64,000 nucleotides of DNA from Paracyclopina nana (lineage: Eukaryota > Arthropoda > Copepoda > Cyclopoida > Cyclopettidae), in assembly GCA_019096065.1 (NCBI GenBank), contig JAGUCH010000001.1, forward strand, positions 14,694,001 to 14,758,000, read 5' to 3'. A program made the translations under genes and the position numbers. Under the pieces are notes generated by a model that was not told where the DNA came from, did no database searches, and saw only the letters and a list, made by a program, of their open reading frames with translations. Positions 1 through 64,000 of the stretch are shown here, one piece after another (within the stretch, counting starts at the first letter, position 1; each line of letters begins with the position of its first letter).

Positions 1-16
1 GAGGATAAGTCAGAGA

Positions 17-406
17 ATGTCCCAGCAACAGCAAAACAACAAACTGGTCATTGCTGTCAACGGCGCCATTCCGTCTGCCTCAACGGCTCCAGAGGTAAAC
101 AAACAGCTGAGATCAGCTGACGTGAAAGTAAGCAAACAGCCGAAATCAGCTGCCTCGCCAGAGGGTGAAATTTATGGCTTTGGGATGCAATTTCGCGAGT
201 CGAGCAAGCAATACTTTGACATGTCAGCCTCCTATCCAACTTCTGAGACTGTGGAGAATCAAAAGTTTCTCGACGCACTCAGCTCAAAATTGCTTGGGAA
301 ACCGATCGAGTCGAAATCCAGGCTGAACGCGGAGATCCAAAGTGGCAGCTTCAATCTGAGGAAAACCAACGGCATTGTCAATGATAAATCTGCTCCCAGA
401 TTTTGA
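17..406 (+). CDS. Unrecognised protein, 129 aa (possible 3' exon of a gene entering from the left)
   Basis: An open frame of 129 codons ends with TGA at 404-406. The frame is also open from base 2 to the ATG at 17, so this may be the last exon of a gene that begins outside the window rather than a complete short gene. The protein is hydrophilic, rich in Ser, Lys and Gln (it begins MSQQQQ), with no signal peptide, membrane segment or family motif that I recognise. Compositionally it looks coding, more so than the overlapping opposite-strand frame. I cannot assign a function. Confidence 0.4.
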   Translation: MSQQQQNNKLVIAVNGAIPSASTAPEVNKQLRSADVKVSKQPKSAASPEGEIYGFGMQFRESSKQYFDMSASYPTSETVENQKFLDALSSKLLGKPIESKSRLNAEIQSGSFNLRKTNGIVNDKSAPRF

Positions 407-2398
407 AACCACCAAAGACTGAATTCACACAGCCAAGATATCTAACAACATTATTCTTCTTATGCTACTACTTTCATGATTATAAACCAGTATTGCGCGG
501 GCACTAATTGTTTGTACATATATGGATATAATGTATCTCTATTGATGCTAGTCAGGACAATACACACCATCGTACTCTTACCTGAAAAAGCTCGGTGACT
601 TGTCATAAATATGCACGTAGCTTCTGAAATCTCGCTACATAATGATGGTAGTCTATTTGATAAAGCGGCACGTTGATGAAAGCAGCAAGGTAGCTTTTCG
701 GAAAGTACTGAAAAGCATTCACTCAACCTTTCTTACAAAATCGAGATGGGCCGAAACAAATTGAGGAATACCTTGAAGTATTGGCACAATCCTTTTTTTA
801 AGAAAAAAAACTGGATATTAAAAAAAGCATGTTCAAGAAAGGTCTTCGTGGTGCTTTTGAAATCAATCTTCCTCGCTTTGTTTTACTTTCTGCTAAGCTC
901 TTGGCAATGACAGTGACTGCAAGCAGAGCGAGTGAGTGTGCAAAAAGCTCTCAAATTCGGATTTAACTCCGAGGCTCATATTACTTCTAGAAGAAGTTGT
1001 TGAAGACATTTGTTCAGCCGGGGGAAATGTCTGCCTCCAACAATTGTATACAACAACGCGAGAAGAATCAAAACTCAAAACGGGAAAAATTGGGGATTTT
1101 TTTCCCCGCTGTTAAGCACGCGTCCAACAGGTGGCTCCAGTAAAAGGGGGATAGAGTGGAGATCACGAGACCAATGTCGATTAATGTGAATTCTTGCTTG
1201 GATGCCAAGGCCATTGGGGTACAGTGGGCTGCTTATTATTTTCATAAAGGCTATCCTAGGCATTCCATTGTTGGGCCAAGGCCTCCGTGGAGCTTTTCAG
1301 CAAAATCTACTCTGTTTTTCCCGCTTTTTCTCCAGCCCCAAAACTCAATCTCAATTTGTTTTTTCACCTTTGCTTTGTGCTTAAACCTAGTTAGCGCTGC
1401 AAGCGGAGACACACTAAATTAGTCTCACTCATGCTAAATTTGGAGCCGCAAAGCTGTCAAACTGATTTGGGGGGAAAAGTCGGAAATGCTACAGAAAATG
1501 TTTCCAGTTCATGGCAAAGTCCAACGTTGCTGAACTTTATTTTGGAAGTTGCACTCATGGCCATCATTCAATTGTTAAAAAATGCTACTAAATGCAAGGA
1601 AGAGCAGCCCTCGGGATCACTCATCGGTAATCTTCCTTAAAGAGTGAGCGATGAAGGTATCGAAAGAATGGGCGGCCCAAAGAGATTTTCCAAAGTTCAA
1701 AACGAGTGTGATTTCAGACGCTTTTGACACTGATGACGTTTAGGCAGCTATAATAAAATGAGCGAAAAAAAAATAAGCCAGGGAGTTGTGACGAGAAGTG
1801 AAATTGGAGCTTGATGAAGTTGTGACGATTTAGTAAAGATGATCGCAGCTTAGACCAAAAGTAATTAGTTTTGACGCACGCAAATCTTTCTCGGGGAGAT
1901 GTGCTGAGAATTTCTTGGGGCTTGCTCAGAGGTTCCACACAGATTTATGGGCATACACATTATGCATCAGCTGTTTGCGAAGACTGGAAATTTTTGTGTT
2001 TGGTTCTTTGTGTTCAATTTGCATTTCTGCTTTTGCTAGGCAAAAATCACATTATAATTTAAACGAAAAATGGAATTGAGACACACTCACTAAAATGGCA
2101 TATTTACAGATTTGCGTTAAAGTAAATCAATCAGTGGAGAAATTGACATCAATCAAGCTGTGGCCATTGAAAACTTGACTGAGGTTGAGGTGCTCCGTAA
2201 TATTTAGTTCCGACGAGTCCTAATGATTTGTCTTCTCTCCGATGCGATCGGTGCAGGCATCTCATTCCAAGAAAGAAGAAGTCGGGGAGGAATTTTTCAT
2301 AAGAGAGTCAGTACAACCTCAAACGCCGCTCATTGCGCACAACATTTCCCACAGGAGAAAATGAACACAACAAAATTCTGCACTACCTTGACCTAATC
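407..2398. other. Intergenic region, no gene recognised
   Basis: About 2 kb of AT-rich DNA between the first open frame and the transporter gene. Only short, unconvincing open frames occur on either strand. It presumably holds the promoter and any 5' untranslated exons of the transporter, but I see no distinctive motif. Confidence 0.5.
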
Positions 2399-5300
2399 AT
2401 GGCCGAAAAATCACATGGCGACCTCGAACTTGGAACAAGTCATTCCTCGGCCATGGATGGAGGAGCTGCACAAGCGGTGGCACCAAATCTGCCCAACATG
2501 AAGCAAATCCTCGAAAACATCCATTCAGACTTGCCAAGCTACGAGGATGTCACCTCAGGGGCACAACTACAGCAGCCGCGGACAAATACGGGTGACCTCG
2601 TGGCCTCAGAGGCTGATGACTCCAACCTCAGGTTGTCTCCTTCAAAACCAATCACACCGGGTATAGCTCACCTATTTTGCACACGTTTCTAATGATAAAA
2701 TTCCGTTGCTTTATAATGTTCGAACTTGGAGCGCAATTTTCTGCGTATCAACTGATACTTGAGGGAAAACCTGCTTTTATTGTTATGAAGATATCTTAAT
2801 GAGTCGCTCTGAAACATTATATATTTAGGCTATGTGCCACGAGAAAACGTTACGTACTTTTCGATACACTTGGAATGAAATATAGCCAACAGTCATTTTA
2901 GAGCTGATTTGCATACTATGTCTGGGCTCTGAAACCTTATTAAGTTAGCGAATGACCAAAATATTAACAATTTTTAGTGCGGTCAGTTGTGAAGATCTAG
3001 GTAATAGTTATATAACTGAATACGTAAATAAGTGGGTTCAAACTATCTCCCTTCATTTGAAGGATTGCATAAAAGCAAGTTCAATCTCATAATTTTTAAT
3101 TGATCACGCGCTAGCGATTGCTGCGTGAAATTAAGCTCCTGCATGAAGCTTTCAATGCGGTCAAGCATATGAATCCTTTTAAAAACGCACTATGTGAGAA
3201 AGTTGTCAATGGGCATGCACAATTATGAAAAAAGCGCATACACTGTTATTTTACCGGGTTTTGAAAAGTGACAGCACTCTGTTTGCATTTTTAGCAATCG
3301 GAAAGACCACCTGCATACAGCTCAAAACCAGTGGACTTGAGGTGGACATTGTTGGTAGAGGTATGCTTTTTATTACTGCTCAAAAATCAATTGTTGTTGA
3401 GACCTTCTTAAATAGGAGATGATCAGCGGATTACTTGGGATAACAATCTCGACTTTTTGCTCTCAATAATTGGTTTCGCAGTTGATTTGGCCAACGTTTG
3501 GAGATTTCCTTATCTTTGCTACAAGGTAATTTGAATATCCTTTTAATTTAACGCTAGTATATTTCGTATTCAGAATGGAGGAGGAGCATTTTTGATACCA
3601 TACCTATTAATGCTTGTTCTGGGTGCCATGCCCCTCTTCTACATGGAAGTCATTCTGGGACAATTCAACAGACAAGGTCCCATCAGCTTGTGGAAAATAT
3701 GTCCAGTATTCAAAGGTTACATGAAGCGCATCCATTTTAGATAGCTTTCAAGAATGTTTTTCAATCACTTTTCAGGAGTCGGCTATTGCGCAGTGTTCAT
3801 CGCGTATTATGTTTCATTCTATTACAATGTAATTATCGGATGGTCGTTTTACTACTTGGGCAGCAGCATTTCTTGGGAGCTGCCTTGGAGCTCGTGCAAC
3901 AACACTTGGAACACGGAATTTTGCGCAAAGACTTGCGACGACAATTTGGCCAATTGGACAGAAAATGCCATTCCCTGCAATCTTACGCGATCTCCAGCCA
4001 AGGAGTATTTTAGGTAAGAAAAAGCTTTTGCAAAAAATGCCTAAAAGACGTAAAACATATGGACTTGAAATGTACGGCAATTTTTGGCAAAGAAACAGAC
4101 ATCTTAACAATTGGCAACATAGAATTCCCCAAATTTTTGGAGGGCTTTCTGCACCAGAGCATTCGCGAGTCCAGAAAGTGTACTGTCCTTGACATAGTCG
4201 ATTAGGAATCTGTCCACTTTTTTCCTTATTTTCTGCTATATGATCATCCTTGGTTCAACTTCCAGCCTCGGAGTGCTCCAAATCAACAAGAGTGACGGCT
4301 TTGACAACATTGGCACGCCCATTTGGAAATTGGCTGGTTGCGTTTTCCTCGTCTACTGTCTGCTTTACCTTTCGCTATTCAAAGGCGTGAAATCCTCCGG
4401 AAAGGTCGTTTGGATCACAGCAACAGCTCCATACTTTTTGCTCTCTATTCTCCTTGTGCGAGGATTGATGTTGCCAGGGGCCATGAACGGGATCCATTTC
4501 TACTTGGTACCGGATCTTTCGGCACTGACGCAAACCTCAGTGTGGACTGATGCAGCCGTGCAAATTTTCTACTCTTGTGGAGCAGGTTTTGGAGTACATT
4601 TGGCCTACGCGAGCTACAACAAATTCGACAATAACTGCTACAGGTAGTATATACTGCTACGATGCATTTTTGAGTCTTCTTCTAAAATTCAATTTATAGG
4701 GATTGCTTGGTCACTTCAGCGGTCAATTCACTCACCAGCTTCTTTTCCGGATTCGTTATCTTTACTTACTTGGGCTACATGTCCGAGTACCAAGGAAAGC
4801 CCATTGATTCCGTTGCTGAACAAGGTAACTGTGCCATATTTTCACAAAGGGTAGAGCTGATCACATTTGCTTCGGTCTCGAAGGTCCCGGACTTGTTTTT
4901 GAAGTCTACCCGGAAGCCATCGCAACTTTACCCGGATCCCAAATTTGGTCATGCCTTTTCTTTATCACAATGATCATGCTTGGCATGGACAGCGCGGTAA
5001 ATGCTTCCAATTATGTCACTATAATCATTTGTAATTTTGAGCAAGCTTATTTTTTAGATGGGTGGTTTGGAATGTGTCATCACTGGGCTAATGGACGAAT
5101 TTGCGGATTTCTTTCAGCGCTGGAAAATAACTCGCGAGATCTTCACCGGTATCATAGTTAGCGTGTCTTTTTTGGTAGCCTTGTGTTGCATCACCCCCGT
5201 GAGTAACTACAATATTATTTTGCATTGCGTAGCTGCTAAATACCAACTTATCCAGGGGGGATTTTATGTCTTCACTCTTCTGGAAACGTACGTAGCCGGA

Positions 5301-5915
5301 GTCTCACTACTTTTGACTGTATTTTTTGAAGCTATTGCAGTATCTTGGCTCTACGGTGAGTTATATCTGGCAACAATTTTACAAAGTGTAATCCCCTAAA
5401 CTTCATTATTTCAGGCTTGTCGAACTTCAAAAGTGATATTCAACAAATGCTCGGACATGTGCCCAATCTTTATTGGAGAATTTGCTGGAAATTCGTCAGT
5501 CCTTCGTTTCTATTCGTATGATAAGTTTTCAATAGTATTCAATAACTTACGATGTCATTTTTCTGCAATAGGTTATCATCGTGATGTTCATGATGGACGT
5601 GGGCCCTCTTCAAGTCCACATGTACGACAAAACAATCTACGAGTTCCCTTTAAGTGCCAAAATTGTGGGCTGGGGATTAGGCTTGTCATCAGTCTTAATG
5701 GTTCCTATAATCGCAATCAAAACGATTTCATCTTACAAAGGAACTTTTGGCCAGGTAACTACAAAACTTGGGATCATTTTTTTAAAGGATATTCATAATT
5801 CTCCTTTCTCACACAGAGGCTCCTGCTGAGCATAACCCCCGAAAGGGAGCAAAAGGACATTCTCGAAGGAAAACCTGGATCGAGGACAAGTGTCACTCAC
5901 TGGATAAGTCTGTAA
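2399..5915 (+). CDS. SLC6 sodium-dependent monoamine transporter, dopamine-transporter-like
   Basis: Twelve exons with GT-AG borders and matching phases: 2399-2660, 3416-3525, 3574-3715, 3776-4013, 4266-4643, 4700-4824, 4884-4996, 5058-5198, 5256-5355, 5415-5515, 5572-5754, 5817-5915; 663 aa. A second in-frame ATG lies 66 bases upstream at 2333. After an ~87-residue cytosolic N terminus comes the SLC6 core of 12 membrane helices: TM1 has [14 protein letters not shown] with Asp111, the amine-binding aspartate of monoamine transporters, then NGGGAF, the Cys pair and N-glycosylation sites of the second extracellular loop, and SGKVVW before TM5. The family co-transports dopamine or serotonin with Na+ and Cl- at the plasma membrane. 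By eye, FYYNVII and [10 protein letters not shown] favour DAT over SERT. TM6 is odd: FYSCGAGFG replaces the usual SLGPGFG. An AATAAA follows at 6001. It could be a divergent paralogue rather than the single-copy DAT. Confidence 0.85.
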
Positions 5916-6000
5916 AAATTGATGGGCGAAATCACAGGAAGCGTTCGAAACATATGCTACATTATAAATAACAAATACGTCTAAAAACAATGCAGTCAAT

Positions 6001-6006
6001 AATAAA
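6001..6006 (+). other. Polyadenylation signal of the SLC6 gene
   Basis: AATAAA, 85 bases after the stop codon of the transporter, in a short AT-rich 3' region. Placement fits a normal 3' UTR. Confidence 0.5.
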
Positions 6007-6816
6007 TTTCTTTTTATTTAAGCTGATCTGTTTCAATAATTTGCAACGGGCCTAAGATCTAGTGGAGAGAAAAAGGGTGATCAGGGGGAGGCTGTTTACT
6101 TAGTTCAAGTGACATTTGTACTTGTTGAATGGCTGGATGTAGGGGGATCATTATCATCTTGGCTTCAGATGGACACATCATCATATAGTAAAATTAGTAG
6201 TACATATGTGACACTTTTGAATATAGAAATCTTTTGTTTGAAGGGTCAAATACACGTAAGGAAAATCACGGAATCCGGCGCGAAAGTTTTGCCTCAAATA
6301 ATCAAATAGCGATTTAAGCTCAAAATTTCTCATAAAGCTCCGACTATTTTAAAAAGTATGGCTGCTGCGGATTAAAAAATAAATTCTTCAGTCAAATGGC
6401 TCGCTCAGTCTAGTAAGTCTGGAGGTATCAATATATGGCTAAACCAATATTCGTGAATGTTTGAATTCAACAGAAAGCGGAAAGGGCGAAAAAAATTCCT
6501 TTTCCGAGCTACAACACATCATCGTAAAGAGTTACAAAAATACTTTCGCCGAATGATTTACAGAACACGAGAGGACATCTGATGATGCAGAGAATTTTCC
6601 AAAAGAATGCCTTGGTAGCCAGAACCGTACCTTTGACGAGAGGCAACTTATCACCTTCACAAAATCGTCATTGCATCCGTTTTGCAAGCCAATCTTGCTT
6701 CTCTGTCTGGTACTCCGACAAACTCTAGGAGTCTTTCCTTTTCCGTCTTTTTTAGCCGCCTCCTTGAAAGACCCTCATGAGCACTTGATTATCTTTTAAT
6801 TAGAAAGGGTCGACCA
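6007..6816. other. Intergenic region between convergent SLC6 and Clock genes
   Basis: About 0.8 kb separating two gene 3' ends. I see only short non-conserved open frames and AT-rich sequence. Confidence 0.5.
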
Positions 6817-9800
6817 TCAACGATATTGACTTCGAGGTGGCATGTGTTGTGTCTGCACCGCATAACCCATGGTGGGCATTTCAAGAGCCCCAAACATTGG
6901 CTGTGGTTGATGCGGCTGATGTACCAGGGACTGAGCCTGTGGAAGAGACCCTGAAGTGGCGGCCATCATCGTAGGGTGAGCCGACACGACCAACGTCGGC
7001 TGCGACACAGGAGCCATTGAGACGGGAACAAGTCCGTATTGGGTCATGAGCATTTGCTCCGAGATTCTCCGCAATTCTTCCTGTTGGTTCAATATGGCCT
7101 TGCAGAGGTCCGAGTGTTTGGCCTTCAATTGCTGGTACATGCGCATTTGCATTGGGGTCATGTAGATTTGGGATGGTTGGTTCGTCTGCATAATTTCGGA
7201 ATTTCTCTGCATAGGTGGATTGTCGGGAATGCCGAGATCAAAGGTGTCCATGGCAAAAGCCTCGGCTGCTGGAATCGGCTCGAGTTCCATATTGGATGAC
7301 GAGTTGTTGTGGTAGTAAGACATTTGGTCCTGTGATTCTTGAGCCGCGGCTGCAGCTGCGGCTGCGGCAGCAGTCCTTTGAGCCGAGGCAACGGTGGCCG
7401 CCGCAGCAATTGAGGCTGCGATGGAGGATGCACCCGGCCCTTGGTGCTCTGAGTAGCTTGAAAGCCTGCACGAGGACTGGGATTGTCTTGAAGTCATGCC
7501 AGTTCCGGTGGAGCCGCATGATTTTGAGGACCAGGTCGGCGATGCTGGTGCAGCTGAATACGAGGATGTTTTGTGGTCCGAATTGACCGAGGCTTGCCCA
7601 TGGTTGTTTCCATGGTTAGAGTCGAAATTGATGTCCTGCGATCTTCGTATCTTTTGTGGCGACCCACTAGACCTCTGCTTCAGCTGAGTGACAACATCAT
7701 CATAAGATATGACGTGATGCGTTGCAAAGACGAACTCGGGTTTTGAATTCCATTGGTGGTACGTTATGAAGTACCTGCAAAACATCCAAGTATTGAATTT
7801 TCATTTTGCACACGAGCAAATAGTCTAGTAGAACTCCTCCACTAATTAGTCCATCGAAAATTGGGTAGTTTTTGCATCGAACATGTTATCTGGTTACTAG
7901 AAAACACGGTCAACGATATTTCACAACGGCTTTTTAGCCCAATATTCTGAGATAACGTGGACATGTAATCCACTGAGTTTGCATAACCCATCTAGAACAT
8001 GGAATCACGTGAGTTGATCGACTCCTCGTACGTTGACTCTATGCATACTGTTTCTAAAATTAAGGCGTACCTGGTTTGAAGCCAAATCCACTGCTGCCCT
8101 TTGGTCAAAAAGCGATGGAGACTAGTAGCTTCTCCCGTCTTGCCAAGAGACTCGTGACACTGCACTATTCGGTCGAGATCGTCAGGGTGATAGTAGTCAT
8201 AGCCTGAAGTCCCGAGGACCTCAAAATTAAGGTACCCTATGATGGGCGGGGCTCGATTGTCCAAGTCGAGGAATTTCCACTCGAGCGAAAATCTTGATGT
8301 GAACTCTCCTTTTGCAGACTGCTGATGAACAACAGGCATTTCTCTCACAAGTTGCGGAGTCATTAACCGAGCAGTGCAAATGAACACAGCCTGACTTGAC
8401 ATCGGTTCCGTTTTGAATGTGGCCGAGCTATTGGTCGTTCCGATGGGCAAATGATTTTTTGAGGCATGAGACTGTAAAAAAACAACGCCAGGATTAGGAA
8501 TCTGGTGACCTTTGTAAGAGTGTGCTTGAAAAGGCACAAAATGAGGGGACCACTTACGTGGGAGCTAGCTCCACTTTTTATGGAAGCACTTTCATCTTCT
8601 GATCCTGCAAAGAGAGAGTCTACAGATAGATCAGCATTGTTTGCTAGAGCTCTTTTAAGAAGTGATGCAAAAAAGCGTTGCCTAGTAGCAACGATTTTTG
8701 AAAGGATTCCGCTTGTAGGTGCAAAATTAAGGATTACCTGGCAAGCAATGCTCGTCGGTGCAGTTTTTTGCATCGCAATGAGACGACGAGGTCAACGAGG
8801 TGTCGTGAGGGGTATGAGACCACTTTGCAAAGTACCCACTTAATTTCACTAATTCATGCATGTCCATGGATCGACCTGGTTCTGATTCCAAATCCGGCGA
8901 TTTCACTTTGTTCGCTCCACCCTTCTCCATATGGACGTATATCTCCATCTGAGGCCTCGTCTCGTCATCAAGGCTTGCCTCGAGACTTTTCTCATAGTTT
9001 CGCTCACTTAGTGTCTCTTTCAACTGAGGACTGTCCTCCTCAGCTGTTAGGTCGAATATGGTAGTATTGTTTTCTAAAATATTGGACGGAATGTGACCGA
9101 GTAGCCATGCAACTCCTTCTGACGCATAGAGGATACGACCTCGGTCCTCGATGCTTATCACGAGGACGAAGCCGTCAATAGCTTCTAGCATTAGGTGGAC
9201 AAACTCCTCGTCTGACAAATAGTGAGGTTTCCATTCTGAAGCAATCGTGGACCTGGAAAAAATTAGAGTTAGGTATCCGAAATTGCAACTACTGGCGCAT
9301 GCCAGTTTTGAAGACTACAAGCTATTGCGACCATATTTTTTGATTGCACAAACGTCTCCCTTGTCAAATATTGGGAACAACAGCAATTAAAATTCGGTTC
9401 AAACGCGATAAACAGATAGAGAATATTGATTTATGCTACTTCAAAAAAGACTTATTTATGAGCATTACGCACGGAAAAATATATCATGCCATTTCCATTT
9501 GCAATAACCAAGCATTTCGCCTTATCTTAAACATCATCATGCCAGGTTGCGCAAAACAACAGTAATTGACCTCAAATCTTTGGACCATCGTTACAATATA
9601 GGGAAAACTATTGAAATTCCAGGTGGGTACGGTCGAGATGAAAACAGGGTATATCTAGCTTAAAGTTTCGTGACATTTACTAGCTTGCTTTGAATTTCTA
9701 GGATTTCAAAGCTAAGAATCTTCCAATGGAAAAAATGAGCGTGGAATTGGTGCATAGATATAAAAGACATTAGCTGTAAAAACAAGAACTCTGGACTTAT

Positions 9801-10110
9801 TTAGGCAAATCAGGCGCAAAGATCAAAGTGCACATTGACATGCTTACCCGTCTGAGTCCCTGTTGTGGGCATTCCCTTGAGCCCTAGCATTTTCCCCGTG
9901 CTGTTTGAGCATTGCAATGGTCTCAAGGAGCACTGTGGTTTTGTCCATTTTGCGATTGTTGGCGCCTCCATCGCTGGACACCATGGAGCTCAACTCCGAC
10001 ACGAGGACGTTGAATTGATCACGACGCTTTTTTTCACTCTGGTTGCGAGATTTTCGCTTCGTTTCGTCACGACCGTCGCTGTAGTCGTCCATGCTGTACT
10101 CTTTGATCAC
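6817..10110 (-). CDS. Clk: CLOCK, bHLH-PAS circadian transcription factor
   Basis: Five exons in transcription order: 10110-9848, 9252-8738, 8604-8558, 8471-8071, 7774-6817, with consistent phases; 727 aa (721 if translation starts at the second Met, codon 10092-10090). The basic region and helix-loop-helix contain [18 protein letters not shown], which binds E-boxes with CYCLE/BMAL. PAS-A runs from about residue 100 ([17 protein letters not shown]). PAS-B includes TARLMTPQL and ends in the exon-junction signature [16 protein letters not shown]. The C-terminal half has a poly-Ala stretch near 7340-7370 and the conserved helix [16 protein letters not shown], equivalent to vertebrate CLOCK exon 19. 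The protein is shorter than Drosophila CLK (over 1000 aa) and has no long poly-Gln. CLOCK/CYCLE drives per and tim transcription in the nucleus. Confidence 0.95.
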
Positions 10111-10969
10111 ATCATTTCACACACGTCGCTTTGGCGAAATATTCATTTTTCCGTGCGTCTGTCACTGCTACGAATGTTGATCTAAGTTTTCGTTTTGGTG
10201 TGACTGGCGATCTGAATTAATCTCATTTTAGCGGATCGAAAAAAAGCGCAAGCCAAAACTGTTCCATGCCTTACACCTGAAAGATGTGAGAATTTGAAGC
10301 AGAATATCTGCTTCATAATTTGAAAAAATGTTGAATTACTACAAATTTTAAAATTACATGCGATATTGAACGATTTATAGCCGATTTCATCATTACACAG
10401 AAGAGAAATGTCTGTCTTGGAATGCCCTAAAAATATTGGTATGCCATCTCGCTCTCCATTTCATTCCTCTAACCCTCGAAGCTCTGAGCTCTCTCGCCGA
10501 GGGAGAAAGGTGATGTTACATAACCTCAAAAGGAAACACTCCATAACTCCACTGAAAAAACACACTAATGAAAACAAGTCTCCACTACGCCTTTAAGAAG
10601 TTACTTTATTTGACTTCTCATGTCTTTACGTAGCCATTCTTAAAAGTCGTGTTTCATAACGCATTGCATGAAGCAGTTGCATAACTGATAAAAAACATTG
10701 CAGCTTTTTCAATGACAGCGCGGCTATAATCTTCAATTCGAAAGCAATTTCAAGAGTTTCTGTTGAGCCTTTTGCAAGGTCAGCAGAGGCCTCTGTATTT
10801 TGAACACTCGTATTAGCATTATACGTCTCAAAACTGAAAAAAACAGCTATGTAGCTTATGCATGAAATTCCCAGGTTTATTACTCCGCATGCAAGCAAGT
10901 GTGTATCAAATTGTATGTAAAGCAACAATCATGTGTCGATCGTTATCACAACTTCCATGGATGATTCAC
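10111..10969. promoter_or_regulatory. Spacer between transportin-3 and Clk (presumed Clk promoter)
   Basis: About 860 bases between the stop codon of transportin-3 and the Clk start, both genes on the minus strand. A 100-codon open frame at 10626-10928 has no recognisable content and I do not call it. Apart from the V/P-box match I see no clear element such as a perfect CACGTG. Confidence 0.4.
10515..10524. promoter_or_regulatory. Candidate V/P box (VRI/PDP1 site) upstream of Clk
   Basis: GTTACATAAC fits the bZIP consensus RTTAYRTAAY bound by VRILLE and PDP1 on both strands. It lies about 405 bases upstream of the Clk start codon. In Drosophila, VRI represses and PDP1 activates Clk through such boxes. 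A 10-bp degenerate match can occur by chance, so this rests on position plus consensus. Confidence 0.35.
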
Positions 10970-13900
10970 TCATCTCCAGAGACGGCAGAATTCGCGGATT
11001 GCGTCAGTTACGTGAGCGTTCTCTTCTGCTGAGGTCACTGCCTTATGGAACTTGACCAGCTGAGCGTGCGTGACCTTTGGCTGTTTCTCGTCCTGTGGCA
11101 GGCTCTTCAGGCTGCTCTCTAACCAATGGCACACAGTCATTCGGTCCAGCAGCATCAACTCCAAGATTATGTCTCCCATATCATGATAGGTGTAGCTAGG
11201 CAGGAAGAATATCGCCGCATTGATCAACCCGTTTATGAGCCTGGGGCCATACTCCAAACGAAGCCTTAAAATGACATCATCAACATTACTACAACGACTG
11301 ACGTGAATTACATTTTAATCATACCTGTTCACAATAGCGGACCGATGCTCGAAATCGTCTCTCTCCTCTTTCGAGCGGCCAAGGTGGAATAGGTCGAAAA
11401 TGAACTTCATGACGCTTCCATTGGCGTCCTTGTGGTCAAGGTTGATTGCCACCAACGCACACTCGATGACTGAGGGGACGAAATCCGTTTGGAGATAAGG
11501 GAGCGAGGCCCGCTGCACAAATCTTGCGTTCAACCGGAAGAAATCGTCCACAGTATCTGGGTGGTTTTTCAGGCTGGTCAGAAATTGGTTATTGTTCAAA
11601 TGTCCTCCATGGACGTTAAGAAGGGCAAATGTGGGCGGCAAAAAAGCACGCAACATCTCCAATAATCCGGCGACACACCCGCTTATGGGAGCGTATTCGT
11701 CAACCAATATTGACCCCTGCAAAGTAATACCAATAGCCAATAATTTTAGCAGATCACTTGAAAATCTTAAGTATTTACTGTAATACAATTTCCTCGAGCT
11801 ATAATTCAGTTTACCGATCCGACGCAATTAGGAGGATATGAAATACCTCCATCGGCTGCGTGCACTTTGCCCCTAGCCGTTTGCCCCTAGCCATTTACCC
11901 CTAGCATGTTTGCCCCTAAGATTTTTGCCCCTAAAGACTTTTGCCCCCAAGACATTTTCCCTTAGACACATTTACCCCTAGACATGTTTGCCCCTAGGAT
12001 TTTTGCCCCTGAAGACGCTTTGAAAGTTCATTTCGAATTGGACAAATTGTCAACTCGAGTCAACAGTGCAGTGGCAACCTACTCATGAGCAAAATAACCC
12101 AGGGCAAAATTCCTAAGGGCCAAATTTTACTGGTACTTGGGGCAAAAGTGCCTAAGGCAACATCCCTAGGGGTAAAAATCCAAGGGGCAAAAGTCCAAGG
12201 GCAAAAACCAAGGGGCAAACATCTAAGGGGCAAGTGTCTTCAGGGGCAAAAATTCTTGGGGCAAACTTGTCTAGGGGCAAAAATCCAAAGGGCAAAAGTC
12301 TTGGGGGTGACTGTCTCTAAGGACAAAGATCTTAGGGGCAAACGGCCTGGGGCAAACATATCGGGTAAACGGCTAGGGGCAAAAGTCTTGAGACCACCTC
12401 CATCATATAATGTATGCACGTATGGTCACAATGCAGTGTGAAGTTTGCTTTGCGCTTTTTTTGAAAAATGGCAACAATTGACTAAAATACCTCCGAGAAC
12501 CCTCCTCGTTGTGCAAAACAAAATTCCTCAACAAAAAATTCAACAGCCTCGTTTTCGATCCGCCGCTAGATGCAAATAAATACAGAATACAAGGGGAGAA
12601 TTTTCAACAATAAAACTACTAAGTACAAACTGATGCAACTACTACCGGTATCTGCTTTTCAAAAAACGCAACAAAAGCAACTAAGGCTATTACCGATAAA
12701 AAGAATTGGACGCGCCAAAGAGGCAAGCAACATCAAACACTTTCTCGAAACTATTCAGTTGGCTCTAAAGAGCCGCTTTTTCTAGTCGGCATTGACTTAC
12801 CAGGTAAAGAAAGCAAGGATGCGGGTGAACGATGTAAAGCGAAACCAATAGCTTGACGAGAGGCTCCACAAGCGGAGCAGATTGGGTTCCAATGCATCGG
12901 ATGACAAATCTAAGTGTACGGCAAGTCCGCTCCATCACGCGAGAATCTGCAGCATATACCGTGCAAATTTGCGCAATGACAGGCCAAACTTCTTGAACTG
13001 CCAGCACAGAGGCAGGGTGAGGCTCTCCGGGCTCCAACTCTATAGACACGTGACGAAATATAGCAGCCAATCGGTCCAGATAAAGAACTGGGTCGCTCGT
13101 TGACTGCCTCATAATCTTCTGTCCATTTTGGCCTGCTTTGTCAAGCAAGCCTGTCAAGGGACCTAGCTGGAGATCAATCATGGTTTTCATAGCCAAAGTC
13201 ACTCTGGAAAATCAAACACCATTATCAAGTGACGTTTCTAGAACAAGCCAAAAATAAAGCTCCCCGAGAAGATTTGCATGCACCTGCTCTTTGAACAATA
13301 CAATAAGCTAAAACGTGCGTGCAGGGTTTGCATAGGCCAATATGCCTAAAATACTTATATAGCCAAAATAGCATTATTCAAAAAATTATGACAGCATCAA
13401 ATATCTGAAACGTAAAAATGGTTACCTATCATGAGGCATGTTGCATATTAGCAGAGCAGCACCCTGAATAAGTCCTGTTGCGGCTGCGGGTTTAAGCGTA
13501 AAAGAATCCAAAGACCGTAAGATGTGCACTAATCCTTCAAAATGGGGCGTCATGTGTCTTTGGCATTGCGAGCAAATATTGAGCAAAGAGGTGGCAGCCT
13601 GGGATGCCAACTTGGGTTCTTGTAGGCCATAGAGAAGCCAATTTAGAATTCTTTCTAAATACTCCGGATGGTGATTAGCCCAGTCGCCAAGCTCCCCGAT
13701 TAGTTTCAAACTCGTATGCCTCACTGCCAAATGCTGAGTTTGTGAGTTGGAATTCAAAATGGATTCCAGGACAGGGGGAACATTTTCGTTCTCGGTCGGG
13801 AACAAATTACGAGCCACTGCTGCCATTATGAAAAGGGCAGCCTCCGTGGACTCCCAGGTTTGAGTTCCATGGTTGAGGAATGCAAACATGTGCTTGAATA

Positions 13901-15935
13901 CATTGGCGGACCCAACGACAAAGACGACATCTTTTATCAGCTCTACCACTCGATTGCGAAACTCTGCAAAGTCGTCGAACGCTTCCAAGAGGCCTTCTAT
14001 GTCGGGCTCCATTTGACAGTGTCGGCACAGCGAATTAACCAAGCGCTCAATGTAAGGGCGGAACACTTGATTAAGACCGTCGTCGTCTTTATGGTACAAC
14101 TCCTCGGAAAGTCTGCAAAAGTAATGTGACTTGAAGGAGGGCTGAGAGCACATAACTTTGGGGATTACACTTGCCTGTACCAAAAGTTGAATGTGATATC
14201 TGGGATCTCATAGTCCGGATGTCCGCAGCATATCAATACGTTGTCAAGAATGGTGATGGCGAAATGGGGTCTTCTTGGGTCGAAGCCAGGAGCACGCGGA
14301 TCAAAGTTTACCATCTTGACAATGAAGGTTTCAGCCAGTTCTGTGAAGACCCTGCAAAGACTCGAGGCCTTGTCTGTATCCTCATGCGCGACGCACATGT
14401 GATAGGGTCCTTCCAAGCTTTTCACAGTAGTAAATACGTTCAGCTCGAGGTTGCTCAAATACGATGAGCCTTCTTCCCAGCTTTCCAGCCTGACGAGCAA
14501 GGCTATAACACAATCGGCCGCAGCTTCGAACACAACCGGAGATTCTTGAATGTTTGACAGTACCAAAAACGCTTCCCGCATTACATCATTTTTGTCAATG
14601 TCTTCCAAGCTGATGGCTCCAATACCAAGCCATGACTGCAGAGCTTTGAAGGCATTCAGTTTGTAACTGGAACAGACAAAAAATATATTGCTCAGGCTTG
14701 ATGCAAAAATAGAATGAGGCAATGACAATCGTAAGCAAAGTAAAAACTGTTCACCGCAATTAATTTTCAGTACGAAAATCCACCAAACGATAAAAAAATC
14801 ACGAGCTAGTATTATAAAAATAATTCACTGAAAAGCTTAAAACGAGTTGTGCATGAATTTTACTATAACTACCAACTTTTGCTACACTATAAAAACCCGA
14901 CTTATAATCACTAACGTTCCTTACTAATGAATAGGCAAAGCTGACTTAATTGATTCACAAAATTGTGACTTGCAAGGTGTGAACACTCAAAGGTACTTTT
15001 AAGTGCACTGACATTACTCATAACAAAAATGCAAGTGAAAGCCAAGGTTACTGCCGGAACGCAAAAAATGATGTAATTACCTGGTATGAGAGTTTTCAGA
15101 TACGCAAACTTTAAGGAACTCATTGACTTGAGGCGCCTGTAGTTTGAGCTCTTCAGTAATTTCGTTTCGTCGGTTAGCACCTAATCGAAGGTTACGTGAG
15201 CTCACTTCCTCGGCTAGCACGCATAGAACTTCTAGCAAGGCCCAAGGCTTCGTTGGCCTCAGTTTTACCATTACGTCGGTGATGGCACCTCTCCACTGTG
15301 GCATTAAAAGTATCAAGTCGGCCAAGGCCAAGCATAACTGCGTAAGTATGGCTGGGCTCATCTGCTCGTCCACGTTTTGCAGATGCTCCATTAACGAGTC
15401 ACGTAGAGAGATGTGAGCCTCGGGAGGAACTTCATGAAACTTTGTTTCTATCTTCGTTCTCATTGTCTGGGCAGCAATATAACAGCTCTCTACATTAGGC
15501 TTGCAATGTAGAATTTCATCGGAGACCTGAAAAATGGAACATAAGGGCTTTGTATCGCCGCAATCCGCCAATGATGTTCGCATCACGTTCCTGTGCAAAA
15601 TTTTGCTCCTCTCTTGTAGCAAAAAGGCTCAAAAGTGACGTTGTCCCATAAATGCAACAAAGACAAATGTGAATTCTGCGGAACTCTAGCTTATAACGTC
15701 AAGCAACGAAAATAAAAGGACTTAAATTTAGACTCAAGACTATTCAAGATTTACCGTGAACATATTAGCTAAATATTTGTTGGTGAAAATATAGAACTGT
15801 TACCTTCCATGCGTAGACTGAGTTTTGCAGATTTTGCAGCCATTCGTTAGCCCTCTGTTTTTCAGTTGGATCAGGATTGTGATAAAGCGCGGCAATACAA
15901 GCGACAGTTTGATCGACGGTAGGAAGGGCCTCCAT
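10970..15935 (-). CDS. Tnpo3: Transportin-3 (importin-beta family receptor for SR proteins)
   Basis: Seven exons in transcription order: 15935-15804, 15526-15081, 14666-14175, 14112-13426, 13203-12801, 11716-11325, 11264-10970; 948 aa, close to the human protein (923 aa), so complete. The N terminus (ALPTVDQTVACIAALYHNPD), the block around VESCYIAAQTMRTKI, the FNFWYRLSEELY junction, CFLYLGSILVDEY and the C-terminal LINAAIFFLPSYTYHD block all match transportin-3. It is a HEAT-repeat nuclear import receptor for serine/arginine-rich splicing factors, released by RanGTP. The intron after the exon ending at 14175 starts with GC, not GT (CAG then GCAAGT), and the phase demands it. The 11717-12800 intron contains a Foldback-like transposon. 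It shares an upstream region with ARMC8, which is transcribed the other way. Confidence 0.93.
11854..12394. mobile_element. Foldback-like transposon built of inverted arrays of a TTTGCCCCTAG core
   Basis: Between two copies of ACCTCCATC (11845-11853 and 12395-12403, a 9-bp target duplication) lie two arrays of a degenerate 15-20-bp unit with core TTTGCCCCTAG. The left array (11866-12016, about nine units) is in one orientation. The right array (about 12100-12391, about 14 units) is in the opposite orientation, separated by ~85 bp of unique sequence. The outermost units match as TTTGCCCCTAGCCGTTT and its complement. Long terminal inverted repeats made of short tandem repeats plus a 9-bp duplication are the hallmark of Drosophila Foldback (FB) elements. 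No transposase frame is present, so it is non-autonomous. Confidence 0.65.
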
Positions 15936-16592
15936 TTTGGCCACACTCGGAAGACGTTTTGAGCAGCAACCGACCTCCTTTTTAGGAACCCTTACATTGA
16001 AGCCACATCGGCGAGGTCGAGCGGCGGCCTTTCTACAGCACTCGGTGGTAGTACGCTATTGCAAAAGCCAACTCGTAAGCGGAGAGCAGCAGTAACCCGG
16101 AAAATTTATTATTTTCTTTCGCACAGAACGCGTATCTTACCTCCACCAAACGAAAGAGGTCAAACTACCGAAAAAAGCCAAAAATGCCAAAACAAATTTT
16201 CTCTTAAAATAATTATTACGCAATGTATTACGCCATTTCATAATTAAAAACAAGGAAAATAGTCGTCGAATCCAATTCGGCGCTAAAAATTTCAAATTTG
16301 CAAGCAAGTTTTTACAATTCACAGATTCTACATCTGGTAGCTCGAAACGTCGTCGCCATTTACAAGTTATCGATTTGGCTTTTTGTCGCCAAAGCGCAGG
16401 GTGCCTTTTGGCAGTTTCACAGATTTATTCATTTGTTTGCGGAACTAACTAACCAAGTGTAGCAAGAGTGCCTCAACTTAAAAGGCGTCGTCAGATCTCG
16501 TGAGCTGAAGGCCGAAAACAAGATGTTAAAAATCTGAGCTGACATTGAGACAAGTGACCTTTGGCCTTCGGCCTGTTTTTGAGCTGGGTTTA
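15936..16592. promoter_or_regulatory. Divergent promoter region between transportin-3 and ARMC8
   Basis: 657 bases between two start codons facing away from each other. Both genes are housekeeping, so a shared bidirectional promoter is likely. No TATA box or other clear motif was seen. Confidence 0.5.
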
Positions 16593-19014
16593 ATGACGGC
16601 CGTCATGGTCGGGGTTGGGCCTTCAATCATGGTAAGAGCGTCGCATAAAAAATTGCTGTCCTGCTTCATACTAAATAGTGCGGTTTTAATTTTTGTTTTT
16701 AGGACGTTGACAGCAACCGGACATTCATCGACGACCTCTTCTCGAGTGACGAGGAGAAATGCTTCAACGCTGCGATGTAAGAAAGTGTTGAAAGTGTCGT
16801 TCACACTAGCTTCAATCAGTATTTTTCAGACAACTTAAAAGCGCTCTTATTGGATCCAACAAGGCTAAAAACCGGGTCATCGAAGCCGGTGTTGTTCCGA
16901 GGCTCATCAGTCTTCTTACGGAGCACAACTCGACGAATGCTGACCTAAAAATAGCCGTTGCTTATGCTCTTGGGTCCATAGCAAAAGGCTCTGAGCAGCA
17001 CATGAAGGTCCTGTTGGAGTGTGACATTGTCACTGTGCTGTTAGACTGCATTGTAACGTCCTCGGAGCCGAAATTCGTCGAGGCCTGTCTTTGCTGTTTA
17101 AGGACAATTTTTTGCCATCCAGAGGCTCCCGTAGACGTGATTTACTCTGACCAAACTCTAATATCACGTCTCTTGTCCCTAATGCCATTGTCGACCTCGA
17201 ACCAAATCTCAGTGTCATCGATTCTTATGAACAGTTGCAAGGTGCATGATCACCAAACCGCGCTGACGTCTCAAGGTGCTGTCAGCGCCTTGCACGTACT
17301 CATAGTGTCATCGTTGCCTGATGTGCAATTGCCAGCCTTGCAGTGCTTGGCCTTCCTGGTGTATGGCAACGCGACCGTGGCCTCAGTTGTGGCGGCATCT
17401 TTATTTGAAGGGCAATGTCTCGTAGAGTCTGTGGTGACCATGATGGAACGCCAGCACAAGGCGGAAATGCAGTTGGCTGCTGCACGTGTGATAAGCTATC
17501 TGAACAGGTAATGAAAAATATTTCTAAAAATGTAAGAGCATATACTATTTACTTTTATTTCAGGTGCGAGGTGCTGGATAATGAAGACCCCAAAGTGGTG
17601 TACAAGGCTTTGCCCACCCTAGTGAGATTGACGAAGAAGGACAATCCTCCTCAGACTCGGATCCTTGCGGCGGACACTCTCGCATATTTGATAGAATCGA
17701 GTCCAGACTTGCAAAGAGTTGCAGCCATCTCTAACCATCTGATCCCAACAGTAGCCTCGTTTTTATGGTGGGATCCCAACTCGGCCTCGGTGACATTAGC
17801 CAGCTTTAGCGATTTGCACATTGTCTCCAAGCCGAGATTAGTTTTGGAGAAGGGCCAATGTCTTCATCCAAATTTGGGGAAAGAAATGAAACGCGCTGCT
17901 TTTCGAGTCTTTTCGGCCCTCGCAGCCTCGGATGAAGACATACGGAAAAAGATCATTGATACCGATAATCTAATGGATCTACTGGTGATCTCCTTACACG
18001 AGACAGAAAATGCCAAGTTGCAAATGGCTGCCGTAGGGTGTCTCCATTCTCTGTCAAGATCTGTTCAGCTTTTAAGAACAACATTCCAGGTAAGGCACAG
18101 CTTCGAAAAGGCTTATATTCTGTCTGATGCCAATTTCTTTTTCCAGGATCACCCAGTATGGAAACCTTTGATTTCGATTTTAGAATCTCCCAACTCGTCG
18201 GTGGATTGCATGGTAGTTGCTTCTTCAACTTTGTGCAACCTGCTACTGGAATTTTCGCCATCCAAGGAGCCCATTGTGGATAATGGTGCGATCGAGCTGC
18301 TATGTCAACTTACTCATAAATACGATCCTTCGCTTAGGCTCAACGGAGTCTGGGGCCTGATGGTAAATATTGCATAAATCTTGGGATTTGTAGCTCCATG
18401 CTAAAACTTCTTTTCCAGAATTTAGCCTTCCAGTCAGACCAGCGAATCAAAGTGCAGATAATCATGGCAATGGGTGCGGATCAAATATTCAGACTCTTGT
18501 CTGACTCGGACATTAATGTGGTCATGAAAACGCTCGGCCTCCTCCGCAATTTGGTGGCGCATAAAAGTCAGATCGATCATGTGATGTCTCTTTATGGGAA
18601 GCAAATCATGCAAGCCGTTGTTCTCATACTTGAGAGTGACAACAACGCTGATGTCAAGGAGCAAGCCTTGTGTATCCTAGCTAACATTGCGGATGGGGAA
18701 ACCGCCAAGTCCTTCATCATGACTAACGAGGATGTTTTGAAAAAAGTCACCAACTACTTGATGCACACCAACACCAAGTTGCAAATGGCGGCTGTCGTAT
18801 GCGTCTACAATTTGGCGTTCATCGAGGAACCTGGTGCTGGAGAAAGGCAAGCAAAGCTTAAAGAAGTTGGCGTGCATAAAATCCTGGGCCAACTCTTGAA
18901 TACTGTGGATCCTAACTTATGCGAAAAGTAAGCATTACTTCAGCTGAAATTGCCGTTTCCATTGACTTTTCGTGTTTTATTAGGGCAAAGGCCGCTCATC
19001 AACAATTTGCATGA
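16593..19014 (+). CDS. Armc8: ARMC8, armadillo-repeat subunit of the CTLH/GID E3 ligase complex
   Basis: Seven exons: 16593-16631, 16703-16776, 16830-17507, 17564-18089, 18147-18362, 18419-18927, 18984-19014, phases consistent; 690 aa against 673 in human. The protein is armadillo repeats throughout. Diagnostic stretches include [29 protein letters not shown] across a splice junction, LCNLLLEFSPSKEPI, FRLLSDSDINVVMKTLGLLRNL, KEQALCILANIADG and the terminal CEKAKAAHQQFA. ARMC8 is the Gid5-type scaffold that links substrate receptors to the CTLH ubiquitin ligase and has also been tied to endosomal sorting. The first exon codes for only 13 residues; the second ATG at 16605 is an alternative start. 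ATTAAA at 19201 is the likely polyadenylation signal. Confidence 0.93.
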
Positions 19015-19239
19015 CGTCAGGATGGGAGATTGGCCAACTTTTTACCCATATCTCCCAACCATAGCGGTAACGGCAGCCAGATTTTTTCTTTGGACAACAT
19101 GTGGATGGTGAACTCTTACCAGCCGAATCAACCACCAAGTCCTGATGATAATTGTTAAAATGAAATTATATATTGTATGTTATCTGAAGAACTATTGAAA
19201 ATTAAAGCCTAAGCATATTATTTATTAAAAAATGGATGG

Positions 19240-20278
19240 TTAGTTTTCACATATAAAAGGTAGTTTGTCTTCACATTCCATGTCGTGCCACTTCATGCCA
19301 TCTTCATACCAAGTTGTTAGGATTGCAAGGCAGCCCTCTCGACCTGTGTAGTTGTCAGGCTGGGACAATCCGCGAGCTCCATTGTCTGACCAATTCTGAT
19401 AACGCTCAGGGAGAAATAGCCTCTTCTTAGGCTCCCATACCCAACTTGGAGTTCCCGATGCGGTTAGAGGACAATCAGCTCCGGAGCAAAGCTGACCACC
19501 AACCCAGGCGCCATACACATTACCTTAAAGAATTTCTTGTAAACTTTATACTGCTAGGAAGTGCAAATGCAGGATACCTTTATCGACTTGGTCTAGCACA
19601 AAATTGTCCTCTTCAGCCGTCTCAAGAGTTGACAAATCCATGCAAAGCTGCTTGCAAATTTGGCGAGCTTCACTCCATGATTTTTGAGCATTTTGAGTGT
19701 CTGCAGTCATCCAAGAGAAGTAGTATAGCTTTCCCCCGGCAGGAAACGCATTATCAGGCACTGAAAAAATTAATAATCAACGTCAAGCTTAAGCACCAGG
19801 GTTATTACTTACATTGGCAGCGTTGAGGCTGCTGAGGCTGAAAATTGGATGCAGGAGAGGGTTGCTGAATATTTTGGGGAGGTTGCTGCTGAGGATTAGG
19901 CGGAGGTTGAGACGCAGGAAAGCTTTGAGGAGGCTGCTTTGACTGAGGCGGCGGCGGAGGAGGAGGAGGAGAGTTTTGTAGAGGTGGGGAGAAGTTTTGG
20001 GTTGGCTGAGGGGGAGGCTGTTGGGGAATTGGGTTAAACTGGAAATTAGGAGACAAGGGAGGTTGAAAATTTGGCGAAAAGCTTGGCGGGGATGGTTGAG
20101 GCTGCTGAGCTGGAAGAGGCCGCGCACTTATGGGTGGGGCCCCACCCCCGATTCCACCAAAGAATTGATTTACGGCAGCGGGATTCAATGCGACAGGCTC
20201 GTGGTGAGCAGCGTTCGAGCCTTTTGAATACATCGAGGCCAGTATAGCCATACAAATTAAAAATAACTTTTGCCCCAT
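19240..20278 (-). CDS. Secreted C-type lectin with long Pro/Gln-rich N-terminal region
   Basis: Three exons in transcription order: 20278-19813, 19760-19578, 19523-19240, phases consistent; 310 aa. The start MGQKLFLICMAILASMYSKG is a good signal peptide; an upstream in-frame ATG at 20353 would put 25 residues before it and spoil it. Residues ~45-155 are Pro- and Gln-rich with a run of eight prolines. The C-terminal C-type lectin-like domain has KLYYFSW, the helix with Cys around ARQICKQLCMDLSTLETAEE, the VWEP stretch, WSDNG and the final WYEDGMKWHDMECEDKLPFICEN. The usual calcium/sugar motif is not clearly EPN or QPD with WND, so sugar specificity is open. Such proteins act in insect haemolymph or cuticle surfaces, often in immunity. 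Its 3' end meets that of ARMC8 head-on. Confidence 0.85.
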
Positions 20279-20498
20279 GCTAATCCAAGTTCTAGCCAAC
20301 ACTAAGAAAACATGAGAGAGCTTAGTTAATTTTGAGAAATCAGCACTAAGCACGACGAGAGGAAAGATGAGAGGAAAGATGAGAGTGATTGTGTAAGTAT
20401 CATGTGTTTAATTTTTGCAACCACCTATCATAAGGTAATTACCCATAACTAGCGAGAGTATAAAAATCTATGTTCAACCGTTCCATTGGAAGACTAGG

Positions 20499-21872
20499 TT
20501 ACCAGTTCACATTGAGGGAGCTTCTGCTGATTGAATTCATTCTGGTTCGAGATTTGGATCGTGATCTTGATCGATTTTTTAAGCTGTAAGTAGATCCGCC
20601 AGCTGCGACATCCATGCTCGACCTTCTTGCATTTCTGACATTCTTGTAAAAGTCTTCATCTTCTCGATGAGCCTCCTCTGGCCTTTGCATTGCGCTATAA
20701 ATCGGCATGCCCATGAACCTGGGCATGTTATCTTTGGCAGTCCACTTTTGCCCACTCCCATCGTAGCTTCTACGGCGCAAGGACTCTTTTCTTGAGGCCT
20801 TCTTTTCTGCTACATACTGAAATTTGCCATCGCCTGGTAATCCAGGGGACCATGACTTAGTGTATATCACTCGATACAGAAGGAACCATATAAAAATGGC
20901 GAGACAGGCTGCCATTACTTTTTCTAGGGTTATGTGGAAGTAGAGAACAGTGTAGAATAACATGATATCCCAAAGGGTAACCCAAAGAGCTAACACTCCG
21001 AACAGGAAACGCACCCAAGGTGTGTACTCTTTGTAATTGTTCCTCAAATGGAGAAACTCTTCGTTTTTGAGTTTGGATAGAGCTGTCGTGTCACGTGGAT
21101 CTCCGGAAGAGTTCAAGTCTGTCTTGAGCCTTTTGTGCTCTTCGTTCCGGAGCAAATCTTTGATGCGTTCCCAGCCCAAATATGCTCTAGCTTCCTCGAT
21201 GATAAAGAGGTTATTCCAGATCAGCAAAAAAGTGTGACCTTAAAAGAAAGGTTGGTAGAACCAAAAAAATCAAATAAAAAGACACCCTCAAGATTTACCT
21301 GAAATGTCAAAGCCTCTCCATCTGTATCCCTTGGACACACACTTTGACTTGGTGAGATACTTGGTCACACTGCACAATCCAGATCTGTACTCGACATAAG
21401 CAAACAAGTTGGTGAAAATGTACCATACTCCTGTTGCAATGACCAATCTCACAGCCTGATTCCACAGCACCTCTTTATTGCCACAACTTGTGACATAGCT
21501 GGTGAGTCCCACGAAAAGACCGACGAAAATCAGGGTCCACCCCCAGCCCCACTTGACAAAGCATACATTGAAAAAGTTGTCAGCCTGTGCCATGTAGAAA
21601 GTGGAGTTCTCCACAGTGAGAAAGTCTCCTATGACGCTGATGATGAGGGTGCCAATGAGATACATGCCAACTTTATGGGAAACGTCGATACCAAAGATGA
21701 CTTTTCGACACACATGAACCACCATCATGATTAAGACAAGTTGCACTGACGCAGCCTCTGCAAGGGGCTTGGTGCCCTTAGCAAGAGACCTAGCAGTGTC
21801 AGTGGGCCTGTATTTCATGGCCAAAGTTGAGCGTGAAGGCCTCGTTTTTGAGTTATTGCCGTTTAGGCCCAT
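20499..21872 (-). CDS. Fitm: FIT-family fat-storage-inducing transmembrane protein
   Basis: Two exons in transcription order: 21872-21299 and 21238-20499; 437 aa, like the long insect FIT proteins and longer than human FITM2 (262 aa). Several hydrophobic segments span residues ~40-330. The family signature falls across the splice junction: RWRGFDISGHTFLLIWNNLF, then IIEEARAYLGW, with the conserved catalytic-type His in SGH. FIT proteins sit in the endoplasmic reticulum, are acyl-CoA diphosphatases and help bud lipid droplets. After the last membrane segment a basic, Ser/Arg-rich tail (KNRSRSRSKSRTR) is cytosolic by prediction. It is divergently transcribed from RacGAP1. Confidence 0.88.
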
Positions 21873-22554
21873 ATTACTCTACAATAGAAATTGTATAAAG
21901 GGGTCGTAGAAAAACGGCCTAAAAAGACAAAATCTCACCAAAAATTGCAACTCTTCTCGTAGATTGAGACTAATATGCTCGGCCTCCTAAACAGCAGTTC
22001 ATCCGGCCGTCGATGCACAAAGAGCAGGTGACTTTCCACAAATTTGGCACAAAGCCGGCTCTTGTTTTCGGGACAAAATAGCAGTTTCGACAAAAGGCAG
22101 GTTTTATTCTATGAAGAATTGCGTACATGCGCTCTACATAATGAGCCCAAAAAACGTAACAGTTTCATCAGTTGCTTCTTACGTGACGTGTTCCATAAAA
22201 ACACGAATTTCGTCAATTTTGTTGAAGGAAAAAGACATGTTAAGAATAAGTGTACTAGAATATTAGCCTTGATCCTTTTTAAGTTGAGTGTGAAGTGGGG
22301 TCTATTTTTACTCAGTTTCAAGTGGGATGTAAACAATATCCGCGAGCGCTGATTGGCCAAAAATATTTCGCCAAATCGGCCGGGGTCAGCCTTAGGCTAA
22401 CCGACAACTGCCGGTCGTACGGAAAATCGTTGTAGTCGCTCAAAATTTCAACTGGAGGCGCGTCCTCGTGCTCTGAACACACTTTTAATTGACAAAGGTT
22501 AGATTAATCTCCGTCCACCTCAATTTCAACCTAACAATTTTTTCAACATTTCAG
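21873..22554. promoter_or_regulatory. Divergent promoter region of Fitm and RacGAP, with a 5'-UTR intron
   Basis: About 0.68 kb between opposing start codons. A GT at 22498 (AAAG then GTTAGA) and a TTTCAG ending at 22554, directly before the RacGAP ATG, make a 57-bp intron in the 5' UTR. Two short opposite-strand frames near 22044-22360 have no recognisable content. Confidence 0.5.
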
Positions 22555-24625
22555 ATGGGACGGTTCAAGGCTCCAGCACCCGCTCCTCCAACTCCCTCTT
22601 CAAAGTTGAAGACCCCCATGAAGTTATCGCGGAAAACTTCTGCTACGTCAGAGTTGTCGCTGGTGGCCGCCTACGATGATCTCATGCGAAATTCCGCGGT
22701 ATTCCATGAAGGTGCCGAACAACAGTTTCTCACTTTCGTCAAAAATGCCAACTCTTGGCGCAAGAAATGGCAGTACGCCGAGGCTGAACGTCAAAGGATG
22801 CATAATTTACTCAACGAGCGAGAGAAAGAGTTGTCGGCCAAGGAGCTCAAGATCAAACAGGCACGAGAGATGGTCAACCTGGAGATGCGAGAGCGGCAGA
22901 GAATTGAGGCTGAAAGAGACAATTTGCAGCGCCAATGGTCGGCTCTTCAGGATTTAATTAATGCTGATGGAGGACGGGCAATCAACAACGAGACCCTTGA
23001 AGGCATCAGAAGCAGATACTCACCAGCTGCAAATCGCGTTCAACGGACTCCCTCGGCAAAGCGTAACTACTACAGGGACGAAGCCAACATGGCCCCGTTG
23101 GTTGAACAATCGGCCGAGTCGCTTTTGGACGCGTCCGAGCTCAGTTACGACGACTCCATGGATGACATCCTTGAGGGGTCAAGGCTGAGGACCAACAACG
23201 GACAGGTGCACAAGCGACGATCATCCTCCAATAACGCCGTGAATCGTAGAAAATCCAGAAGGTCACATTCCATGTGCGGCCCTGACAAGATTGTCGCTAC
23301 GACAACAGTGACTGTGAATCCCAGCGGACAAGCTCATGCCAAGGCTGTGCTCGAATCCCAAGCGGCCACTATTTCCGAATTGCAAGAAAAGGTAAACAGA
23401 GGCTTTTATATTGCCACAATAAGACTTTTTCATTTCTGTCATTGCAGGTGAAACGTTACCGCAAATCTCGCGAGCTCTACCGAAATCAGCTAGAAGAGCC
23501 GAGCACCCCAGCAGTATCAACCCCGATGCACACACCGAATGTGAAGAGAACTTTCAGCAACGCAGGATCCATGCCCAGCAGGCCACATGCTTTCCAGACA
23601 AAAAATAATATGGCAATGAAGGAGAAATGTGCGCCGTGTGACAAAAAACTTAAATTCGGCAAGAGCTATCTGAGATGTCAAGATTGTGGCGTCTCTTGTC
23701 ATCTGGAATGCAAATTGGATGTTCCTTTGCCATGCATCAGAGGCGTTAACAAAACTCCAACCAACAAAGCCACGGGCAACTTTCTAGCCAATTACACTCC
23801 ACTTGAACCCCCGATGGTTCCGCCGATGCTTACAGTTTGCGTGCAAGCCGTAGAAGAAAGAGGCCTTAACGAAGTCGGCATCTACCGAGTTCCAGGCAAT
23901 GAAAGCGAGTCCAACGAAATCCTTGATAAATTGACCAATGCTCGAGGACAGACTCCGGACTTGAGCAAGTATGAGATCCATGCTGTGACCTCTTGTATCA
24001 AAAAGTTTTTGAGGTCATTAAAGGAGCCTGTGATTCCTCTTAGGTAAGCTTGCTTTTGACGTTGTCACTAAATTATCTCCAGCCTCATTTTCTCTTTGAT
24101 TCCAGCTTGTGGAAAGTTTTCGTGGATGCAGCTTGCAACCCAGACAGCACTGACGTGGAGGCTGCTATGTACCAGGCAATTTCTGAGCTCCCGATGCCCA
24201 ACCGCGACACGCTGGCCTACCTGATCATTCACTTTCAGACCGTGGCTGACAACAGCGCAGTCAACAAAATGGGCAAAGATAATTTGGCCATGATCATGGG
24301 GCCAACAATTTTGGGCTATTCTAGCTCCGATCCCATGGCAGTTTTGTCCGAGGCCGAGTATCAGAAGGCTGTCATCAAAAGCTTGCTGGCCATTCCGTCT
24401 GACTATTGGCTTCGGTTCCTGGACCAAAAAGAGCAGAACCTGTTCGGCTTCCTGAAGGTGACTCCAGAGGTTAGTAACAATATGTTTGCCCCTTTGTCGT
24501 CCTACTCGCCGCTCATGGCCACGGCACCAAAGACGGGAGGGCCAGCAAGGAGGACTAGGTCAAAACAGCACAACGGCCTTGCGTCCAAAAAGCAGCAGCT
24601 TTTTCAATCGCCGATGATTTTCTAA
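22555..24625 (+). CDS. tum: RacGAP1/tumbleweed, Rho-family GAP of the centralspindlin complex
   Basis: Three exons: 22555-23391, 23448-24043, 24106-24625; 650 aa (human RacGAP1 632). The start follows directly after a splice acceptor. Residues ~30-150 form a coiled coil (KNANSWRKKWQYAEAERQR onward) that pairs with the kinesin MKLP1/Pavarotti. A C1 zinc domain lies at ~326-375 with the expected His and Cys pattern (KCAPCDKKLKFG, CQDCGVSCHLEC). The RhoGAP domain spans ~400-590, with the arginine finger in VGIYRVPGNESESNEI (Arg426) and the GPTILGY motif. It acts at the spindle midzone in cytokinesis by regulating RhoA/Rac activity. The Ser-rich linker (RRSSSNNAVNRRKSRRSHS) offers Aurora-type phosphosites. 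Confidence 0.94.
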
Positions 24626-25008
24626 TTTGAGACATAATACTTTTTGATTTTCTGCCGTCATTCTACCCCTTTTTAAAACCGCCAATGATTTTGTCATTCA
24701 ACTAAATGCGAAATTGACGAGACTGAACAACTACATTTTGGACCCGTATTCACCTTTTCTGCGGCCCCTGGGCTCATTCTTTCTTTTTCATCATGTCTCA
24801 TGTATAATATTCCAGCATATTATTTCATGTATCATAATATTTCATCCATAATAATTCTAGAATAGACTAGATGGAAGAACTCGCCATAGTGCGCGTCATA
24901 ATATTTGATAACCATTCATAATAAAATTTGTTGATGCCTACTTTTTAGAAACTACCAACATTATGCAGTAGTTTGAAATCTTATATAATAAACGAAGTTA
25001 TTATAGAG
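24626..25008. other. Region between the convergent RacGAP and Eip63E 3' ends
   Basis: AT-rich 3' untranslated sequence of two genes facing each other. An AATAAA at 24920-24925 on the plus strand may serve RacGAP. No other feature was seen. Confidence 0.4.
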
Positions 25009-28000
25009 CTAATGCAGTTGCTGGACGGTGGCCGATCTTCGGTATTTTCCTTGGTGTCGAGAGGAATTTAAATGTTGCTGCTGCAACGGCCTTCGGTCCT
25101 CAGGCCAAAGTTTCACGCCATGTACGCTGAACACCGAGTCCTCTGCAAGGAAAAATGTTTGCAATAATCTCGCTGATTTATATTTCGGCCTACATTCCGT
25201 GCTGAATATTTATTCCCCCTTGAGATTAAATCCTGTGGCCCGACCACAATATCATATAGAGAGGAAGCAGCCCACAAGACCAGAAATCCTCTTGTAGATA
25301 TTATGATGAGGAGGACCAGGCTCTGCTGACACTGACATGCCATAAATTACAGAAGATCCATTCGCAACGTACAGCTAGAAAGGGACGTGCTTCCCAGTAG
25401 AATGCTGGTTTTTTATGCAAAGGTCATAAGGCTCTTTTTTGAGTTGACTAATGAGCTAATTAGCAAGAGTGTAACATGTCATGTCACCCAATTTGTTAGG
25501 AGCACAATTAGAGGCCTCTTTTGATATCCTTAATTGGCCTTCGAGCCTAATATTTGCTTGTCGAGCATCGTTTTCAGGTTGAAAAAAAAACATTTCCTCC
25601 ACTGTAGTGGCGAGGAAAGGAACAGTGTGTGTGTGTGCAAACATCTCTAGGGCCTAAACCACGAGCAATTTCTGCTTCTGCTAAAAGCCCTTTTTAGAGG
25701 AAAGCCTACTTTAGACTGCGGCATTATCCGAAAAAAAAGCTAGGCAAAGTGAAAAAAGCCCAGCTTAATGATGATGTACTCACCATCATCCAGCTCGAAG
25801 ATTTTGTGAGGTAATTCCGCAAAGTAACGATGACGTAAAGCCTGATCAGCTCCCACGCGTTTCTGAGCCCTTTGTTGGAGCATCAACGTGGCAAGGCTTT
25901 CTGCAAATGACACATCCAAGAGGCGTGGCCAGACCTCACCCAATCTCGAGGGTGGTGGGTAGTAGCATAACTTATGGGGCTTATAATTCGGCAATGATGA
26001 CACTCCAGGCCAGATGTCTTCCGTTGGAGTTCCAACCACTCGAAAGATCTTGTCCAGCTACAAATACAAAAAAAATCATCATAAGCACGAGCCAAACTTT
26101 TTTTGCGAACGAACTTCAGCCAACTTTGGTGCCGCCTAGCTCAAGGAAATTGAATTTTGCATGAATAATGACGTTCAGTATTTTTCGCACACTGAGGCCA
26201 AATTCAATAAATTATTATTAGTTCGAGATATCTCACCTGATCAAATACATCTCGCACGCCAGGAAAGCACGGGGCTCCGTTGAGCATTTCCACCAAAATA
26301 CATCCCACTCCCCACACATCAAGAGATGTGGTATAATTAGTTGACCCTAAGAGGACATCTGGAGGTCGATACCACAAGGTCACAACCTCATGGGAGTAGG
26401 TATGCGATGGCACGGATTTGGCACGGGCGAGACCTGCAAGCAGCCAATTTTTAAAAAGCTGGAAGATTAATGGGGCTCCTCATAAATTACTCTCACAAAA
26501 CCGCTTGAAAGCTTGATAAACCATGTTTAGCTGCTGTTGACAATCACCATTTTCCCCTTTTTCAAAACGGTTGTGTATTTCCCATTTGGCCTTACGCATA
26601 TGCTTCAGCCACGCGTACTATCTAGCATGTTAATTATGTATTTCGTCTAGCCCGTTCGAGAAGATGTATTTTGGCCGCCGACATTTTGTGCCTTAACGAA
26701 AAACCATAAAAGATACGAGAGGTTTCTTATCCCTGCTTCTCGCTGAATGTAGCCAAAAAAAGGAGAGATAACCAGGTACCACCTTAGCACTAGCCTCTTT
26801 TGCTCTGCTGCATCACTAAAGTGGTTGGCTGTCGTCGGATGAAAAACAAGCGAAAGCTTGTAGGCGTTACATCTAGCTAGTTACATCTATGCCATCATCA
26901 GATTCCGTGACATTTTATCAGAAAGACATGACAGCTAGTCACCGACTGTTGTATAGTACCTACACCACTCTGACACAATTGCGGTAATTAGAAAGCCCCA
27001 TAGTAGTGCGTGGGAACCAAAATGCACTCAGGGGTAAGTGCAATTTGCACCCTTGTGGGGGTGCAAAGGTGCAATTGCACCAAGGTGCAAAACAGGTGCT
27101 TTCTCAGGGTTGCACCATAGTTTTTAGTGCATTGCACTTTTGGTGAGGGTCAGTCACCTTGAGTTGCTACGGGGATAAAGAGCTCAAAATGGAGGAAATA
27201 GTCAAATTTGTTGCACCCATGAATCACAAGTATGCTACTTTGGAAAGTAGACTCAACTCATTTGTCACCTGGCCCAAATACTTAATCCAAACCCCACTTG
27301 AGATGGCCAGGGCAGGATTTTTTTACTCTGGGGTTGGTCACATTGTTTTTTGCTATTATTGTCATCATAAATGGGAAGAATGGATCAGGATGTTTGATCC
27401 TTGGGAGGAACATATTCTGTGGTCTCCCAATTGCCCCTATGTCCGATTGATGAAGGGAAAGTGTTATGTAGAGACTGTCACAGAGAGAGCAGAGAATGAC
27501 GACGACTTTTCAATACTTGAATGCATAACATGCATGATTTGCTCAAAGAATCCACGAACGAAGGAGAAGGATAAAAAACCCTATTTTGCAATGAAAGAAG
27601 AAGAAGAATGTAACACCTCAACAATACAAAATGAGTGCAAAATATGTTACAAAAGAGAGATCAACATGATGTTTTTACCTTGTAACCATGTGGTGTCTTG
27701 CCTAGTTTGTGGAACCTCAGTCAACAGATGCCCTATCTGTAGGATTCAGTTGACTGGCGGAGCAAGAGCTTTTTTGTCTTAATTCTTTTTAATGTGCTCA
27801 TTAGGTTTTCTCAGAAAATAAAGTCTCAATTTCATCCCAGAACCAAAATGAGGTAAAAAAATAGAAGTGGTAGTTTTATGCACACAGGTACAAAAGTAGT
27901 GCATAACAAGTGCTTTCTCATGAACAAAAGCACAGGTCCAGTGCAATGCACTTTTTGTGTGGTCAGTCACCTCTTGATGACTGGAGGAGAGAGAGCTAAA

Positions 28001-31000
28001 AAAAAATGGATCATATAATTATATTTAGAGAAACCATGAACAAAAGGTATGCTACTCTGGAAAGTAGACTCAAATCATTTGCAACTTGGCCTATTGGCTT
28101 AACCCAACGCCCTATTAAAATGGCAAAGGCAGGATTTTTTTACTCTGGGTGTGGAGATAGTGTCTACTGCTACTATTGCCATGGTGGCATACATAGATGG
28201 TTGCCTAATGAGGATCCTTGGGTTGAGCATACATTATGGTTCCCCACCTGCCCCTATGTCCGTTTGATGAAAGGGGATCGGTTCATAAGACAAGTATGGC
28301 TAACTGGATCAACAGCGAGCAGGATCCTCAGTGAACAGAAAAAGGATGAAGGAGATGATGAAATAGAAGAAGCTAGGAGGTCAATGTTGAAAAATGAGTG
28401 CAAAATATGCTACCACAGAGAAATTGGCATGCTATTTTTGCCATGTCACCATGTGGTGTCATGTTTAGTTTGTGGAACCTCAGTCTACACCTGCCCTGTC
28501 TGCAGAACTCAGTTGATTGGTGCTGTAAGAGCTTTTTTGTCGTAAATAAATAAAAATTTCTTACATGTATCATACAAGTTTATTCGGAAAGCTTAGTTCC
28601 ACATTTTGTAGTCATTGGACTCTGTTTTTCTCACTTTGTTTGTTGCATGATTATCTAATGCACGACGATCATACCAATCTGGCATAATGCGAGTCTTTGG
28701 GTCTCTGGCTGAGGCAACTTTTCGTTTCTGAGCTTCCCCAAGGGCATGAATATTTTTTAAATGCCGCTTTAGTGAATTACCACGGGTAAATTCAGAGCCA
28801 CAGAGGGAGCAAGCAAAGCGTGGTGCCTCTTCTATCTCCATGGGTGGTTCTTGCATGGGGTCAATGATAGTGTTTGATTCTGGCATCATTTGCGGCTCTG
28901 GGGCAACTTCTTCAATCGGTGGTGGTACCTCAGTCACCGGCTGCAATTGAGCTTCCCCTGATGTTGGAAGAAGCTCATCATTTTGCTGCCTCTCTGGCTC
29001 TTGCACCTCAACTGGTGGAGGAGGCTCTGACATGCTTACAGCTGCTCCCATTTCATTCAGTCGGTTCAATTCATCTTCTTCTTCCCTTCTCATTTCTTCT
29101 TGAAGTTTCCTGATAAAGCGATTATATACTGGGAGAGTCACAAGTGCCATGCTTTGCACTGCGCTTTTGAAGTTTTTTGGTCTCATGGCACAGCAAGCTA
29201 AGATGAGGCAGGCTAGTCTTGATGATGGTAGTTAATTCTTTTTCTTTTTTCAGCAGTCGTTGTCGTTTACTCTTCAAAGGTTTGTTTTATTCATTAAAAA
29301 GTCAAAATCTTGCTTGTTGTCTAGGTAGAATTTTTCAGTTTGCTCTTTTTCCCACCTGGCATTGGCATACGTGAATAGTTGATATTGTAGATAACCTCAC
29401 AAATTTTATCTACTGATGCATCATCAATCCTTTTTAATATTTCACCCCTGTCCTGGGGCTTGGCGTTGCAAACAGCCTGCAGAAAGCCCAGTGCACACTT
29501 TTCAGGTGTAAGAGACTTCATGACTCTCATGCAACTACAAGGCCCATCTTCTTAGGTGCATGATGCTGGGAGGAATGTGATCATTGGGCTTTCTTCATCA
29601 AATATTCGGGATCGTAAACGCACCACGTCCGATTGCCACACAGTAAAATCAATAAGTAGATAGCCATAGGGAAGTCGAGTTGCTTTTGGAATGTTTCCAC
29701 AAAGAATGAGGGAATAAGCTCCAATTTGAGAGGCAAGGGTTGTGACTTGGCGAGCATCTCTGGGATTTCTAAAGAGCACCAAGTACTGTGAGTTCAGTGA
29801 AATGGTACGCATAGCTCTAGATTTATAAAAAAGGGATTGCGAAACTAGAATGACTGACACCCTTTGATGGTGCACAGTTTGTGCAAAGAGCAACTCTAGA
29901 CCATTTCCATCTAAGGCAGCCAATGAGTCATCTAATATGAATAGTGACCCACTAGGATCTTCATCCAGATAGCTCCTGGCAAGGTCTTTCAGCTCACTTT
30001 GATGGGGAATGCCTCGAATGGTGCGTGAGACAAGACCTTGTTTTAGCATCAAATCATACTTTGGTTGGGATTCTTGGTAAAACAGGACAACATTTTTGGG
30101 CGGATCTTTGACAAGCTTGTTCAAGTGCTGAAGGAATCGCATGCAGAAAGTAGTTTTGCCAGTTTGAGAACTGCCAACTACCAGCATTGAAAAGGGGTGA
30201 TGTAGTGAAACGTCAAACATTATTTTTTATTTTAAGGAGCATGAAAGGTGACTCTTCGCTCTGCATCAACTGAGAAACCTGATTCATAGACTGCATACAC
30301 AAACATGACGAGTGATTTGTCTAAGGCATTTTTGAACACAACTCCGATGTCTAAAGATCCTTGTTGGGGTTGAATGGGGGCTGATGTGCCACAGCCCAGG
30401 ACATCAAGGCAATAAAAATTGTTCCCACTTTTGAAGCTTTCATAGCTGATAGGAATGCGTTCTGGGTGATCACCAAGACCAAGGGTCCTGATGAAATGTG
30501 TGTACCAATGCAGGTATTTGTTCTTTTCATAATCTAATTTTTGATTCACAGGTTGCACAATTTCGCCGTGTTTTCTAAAGTACAAATCAGTGATCCCGTG
30601 ATTTGCAAAGATGTAGGGGTTTCTCAATGTTCCACTTAAGTTATTGGAGTCTACAAACCCAACAATGATTAACCTTGGCAAATCACCTACCACCACCGAT
30701 TGAAAGGTGGTTGAAGTAATGGCAGCTGGAACAGTGATGGTGTTAACTTTGACTAATGGGTGGTAGTAGAAAGCTGGGCTCTTCAATAGTCGCTGTTGAT
30801 GCTTTTCTACCAATTTAGGGTGCAGAGTGATAAATTTGACAGCTAACTTCAGTTTTGTCAGCTTGACTTCAAAGGTGTGGGTTGTAGATGCAGTGCTTGA
30901 GATGATGGAAAAGTCATCACTGTTGCGATGAAAGGCAAACTTGAGTGAAACACCATTAAGCAAATATTTGTTAGTTCTCAAGCAGTCCAAATGAATAAAA

Positions 31001-34000
31001 GTTTCAAAATCAACTTCATTGGAGTGCTTCACCATTTCAGCTCGCTCATTGTAGCCAACATTGCCTCCGCTCTTGTGGTTAGTGCCTTCCTTGCCGGCAG
31101 TGTCTGCAGCCCAGCAACATGAATGCTTTAAAAAGCTGCTTTTGTAGCCGTTGTCGAAGCTCAGCAAAGCTTCAATGTATGCCTTTTGCATATAGGAGAA
31201 TGACCCATTGTCTGTCACAGGAACACCGTTCAGTTCCAGTGTCACAAGTCGCCAAAAGGAGGATGGACAATAATTGACAACACTCACATCATCTGTATCT
31301 CCCAATAGCTCCTCTGCTCCACTATCAAGCTTCTTTTTTTGAATTTTAAAAGTCCCAATTAATCGTGTAGCAGACAAATCAATGTAGTCAGCATTGGGTG
31401 GTATGACAAACTCTTGCACTGAGCTATCTTTTAGAGGATTGTGGGTATCATAATAAACAATGCGTCCATTTAGCAATCCTGCATCTTTGTGATAGGTATC
31501 AAAAATGCTTGATTGTTGATGCCTAAATTCATCCATTGCGTGTCAAGATACGTTTCCGATGCGTTAAAAACGTTGTTTCTTTGTAATTGAAATAGTGATC
31601 AAAAAAGGGCTGAGAACAAAAAAGAGCTTAGTTCAATGTTGGGTGTGCAGGAAGCAACAACGCTCAATCCTAGCCTTCCAACTGTTGTTGTTCGAAACGT
31701 TAAACTGAGTGCAAAAGTCAATCCCCGCTCTCTCTCAGATATAGAAGGTCGGTGTGTTAGTGAGAAAATCAGGTGCAAAAGTTTCCACAATTTCTTGCAG
31801 TGTTATTGCTCAAACTCGTTGCGTATAAGTTTCTTTAGGTCTGGTGGTCAACGGAGCCAGCACTGCAACATTACTGGGTGCTCCACTGTCCATCAAGTTT
31901 TGGAAGCAACGAAACTTATAGAGCGCTTAGCCCAATCTCCAATTGTGTCCCTGAAAGTTGACAACGTAACAACGGATTGTCAACTGGAGCAACAACTGCA
32001 CCTTGAGCACCTTGAAAACTTTGAAACTAGGCTTAATTCTGAGCTATTCTCAGGCCTGTATATTAAGGTGAATACCCCTTTTGGTGAAGTACTTGCAGTT
32101 TCATACGAAAGTGGTAAAACAATTTTTTTGAAAAGTTTGTCCGCTCAGGCTTGCCAATGGACAAGGAAAGCCTTGAGTGCCACTGCCTTGACTATGAAGA
32201 CTCGCTAGGACAATTTACATTCTGCCCTAGATGTCTTAGCAAAAAAATGGCTCCCGAAGAGGATGAAATGATCCAGCTTCTCGAGAGAATTCACATGCCA
32301 TTAGTGCTTGTAGAGCGGTTCAAAAGCTTGGTGAAAGCTAAGTTGGGGCTGGCACAACGTTCACTCATCAATGCAGTGTGCCTCTATGAGTTGTGCAAGG
32401 AAGAGAGTGTTCCACGCACACTTAAGGAGATAAGTTCGGTCTGTGGATTGACGATCAAGCGACTAACACAAGGGCTAAAAGTAACGTTTCCCGAATCAAA
32501 GCCTTTTCATCCTGCCCTGCTGGCCTCTCGGTTTGGAACCCTTTGCGGATTAGATAGGCGGCAAGCTTTGTGCCTAGAAAATCTAATTTACGCTGAGCAT
32601 CCACCTGGGCATTCATCACATTCACCATCAACCTGGGTAGCTGCTTACATACTTGTGTATGCCCAAAAAAGTGCCTTAGACATTTGCCCTGAGGTGGTAG
32701 CAAGAACGTGCGGGATTTCAAGGGAAGCAATATCCAGGTTTTCGCAAAAGCATGATTTGGACATTTCAGCCCTGTGCAAGCGCAAGCGAAGAAGAGAAAG
32801 AATCACCCCTCCAACCTCAGGCACCAAAAGAGCCTCAAAAACCAAAAAGGGAAAAGAGAAAACGAATGAGCGAAGATCCCATCATTCATCATGCCGAGGC
32901 TAAAAAGAGCCGTCAAACTGCTTAGAGATAAATATACGATCCCTGGACATCCAATTGCTTTTGCGGGCGTTGAAAAGATTCATCAGTTCTTCAAGGGGCA
33001 GCTGTCCCGTGAAGAAATTGAAGAGTACTTGAAATCTGTAGATGTCTTCACAGTCCATCGTCAGCCCAAGCCTAGTAAAATCTACAACCCTATTTATGTA
33101 TACCACAAACGCGACCAAATTCAAGCGGACTTGTGCTCATTTTTTCAGCAAGAGAAGTACAATCAGGGGTTCAAGTATCAATTAGTGATCATTGATTCTT
33201 TCACCAGATTCGCTTGGGTGGTACCATTAAAGAACAAACGTGGACCAACTGTGCTAGCCGCCTTCTCCAAGGTGTTTGACGAAGAAATTCACCAGGCTAG
33301 GAAACTGATAGTTGATGCGGGAACCGAGTTCCTCAATAGGCCATTTAGGTCGTGGCTTGATTCCAAAGGCATCAAGCTTCATGTCCCAAGAACCCTAGGG
33401 AAGGCTAGCTTTGCTGAAGCCTTCATCAAAACTCTAAAATCGCTCATTTCAAGATACTGCACTGAATACAGCACCAGCTCCTTTGTTGAGGTGCTCCCAA
33501 AACTTGTGAAAAGTTACAACTTTCGGGTACATCGGGCCATAGGAACAAGCCCTGTAAAAGCGGAACGTGATCACAAAGAGCAGCTGCGAATCCGTGAGGC
33601 AAATTTGTTGCGCTATGCATCGATAACAAAGCGCAAGCCTAAGTATGAAGTGGGACAGCTTGTCAGGATCTCAAGGGACCTTGGCAAATTTGGTCGATCC
33701 TTCAATGCCCACTTTACCAACGAACTTTTTATTGTGAAGGAAATCGCCGACACAATGCCTATTCCCTTGTACACTCTCACTGACTTAAAGGGCCAGGACA
33801 CATTGGAGGGGAGGTTTCGCAATGAAGAGCTCACTGGGGTCAAGCTTTCACTTCAATTGCATGTGGGCAAAATCCTAAGCAAAGAAGGTGACTATTGGAC
33901 CATCAACTTTCAAGGGGCTCCACCATCATTAAGAGTAAAGTTGCATCGTAAAAATTTCAAGAAACAATAAAAAGATGCTTCTCCACTTAACTTCTAAACC

Positions 34001-37000
34001 GGAAACACCTCATTTAGCTAGCGTGAAGTTGCCCAAGAGCGGGGGCCTAGAATGTGGGGTGCTTTCAGTTTGCTTTTCATCTAGTTTCATCAACGAATCT
34101 ATGCCTATCAATCCTGATCTGCCGGCCATGGCACTACTTGATACTGGCTTGGATGTTTCAAAAGAGTCATTGCTCAATTCAGCCGGTATTTATCTGCAAC
34201 ATGTACCCCTGTCCTTGTTTCACTTAACATTTTTACTCTCAAAAGAGCACACTAATCAAACACACCTAAAAGTAACTTATGATCCTGCCAGAGATGCTGT
34301 CTACCTGCTCTATCCCACTCTGCAAATCCCTTTCCCATACTTGTGGGTGCATGAAGGTTTGTTCAAGTTCTTGTGGAGAAATACAGAGCCAAGCCAGGTT
34401 GCATCATTCAACGGAAAGCACCAAGTTGATGGTGAAACATACTTCTCATTGAGCATTCGTCACTGGAAGGTCAAGTCTCAACACTATGTTTTCTTGTCAA
34501 GTAATGGTAACCTTTCAGATTCACTGCCGACACTGTACAAGCCTATTGTGCACCTGACCTGTCCCCAACTTTTGCACCCACCATTTGTTGGGCCACCCAT
34601 CATTGCATCCATGGAAGTTGCATCGCCTCAGCAACATGTGTATGTTGAAAAGCAATTTAAAAATGCCCACTTTTTTGCTCTTTCCAAAGATTTCGAATCT
34701 GAGTTTGTTATTCAGTTATCTGACTCTGAAGGAAACCCACTGAGACTTCTACCAAACACAAAGCCTACAATTATCAGACTGTTAGCAAGACCGATGGGAG
34801 AAAAGAGAGAACACACATTCTTTGCCACTGCAACATCAAGAGGAGGCAAGAAGAATTGCCTCTCTCTCTCTTTTGGATCTCAATTGAGTGTAGGGCAATG
34901 GAGCCTAGCCCTTGCAACAGTCATGTTCAGCCCTCGGTTTTCAAACAACCTCTCGGTTGAAGAAAGGCGAATTCATATTCTCAAAGAGTATGCCCCTAGT
35001 GCAAATAAGATGGCTGAGGAATTTGACATCATTATGCCATCAGGCATACTCTCTGTGGGTGAGCTCAAGCAATCTGTAACGTCGCAAAGCAATTATAGAG
35101 TCAAGTTGGACTTGGAGCCCATCCACCAGTGCGTCATTTTCCACCCACCAGAGAGCAATGCAAGGCTTACCCTCTCTATGAGCGCAAAATTGGCCCAGTT
35201 TTTGGGTGCCCAAATTCAAAAAGAGCAAATGAGCGCTAAATATCATGGCCACAAGATTGAATTTCCTCGGCCTGTTCAGCGAAGCAGTATTTCGCCCAAT
35301 TGCATAGTTGTGTCTTGCAATGCTGTCCCAATTCAACCCATTGGAAAGCTTACGCTCCCAGCGCTTGGAATTGTACCAATTGAAACAACTAATTTAGAGG
35401 GTTTCATTTCATATGAGCCACCATCGCATCACTTTTTACCCATCTTAGTTTCAAGCGTAAGAAGAATTGAGTTTGAGCTCAGAACTCTGGAAGGCGCGCT
35501 CGTAAACTTTGATGAGGAGCATCCTGAAGAAGAAGTAGTGCTCAATCTAATTTTCAAGAGGAGTCATTAGTTATGTGAACTTGGAATTTTTTTATTATGA
35601 TCTGAGATTGAAATAAAAACCAAAAAAAAACCGAATAAAAAAAATGGGTTGTTGTAGTAAATAAGCACGACAATAAGAAAGGGAAAAAAAGTCCTCATTC
35701 ATTATTTGCATTCATCCACTCCCTCAGCATGGTTTCTTGCTCCACTCGGGATAGCCCCAAACATCTTCTGCATTTGCCCTTGAAAATGACAATTTCAGGT
35801 GAGCCAAGCGGACAACTGTGGTTGGAACAATCAAACCAATGACGCTTGAGGTCAGTGATGGTGAGGCATTTTTTTTTGAATCCATATGTCCCAAGCAAAA
35901 AGTTTTCATGCGAATGCCGTAAAAGTGGCGTATTTTCTCTTTTTTCAATGTAGGTTTGAAAGTAGTCCTCGAATGTAAACTCTTTTTCTACTAGTCTTGA
36001 GGGGACACCTTTGCACCGCTTGTGCACCAAAGTTGCACCTTGCTTTGCTATCTTGAGCGCATAAGACTTGGGTCGAAGTGCAACACACTCCAAAATTTCT
36101 TCGTCACCATTCACTTCAAGCTTCCAAAGATGCGGGTGATTTTTACGTGAATCATCATGCATTTCATGCTCTCTTGGAAAGTTTGAAGTATCTAAGAGAT
36201 GCTTGAGACGGTGCAAATCTTTATCGGCATTCTTCTTGTCCACTTTGATGATGTATGAATCTGTGTCATGGTACTGAACTGAGAGACTGTCTGGCCAAAC
36301 AGCGGCAAATTCAAAGTACAAATCATTATAAACTTTGTTTTTGGCCAACTCGAGAATGGCAAAAGCAAGGTAAATTGGCTTATTCAGGCGAACACGCTTT
36401 GGTTGCATGTAAACAAATGTCAATCCTGAGCCCAGCTCTTTGAACCCCTTGAAGTTTGATGAGTTAACCCACTTTTGGATGTCAACGGGTCTTTTAGAAA
36501 CTTTCAGCTCAATGTAGCTCCGTACCTGCTCATTAGTTTTTCCATAAATGGAGTTGGGGATAGACTTCAGCATGTTGCCTTCAAACTTTGTCTTTGCCCT
36601 GGCTCTGCGTTTAAGAAAATCCATCATAAAGTCTTGGCCAAAGGGGCGCTGATCAAATTCCAAAATTGAGTGGATTTTGTCCAATCGCATGCCTATCCTA
36701 AGATAAGTTTGCAGCGTTGCCAAGTGGGTCATGTAATTCTTGCGTGGAAAATATGTTGCTGTGAGCAGTTTTTGTTGAAACTTATCCCGTCCCTCAATGT
36801 CCTTCATGAGGCGCCTAGTGAAGGTGGATACCATGTCTTGATCCACCGTCAGTGATTCAGGGCAGAGTGGAAAGTCACTTGTCTTCAAACAGATACTTGC
36901 GGGGTAGTGCAAGTCAACAAGAACAAAGTACCCTTTCCCCTCTGCCAAGGGGTTGATATCCATCAGGGGGAAATGCTCCACCTCTGCCGGTGAGAGCCAC

Positions 37001-40000
37001 CGAAAACCACCAACTGGCAAGCTTAGCATAAAGCAAGAGCAATAAAGGCTATTTGCATCAATGTAATACACTGAGGCATCATCGGTTTTAGTGGTGTGAT
37101 GCATGGAGGCAGAGCATAGCCCTCCTCTGATTTGGGACTCAAACAGCTTGTAAGTGTCCAAATCGGTCAACAGTTCTAGCTCAACCTTGGTGAGCTTGAG
37201 AAATGAATCAAACCCCATCGATGGAAGAGTCATGTACCTCAGACTTTCAAGGCCCAGCGTCTCCATCATTTGCGATCGGTACACTTGCATGACCTCTGCC
37301 AATAGCAGGGTATCCAGATGCATGTACACCACCATGTAGTCTAGCATGGTCTGACATTCCAGCATTCTAAAGAGTTCCTTGCCTTTAGCATGTTCCTCTT
37401 TGGTAGCTGAGAAGTCTTGAATCAAGTCGCTGTAAAAGTGATCCCGAGCGGGAAACTCATGCCATACCTTGAGAGACTCAACACTGGTCACCAACTGGTA
37501 GGGAAACGGTGCTTTAGTCAAAAGTTTTTCTTTTCGACTCAAATCAAAGGTTCCTTGCTTGTTCTTGCAAAGATCCGATTGGGCAAGAATCGGATATTTG
37601 TGGTTGCTGGCTTCCAGTGTCTTGGCTAAAGTGGCTAGGCTTGAGTTCAAATGATGCATACTGTCAATGCAAATGAAGCTGTTGAACTGCAGGCACCTCA
37701 GCTTTTCCATGTTTTTTGGCAAAGCTTTGATGCTTCGAACGTGGTTATTTTCAATGCCTTTCAGAATGAAGGAAACATCATAGTGAAAAAGGTTGTGCAT
37801 GACCACCACAATTTTCTGAGCTGAATCAGCCGCTTTCATGTTGCAAACATGGTGAGCGGCACCAATAAAAGCCCCAGAATTGTGGTTATGATGGGCCACA
37901 ATGCGCTGGTATCCATCAGGGAGTTGATGCTGGGAACCATACCTCACGTCATAAACAGGATCAAAAGGCTCCAGACACAAGCAGCATCTTGGAGCGTCAA
38001 AAAAGCTATCCCATTCCCTGGCTCCCAAGGCAGCTGGGACAGAGGCCGAAATTTTTTTCAGCAGCAAAGGCTCCAGGTCCAGCAAGGCTCGGACAAATTT
38101 GGTGCCAGCACATCGAGCATCGCAAGTATCCCAAGCTTCATGAAGAAGGCGGCTTTCATGGTCAACAACCACAAATGAATATGAAATGGCTTCATGAGAG
38201 TGAGTTTGCTCCGTGTATGGTGAATCCGAGTGTGAGTTGCATTTGCATTTTGCACCTATAGCAGTTTTTTCCAGGACGCACTTTTGGCAGGGCTGTTGCG
38301 TTGGCAAAAGAGCAGACTCAAAGTCACCATAGATGACAATTGGAGCTTGTATTTGACGATTTGTATTCTTAAATTGTAGAATGGGAGGCAAACCGTCATC
38401 AGTTCTTCGTGGCATGATTTCCTCGGGACCAAAAACAGGAAACGTGCCATCGATGTAATGGGAAAACACGCAACACTTGCTTTGATGCTCTTCCAGTTTG
38501 GTAAATGAATAAAAGGTGTTTAAGCATCTTTCGCAAAATTTGCGACGTGTGTTCCTTGATTCCTGAGCTCCATGCTTGTAGGGAGCTAAAAACTTGTTGA
38601 TGTTTTCAATGAGCAAGTATCTCCATTGTGTTTCGCCATCTGCTGATGGAATTCTCAAGAGGGGAACCAAGTACTTAGGCCTGTAGTTTTCAGGGGCTTG
38701 CAATGCTGTAACAATTGGCTGAACGCTGTTGTCATTTTCCAAGGAGAAGAGATGGATTGCAAAATTAAAGGTTCTTCCGTTTTGATGAACAAATTTTTCC
38801 ACAAACTCAATTTCATCCTCGGTGAAAGGAGGTTGATTAAAATCTTGGGGTGAGCAATCAATAGCGTGTGCCAGAGCGTAGTAAAAAGAGGCGCGCTCAT
38901 TGACGTCAAAATGTCTCAAGTGTTGCACTCTAGGAATGCTCATGGCGACTAAAGAACATGAGTGAGTCAACTGTGGGAATTCTATGCACGGGAGAAAGAC
39001 TGAGAAAGCCTACCTGTCCCGCAAAACAGACATGTCTAAATGAAGAGTAATTTGACCGAGAAGTGGAATGTGCTTTTATTTACGTGTGATGAATAAATCA
39101 TTATGCACCATGATTGGTGGACTAGTTGATATGGACTAGTGGAGGTATTGGGAAAAAAAAATGGTATCAGAAAATAATATGAGATCATGGGACACGCATG
39201 CAATAAAAAAAGCTATTCAATCAACTCATTGAAACCTTCATCCTCATCAGCCACTTCTCTAATGCGAACCCCGATGTCAATGCGTACGCTCTTTGCCCCC
39301 TCGATTTGACCACTAGGAATTAGAGCCTCCAGCTTGGTCACAGTTTCTTGCGCAGTGCGCATGTTCCTCGTAATGAGTCTCGAGGTGCGCTTGAGTGCAT
39401 CATCATCCAATGTGCCGAAGCAAAAGATTGCTTCAATGGCAATGTTGACAATCTTGAGTGGCATTGCTGACACCCTCGCGAATGCAAAAGGCGACAGCAT
39501 GGTGCGTCTTTGAATGTGCGCCTCAACATGAGAGACATAGGGTGAGGTCATCATGCTGGAGGGATCATGAAGTGCCATAAAATCCTTGACAATCCTCTTC
39601 ATTGCATGGATGTGAGCTTTGAGCTCATAACATTGAAAGATGCCACGATGTATTGCCTAGAGTAAAAAAAAAATGCATGTAAGCTGAAGCTACTGCATAA
39701 TCTATATCACACCTGACTGCATTCAAAACCATCAAGCCCCTCAAGGCCGGTGAGAGCAATGGTACCCGATTCAGCGCTGTCCTTTGCTGCTTGGAGATGG
39801 AATTCAATGCACCAAAAGAAGCGATCGACATCCACTGGGCGGAGCACACCAAATTGAATCTCCATGTTCATGTTGTCGTCAAACAAAATCTGTAACAAAA
39901 AACCAGTGTCGGTGAGAAAAAAGAGTGTTTTGTGTGCTGGGAGGGGTGCAAAATGGGGCAAGAACCATACTTTAATTCTTTATGCATTTTTTTTGTCAGT

Positions 40001-43000
40001 TTTATGCCTTTTTTTTTTCCCTTTTGCCTCAGAGGATAATTTTTTTCACTTTTAATGTTTTTTTTGGTCTTTTTTTCATCACTTTTTTCTCCCTTGTGGG
40101 AGCACATACACCAATGATGGCCAAATGTCCAGCACAATTTTTATGATGCCAAGATTGCACCAACCGCTCCCTTCCAACGACTCGAGGCTGTCAGCTCTTG
40201 CTTTAGCCTCTGAGACGGATTGCTTGAGAATAGATGATTGGGGGAGGGCGGTTGAAGTGCGTCTCCTGGCTAGTCTTATTGGCATGTCGAGGGTAGTCTC
40301 TTCCCTAGACATGCGTAATATGAAAACGATACTGAAGGTTGTGTCCTGGCCCAAAGGAACACTGTGCAAATGTTGGGACAAAAACTCATCGAAAGAAATC
40401 AGATTGAAATTGGCGGCGAAGCTCCTTTTTTGGGAGGCAGCGGGTGTTGTTTCCATCCATTGGGTGGGAGCACGCTCACTGACGCTACAATGATGCTGAT
40501 GAGCAAATAAGGCAACGGATGTCCGAAAAACGCGTCTGCAAGTGGGGCAGAAGTAATGGCGTTTCGGAACGTGGACTTTAGCGTGATGTCTAAGCGTAGC
40601 CTGCCTGGTAAATGATGCTGGACATTGTGGGCATTGATACAAGGAGGGGGTCGCCTCTCTGCGAGGGCGAAACGGACATTGTTCAAGATGGTTGCGTAGA
40701 AGAGCGTAGGTAGAAGCACGAAAGCTTCGGCAACGAGGGCAAAGTATGACTTTAGGCATGACCTAAGAAGCCAAAATTGGTGGGGATAAGAGAAAAAGTG
40801 TGAGGATCGCAATGGTAGCATGAGGATCGAAGAGACGCTTCATTGGGCTGAAGCCAATGCAGTCAGCGAGTCTGAAAGAAAAGAAAACAATGAGCCAGTG
40901 ATTGTGAGGTGTATGCGACACAAGATTAAATGCCTCATCATCTATGGGCTTTTAGCCCTCTCCACGTTAGAGTTGATATTTTTATTGCTGAAGAACTATC
41001 AGCTTGTATAATAATATTAACGTTTCTAATGAGCATAATAAACGCTGTATGTGCAGTACCTTCAATTTCGTTTAAGGCTTCCTTGAACTCACGTAGCTCG
41101 GTGAGCGGCATCGTGTAGGTGAAACTATTGGCTTTCTGGCCCAGCACCACAAAGTGCTGCACGCGGGGCTCGCCATCCGCCATCAGAAACAAATGCTCTT
41201 CTTTTGCAATGTAGCGCCACTCGGAAAAGCCAAAGGAAAGGTACTTTGGGCGAAGAATGAGTCGATGATAGGCAGGTCGGCAGTACAATGTGCCCTCTGC
41301 CATATAGTGGTCAGCAAGCTCAGGGGTCGGTAGAGGGTGCGGGCAATCAGGGGTGATGGGGCATTGGAGATAAGGGCGACATAACAAGATGCTTAGGCCT
41401 TTCGATGACCTGGGGCCAGCCCAGCCGCTGCTCGGTGGGACGGGAAAGAGGGCCACTCGTCCCCCATCCTCATCGCGCGCCGCCTTCTTCATTATAGATG
41501 GCCCTCGAGGCGAAGCCTCGCCAAAACTTGGCTCAGGACATTGTCTGAGAAGCTGGCGGATGCCTTCTTCGTCAATTTCCCGCGCCGCCGCCGTCGCCGC
41601 CGCTGGGAGGCCCGCCGCGGCCGGGCGCCGCCTCGCGCCGGCGCGCTGCTGCTGCTGAGGCGGGCCGCCGCGCTGGCGCCGCCTTCTTCCTCTTCCTCCT
41701 CCTCTTGGCGGCGGTAGGGCGCCTGGGTGATGCATCGAGTGAGAGGTGGGGCCTCTTCATCATGGCTTGCTTCCATATCCCGTGTGGGTTGAGCCTTAGG
41801 ATAATCTAGGGGAAGCAAAAAAAATACAATTTAGGCATAAAAAAACATTTTCCACTGCAAATCGACCCTTTTTTTTGCATCAAAAAAGAGGGCGAAAGTA
41901 TGAATGTTTGGTTTTTTTATTAATCTTTTGCCCCTTTTTCCCCCCCTCCTGATTGAATTGTTACAGCCAGCTAAAGTCGGGTTGGTTCATTCTAGCTTGA
42001 AGGTCTAGCAGCTGGGCCTCCGTCAATCGCTCCAACCGTGGCACTAACACTTGATTGAGAACATCATCGATCATGGCATCTTTTGCCGACACTTGCTCCG
42101 CGACTCGGATGGGATACTTGGCAATGACGCCCACATTGTGTCTTCTTACCACCAATTCCCAATGGGGAAATCGGGACAATTTTCTAAACTTGACCCTCAT
42201 ATAAGGAGTAGCTTCATCGTAACTCACACCCACGGCAATGTGGGCGTGCCCCTCTTTGATTTGAAAAGCTTCGCAAGATGGATGGTCAATCCACAAAACT
42301 GCTTGCGCCTCGAGTGGCGAGTCTCTGCTGCCCACCATTCTTATTGGACCCTGGCTAAGTGAGTAGTAGTTTGGATCTTGAACCTCTGCTACATAGGCAG
42401 TGTATCTGCCACCCCAGTAAGTCGGAGCCGGCAAATGGATCCATTCGTTCAGCTTCACCTCAAAGTATTTTTCACGCTCGCCATTGATGTAGGGCATTAC
42501 CAAGCCACGGTTAAGGCCTCGGCCAAAAGCGGTATGCCAAAAAAGTTGAAAAAATTCATCTACCAAAAAAAGAGAGAGGTGCCAAAAATATATGCAAATA
42601 GAAGTGGGGCAAAAAAAAAGTTAACGGTGGTGCACAAAAAAAGAAAGCCGAGGGACCAACAGCAGTTAAGTAAGCGGAGCATAATGAGAAAGCAATTTCA
42701 CCCCACCCCCCTCAATGCATTCATTCACCAATGGCGTCCCGAGCGAATCACCTGTTCTCATATTGGCAAGAGGCGATCAAGGTATTGGTGCTGATGCAGC
42801 ATTTCCTTGGCCAACTGGATGCTCACTTGACCCTCCAGCTACTCCACCACTATCTTAACGCCTTACTTGCTCTATCCGTGGATTTGATTGAAGGCAACAA
42901 CTCCCCTCACAACCATGTCATGAAGAGGCTGGCTAGAGGATGCAGAGAAATGAGGCCACTCTTCAATGCTTTTAAAAGGCTGGAGATTGCAAATCGAGTT

Positions 43001-46000
43001 GCATGGATGCTAACCAGCATGAGATACTATCATGGACGCCTGTTTCCTACGGAGCATGCACAGGAGGCCTTGGAATTTTGGCTGCCAATGCAGTTAAATA
43101 GGCGACTCGTGGGATTTTTCCCTGTCATTGATTTCTGTGGGCTTTGTGGCTTTGATAAGCGGATCATTCTTACTCATCAATTCAAAAATATGGAGGTGTT
43201 TTCCGAGGATCCCAAACTATTCTCACGCAGGGTGAATGGTGCTTTAGCCCTGGTGGATGATGCTGCTAGCTTCTTGTCCAAGGCGAACAGCACCATTATG
43301 CATCGATACTTTGAGCTAGCCTTTGCCTACTTGGAAACGCTACTCTGCTATGGAGGATCCAGCAGCGAGCTGTTGCACTACATTCAAAACTTGAGGCATC
43401 ATACCTTTCTAACTTTGGCCAATAATGAAGCAGATCCTTTAGAGAGGAAGTTCAAGCTTTGCTGCATCAGAAAAGCCCTACCGTCTGCCCATGGAAATCC
43501 GGAATTGTGCCCTTTAAACATGTTTCAGTGCAAAAGGGGTAGAATGTCCAGCATCGGCAATAGTGCACCTTTTGTCAAAGTTATCATAAAATATAAATAA
43601 AAAAGGTTGTTTTTTTCCAGGCCATTTTTTTATAGATTCATGACAATTAGTTGAGAAACTCATCAGCTCATTTTTTTCGGCAAATTTGCCAGAACATGGC
43701 TTTTTTTGCGCAAAATATTTGACTAAGCTTTGCAGGCCAAAAAAAAAAAGACCAAGTTAAAAAAAAATAAAAAAATGGGGTGCAATAAAGATACATTGAA
43801 GTAAACAAAGAAGATCTGACGAAACTCTATTTTTCTTTATTTGGTGGGGATACATGCATGTCAATCTCATTTACGAAGCTAGGTACTATTTCTCCGCTTG
43901 GTTGTTTTGTTGCTCAATATGTTGCTTAGATTTCTTGCTGCCACTGTTTTTTACATTACTCTTCTTAAAAGAGTAAGAGGGTTGAAATGCTCCTTTAGTT
44001 CTTATGAATTTTGTAAACTCTTCTTGTTTTGTCAATTTTCCTTTCATCGCCAAATCTCCCATTTTAAAGTTGACCAAATTGGGATCAATATGAAAAAGCT
44101 TGTGTTCACTTATAAACTTCATCAATTCAATGCTTGAACGAAGCTTTTTCCCAGTGGGAGTGATCAAGTACAAATCAGGCTTGCCACAGCTCTTGCCTGA
44201 TTGCCTCCAACGGATAATTTTCCGCCACCCTGGGCTTACAACTACACTTTGCTCTAAAAAAAAATATAGGGGTGCAATAAGCAACAAAAAAATCTGGAGC
44301 TAATAAAAAAACTATCATACAATATACTCTATTTCTCCTTGAATGTTTTGTTTATCTAAATGTCACATAGAAATTGGCCGATTGCCATAAGCCCCCAAAG
44401 AATATTATAGTCTTTCTTACCTTCATGTTGCATGGTTTGGTTGTTGGTAGCTTCCATGTTTAGCCTCCTTCTTATTGTTGTGCCAGTTGAAATTGACAGA
44501 TGAAATTCCAAATTTGGAATGGTGCTGACACTCTGTGATACCGACTATTTATAGGTAAATTCAGGATAATTAGCGCGGCTCCATTGGCTCAATTTGTTCA
44601 GCTTTCCTGCAAAGCGCTGCGTCGAACTCTCTCGCAGTCAGGATTGTAAAAGCAGATAAACAAATAAGCTTTTACGCACCTGAAATCAGGTGCTTGGACT
44701 TTTTGTATATCTCACAATGAGGTTGGTCAGAAAAAAGGTCATAAGGTTACTTTTAAGGCCATCCAGTCACCTAAAATACCATAATAGCAACGTGCTCTCC
44801 AAACAGGATTGTAAAATTAGAAAAACAAATAAGCTTTTCAACACCTGAAATCAGGTGCTTGGACTTTTTGTAATCCTCACAATGAGGTTGGTCAGAAAAA
44901 AGGTCAAAAGGTTATTTTCAAGGCCATCCAATCAACTTAAACACCATAATAGCATCATGCTCTGCAGTGAGAATTGTAAAATTTGAAAAAACAAATAACC
45001 TTTTATGCACCTGAAATCAGGTGCTTGGACTTTTTGTAATCCTCCCAATGAGGTTGGTCAGAAAAAAGATCAAAAGGTTATTTTCAAGGCCATCCAATCA
45101 ACTTTAACACCATAATAGCGACATGCTCTGCAGTGAGAATTGTAAAATTAGAAAAACAAATAAGCTTTTATGCACCTGAAATCAGGTGCTTGGACTTTTT
45201 GTAATCCTCACAATGAGGTTGGTCAGAAAAAAGGTCAAAAGGTTATTTTCAAGGCCATCCAATCACCTAAAACACCAAATCCTCGGCACAACTATAAAAG
45301 GGCTATAATGGCTGAGAAAAATCGGCACCAATTTTCAGCTTGTTATTGACATCATGATCATAACATTACACTGCCCACTTGTGATGAAGCATGGGAAGTT
45401 TTGGGTAGGGAAAGATTTCATGATCATTTTGACATCGAAAGTGTAATACTCAATTTAGGGCCTAATTAGCAAAGAAGCCATTAGAGCATTAGCTGAAAAA
45501 GCTGAAAAATAAATTCAAGGATTGATTCAAAAATAAAAAGAGGATACTAAATCAGAAAATATAGTTGAATTCCATCTGGAGAGGAATAAATTGGGCTTTT
45601 TTTCGATCCGGGCTTTTCTGTCAGAAAAAACTGAACAAAAACAGCGTTACTAAAGATTTTGATGAATTCCTCACATAGTTAGCACAAAGGCCAAATTGAC
45701 GATTTATTCAGCCTACCCACTTTCGCCCTTCAAGACCTGAAGGAATCCACATGGTCAATGTTGATGTTATGATTAAGATGTCTATTGGGAAGCAGTCAAA
45801 ACTGATTCGAATTGATGATACAGATTCAAATTTGACAACAAGAAAGATCTTTTTTCTTTTATTCTCAATTAATGTTTCTATTTACATACATGATTATCAA
45901 AAATGGATAAATAAGCAGATAAGTGAAGGCTGCAAGCAAAAACAGTCTTTAAAACAAGCTTTTTTAATTCAAAAAAAGGCCCAAAGTGGGGCTTCTCCAT

Positions 46001-49000
46001 GCTGAAGGAAAAGTTCTAATTTGTTGACACTGCTGGTGATCATCAGCCCTTACAGTTGGCTTCTTTTTGATGCTACAAAAAAAGTGCTGGTGCCTGAGGT
46101 CTAAGCTGTCACCCTGGATGTTGTGGTAGATTTTGTGGGCTGTTTCCAAGAAGGCCTCTTCGACCACCCATCTCCAGTTTTGGCAGAGGCATCGACAAAC
46201 ATGAGGCCATATCACCTCTGCAAATTGACGAGCTTCCTCAAAAGTCACATCTCTCTGTGCTTCCAAATCACGCTTATTACCGATTAGAAATATCACCTGG
46301 GAAATAAAAAAGAGAAAAAGCATGGTTCACATCTACATGGACAGCTAACAATTGCTGAATTTTTACCAAGTTTGGATTTGTTAGGTTTCTTGCATTCGTG
46401 AGCCAGCTGCTGTACCAATCTTGGCCAGCTGTGTCCCAAATCTGCAGCTTGATTTTCTGCCCCCAAATCTTTTGTTGGATTCAGTTCACCGAAAATTGCT
46501 TGCTGCCAGCTTGTCTGTTGTACTATTCTTCAATTTGAATTGCCACATTGTGGTGGCAGCATTGATGTTGTTGCTCATCAACTTCTGGGTGCTCCTGCTG
46601 TTGTTGCTGCTGCTCGACGTTTTGCTGCGGTTGCTGCTGTCCTTGATGAGGCTGCCTGCGCCTCCTTGCTGGCAAAAACCTCCAAAATCTTTGGCCTCTA
46701 TGGCCTCTACGGCCTCTTCCTCGTCGTTGCTGCTGGTCTGGCCTTTGATCGTCATCATCATCGTCATTCTCATCGTCTTCATTCAGTCTGCGATGTTGCT
46801 GCTGCTCTTGAGCATCTTGTCGGCGGCGATACCAGCGATAAGCACGAACGGCCAAGTCGCCAATGTTATACAAATTTGTGAGCACAGCGTGAATAGCTGA
46901 AAATAAAGAAAAAAAAAACGAGATCAATAGACAGCAAACCGTCGTATACGCAGAGGTCAGAAATTGTCAACAATTTTTTTCCGTTAAACTTAGTGAAACA
47001 ATGAGTGAAATGTTTGCATCATGATTTAATCATAGAACTTACTTTGCACTTGTCCCATTCTGTTGACGGAGTCTAAAATCTGCCTATGCTCCGGACATTC
47101 ATCTAAATGGCTGTTGCTCTCATCCACTATGGCATATTCTTCCATTTTCTCATATATTTCTATAAGTGGAAAAAAAAATGATCTTTTTGTTTCTCATTTT
47201 AAATCATCGAAGTGAGTTTTTTCCCATTAAAAGTACTGGGGCAACAGGGGGTTCCAAAATGATGTCACAAATTGTTACAATAACTGGGGAAAAAATTGAG
47301 CTGGGCTAAGAAGTTATCCAATCATGAAGTCAAAAATTGGAGATGAAATGAGAATTTGGCGATTTGGCGTCGTGTGACATCAACTTTCTCACCTACTGTG
47401 CATGTCCCCCCAAAAATGTGCATTTAAATTGTTTTTCCAAAACAAAAAACAGTTATTTTCATAATTTTATAATCAAGAAAATCACCTACCTCAAACGAAG
47501 TTTTTAGGCTGACTGCGATATTCCGCTGAGAACTGAAACACAAACTGTAGCTGAGGGAACTCAAGCAGCTGAGATTAGCTCAAAATTGATGACAGGGAGG
47601 TAAAAACTAGCATATACTTTGAAGAGAGCTTTTTCTGAAGAAAACACTTGCCAATTTTTGCAATTCATACAAAAACCATCTCAATCATAATTACGCTTTG
47701 TGGCAATCCCTAATATGAGGTGTCATCATCATTCAACCCTCTGGCTATTTTTCACGAATTGCTTATTGGAATAATAATAGAAATTGTTATTAACTATGAT
47801 TTATTCAGCCCCATCTCGATCATCATTACACACAATGAAAGAGGTGATGTATATTGTTTTCCTGCAGTTGACCACACCTGTCGTGCACTCCACAATTGTC
47901 CTGTTGTAATTATGAGACATTCAAGTTCCTCCTTTTGATGGTGCCGATTTTGACCAGCCATATTGAAAGCAAAATCAATCACCATCTTGGTTTACATTCA
48001 TGATTTTCCTATCAATAACCCCATGCTTATTGTTTCATTCCTCATCCTGTTGCTGGAAAAATTGGAGTAACTGCATGATCAATCATAATTTTCAGTCTGT
48101 AGCATTTCAATTTTACAGCAATTATCATGGACCAACAGCATAAGTTGCACCCCTTTTTGACCATTATTTTCCCAATCACAAAATCCATATTTTTAGCTGA
48201 TCCACCATCCGGATCCAATCTTCCCATTTACAATGACAACAATAGCAAAAAACAATATGGGCAACTCCAGAGTAAAAAATCTTGCCTTTGGCCATTTCAA
48301 GTGGGGTTTGGATTAAGTATTTGGGCCAGGTGACAAATGAGTTGAGTCTACTTTCCAAAGTAGCATACTTGTGATTCATGGGTGCAACAAATTTGACTAT
48401 TTCCTCCATTTTGAGCTCTTTAACTCAAGGTGACTGACCCTCACCAAAAGTGCAATGCACTAAAAACTATGGTGCAACCCTGAGAAAGCACCTGTTTTGC
48501 ACCTTGGTGCAATTGCACCTTTGCACCCCCACAAGGGTGCAAATTGCACTTACCCCTGAGTGCATTTTGGTTCCCACGCACTACTATGGGGCTTTCTAAT
48601 TACCGCAATTGTGTCAGAGTGGTGTAGGTACTATACAACAACCGACATATATGCATACTAGGAACGCATATTCGCGTTGCAAAACCCAGCTACTCCCCGA
48701 CTATATTGATTTATGGCCGAAAAAAGCATTCATAGTTATTGCCGATTGCAATTTCAACGTTTTTGTGGTTTCTAGTCCAATGGTCTATTTTCGCGTGACA
48801 TTTTTGTCTTACTGTCCCCACTGTGCAATTGGGCTTTGCTTACGGAGGCTCTGGTAGCAATAATTTTTGCCGCTAGGAGGAGCTAATGATAGCACAGCTA
48901 ATGGCAGCGTAGGCTAAGCGGGCTGAAAATTGAATTTCGATCTGTTTCTGTTTGCACCTGCTCTGCTGCTAGCCCCGATCTAAAAAATTACACTTCCGAT

Positions 49001-52000
49001 CAATTTTTAAAGTCAACAGATATGGTATATTTCAACTAATTCACTAATATTTCAGTCTTCTAATTTTTTAAAAGTAAGATTTAATCCAGTTTTGTTGCCA
49101 TTTTATGGGCACATTGAGTAATAATTGTGTGCTTTGCAGGACAATTTGCCCAAGAAAAGCAAGCTTAATGCACAGAGGAGCTTTCTGGAAAAGACAGAAA
49201 ATCTCTTGTTTTTAGACCAGAACGCCAAATATTTTGTTTTGAAAAGTCAAAAAGCCAAATGATAACGATTATGCGACGAACTAGTTGAAAGGACGCCGAA
49301 ATAGAATCGGAGGTTACTCCTAATGCCATCTTTTTTACCTTATTCGGAAAAATGTAACTAAACCGTGAGCAAAGCCCAATTGTAAGGCATGGATTCCGCT
49401 AGATGCTCTCCCCTTTCATAAATGCAATGAGGGACAGAGAATATTGAGAAAAGTGTGCGTACTGCAGAGGACGTTATCGCTAAGGGTGACATAATCTCCC
49501 TGCTTTGGCAAAAGACAGGTTGTCATTAATTATATTCTATTGGCACCATTTCTGCAGTTATTATGCTCAAGCTCATATTGAGAATATTTAACACTGGAAA
49601 CTAACTAGAAAAAGCCAGATTTTCGTACTTTTACAGTTGAAAGCCAAACTCTCTAGTTAAGCTAATAATACAACATGACCCAGCATAATAGGTAATAACG
49701 GACTAATTGCCAATTAATTTCCTATATTGCTGCTCAAACCTGTGCCTAAGTTTTGTGGTTTTGAGCAAGTTTTGGACAACTTGAATTACTTGTAAAATTA
49801 TTCATAGCACCCATTTCTTAAAAAGTGTTTTAGAATTCATGTCAGGCTAAAAGTTCTCATACTTGTCATTGTTTGCCCAGTTAAGTTTAGTTGCATAGCA
49901 AAAAGTACTGTTAACCAGTTAAGTCAGGTGGAGCTGAGCGTGCAAGCGCGGGCTGTGACTGGATTATGCTAATAAGTCGAGTAAAGTGTCTTCTAGTTGG
50001 AACTATGATCTGACCGTTGTTGGAACAGGCCTATTTGAATAACTTTCTTCTGAGTAGTTCCCACACTGGTCTCAGTCAATAACTACTGAAGGAAACATGA
50101 ATACCATGCAGCAAATTATACTGCTTATTTTACTGATGTGGCCAGCGAAAAGCCTCAGTGAATGCCCCAGAACTCCATCTCCTAGTGGCTATCCAGCCCC
50201 AGTCCAAAAACTGGAAGTTGGATGTGCTTTGCAGGTAATTTGCCCTCATCATTTATGCAGTTTATGCTTAATTCTCAGTTATTTAGTGTAAGGCAGCCGT
50301 GGATTGCATTTCTTACATGTACAAACCGTTTGATGATTTCATAGTGGGACCAAATTCATTTTCTAGCAACTGCATGCTGCAAACTGTCTATGATCGAAAT
50401 TTCATGAGTGAAGAGCTTCTAAATCCTACTGAATACAAAAGCAAGGTAGACACAATTGCAAATACTTGCGTTATGTGCTCGGTAATACTTTTAGTCATAA
50501 AGGTTGGGGTTGTGTTGGCCTCTGATAGTCAAAGCATGGTTCGATTCATTGATATCCCCAACATCAATGTTTCTGAAAACGCCAACGAGGCTGGCTTTAC
50601 CTTTAGAGTAGAGTTTCCTGACCAGAAAATGGCAAAGTTCTACAAAATTCTGAATGGGACGGTTATAACCTCTGGATACAGAAAGTGGTCCTCAATTTAC
50701 TACTGGCATCGAATTTGTGCAGCCCATGGGGGTCTAATTGCTACTCCTTACACTCCTGGCATGGCCAAGATTCTGCACACTGCTGTAAATTCTGGCGATC
50801 CAGGAATGGCAGTTGGGCTGGTTTTGAGATCATTTCCAGCAACAAATGGGGACCAAACAGAAGCCAGAGCTTATGTCCATGTTTCCGGAAAAATTGATCA
50901 AGGAAATACGCCGGCTACGCCTGGAACCTGCGATGCTTTCAGTTCAGTTTCGTACACATTCTCTGGCGCAATCACTACATTGACTTACTCAAGCACTTCC
51001 ACTAGATGGGAGCTGCCAGGGTGAGACAAGCAATACTAAGCTTATTCAATTTAAATTGAGCAAAATTAATTTCCATTCAGCGTCACCTTCGCGACCAACC
51101 CAGATATCAAAGCAGTTGTTTGTGAGTTTCAAGGTAGCAAGAATTGGGCTGCAAGTGCTTCCATAGCGGCCACAACATTTTATGATAGCAATTGGAAAAT
51201 TAACTTGGCAATGGATGGAAATTGGAATTTACCAGCCAACAGTAAAAATCGATCGAGTTATACACTACTCTTCTCAAAAGTGTTTTTTTTTCCTTAGATT
51301 ATATTTCAGCCTATGTATCAAAGATAGATGTTCCCAGCTTTGTTCAGGTCTCATTACCTGTTACTATTGCTCTGAAACAAGTTTCAATTTTGCCTAGAAC
51401 AGATGCTTGGGGCCATACGTTCACGAATCCAATTGTTTTGGTGAGCCAAAATGCTCAAGGTAAAAGCTTTCTTCCAAATTCTCCGGCCCAAATCAAGATG
51501 ATTTCTCTTGCAGATGTTGCAAGTGGCCATATTGACTTTTCTTTGGCTCATAAGTGTGGCCAATTCAAAGTTGGCTTTGCAGCAGTTGGGGACGTTGTCT
51601 CATCTATTGTGTGTGAACGATTTTTGCCGATTGGGAAATTTGTACTATTTCATGAGCCATATGCAGAGTCCACTCATATTTCTGAACTAGCTTTTTATGG
51701 CTTGCCCATTGATATTAACTCTTAATTTTTCATTCTTTTCACTAAAATGCTTTCGATGTCCCTTGCTGAAAGCCTGAAATAAAAAAGAAACCCTCTTAAA
51801 ATTAATTTGCCTTGAGTGAAATTGTACAAAGAGTTTTTCACATTTTATGCTACTTCCTTTTCTTCACAATTAAAATTGTGATTAATTCCTTTCTAATTTA
51901 CAGATTGTCCTGTAGTTTTTAATTGAATATACTTTTCCCATCCAAATACTTGTAATCAATTCATATGGGGCTATGAATGTAACCTAGTACATCAATCAAA

Positions 52001-55000
52001 AGAAGTGTTTCAACATAGCCCGGTTCCAACAACAAAATAAGTATAGTATAAGTACGATTAACCAGTATAGTATGGTACAGCTGAGCGCGCGAGCTAGCAG
52101 GCACCATACTATACTTATAAGTATAAGTAAGGTGTCCATACTGTACTGATTTTCATTAGCCCGGTTCCAACAAGGAAAATCAGCATAGTCTGATGAAAAT
52201 TAATAAGCCCATCAAAATAACAATAATGCTTTTTAGCAGTTTTCGGATCATGCATCATCTTCCACTTTATAAAACCAGGAACTAAAATTAGTTCTTTCGA
52301 ATCAAGCAACTTTAGCCCGGTTCCAACAACAAAATAAGTATTTATAATTAACCAGTATAGTATGGTGCAGCTGAGCGCGCTAGCTAGCAAGCTTCATACT
52401 ATACTTATAAGTATAAGTAAGGTGTCCATACTATACTTATTTTCATTGTTGGAACCGGGCTTTTATGCGGAAAGCACTAACTACATAGCACTGCGCAACA
52501 ATGGAATCGTGAAAAATTGAAGCGGAAGTGAAAAAGTGTTGATGCCAATTTCCCCGCTTGCGACTGTTATGAAAGATTGGGGGAAGGAGTAAAGAAATGA
52601 ATGCAGCAAGATATGTATGCAAGGGAAGGGGGCAAAGTCATTTCTCAAAGGCATCATCATGATTGTGTGTTTGCATACTACGTAGTATTTTCACCCCAAA
52701 AAATGCAGATAAATTCTCACCAAAGTCTGCCAATTTGAGCTCGCCAATTTCACTGATGAGCAAATTCTGGGGTTTGACGTCCCGATGCAGAATCCGCCTT
52801 CGATGGCAATAGGAAAGTCCTCTCAGCAGTTGGAACATGAAAAGTTTGACGTTGCGTGGATTCAAGCCTCCGGCATGTTGCTCCAAATATTGAGACAAGT
52901 CAGTATGCTGGAATGACAAATAAAACTTTTTCCATTAATTCGTCAGATAGTATTTCTGCAGAAATTGCTGGCTGCCTTTTAAAGCTGCCTCTCCCAAAAA
53001 GTTTCTTTTACAAGCCAAGCATGCTTTGGAATTTAGATCAGAGTTGCTATTATAAAGTCGTCTGAAGCTCTGAAATATACTTAGACGGTTTTATTTTTAC
53101 GACTTGAGCCTAGCTCTTTCATTTCAATTTAATGCCGGCTTGAACTAATGCCGTAAAAAGTTGCAGAAGACTCATGCTGCTCATGTGTTACACAAAAGTG
53201 TTGCAACAGTTAGAAGGTCACAAAAGGCATGGCTAATTGCTGCAACTTACGACGTATTCGAAGACGAAAGTCAAAGAGTTCCGGGTATGGATAATGTCAT
53301 GCAATGTGACAATGTTGTTATGCTTCAGCTCCTTCAGCAGCGAAGCCTCTCGTATGGCTGTGAAAGGGGTGCCTTCTTCCTCTTGAAGTCGAATTTCTTT
53401 GAGTGCCACAACTTGCTGGGTCAAACTGTGTGTGAAAAAAGGGAGAAAGTTTATATATATTGGCTTCCCGTTTTCTGATGCATTGTAGTTTGTTTGGGTG
53501 TAGTATCTAGTTTGATCAGTATTAGGTCAGCTCCCATGGGACCCAGGAGAGTTGCGGCAGCCTCGCGCGTCTAATTTGTCCAAATGGCAGCCATTTTTAT
53601 CTGTATATATGGGGAGTAAGATTCTATTACCCCAGATATCAATCCCTTGATTCTCAGTTAAGCTGCGCTCTTTTTATGGATACATTACCTACTTTTGCTA
53701 GACTGTTCCAAATTGCTTTCTACCTACCATTGCATTGTTGTTATGGGGCAATGCACGCGGATTGAGCTCTAAAAAGACTTTTTTGATAGAGGCAATTTTG
53801 CTGGCAACTGCACACGAGAAAACCACAAGCTGAGTTGTGGTTTTTCTCGCATTTCTCAGCAGCAAGATTTACAAGCTTCATTTTGTAAAATGTGGCTCGT
53901 TGAAGCACTTCCATTTGTCATGACGGTCTCACATATAAAGTATGGCCTCTACTTTGAATATTCATAGCTTCTGCACTAATTAGCAGAATTATCAAGGGCT
54001 TAAATAAGGTACTCGGCACAACTCCTTTTTTGCAGGGGATTAAAAAAGGCTTTCACTTTTCCAATTTCATTGCCATGTTCATCAAATATACGCAGTGGTG
54101 TAGGAGAAATCGAATCAGCAGCCCACGTTCGTATGGGCAGGTTTCCTGATTCAATCAGGAAGAAAATGATGTGCTGGCAAAAATCGATCTCATTACAAGA
54201 CAGCATTTACTTTTTCTCCCCTCTCAAAAGTTTTGAAGGATCTGTCTTCGTCTGGGTTCTCGAGAATATGTGATATTGCCAGGTTCGGGTGACATTATGC
54301 AAATCCTGCGCCCAATATACAGAGTGCGGCTCCGAAATTGCAACGGCACTATAGCCCATTCTGCCCATTTATTTACTTCTTCAGAGCAGTCCGCTGAGTG
54401 CATTTTCGGAGCCGCATCCTGTATATGCAGAGTGCGGCTCCAAAATTGCAACGGCACTCTAGCCCATTCCGCCCTTTTATTTTCATCTTCAGAGCAGCCC
54501 GTTGAGTGCATTTTCGGAGCCGCATTCTGTACTATGGATGTAACGAAAACGCCAATTTGCATCTTGCACGCTCACAATGTTCGCAAGCCGCGGAGTTCAT
54601 TCAAAGCTAAGCTTAATTAGGCTCATTTGCCGAGTACCAAACTCCCCGAGACATAAAATCAAAGACCCAATTCAGTCTTGCACAGAGACCGTAAACTTGA
54701 AGCACCATTGAGAAAGGGCCATGAAAATTCTAATAAAAATGCTTCCAGACTCGTTTAAAACCAGACGAGAGAAATCCTTCCATCTACGTCTTACGGAAGA
54801 ACTTGAGCTGCTAAATCGTGCAAGTAAAAAAGGTTCCACATATGCTATAGGCGTTTTTGTGGCATGATTAAAGAACCTATTTGTGCCATAAATATCGAGA
54901 AAATCCCCATCTGTCTGGGAACAATTGCAGGATGTTGCAATTCAATTTTCCAACATATACTATAATATAGTTATTTTGGGCAGCCAATTTCCACTCACTT

Positions 55001-58000
55001 GCTGTATCCTTTGAAGACCGTGGCATATGACCCTTCTCCTAATTGCTCTAATTTGATGTAAGCTTCTTTCTGTCCATAAGGGGAGTCTCCCTGAAAGCAA
55101 AAGATAAAATAAGATTAATGTCACTCCTCCAGGCATATCAGGAAAATGCTCATTTTGGGCAAGTTATACTATATATGTAGTGGGGTAAATGTAGCATTTG
55201 AAGAGCACAATTGGCAAGATTGATGAGGAGCTTGTTCACAGTGGAGAAGAAACTTTTCTTCCCTCATGACACACTGGAGGAAAATCAGGCCAAAAACTCA
55301 AATCTACCATAATTATCAACGTGCAGACTTGAGGAATACTTTTTCAAGAATACATTGACATACTGTTGTGCCTTCTTCAATTTTTAGTGGAATAGGTTTT
55401 TCGATTAATTTTTCTCCTAGTGTGTGTGGAAGATGGATCCTTGGCTGGTGGAAGGCAAAGCAGCGCCATTCAAGTTCAATTCCCTTCCCAACAAATCAAA
55501 AATGCTCTCTCTTGAAGGAGCAGAGATTTATAAGCTAGAAAGCATCAATAATGCATGTGAAGTTAGTTTAGGGGTGGATGGGGTCTTTTTCTTGTTCCAG
55601 CAATATTTCAGCTACATACATGTAGTACTCAAATAGTTCCCTAACCATTTGGAAAAGAGAAAGCATGTCAACTACAAAAGTCCAATTCTCTCTCCACCAC
55701 ATTCCACCCGTGAATTTTTTACAAAAGCTTTAAAAGACCATTTGTCTCTCCTCATTCTTCTTTCTTAGTGGCTATTCGCGATTACCAGCTGTCATAAATC
55801 AGTGACTTCAAATAAAAGCTGAAAAGTTGGGGAAATGATGAAAGCAATCATTGATGCAGAAAAAGATCCTTTTTCTTTTTGCAAAATGGACACAAGGGCT
55901 AACATTAAATATCAATTCGATCCCCCGATATAAACGTACTATGTTGACAGGATATCCACGCCAGAAATACCTACTTTAAAACCTAGAATTTGCCCAGCAC
56001 AGCATCCCTTCCAAATGCGAATGTAAACACAAGTTCACGAAAGTCTCCAGCAGCAGCAGGAAAGTTTAGCTAAAGAAAACTTTCTGCTTCTATGCGTGAC
56101 AAAAGTGCATCATCGTGCCCTCTTCTGAAAACGAGTGCGAGAGGCTCAACCCCAACTTGCATAGTACATTTCAGAAACATAGCATTGGAGATTGCCTATG
56201 ATAAAGTGGCCCATAATCTTGATTTACCAACCCAACTTAAAACTAAAAAAGCAAAAAAGGAAAATTGCTTTCTAATAGAAAGTTAGAATCCGTTATTTGT
56301 TGCAAAGAATGTAAGAAGCAATTATATGGTCCTATCTCATTTGTATCATAATGCAATTAATGGGAGCCTGGATACAATCAGATGACTTGGGTAGTTGCAA
56401 TTGAGCCTGCTGGTTTAAGCTTCATTGTCATCTTGACAATGCATGCACTCTTGACGTAGAATATTTTTTGTATATGGCACAACATTCTGCTAGAAACCAT
56501 CAAGCCAAAGTATCTGGCGGAGAGCCCTGCTTGATATGTATGCTCTTTTTTGGCTGGTGGCATAAAACACAGTTTTATGGAAGTGCAGCGAGTAAAAATT
56601 ACATTTGAAGATTGGTTTCATAGGTTGCTGTAGCAATGCTATATACGTACTGTTCGACACACGTTATAACAAAAAGGGAAAAAGTTTGCTATCAGGCAGC
56701 ACGAAAAGTTGAGGCTCCCAAGGGACAAGAGACTGTTTGACTGTCCATTTTTCACAGGACACACCCCATCTGTTATACACACATACCCAGCACCACTTTG
56801 CGCTCACGGTGTATATTGAGCCATTAATTTATGAAAAAGCCAGTCGATCAAAGATAACTTTGTTCTGAGAGCTTTTTTGCCAAGTTGGCTGTGATTTGGC
56901 AGGGGTCGAAGAACGCGGAGCAAAAAAGCACTTTCGTCCTGATTTGGTTCGACTCTTTTAAAGGGACCAGGTCAAAGGTTCCCCAAAAAAATGATTTTCA
57001 TCTCTGAGAATGTGGCTAAAGTAGCTCCTTGGAATCTAGGAAATGGATTCTAGGTCACAAATGCCATAGTGCAATAACTGAAAGAGAGCTCGGCCAACCG
57101 AGTAGTAAGCCTCTGATGATGAACAAATCGCTTGAGGTGCAAGGCAAACATTAGTCTTCTTAGTGATTGTGGCAACTAATACAGAATACTATATGTAGAG
57201 TGGAGCTTGTAGAGGAGAAGTGTATACCCTACACATAGCACACACTGAAAATGAATCTTATTTCCGCTCCCCCTTTCCTTTTTGCCACAAAGCAAACACT
57301 TATCAATGTTGTAGCATCCCCAGCGAAGAAGCCTCCAAAAGTTGGAGCCTCCAATTAATCACTCTAGCTGCTGGAATAAGACCAAAGGCTGACAAATGCC
57401 TGGCATGGCTAATGTGATCGTGATGAGTTAACAAACTCGTTTGCAACGCAAACAAAAAGCAATCCAACTGGCCATAGAGCATTACAAAGTCAAACAAAGC
57501 TCTTTTTCATGAGGGCTTTCCCGAAAAACAAAATACTATAGCAACCATTTCAGTGGTAGCTGTCACCCTCGCTTATTCAAGTAAATTCTAATGCATACTA
57601 ACTGGAATTTGAGCAGTGGCTCTCGCGCGCAGAGAACAAAGGTCCCTTTGAATTTCCATTTAAATTTTCGAGGTAGGGGGAGTTGTTGTAAAGATGATTC
57701 ATCTTAAGTGCATTCACGTCCTCGTGAGTCTGGCTCAGATTCGAGTTGACATTTCGATTAACTACAACACGTATGGATAGCGCTGCATACTTACTCCGAA
57801 AGCCGAGTATCTTTTGGTCCGCCTTTTGTCAACTTGATCCAAGAAGACTTCAGACTGTGGTCTGGGCGGCCTTTTTGGCCTCAAAATGACTTTGACTTCC
57901 TGTTTGATCTCGTCCTCGAGCAGTCGTGAGTCGGATGACACTGATAACTGCCTCAGGCCCATTTTTCGATGGTCTTCGTACAAATAGTCGTCATCTCGTC

Positions 58001-60121
58001 TTCGGCTCGTGTTCGCACTATTCTCGGTGGTGGCACAATGTTGCAAGACATCCCACGAGTCGGATTTTCGAGGACAGCCTTGATCTGAGCCATGGAGTCG
58101 ATCCCAGCCTTAAGAGAGGAGAACGTGCAGACTATTACAGGATTACTCTTACGTTTGATTGCTTTTCTTTCTAGATGGGATCACAGCTTATTATTATTGG
58201 CTCTCGTTTGATCTCTTTTTCAATGTCGATGGAAAGCGCCATTAGTCTAGTATTATATTGGCATCCAACATTGAATGGCTGGGAAAAAAGACATTTCTTT
58301 TGCCATGGCTTTTCTTTTGCGGCCATATTTGGGAGGCGCATCAAAGAGGTCTAGGATATATCTCTGCGGACAGATCTGCCATAAGTAAGCTGATATGCCA
58401 GAATGTGGAGTTCAAATGTTATCAGAAAGCATTTGGCGGCTGAAAAGAACCTTCTTCTCCCGTGAAAGCCATCCTTTATGCTGTACTACATGTTAGCTAG
58501 GGGAGCGTTGCAAAATTGTCGTCACTTTCAAAGGGAAAAGAAATGTTTTCATTGCAGCAACGCATATAAGAAGAAGGGCTAATGCCCTGTTCATGTGTAC
58601 CTCGAACGCCCTTTCGAAAATTATTCACCAAAAAAACCCTTCTTAAGATATGGAGAAAAACTGTTTTATGATATTACATAATTCAGCTGATGCAAATGAT
58701 GGAAAATCAGATTTACTCTAAGCCAACTTGAAAGAGAACAAATGCAATTTTCGCTCTTAAAATGTAATAAAAGAAGATAAAGACATTTTCCAAAAAAAAC
58801 CTCGCTCGGCCCCAAGCCATACTTATACTTAAGGCATTTTTCATTAAGCCATTTTTTGTATATGAACAAGGCATTAGCTCTTAGAGTAGGAGTATGTGAA
58901 ATGGAAAGCTCTTTTTAAAACGCACACCAAATTAAGGTCACAGTCTCTCCAGCGTAACCAGATCTTCGTTTTTAGGGCGAACCCAGCAAAAGCATTATTA
59001 TTAGCAAGATATCCTTGAAACTCTCTCTTTGATGCTGCGCCATCTCAAGCTTATTATAAGTGAATATCGTATAAAAAGAATTCTTTTTCAAGCTAGAATG
59101 CCGAAAAGCAAATTATCATGGTGAGCATAGGGAATTGAGCTAGAAAAGCGTCCTGCGAAAATCCAGGATTGTTTGATAAGAATCTTACCTGCATTGGTTG
59201 ATCCCCCATTTTTGCTTGGGATGTTCCCATTGGGCTCCACCCTATCTAGAAATTCGGCGCTGTAGCCACTGTAGCGGAGTTGGGTCAATTTTGTCGGCAT
59301 GGAGATCCCATCTGCGGAGCCATTTTCCGTACAATTGAAGCTGGGCCTTCTTTTCATCCGGAGACATTCTTTTTTGCTCAAAGCTGCAAGAAATGGTATA
59401 TAGTGAGAGTGACATGTCAACGAAGGCGGAAAACTGGCCAGATTCTATTTCATATATAAGGCTTTCTTTTTTTCCTGCCATCATCAGCAAAGCTTGCTCA
59501 TTTGGTGAAAAGCAATTCTCTGGACATGACCTGCCAATTTTTTGCCCCCTTTGAGGATTAAGCTACTATGAGAGAGAAAGCAATTAATGAAAGAGCTCAA
59601 ACAAGTTGCAAACATCAGATATTTGCTCGAGAAAAATGTGCCTCTGCAGCATATTTCTTGTCAACCTCCGCGTAAAGATATGGATAGAAATCGATGCTGC
59701 TGCATCTGAGCTCCTTCATCGGTTATTCGGCTGGCTAGGTCATCGATTTCAGCTCTAGAAAGGCTACTTTCATGGGCAGAGTCACTTCCAAGGAAAAGCT
59801 GCTTTAACGGCAAAGAAATCGACCTCTCGCCCCATGAAAGTTTTTATCGCGCGTGCAGATTTTCCCACACGCAAGAGGGAAGTGTCTTTAGTTTTGGTAT
59901 GTGATGTGTGCTGGCTCCATCTAAAGTTTAGATTAAACTCCTGGGAGAAGGAAGCCAAGCTAGTTCTTCTTCTTCTTCGTATTCTTTGGCTGCTTTCACT
60001 TTTTGCTTACCTAATTTACTGAAGGAGTGTTGGAGACTTCGTTTAAACTTTTGCACTGTTGACAAGTTTCCTCCGCTGCTTCCTGCCTTTTTAGAAGAAG
60101 AGGAGGCCTGGGAAACGTTGA
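25009..60121 (-). CDS. Eip63E: Eip63E/CDK14 (PFTAIRE) cyclin-dependent kinase, 5' end not found
   Basis: Nine exons linked in transcription order: 60121-60011, 59383-59189, 58108-57795, 55090-54999, 53425-53251, 52907-52721, 26433-26237, 26057-25784, 25142-25009 (stop TAG 25011-25009). All phases join. The first listed exon begins after an acceptor, so the start codon lies upstream. The N-terminal part has [15 protein letters not shown] and [11 protein letters not shown]. The kinase domain has the glycine loop GEGSYATVF, catalytic Lys in VALKEIRL, the PFTAIRE helix, [11 protein letters not shown], the activation segment [14 protein letters not shown] and [14 protein letters not shown]. The C terminus is [22 protein letters not shown] kinases pair with cyclin Y at the plasma membrane and prime the Wnt receptor LRP6; the fly gene is ecdysone-induced. 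The 26.3-kb intron 26434-52720 holds a Polinton and a nested gene. The symmetric 195-bp exon 59189-59383 could be skipped without a frameshift. Confidence 0.9.
26941..26946. repeat. Left 6-bp target-site duplication of the Polinton
   Basis: ACCGAC immediately left of the terminal inverted repeat; the identical hexamer follows the right end. Polinton integrases make 6-bp duplications. Confidence 0.9.
26947..27400. repeat. Left terminal inverted repeat
   Basis: Pairs with 48197-48640 in inverted orientation. The outer ~350 bp read as identical apart from an 11-bp block (GCTACGGGGAT, ~27163-27174) present only here. The inner ~100 bp are clearly diverged. The repeat includes the promoter and first ~70 codons of the first IAP gene. 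Confidence 0.9.
27038..27137. promoter_or_regulatory. Cluster of eight GTGCAA/TTGCAC hexamers in the terminal repeat
   Basis: GTGCAA or its complement occurs at 27038, 27045, 27061, 27069, 27075, 27085, 27110 and 27132, just upstream of the first IAP start codon. The same set is repeated in the right terminal repeat (about 48450-48549). This density suggests binding sites for a transcription or replication factor. The factor is unknown. Confidence 0.5.
27189..27782 (+). CDS. Polinton IAP-like protein 1 (BIR + RING)
   Basis: 197 aa from the ATG at 27189. The BIR (baculovirus IAP repeat) domain begins at RLNSFVTWP, and its zinc ligands follow the exact family spacing C-x2-C-x16-H-x6-C (C55, C58, H75, C82). 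A C-terminal RING finger follows ([18 protein letters not shown], then a C-x2-C pair and CPIC). BIR-RING proteins block apoptosis by binding caspases or IAP antagonists and act as ubiquitin ligases. Viruses use them to keep infected cells alive. The promoter and first ~70 codons lie inside the left terminal repeat. It resembles the next gene in sequence and upstream region, so the two arose by tandem duplication. Confidence 0.88.
   Translation: MEEIVKFVAPMNHKYATLESRLNSFVTWPKYLIQTPLEMARAGFFYSGVGHIVFCYYCHHKWEEWIRMFDPWEEHILWSPNCPYVRLMKGKCYVETVTERAENDDDFSILECITCMICSKNPRTKEKDKKPYFAMKEEEECNTSTIQNECKICYKREINMMFLPCNHVVSCLVCGTSVNRCPICRIQLTGGARAFLS
27870..28005. promoter_or_regulatory. Upstream region of IAP 2, a diverged copy of the terminal-repeat promoter
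   Basis: Several blocks match the sequence before IAP 1: AACAAGTGCTTTCTCA against AACAGGTGCTTTCTCA, GTGCAATGCACTTTTTG against GTGCATTGCACTTTTGG, and GGTCAGTCACCT identical in both. The duplication that made two IAP genes therefore included the promoter. Confidence 0.6.
28006..28545 (+). CDS. Polinton IAP-like protein 2 (BIR + RING)
   Basis: 179 aa. BIR starts at RLKSFATWP with ligands C55, C58, H75 and C82 in the canonical C-x2-C-x16-H-x6-C spacing. The RING finger begins [18 protein letters not shown] and ends CPVC. The linker between domains is shorter and of different sequence than in IAP 1, while the BIR and RING are well conserved. That points to retained function after duplication. It is followed closely by a convergent zinc-finger gene. 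Confidence 0.88.
   Translation: MDHIIIFRETMNKRYATLESRLKSFATWPIGLTQRPIKMAKAGFFYSGCGDSVYCYYCHGGIHRWLPNEDPWVEHTLWFPTCPYVRLMKGDRFIRQVWLTGSTASRILSEQKKDEGDDEIEEARRSMLKNECKICYHREIGMLFLPCHHVVSCLVCGTSVYTCPVCRTQLIGAVRAFLS
28593..29186 (-). CDS. Polinton protein with one C2H2 zinc finger
   Basis: 197 aa. An N-terminal charged helix ([19 protein letters not shown]) is followed by a Pro/Glu-rich linker, then a single classical C2H2 finger ([17 protein letters not shown], then H after four residues) and a basic C-terminal tail. It lies at the end of a minus-strand block with the ATPase and capsid genes, so a DNA-binding or virion-core role is possible. I do not recognise a named family. Confidence 0.7.
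   Translation of the reverse strand: MRPKNFKSAVQSMALVTLPVYNRFIRKLQEEMRREEEDELNRLNEMGAAVSMSEPPPPVEVQEPERQQNDELLPTSGEAQLQPVTEVPPPIEEVAPEPQMMPESNTIIDPMQEPPMEIEEAPRFACSLCGSEFTRGNSLKRHLKNIHALGEAQKRKVASARDPKTRIMPDWYDRRALDNHATNKVRKTESNDYKMWN
29321..29530 (-). CDS. Small Polinton protein, 69 aa, unknown
   Basis: Begins at a good ATG and ends with a very basic tail ([11 protein letters not shown]). It sits 21 bases after the packaging ATPase on the same strand. The middle is predicted helical ([20 protein letters not shown]). Small basic proteins next to packaging genes are often virion-core components, but that is a guess. Confidence 0.5.
   Translation of the reverse strand: MRVMKSLTPEKCALGFLQAVCNAKPQDRGEILKRIDDASVDKICEVIYNINYSRMPMPGGKKSKLKNST
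29552..30220 (-). CDS. Polinton packaging ATPase (A32/FtsK-HerA type)
   Basis: 222 aa. Walker A is GSSQTGKTT near residues 17-25 and Walker B is SLFILDDS around residue 94. The length and early P-loop are typical of the genome-packaging ATPases of Polintons, adintoviruses and large DNA viruses, which translocate DNA into the capsid. It starts 11 bases after the end of the capsid gene on the same strand, consistent with a late structural cluster. Confidence 0.88.
   Translation of the reverse strand: MFDVSLHHPFSMLVVGSSQTGKTTFCMRFLQHLNKLVKDPPKNVVLFYQESQPKYDLMLKQGLVSRTIRGIPHQSELKDLARSYLDEDPSGSLFILDDSLAALDGNGLELLFAQTVHHQRVSVILVSQSLFYKSRAMRTISLNSQYLVLFRNPRDARQVTTLASQIGAYSLILCGNIPKATRLPYGYLLIDFTVWQSDVVRLRSRIFDEESPMITFLPASCT
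30232..31536 (-). CDS. Polinton major capsid protein candidate (double jelly roll)
   Basis: 434 aa, single exon, ATG at 31536. Length, beta-rich character and features such as the N-terminal [20 protein letters not shown], an early [15 protein letters not shown] strand and an LELNGVPV hairpin resemble the hexon-like major capsid proteins of Polintons/adintoviruses. Its place next to the ATPase is also typical. I assign it by pattern and context; a structure-based search would be decisive. Confidence 0.7.
   Translation of the reverse strand: MDEFRHQQSSIFDTYHKDAGLLNGRIVYYDTHNPLKDSSVQEFVIPPNADYIDLSATRLIGTFKIQKKKLDSGAEELLGDTDDVSVVNYCPSSFWRLVTLELNGVPVTDNGSFSYMQKAYIEALLSFDNGYKSSFLKHSCCWAADTAGKEGTNHKSGGNVGYNERAEMVKHSNEVDFETFIHLDCLRTNKYLLNGVSLKFAFHRNSDDFSIISSTASTTHTFEVKLTKLKLAVKFITLHPKLVEKHQQRLLKSPAFYYHPLVKVNTITVPAAITSTTFQSVVVGDLPRLIIVGFVDSNNLSGTLRNPYIFANHGITDLYFRKHGEIVQPVNQKLDYEKNKYLHWYTHFIRTLGLGDHPERIPISYESFKSGNNFYCLDVLGCGTSAPIQPQQGSLDIGVVFKNALDKSLVMFVYAVYESGFSVDAERRVTFHAP
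31636..32208 (+). CDS. TATA-binding-protein-like protein encoded by the Polinton
   Basis: 190 aa with the two-fold repeat layout of a TBP core. Repeat 1 (~17-97) contains [10 protein letters not shown] and [11 protein letters not shown] followed by ITGC, matching the TBP pattern of a strand ending in FSSGK then CTGAK. Repeat 2 (~105-175) has [10 protein letters not shown] and [16 protein letters not shown], matching ELFPGL and IFVSGKVVLTG. TBP bends promoter DNA and nucleates RNA polymerase II or III pre-initiation complexes in the nucleus. The sequence is highly divergent: several DNA-contact positions differ, and repeat 1 has a short insertion after SGG. It overlaps the next frame, a TFIIB-like protein, by 52 bases, which strongly supports the call. 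It diverges from the capsid gene across only ~100 bp. Confidence 0.68.
   Translation: MLGVQEATTLNPSLPTVVVRNVKLSAKVNPRSLSDIEGRCVSEKIRCKSFHNFLQCYCSNSLRISFFRSGGQRSQHCNITGCSTVHQVLEATKLIERLAQSPIVSLKVDNVTTDCQLEQQLHLEHLENFETRLNSELFSGLYIKVNTPFGEVLAVSYESGKTIFLKSLSAQACQWTRKALSATALTMKTR
32157..32903 (+). CDS. TFIIB-like general transcription factor encoded by the Polinton
   Basis: 248 aa from the ATG at 32157. A short zinc-ribbon-like start has C8, C10, C23 and C26. The first cyclin-like repeat contains [20 protein letters not shown] followed by LKEISSVCG, which follows the TFIIB/BRF pattern (ACLYxACRxEGVPRTxKEI). The second repeat (~125-210) has the SRFGTLCGL start, an [11 protein letters not shown] helix and the ISREAISRF helix-turn-helix. 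A basic tail ends the protein. TFIIB joins TBP on DNA and recruits the polymerase. It overlaps TBP-like at its 5' end and the integrase at its 3' end (13 bases). Large DNA viruses encode such factors; in a Polinton it is unexpected to me. Confidence 0.78.
   Translation: MDKESLECHCLDYEDSLGQFTFCPRCLSKKMAPEEDEMIQLLERIHMPLVLVERFKSLVKAKLGLAQRSLINAVCLYELCKEESVPRTLKEISSVCGLTIKRLTQGLKVTFPESKPFHPALLASRFGTLCGLDRRQALCLENLIYAEHPPGHSSHSPSTWVAAYILVYAQKSALDICPEVVARTCGISREAISRFSQKHDLDISALCKRKRRRERITPPTSGTKRASKTKKGKEKTNERRSHHSSCRG
32891..33970 (+). CDS. Polinton integrase (retroviral-type DDE, rve family)
   Basis: 359 aa. The catalytic triad reads D80 (QADLCSFF), D142 (LIVDAGTEF) and E176 (FAEAFIKTL), with 33 residues between the last two. 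WVVPLKNK and the C-terminal [10 protein letters not shown] small-barrel region fit chromovirus/Polinton integrases. The enzyme joins the element ends to host DNA with a 6-bp stagger, which agrees with the observed ACCGAC duplication. Start is at the ATG overlapping the end of the TFIIB-like frame; the next gene starts 4 bases after its stop. Confidence 0.92.
   Translation: MPRLKRAVKLLRDKYTIPGHPIAFAGVEKIHQFFKGQLSREEIEEYLKSVDVFTVHRQPKPSKIYNPIYVYHKRDQIQADLCSFFQQEKYNQGFKYQLVIIDSFTRFAWVVPLKNKRGPTVLAAFSKVFDEEIHQARKLIVDAGTEFLNRPFRSWLDSKGIKLHVPRTLGKASFAEAFIKTLKSLISRYCTEYSTSSFVEVLPKLVKSYNFRVHRAIGTSPVKAERDHKEQLRIREANLLRYASITKRKPKYEVGQLVRISRDLGKFGRSFNAHFTNELFIVKEIADTMPIPLYTLTDLKGQDTLEGRFRNEELTGVKLSLQLHVGKILSKEGDYWTINFQGAPPSLRVKLHRKNFKKQ
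33975..35570 (+). CDS. Polinton structural-protein candidate (minor capsid/penton-like or PX/PY class)
   Basis: 531 aa, immediately after the integrase. The C-terminal third has a FLGAQI block, then strands with [20 protein letters not shown] and a terminal [20 protein letters not shown] ending in an LIFKR strand. This layout is shared by a widespread Polinton protein of about this size. I think it is a virion structural component but cannot name its fold with certainty. A DTG triplet near residue 57 resembles an aspartic-protease motif but lacks the surrounding pattern. Confidence 0.6.
   Translation: MLLHLTSKPETPHLASVKLPKSGGLECGVLSVCFSSSFINESMPINPDLPAMALLDTGLDVSKESLLNSAGIYLQHVPLSLFHLTFLLSKEHTNQTHLKVTYDPARDAVYLLYPTLQIPFPYLWVHEGLFKFLWRNTEPSQVASFNGKHQVDGETYFSLSIRHWKVKSQHYVFLSSNGNLSDSLPTLYKPIVHLTCPQLLHPPFVGPPIIASMEVASPQQHVYVEKQFKNAHFFALSKDFESEFVIQLSDSEGNPLRLLPNTKPTIIRLLARPMGEKREHTFFATATSRGGKKNCLSLSFGSQLSVGQWSLALATVMFSPRFSNNLSVEERRIHILKEYAPSANKMAEEFDIIMPSGILSVGELKQSVTSQSNYRVKLDLEPIHQCVIFHPPESNARLTLSMSAKLAQFLGAQIQKEQMSAKYHGHKIEFPRPVQRSSISPNCIVVSCNAVPIQPIGKLTLPALGIVPIETTNLEGFISYEPPSHHFLPILVSSVRRIEFELRTLEGALVNFDEEHPEEEVVLNLIFKRSH
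35695..38943 (-). CDS. Polinton protein-primed family B DNA polymerase
   Basis: 1082 aa from the ATG at 38943. N-terminal C2H2-like finger ([18 protein letters not shown], ~137-157). Exonuclease motif I VIYGDFES (D207, E209), an HNH-like zinc block ([10 protein letters not shown] ... [18 protein letters not shown]), exonuclease [12 protein letters not shown] and [12 protein letters not shown]. Polymerase motif [10 protein letters not shown] (~626), motif [11 protein letters not shown] (~796) and motif C QYHDTDSY (~889). A C-terminal Cys-rich region holds CSNHSCPL and CRRC. These polymerases start replication from a protein bound to the DNA ends, which fits linear DNA with inverted repeats. 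All catalytic residues are present, so it appears functional. Confidence 0.95.
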   Translation of the reverse strand: MSIPRVQHLRHFDVNERASFYYALAHAIDCSPQDFNQPPFTEDEIEFVEKFVHQNGRTFNFAIHLFSLENDNSVQPIVTALQAPENYRPKYLVPLLRIPSADGETQWRYLLIENINKFLAPYKHGAQESRNTRRKFCERCLNTFYSFTKLEEHQSKCCVFSHYIDGTFPVFGPEEIMPRRTDDGLPPILQFKNTNRQIQAPIVIYGDFESALLPTQQPCQKCVLEKTAIGAKCKCNSHSDSPYTEQTHSHEAISYSFVVVDHESRLLHEAWDTCDARCAGTKFVRALLDLEPLLLKKISASVPAALGAREWDSFFDAPRCCLCLEPFDPVYDVRYGSQHQLPDGYQRIVAHHNHNSGAFIGAAHHVCNMKAADSAQKIVVVMHNLFHYDVSFILKGIENNHVRSIKALPKNMEKLRCLQFNSFICIDSMHHLNSSLATLAKTLEASNHKYPILAQSDLCKNKQGTFDLSRKEKLLTKAPFPYQLVTSVESLKVWHEFPARDHFYSDLIQDFSATKEEHAKGKELFRMLECQTMLDYMVVYMHLDTLLLAEVMQVYRSQMMETLGLESLRYMTLPSMGFDSFLKLTKVELELLTDLDTYKLFESQIRGGLCSASMHHTTKTDDASVYYIDANSLYCSCFMLSLPVGGFRWLSPAEVEHFPLMDINPLAEGKGYFVLVDLHYPASICLKTSDFPLCPESLTVDQDMVSTFTRRLMKDIEGRDKFQQKLLTATYFPRKNYMTHLATLQTYLRIGMRLDKIHSILEFDQRPFGQDFMMDFLKRRARAKTKFEGNMLKSIPNSIYGKTNEQVRSYIELKVSKRPVDIQKWVNSSNFKGFKELGSGLTFVYMQPKRVRLNKPIYLAFAILELAKNKVYNDLYFEFAAVWPDSLSVQYHDTDSYIIKVDKKNADKDLHRLKHLLDTSNFPREHEMHDDSRKNHPHLWKLEVNGDEEILECVALRPKSYALKIAKQGATLVHKRCKGVPSRLVEKEFTFEDYFQTYIEKRENTPLLRHSHENFLLGTYGFKKKCLTITDLKRHWFDCSNHSCPLGSPEIVIFKGKCRRCLGLSRVEQETMLREWMNANNE
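39213..40759 (-). CDS. Polinton three-zinc-finger protein, spliced
   Basis: Three exons in transcription order, all phase 0: 40759-40112, 39889-39713, 39656-39213; 422 aa. The N terminus has three C2H2-type fingers ([10 protein letters not shown]..., [41 protein letters not shown]), followed by a mixed alpha/beta region ([20 protein letters not shown]) and a helical acidic C terminus. The 56-bp intron at 39657-39712 has clean GT-AG borders; the 222-bp intron at 39890-40111 is less certain. Zinc fingers near the polymerase gene suggest a DNA-binding role in replication or transcription of the element. No known family was recognised for the C-terminal half. Confidence 0.55.
40840..41735 (-). 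CDS. Unknown Polinton protein with Arg/Ala/Pro-rich N terminus
   Basis: Exons 41735-41060 and 40871-40840, joined by a GT-AG intron with a strong polypyrimidine tract; 235 aa. The C-terminal ~110 residues look globular ([38 protein letters not shown]). The N-terminal part is encoded by a very GC-rich block (~41575-41715) where all three frames stay open. A second frame (about 41807-41492, with a run of Glu and then Arg) is also coding-like and follows a good splice acceptor at ~41808, so the true 5' structure is uncertain. Confidence 0.45.
41961..42559 (-). CDS. Unknown Polinton protein, ~200 aa, start uncertain
   Basis: An open frame beginning after a TTTGGTAG acceptor-like site at 42560-42561; there is no in-frame ATG before MPYINGER, so a short upstream exon is likely. 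The protein is beta-rich ([35 protein letters not shown]) with a helical C terminus ([20 protein letters not shown]). It is head-to-head with the 42731 gene. No family was recognised; a virion component is possible from its context only. Confidence 0.45.
42731..43600 (+). CDS. Unknown alpha-helical Polinton protein, 289 aa
   Basis: Single open frame from ATG 42731. Helical throughout, with many Leu-rich amphipathic helices ([35 protein letters not shown]) and paired cysteines (CGLCGFDKR). It is the only plus-strand gene in the right half of the element. No signal peptide or clear membrane segment. I do not recognise the family. Confidence 0.6.
   Translation: MASRANHLFSYWQEAIKVLVLMQHFLGQLDAHLTLQLLHHYLNALLALSVDLIEGNNSPHNHVMKRLARGCREMRPLFNAFKRLEIANRVAWMLTSMRYYHGRLFPTEHAQEALEFWLPMQLNRRLVGFFPVIDFCGLCGFDKRIILTHQFKNMEVFSEDPKLFSRRVNGALALVDDAASFLSKANSTIMHRYFELAFAYLETLLCYGGSSSELLHYIQNLRHHTFLTLANNEADPLERKFKLCCIRKALPSAHGNPELCPLNMFQCKRGRMSSIGNSAPFVKVIIKYK
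43886..44457 (-). CDS. Methyl-CpG-binding-domain (MBD) protein encoded by the Polinton
   Basis: Two exons in transcription order: 44457-44421 (12 codons plus one base) and 44253-43886; 134 aa. Residues ~18-75 form an [21 protein letters not shown], then [17 protein letters not shown] and IELMKFI. The residues that read methyl-CpG in MeCP2/MBD2 are present: Arg29 and Arg51 (the two arginine fingers), Asp39 and Tyr41. The C terminus is basic and Ser/Gln-rich. MBD proteins bind methylated DNA in the nucleus and usually recruit or block chromatin regulators. A TATAAATAG lies ~90 bases upstream of the ATG (44553-44545). Spliced host-type structure suggests capture from a host MBD gene. Confidence 0.82.
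44545..44553 (-). promoter_or_regulatory. TATA box of the MBD gene
   Basis: TATAAATAG on the minus strand, 88 bases before the start codon, a normal distance for a core promoter with a short 5' UTR. Confidence 0.5.
44641..45300. repeat. Four ~165-bp tandem repeats, each with an 18-bp palindrome
   Basis: Units start near 44641, 44806, 44971 and 45137 (spacing 165, 165, 166 bases). Each carries GCACCTGAAATCAGGTGC (44676, ~44840 with one change, 45007, 45172), a palindrome with two E-box cores (CACCTG/CAGGTG), followed by CTTGGACTTTTTGTA and GAGGTTGGTCAGAAAAAAG. The array lies between the MBD promoter and a TATA box at 45293, as an enhancer, replication origin or silencing target might. Confidence 0.85.
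45293..45300 (+). promoter_or_regulatory. Candidate TATA box at the right end of the tandem array
   Basis: TATAAAAG directly after the fourth repeat, pointing right. No convincing open frame follows on this strand within 700 bases, so any transcript may be non-coding. Confidence 0.35.
45301..46026. other. Polinton segment without a recognised gene
   Basis: AT-rich sequence between the tandem array and the Rab14 fragment. Only short open frames without recognisable content. Confidence 0.4.
46027..46478 (-). pseudogene. Broken Rab14 copy captured inside the Polinton
   Basis: Minus-strand fragments match the Rab14 small GTPase: [14 protein letters not shown], then [14 protein letters not shown], an intron at about 46300-46370 with GT-AG borders, [20 protein letters not shown] and [17 protein letters not shown]. 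The stretch between the switch II DTAGQ and the SSWL block is deleted, and the frame breaks at least twice after FAE. The P-loop exon is absent. It is therefore dead. Because it keeps an intron, it was copied from host genomic DNA, not from an mRNA. Confidence 0.85.
46523..47145 (-). CDS. Low-complexity Gln/Arg/Asp-rich Polinton protein, spliced
   Basis: Two exons in transcription order: 47145-47043 and 46896-46523, phases consistent; 158 aa. The N terminus ([20 protein letters not shown]) is acidic, followed by a short helical part ([20 protein letters not shown]). After that come acidic runs (six Asp), RG-rich repeats ([13 protein letters not shown]) and poly-Gln. RG/Gln-rich tails often bind RNA or DNA. 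No family was recognised. Confidence 0.5.
47146..48175. other. Polinton segment without a recognised gene
   Basis: AT-rich sequence left of the right terminal repeat; only short frames with no recognisable motif. Confidence 0.4.
48176..48409 (-). pseudogene. Truncated BIR reading frame in the right terminal repeat
   Basis: 77 codons from an ATG in the same promoter context as IAP 1. The first ~40 residues equal IAP 1 (MEEIVKF start, RLNSFVTWP). Then the sequence diverges: the first zinc pair remains (CYCC), but the frame runs out of homology before the zinc-binding His, and the RING is absent. It is a by-product of the inverted repeat and probably non-functional, although the promoter is intact. 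Confidence 0.75.
48197..48640. repeat. Right terminal inverted repeat
   Basis: Inverted copy of 26947-27400, lacking 11 bp near 48420. It carries the same promoter-like sequence and a truncated BIR reading frame pointing into the element. Confidence 0.9.
48641..48646. repeat. Right 6-bp target-site duplication of the Polinton
   Basis: ACCGAC immediately right of the terminal inverted repeat, matching 26941-26946 exactly. Confidence 0.9.
48647..50096. other. Eip63E intron segment, no gene recognised
   Basis: Intronic DNA right of the Polinton. A degenerate relative of the 52-kb palindromic repeat may lie at ~49860-50031 (GGAGCTGAGCGTGCAAGCGC core and a GTTGTTGGAACAGGC end). Nothing else stands out. 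Confidence 0.35.
50097..51725 (+). CDS. Secreted C-type-lectin-like plus discoidin-like protein, nested in the Eip63E intron
   Basis: Five exons: 50097-50234, 50293-51020, 51081-51241, 51298-51459, 51514-51725; 466 aa. The start [20 protein letters not shown] is a signal peptide. A degenerate C-type lectin-like fold covers ~170-340: FYKILNG strand, [14 protein letters not shown] helix/loop and the closing RWELPG...AVVCEF. It lacks the usual sugar-binding motif. The C-terminal ~150 residues ([38 protein letters not shown]) resemble an F5/8-C/fucolectin-type beta sandwich. An in-frame stretch at 50446-50502 has splice-like ends and may be an extra intron; the 54-bp intron at 51460 is also in frame. 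It is probably extracellular; ligand unknown. Confidence 0.65.
52017..52461. repeat. Palindromic MITE-like repeats with AGCCCGGTTCCAAC ends
   Basis: AGCCCGGTTCCAAC begins at 52017, 52158 and 52314. The third copy ends with the complement GTTGGAACCGGGCT at 52461, giving a 148-bp element with inverted ends. The inside is itself palindromic and rich in TATAGTAT/ATACTATA, with a GCAGCTGAGCGCGC core shared by copies one and three. The second copy shows only its left end. No coding capacity; typical of a non-autonomous DNA transposon. Confidence 0.7.
54319..54532. repeat. Tandem pair of a 108-bp palindrome-ended repeat
   Basis: Two near-identical copies start at 54321 and 54429. Each begins AGAGTGCGGCTCCGAAA or similar and ends in its complement TTTTCGGAGCCGCAT. 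The pair lies in the Eip63E intron 53426-54998. It is a candidate MITE duplication and explains the open frames seen here on both strands. Confidence 0.65.
55091..57794. other. Eip63E intron, no further feature
   Basis: 2.7 kb of intronic DNA. Short frames such as 56092-56286 and 57220-57417 have no recognisable content and no splice support. Confidence 0.4.
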
Positions 60122-63100
60122 CTGGAAAAGAAAGCACTTCTATTTTTTTGCACCAGCTAAATCAAGTCCCTTGGGGGCATCATGAGGTGGGCCAAAAACA
60201 AAAACCTTGAACTCTGAGCAATATTTATAATTCAAATACACATTGGCAATGATGGCAATAAGAAATTCTTTAATTGGTAAATCCTGTTAGAATGGCAAGA
60301 TCAGAGAAAAACATGTCATTGACTTTCTCTTTTGCCGTTCTATGTAGGTATCTAATATCCGAGTTTACGTGATATATAAACAATGGTAGCCTCATGTGTG
60401 AGGTTCTACTCATGTTCTGGACACGATATTGGATGCAGTTAAACCTAGTTGATGCGCGACCGTTTTTTCCATACAAAACATCAATAGCACAAAGATGAAA
60501 ACTGCCTCTTGCTATTTTTATGTTATCAAATTAGCCAAGAAATGGAAGGAGCAGGGGGAAAAGACGCCAAATTAAAGATGCCTTCTGTATAGTAATTCCC
60601 CACTGTGCTCACCAGGAGAGAGCCTCATAATGATGTTTCCTTTTGATGTACGCGTACATTACTAGCGCAGCAGTACTAGGTGTAGCTGCAAATCCCCGAA
60701 CAAACGTGAGTCATCGCACTAATAGATTCATGAGATACAAGACCCGAAGAAAATCTGCCATAATCCCTTTTTACATATTGGCTTTTGCAGATGCTTGTCA
60801 AAAATATGTACTTCTTCACGCTTTCCGATGGCTGATTGAGAAATTCCAATCATGCATCAAATTGCTTTCACACGTGCCGCGCATTTTTTACTCCTTTTTA
60901 TGACTCAATTGTAGTAGTCGTTGCTCTACGAAAGTCAAACATGATGGAACTACTTGCGAAGAACATTAAAAAGCAGCTGAAGTACTGACAATAGCACTAG
61001 ATACATTTAAGTGGCATCGTCCTGACGCTTGCAAAAGAACTTGTTTACTTCGCGTAGCAATAATTAAATCAGGTTTTTAGCCTATCACGCATAATGCGAG
61101 TATCTTAATTAAAGTACTACTCCAACAGTGTTGTTTTTCCAGAACTGCTTTTAAACTACTATGTAGCAGTTTTTTCAGCCACAAATAATACGTTACCTTT
61201 ACCTATGGCCAAATCGCATTGGCGACATTCCAGTGAGCAGCATCTGGGAGGAGGCAAAGCCTGGGTAATATGCTTCATTTTGTATGCTTCGTGCTGTCTT
61301 GGTTAAAAAGCCATTTTGCTCACAGCAGAGGCCAGAAGATCATCAGCTGCTTTTGTGCTCACTGTGGATGTTTTCGCGAGCTCGAGCCAAGACACACTGC
61401 TCGCTGCTCACCAAGAGCGAGAGTCTGAATCTTTTGGGCTTTCTGGTAGGCACACTGGGGATAACGGCCCACCAACGGTTGCTACATCACCCTTTTTACC
61501 ACCCATGCACATTTTTCATAGACTTGCAAACACATCAAAATTGAGAATAATACATCTTGCCTCTAGTAGGAATATTATGCCCACGGTGGACACAGCGCTG
61601 CAACGGGCTAGTCTGCGACGATCTTCAGAGTTCCCACTCATGGTTCATTTTGTACATGGTGTCTCGTAATTGCAGCGCGGCGAAATAAACCATGTATTCA
61701 GTACAAATGATCTGGGTAATGGCTTGTGGTTGATCTCATGTTTCAATTACAGCTAGAGCACAGCTTTGAATGCGAGCATTGTACGAATCGCCACAAACAG
61801 GGCTTTCACCTTTATTCTTGAAAGGAATTTGGAGCTCTAGTATATACGCGGCAATGGCAAAGCATTTTCTCCGGAACAGGAAGCGATAGGGAAAGAGCAG
61901 CGTTGCGATTTTTTACTGGCACTCTGGCGACATCTGTGGGAAAATGTACGTCCATCCGAATGAGTTACAATCAGAGTATAGCATAGCTAAAGGTCCAATC
62001 CATCTTGACGTGTCTGAATGCAGCGCGAGCTTTGTTTGAGGCTTTCTGCCACCGTGTATTTCGTAAGTGCGAGCCCTCGCTCCTCATCCATTGCATTACA
62101 TCCATTCCGGGGCTGAAGAGGCCGAGGCCGCACGGGCCCGAGATTGGTCTTCTTGCTTTCTCGCGTTGCATACGGGTTCGCCCATCGTCATCATTGTCAG
62201 TAAAAGAAAAAGTCACCGAAAAGAGCCAATTTTTATCTGGGAACAAGTCTTCAAAGCCGCACTAAAGTTAAAGCAGCTTCTTTTGATGTTCTTCCATGGG
62301 ACTACTTTCATGGCAGATGTTCATTAACATTCACAACATGGCGCCTCCTTTTTTGCTGCCATTCCTCTTCTCCTTCTTCTTTGGGCAAAACTTGTGAATA
62401 GAGGGAAAAACAAAAGCTTTTCGGAGAATCGCCATCATTACTGCTGCCCCGTATATACGTTTGGGAAAATCAATGACAGTTGTTCAAGATGTCTGCATGA
62501 ACAACAGCAAAAAAGTACAAAATGGGAACATCCAAGATGATCTAGAATGTAAGATGAGCTGCCAGCTGAAATTAGCTACACACGCAGTCTAGCTATGCCA
62601 TAAAGGGGCTTCTGACAGAATAAATTGAATTCAGCGGAAATAACCAGGCAAAGCTACTCTATTTGATAAGAAAAAAATATGTCACTTACAGAAAGAGTCT
62701 AATGAGGGCAAATCAAAAAAAGCCCAATCTGGTAGCTCAGATTAACACGTCACTAACTTCATTCACTTGTGTTCGCTCAATTTCACGCGAGCCAAGGGGA
62801 GCAGAATCTAATTTTTGAATTTGCGCTATTTTATGGACTTGGATGACTGTGGCGCCCTCCAACTAATGACAGAATCTTGGTTGCGGGAGGCTATAAAAAA
62901 GTTGCGTCAAGACATGCTTCGGTGGACGGGCATGGGAAAAATATTCTAAGATCAAATTAAGCCTACTGAGAATTATTAATAAGTGACTGTTAGTTTATGA
63001 GCTAGGCCTTTAATGGCTACTCCCTTTAAAATTCTCAATGCCAAAAGCTCACAACGTACCGCTGATTTCAAATAGGTCTGCTAGTTATTTGGAGCTTTGT

Positions 63101-63739
63101 TTGTTCTTCCGCTCGAGCTCTTAAAGTTGACTTTAGATTTGAATAATTTTCCGATTAGGGGAATAAAATACAAGGGAAGATTGAGGCGAAAATGCCAAAT
63201 CCAATACTTTGAGATGAAAGGTTTAGTGGATAAAAAAGCCAAACTTGCGAAAATAGCCTCAAAAGTTTTCCCATCTTCTTTATATTCTTGTAGGACAATT
63301 CGATTTATATTGTATTTTTTGGTAACAGAAACTTGACCTAAAAGAGATAACTATAGCCCTTTCACTTTCAATTAAGTGCTTGCTTATGGCTATCGTTCCA
63401 GCCTGATTTAGACAGAGATTTTCTCTTAACTTTTCCAACAAATATGGCCTTAGCTCAGACGAAAAATTGACTCTTGCATAGCTTTTGATGCTCGCACCCT
63501 TGCTCAGAAGGGTTATCATGTACGTATCACCCCCGTTTGAATATGAAGTAATAGTGAGCATGATTTGATTGATTTCATTCACGCATTTTAAGGCTGGTCT
63601 TGATTTGGTTCCTCAACAACTTTGGTCCATTCTTTGGGCATTCCCTTTTTCTGTAACCCCCGAGGATGAGAGTTACTATTAATCAGGTCATTGTCCTTCC
63701 CAACATATGGCAATTTTCATCTCCAAAGGAAGACAACAT
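60122..63739. other. Upstream Eip63E intron or 5' region, no gene recognised
   Basis: 3.6 kb to the left of a possible coding end at the window edge. The missing Eip63E 5' exon(s) may be here or outside the window. A 100-codon minus-strand frame at 63280-63582 looks mildly coding but matches nothing I know. No repeat structure was noticed. Confidence 0.35.
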
Positions 63740-63997
63740 TTAACTTCCAAAAGCAAGGAATTTATCAAGCTCTAGCTCGCCAGCCACCCTCTGGGTGACA
63801 ATGGCACCAGTGCATCCTTCCTTGATGTCATTAATGGGCCGAAGAGTGGCAGTGATGAGAGTAAACTGTTTCAAGTTTTTGATGAATGTTTCCAGCGATT
63901 CTGCGGTTTTCTGCACATCGGCCATCTCAGTGCCACCAAAGCTAAGGAGCTCACGCAGACGCGCACGCGGGAACCCATGATCACGTAGTTCACTTTG
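63740..63997 (-). CDS. Possible coding exon of an unknown gene at the window edge
   Basis: A minus-strand frame of about 85 codons, open from near the window end to a stop at 63740. It contains LRELLSFGGTEMADVQKTAE and ends LELDKFLAFGS. Composition looks like real protein. An internal ATG (codon 63925-63923) would give 61 aa. It could be a terminal exon of a gene extending right, or an upstream Eip63E exon. No family recognised. Confidence 0.3.
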   Translation of the reverse strand, partial: QSELRDHGFPRARLRELLSFGGTEMADVQKTAESLETFIKNLKQFTLITATLRPINDIKEGCTGAIVTQRVAGELELDKFLAFGS

Positions 63998-64000
63998 TTA

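Follow-up and report, generated by a model that had tools for sequence, protein, structure and literature searches.

Two overlapping frames were noticed on the plus strand of a 64,000-nucleotide stretch of DNA from the copepod Paracyclopina nana (the window), and the initial annotation proposed that they belong to a Polinton encoding its own TBP-like and TFIIB-like transcription factors. Are the frames homologues of TBP and TFIIB, are they part of a mobile element, and what might they do for it? We know of no answer to how Polintons, which are transposon- and virus-like, time the expression of their capsid genes. A conserved TBP/TFIIB pair beside a putative capsid gene makes this timing testable.

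Structure of the element

Both frames are enclosed by a 21.7-kb element with near-perfect terminal inverted repeats (TIRs), a 6-bp target duplication, a protein-primed type B DNA polymerase (PolB) and a retrovirus-like (rve) integrase. The left TIR (26947..27309) begins TGTTGTATAGTACC and contains two arms, 26947-27165 (219 nt) and 27176-27309 (134 nt), that are 100% and 99% complementary to the right end, respectively. The right TIR spans 48289..48640. The target duplication ACCGAC lies before the left TIR at 26941-26946 and after the right TIR at 48641-48646.

The integrase (359 residues; 32891..33970, plus strand; Pfam rve 2e-10) is encoded directly downstream of the TFIIB-like gene, with an overlap of 13 nt between the two frames. 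The PolB gene (35695..38970, minus strand; first ATG at 38943) is matched by PF03175 with 60 bits at window positions 36988-37815 and by a PHROG DNA polymerase at 5.9e-21. PolB was missed by the per-protein Pfam scan and by the PDB search. A P-loop protein of 222 residues (29552..30220, minus strand) is a candidate A32/FtsK-like packaging ATPase, with scores for AAA_22 (2.5e-4) and Pox_A32 (8.4e-4) that both lie under the curated Pfam cut-offs. The putative major capsid protein (MCP; 434 residues; 30232..31536, minus strand) is assigned by position and size; it gave no useful match in the PDB and none in PHROGs or Pfam. Its gene is arranged head-to-head with the TBP-like gene. A 531-residue ORF (33975..35570, plus strand) without a family match in Pfam or PHROGs is a candidate for the minor capsid protein solely because of its position. 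The element additionally carries two BIR-RING (IAP-like) genes on the plus strand, one at 27159..27782 that starts inside the TIR (BIR 7.3e-17, RING 2.2e-14) and one at 28006..28545 (BIR 2.2e-20, RING 4.6e-12). No maturation protease was identified among the element frames scanned, and no RNA polymerase subunit was recognised in the 17 element frames scanned.

The element resembles Polinton/Maverick elements (Adintoviridae) in its TIRs, 6-bp duplication, protein-primed PolB, rve integrase and size of about 20 kb, and more weakly in its A32-like ATPase (below cut-off) and putative capsid ORF (by position). It differs from them in the adjacent TBP-like/TFIIB-like pair. The TIRs, the duplication, PolB and the integrase, together with the homology of the pair described below, bear out the proposal of a Polinton coding for both proteins.

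The TBP-like protein

The TBP-like gene (31636..32208, ATG to stop, plus strand) encodes 190 residues with two TBP repeats: Pfam detects the second, and the first emerges from alignment. The Pfam TBP family matches the second half of the protein (E 8.3e-7; 29.2 bits vs a cut-off of 22.9) and all seven element TBP-like proteins at E <= 0.1, with a best value of 7.4e-11. Searched alone against the PDB, the window protein reaches TBP only at E 0.42; a profile with same-genome relatives added reaches solved TBPs at 2.6e-15. At E <= 1, 34 of the 36 PDB sequences matched by this profile carry TBP or TFIID in their names, counting fusions. The remaining two are ECU04_1440, which we take to be a microsporidian TBP, and IF-3 (E 0.4).

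Both halves of the protein align to host TBP, and one continuous match to the TBP chain 2z8u_A covers profile positions 12-193. Repeat 1 is the weaker one, as Pfam and most profile matches cover repeat 2 only. The LFSGL/SGKTIFL and ITGC motifs had been placed at TBP positions in the initial annotation, and the alignment agrees: the former occupy positions of the second repeat and ITGC the TGAK position of repeat 1.

The DNA-contact residues are conserved. Among 165 gap-free columns of the seven element TBPs, six are aromatic throughout. Three of these coincide with host Phe columns and a fourth adjoins the remaining host Phe column, an indel site at which three of the seven proteins have Phe and four have Val, the next column being Phe in all seven. 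The four host Phe positions are the DNA-kinking (intercalating) residues of TBP. One of the seven proteins retains the Thr of the second TGAK motif, and two retain the stirrup Leu. An AlphaFold model made without an alignment is of low confidence (pLDDT 39), and the 50 PDB matches listed by a Foldseek search with this low-confidence model include no TBP.

The TFIIB-like protein

The TFIIB-like gene (32157..32903, ATG to stop, plus strand) encodes 248 residues, sequentially composed of a zinc-ribbon-like N-terminus and two cyclin-like repeats. The bacterial-style ORF starts at a TTG at 32151 (250 residues), and 32157 is the first ATG. The window protein scores 23.5 bits with Pfam TFIIB, just below the cut-off of 23.6, and phmmer matches it to human TFIIB chains in the PDB at 2.8e-8. 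With same-genome relatives added, the profile reaches TFIIB in the PDB at 6e-25; at E <= 1, 10 of its 12 PDB matches are TFIIB and none is BRF. Since the E values of 2.6e-15 and 6e-25 obtained with the two family profiles are well beyond chance, the profile searches confirm that both frames are genuine, if divergent, homologues of TBP and TFIIB.

In the cyclin-like repeats, profile positions 35-220 align on residues 97-287 of human TFIIB. Profile alignment to human and host TFIIB thus recovers the two repeats that had been read from the sequence, and the 14-residue motif noted with them corresponds to CLYIACRQEGVPRT of human and host TFIIB.

The N-terminal zinc ribbon pattern C-x-[CH]-x12/13-C-x2-C is present in all seven TFIIB-like proteins examined, in the form C-x-C-x12-C-x2-C in the window. 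Its spacing differs in all seven from the C-x2-H-x15-C-x2-C of host TFIIB, the first knuckle being one residue shorter. Pfam Zn_Ribbon_TF was found in two of six proteins. From the last ribbon Cys to the RIHMP motif there are 18 residues in the window protein vs 89 in host TFIIB (approximately spliced), and because of this short gap the B-reader seems to be absent from the window protein. An AlphaFold model made without an alignment is again of low confidence (pLDDT 46) and consists of two strands followed by eleven helices. The top Foldseek matches of this low-confidence model lie in Pol II pre-initiation complexes and also comprise named TFIIB entries; for these entries the TM-scores reach only about 0.25-0.3.

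Linkage and conservation of the pair

The two frames overlap, as initially described; counted from the ATG at 32157, the overlap is 52 nt. They overlap in lineages A-D, an arrangement that would be compatible with coupled expression; in F1 there is no overlap. A single frameshifted protein was rejected as the cause of the overlap, since the two frames match different families, and those of F1 are separate.

The pair is in fixed linkage with the MCP and integrase genes. In the 92-Mb genome it adjoins the putative MCP gene at 14 of 15 places, in six divergent lineages that share the order MCP, TBP, TFIIB, INT; the single MCP place without it is a fragment. At 10 of the 14 loci neither frame of the pair is broken, and at the other four at least one is; the MCP frame is split at the five loci of lineages D and E. 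Identical copies occur at two other genomic sites. The C7 copy has its own target duplication, CTTAAT, and for the C2 copy one end only was found at the expected place.

The pair is under purifying selection. Between C1 and C2, dN/dS is 0.185 for TBP and 0.179 for TFIIB, and between D and E it is 0.09 for TBP at a dS near 2. The constraint is weaker than that on MCP and INT. Single-protein searches of a 5.8-billion protein set with either protein returned no relatives, and an alignment search found two, which come from other sequence sources. Scans of viral contigs, based on short peptide patterns, gave no match for either protein or its alignment, for the integrase alignment, for PolB or for P0001.

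Three capsid-less derivatives on three contigs lack the ATPase, MCP and TBP-like genes and most of the TFIIB-like gene. They share one junction, 28909|32684, and all six arms tested bear out the absence of the block 28910..32683. Because the co-lost genes form one contiguous block, their co-loss does not single out the pair. The integrase is retained in all three derivatives and a PolB match in two; the pair is therefore not needed in cis for DNA spread.

Comparison with host paralogues

The host genome has its own TBP, TRF2, TFIIB and BRF1 genes. A TBP together with a TRF2-type paralogue with spliced exons points to a bilaterian animal as the host, TRF2 being animal-specific. The element TFIIB profile scores 88.8 bits with host TFIIB vs 21.3 with BRF1, and the element TBP profile 50.4 bits with host TBP vs 9.3 with TRF2. 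These preferences give the pair a Pol II flavour, and a BRF/TRF2 origin was rejected because of the far better fit to host TBP and TFIIB. In trees with host outgroups only and long branches, the element TBPs are separated from host TBP and TRF2 with support of 100/100, and the element TFIIBs from host TFIIB and BRF1 with 87/88.

Comparison with known systems

The words TFIIB and TATA are absent from the main texts of seven papers on Polintons and adintoviruses (PMC11071308, PMC10120064, PMC11071296, PMC4028283, PMC10675110, PMC11244446 and PMC10328495), a set outside which the original Polinton and adintovirus descriptions lie. TBP is absent as a word from the main texts of PMC11071308, PMC10120064, PMC11071296, PMC4028283 and PMC10328495. 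Excerpts of this literature mention VLTF3, a late factor, in adintovirus-like insertions (PMC11244446) and zinc-finger regulators in some adintoviruses (PMC11071296).

Excerpts on larger viruses offer several parallels. The initial annotation called TBP and TFIIB homologues a feature of large nucleocytoplasmic DNA viruses. This holds for African swine fever virus (ASFV), megavirus and the Chrysochromulina parva virus CpV-BQ1, although the excerpted mirusvirus paper finds the mirusvirus TBP gene cluster in 0% of Nucleocytoviricota (PMC10132985). ASFV encodes the TBP-like B263R and the TFIIB-like C315R, and megavirus a TBP and a TFIIB; according to these excerpts they resemble the present element in having homologues of both factors in one virus. 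However, they possess their own multi-subunit RNA polymerase, no subunit of which was recognised in the 17 element frames. CpV-BQ1 has one TBP and two TFIIBs, and in the excerpted text its authors expect redirection of host Pol II (PMC12085832); it is, however, a large algal DNA virus and not a Polinton.

In poxviruses such as vaccinia, VITF-3 and VETF/Rap94 are described in part of a further paper as TBP-like and TFIIB-like partners that load the polymerase on a viral promoter class (PMC12917281). These pairs act with a viral RNA polymerase. By the same excerpt, they came to light only via structural work or advanced bioinformatics, whereas ordinary profiles suffice for the pair of the present element. 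The TBP-like proteins of beta- and gammaherpesviruses (EBV BcRF1, KSHV ORF24) form, in passages of PMC4893493 and by the listing of PMC12529657, a virus-specific pre-initiation complex with host Pol II at late promoters and act on TATT boxes (PMC4893493). Herpesviruses are much larger, and the present element adds a TFIIB homologue directly downstream of its TBP homologue. Mirusviruses are unrelated and also much larger; excerpts report a TBP gene cluster in 59% of them (PMC10132985) and sporadic TBPs in algal insertions of putative mirusvirus origin (PMC10675990), and the word TFIIB is absent from the main texts of both papers.

Proposed function of the pair

We propose, with a probability of about 0.7, that the pair serves as element-encoded general transcription factors that assemble an element-specific pre-initiation complex with host Pol II, most likely at virion genes. 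Two such genes side by side next to a putative capsid gene suggest a private start complex for host RNA polymerase. The TBP-like protein would bind and kink DNA at the element's core promoters, for which it may be specific. The TFIIB-like protein would dock onto it as a partner, and its zinc ribbon and cyclin core would recruit host RNA polymerase II, proposed as the target because the element has no recognised polymerase subunit. The complex would work beside or instead of host TFIID/TFIIB. The promoters served would most likely be those of virion genes, for example of the putative MCP gene that lies head-to-head with the pair, and would probably fire late.

An unlikely alternative is that the pair acts mainly against the host, silencing its genes, including immune and piRNA genes, by occupying or sequestering Pol II, TFIIA or host TFIIB. 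That both proteins have diverged from their host counterparts, and that the linker of the window's TFIIB-like protein is very short, would suit factors that bind without initiating, and the two BIR-RING genes could disturb host responses. However, the aromatic residues on or beside each of the four DNA-kinking positions and the zinc ribbon pattern in seven of seven proteins indicate a working initiation pair, and a decoy has no obvious need for both partners together at 14 of 15 MCP places.

It is quite improbable that the pair functions in replication, integration or packaging, with the TBP-like protein bending DNA at the TIRs or origin and the TFIIB-like protein as an architectural partner of the integrase or ATPase. 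The location between MCP and integrase and the 13-nt overlap with the integrase frame would fit such a role, but the derivatives, three with integrase and two with a PolB match, lack the pair, and we know of no such role of a TBP/TFIIB pair. The presence of TBP, TRF2, TFIIB and BRF1 genes in the host raises the case of a recent gene capture or an assembly contamination without function in the element, which we regard as extremely improbable. Contamination, named at the outset as a refuting outcome, was rejected: the homologous pair lies inside a TIR- and duplication-bounded element and recurs at 14 of 15 MCP places. Identical copies at two other sites, one gene order in six lineages, the separation of element and host proteins in the trees (long branches included) and the two relatives in other sequence sources likewise argue against capture.

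That the element redirects host RNA polymerase to promoters of its own, as first suggested in the initial annotation, still appears to be the best reading of the sequence. If it is true, reading of the capsid-side promoters would require the factors that the element encodes, and the two proteins would form a small natural pair for studying the minimal requirements of TBP and TFIIB. A 20-kb element with no recognised polymerase could then swap the two most universal initiation factors, a swap described for large viruses in the papers considered above. More tentatively, the element may represent a clade of animal Polintons in which a minimal self-encoded TBP and TFIIB core defines a host-independent promoter code for virion genes, read by host Pol II, and switches between two modes. 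In a transposon mode the element would replicate and integrate without needing the pair, as exemplified by the three capsid-less derivatives; in a virus mode the pair would turn the capsid genes on. We know of no smaller DNA element with a private Pol II pre-initiation complex such as this one would then have. Inspection by eye of 16 upstream regions and of the MCP-TBP intergenic stretches showed no shared motif; TATA-like words were visible in the MCP-TBP interval of lineages B and F only.

Organization of the element

The element that carries the TBP-like and TFIIB-like genes spans 26947-48640 (21.7 kb). Its inverted arms consist of 219 nt (100% identical) and 134 nt (99%), TGTTGTATAGTACC is present at both ends, and a flanking duplication, ACCGAC, lies on each side. 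The element encodes an rve integrase (INT; Pfam E 2e-10), a protein-primed type B DNA polymerase (PolB; PF03175, 60 bits; PHROG DNA polymerase, 5.9e-21), a P-loop ATPase weakly similar to A32, and, at the left end (27159-28545), a tandem pair of BIR-RING (IAP-like) genes, the first of which begins within the terminal repeat. A 434-aa frame is named putative major capsid protein (MCP) from its size and position, because no profile recognised it in PDB and PHROGs searches. This content fits a Polinton, with putative capsid genes. Among 17 frames of the element, a set that excludes some shorter or overlapping ones, none was recognised as an RNA polymerase subunit.

The right part of the element contains further features. 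A minus-strand frame at 43886-44287 matches the methyl-CpG-binding domain (Pfam MBD, 9.1e-14) and may read methylated DNA of the element or the host. Another at 45967-46323 (minus strand) matches the C-terminal portion of a Ras/Rab-type GTPase (1.2e-5) and is perhaps a captured host fragment. A direct repeat with a spacing of ~165 nt occupies 44658-45277.

The TBP-like and TFIIB-like proteins

The initial annotation placed two overlapping plus-strand frames at 31636..32903, and both are found there. The TBP-like frame runs from an ATG at 31636 to a stop at 32208 (190 aa). The TFIIB-like ORF opens with TTG at 32151, has its first ATG at 32157 and stops at 32903 (248 aa counted from that ATG); the frames overlap by 52 nt. 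Their proposed relationship to TBP and TFIIB is borne out by profile searches. The TBP-like protein matches Pfam TBP (E 8.3e-7; 29.2 bits, above the cut-off of 22.9), and the TFIIB-like protein scores just below the Pfam TFIIB cut-off (23.5 vs 23.6 bits) and finds human TFIIB among PDB sequences (2.8e-8).

By itself, the TBP-like protein reaches TBP in the PDB at E 0.42 only. Pfam TBP is matched by all seven family members (best 7.4e-11), and a profile of the seven yields, at E ≤ 1, 36 different PDB sequences, the best at 2.6e-15. Thirty-four are named TBP or TFIID; the others are ECU04_1440, itself a TBP, and IF-3 (0.4). Among six TFIIB-like members, five match Pfam TFIIB and two the TFIIB zinc ribbon (E ≤ 0.1). 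Their profile aligns with PDB TFIIB across both cyclin repeats at 6e-25, and 10 of its 12 PDB matches are TFIIB, the remaining two being an oxidoreductase (0.031) and a cyclin-like protein (0.044). On these comparisons, homology of the pair to TBP and TFIIB is not in doubt. Among host genes, the profiles score TBP above TRF2 (50.4 and 9.3 bits) and TFIIB above BRF1 (88.8 and 21.3 bits), so the pair is more probably of Pol II type than of Pol III type.

Single-sequence AlphaFold models are poor for both proteins. In the TFIIB-like model (pLDDT 46) eleven helices come after two strands, and the top Foldseek matches of this model are chains of Pol II pre-initiation complexes and named TFIIB entries, with TM-scores of only ~0.25-0.3. 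TBP is absent among the Foldseek matches listed for the TBP-like model (pLDDT 39).

When the element TBPs are aligned with host TBP, all seven carry an aromatic residue at 6 of the 165 gap-free columns. Three of these fall where the host has Phe, in RFAAV, ELFPG, and LIFVSG. The fourth host Phe column (TALIF) holds Phe in three proteins and Val in four, and the adjacent column, which sits at an indel, holds Phe in all seven. The four host residues are those with which TBP kinks TATA DNA. The opening Asn of repeat 1 and the first TGAK Thr are present in 7/7 element TBPs, and the repeat 2 Asn and the PELFPG stirrup Glu in 6/7; the stirrup Leu (2/7) and the second TGAK Thr (1/7) are poorly kept.

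The zinc ribbon of the TFIIB-like protein reads C-x-C-x12-C-x2-C in the window element (lineage A) and likewise in lineage B, C-x-H-x13-C-x2-C in lineages C, D, E, and F, and C-x2-H-x15-C-x2-C in host TFIIB. The B-reader/linker seems to be gone from the lineage A protein, as its ribbon lies 18 residues from RIHMP, compared with 89 in host TFIIB after approximate splicing. Two zinc-ribbon patterns occur in succession at the N terminus of the lineage C protein (loci L006/L020).

A family of linked gene pairs

The genome searched comprises 92 Mb in 10 contigs, with the window at C1:14694001-14758000. Sequence search finds 10 TBP-like places and Pfam search 16, the latter dividing into 5 host exons (from two genes) and 11 places in elements; the union of both searches gives 14 element loci. 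The putative MCP occurs at 15 places. At 14 of them a TBP-like gene lies within ~0.5 kb in the opposite orientation, followed by TFIIB-like sequence and then the integrase, with another frame intervening in D and E. The remaining place, C3:8996259, matches only as a fragment containing two stops, and neither genome-wide TBP search found a TBP-like place nearby.

The loci form six lineages: A (window, C2:2200841, and C7:6959926, with 100% identical TBP- and TFIIB-like proteins), B (C3:5881423), C (C9:3983384, C2:6458631, and C8:1924063), D (C1:16398020 and C3:9663776), E (C1:1070577, C2:14452171, and C2:2002853), and F (C9:811337 and C9:830102). Identity to the TBP-like protein of the window is 55% for B, 25 and 24% for two lineage C members, 22% for D, 22% for E, and 31% for F. 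At 10 of the 14 loci neither frame is interrupted. All three E copies have a split TFIIB-like frame, and two of them a split TBP-like frame as well; in the second F copy both are split. The MCP frame is split in D and E (5 loci).

Between the two lineage C members, dN/dS is 0.185 for TBP, 0.179 for TFIIB, 0.075 for MCP, and 0.067 for INT. Between D and E it is 0.09 for TBP (dS 1.96), and silent sites are saturated between A and B. These ratios indicate that the pair has been maintained as functional protein-coding genes, under looser constraint than MCP and INT. Selection is observed for the pair, as are homology, conserved DNA-kinking residues, and linkage.

An alignment search of 5.8 billion proteins adds two members at E ≤ 0.01, P0001 (1.1e-13) and P0002 (5.7e-10), both from ENA contigs (1.1 and 1.6 kb) and alignable over the full family length. 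No relatives were found in the viral contigs scanned. Phylogeny against the host homologues, which the initial annotation had suggested, sets nine element-type TBPs apart from host TBP and TRF2 (support 100/100) and six element TFIIBs apart from host TFIIB and BRF1 (87/88), with long branches in both trees. The trees comprise element and host sequences, with NCLDV and archaeal sequences left out.

Proposed role in transcription

The best-supported reading is that the pair would assemble, at the element's promoters, a pre-initiation complex of its own for host Pol II, most likely serving the virion genes. Promoter choice, TBP-TFIIB partnership, the use of Pol II, and timing are the parts that we infer. 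By eye, no promoter box common to the element genes was seen, and TATA-like words between MCP and TBP occur in lineages B and F only.

The annotation had named viral homologues as a feature of large nucleocytoplasmic DNA viruses. Homologues of TBP, TFIIB, or both are known in ASFV, megavirus, CpV-BQ1, poxviruses, and beta- and gamma-herpesviruses, the last of which use host Pol II. CpV-BQ1 encodes TBP and two TFIIBs, for which redirection of host Pol II was proposed (PMC12085832). A TBP homologue is also described in mirusviruses (PMC10132985) and, beside mirusvirus-like genes, in algal insertions of putative mirusvirus origin (PMC10675990). In PMC12638062, PMC11464507, PMC12085832, and PMC10132985, the TBP or TFIIB described belongs to large viruses or is a marker for them. 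The mechanism therefore has precedents in large viruses. Among papers listed by literature searches on Polintons, none reports this pair in its title or abstract opening, and word searches of the main texts of Polinton/adintovirus papers, which included TBP for most of them, did not find it.

Capsid-less derivatives and possible gene exchange

Three capsid-less derivatives (C3:1717304-1738197, C7:4630135-4651030, and C9:2260987-2281890; L013-L018) contain lineage A sequence as inverted arms of at least ~3.2 kb that are 99% identical. The arms carry the BIR region, the TFIIB-like tail, and the integrase, which is present on both arms and in some broken. All six arms share one junction, joining window positions 28909 and 32684. 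The C7 and C9 loci contain a PolB match; searches of the derivatives found no ATPase, MCP, or TBP-like gene, and of the TFIIB-like protein only the tail. The pair is therefore not needed in cis for the spread of such DNA. It is lost together with the virion block, an observation that is suggestive only, because the lost block is contiguous.

The dS between the two lineage C members differs by gene, at 0.187 for TBP, 0.223 for TFIIB, 0.142 for INT, and 0.082 for MCP (L005, L006, L007, L020-L022), and such inequality within the same two elements is a mosaic pattern. Among the lineage A copies on contigs C1, C2, and C7, the ATPase differs by 4-7%, the TBP- and TFIIB-like proteins are 100% identical, and MCP and INT are 99-100% identical. 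The ATPase divergence suggests gene exchange between elements. The ATPase frame is broken in the copy on contig C7.
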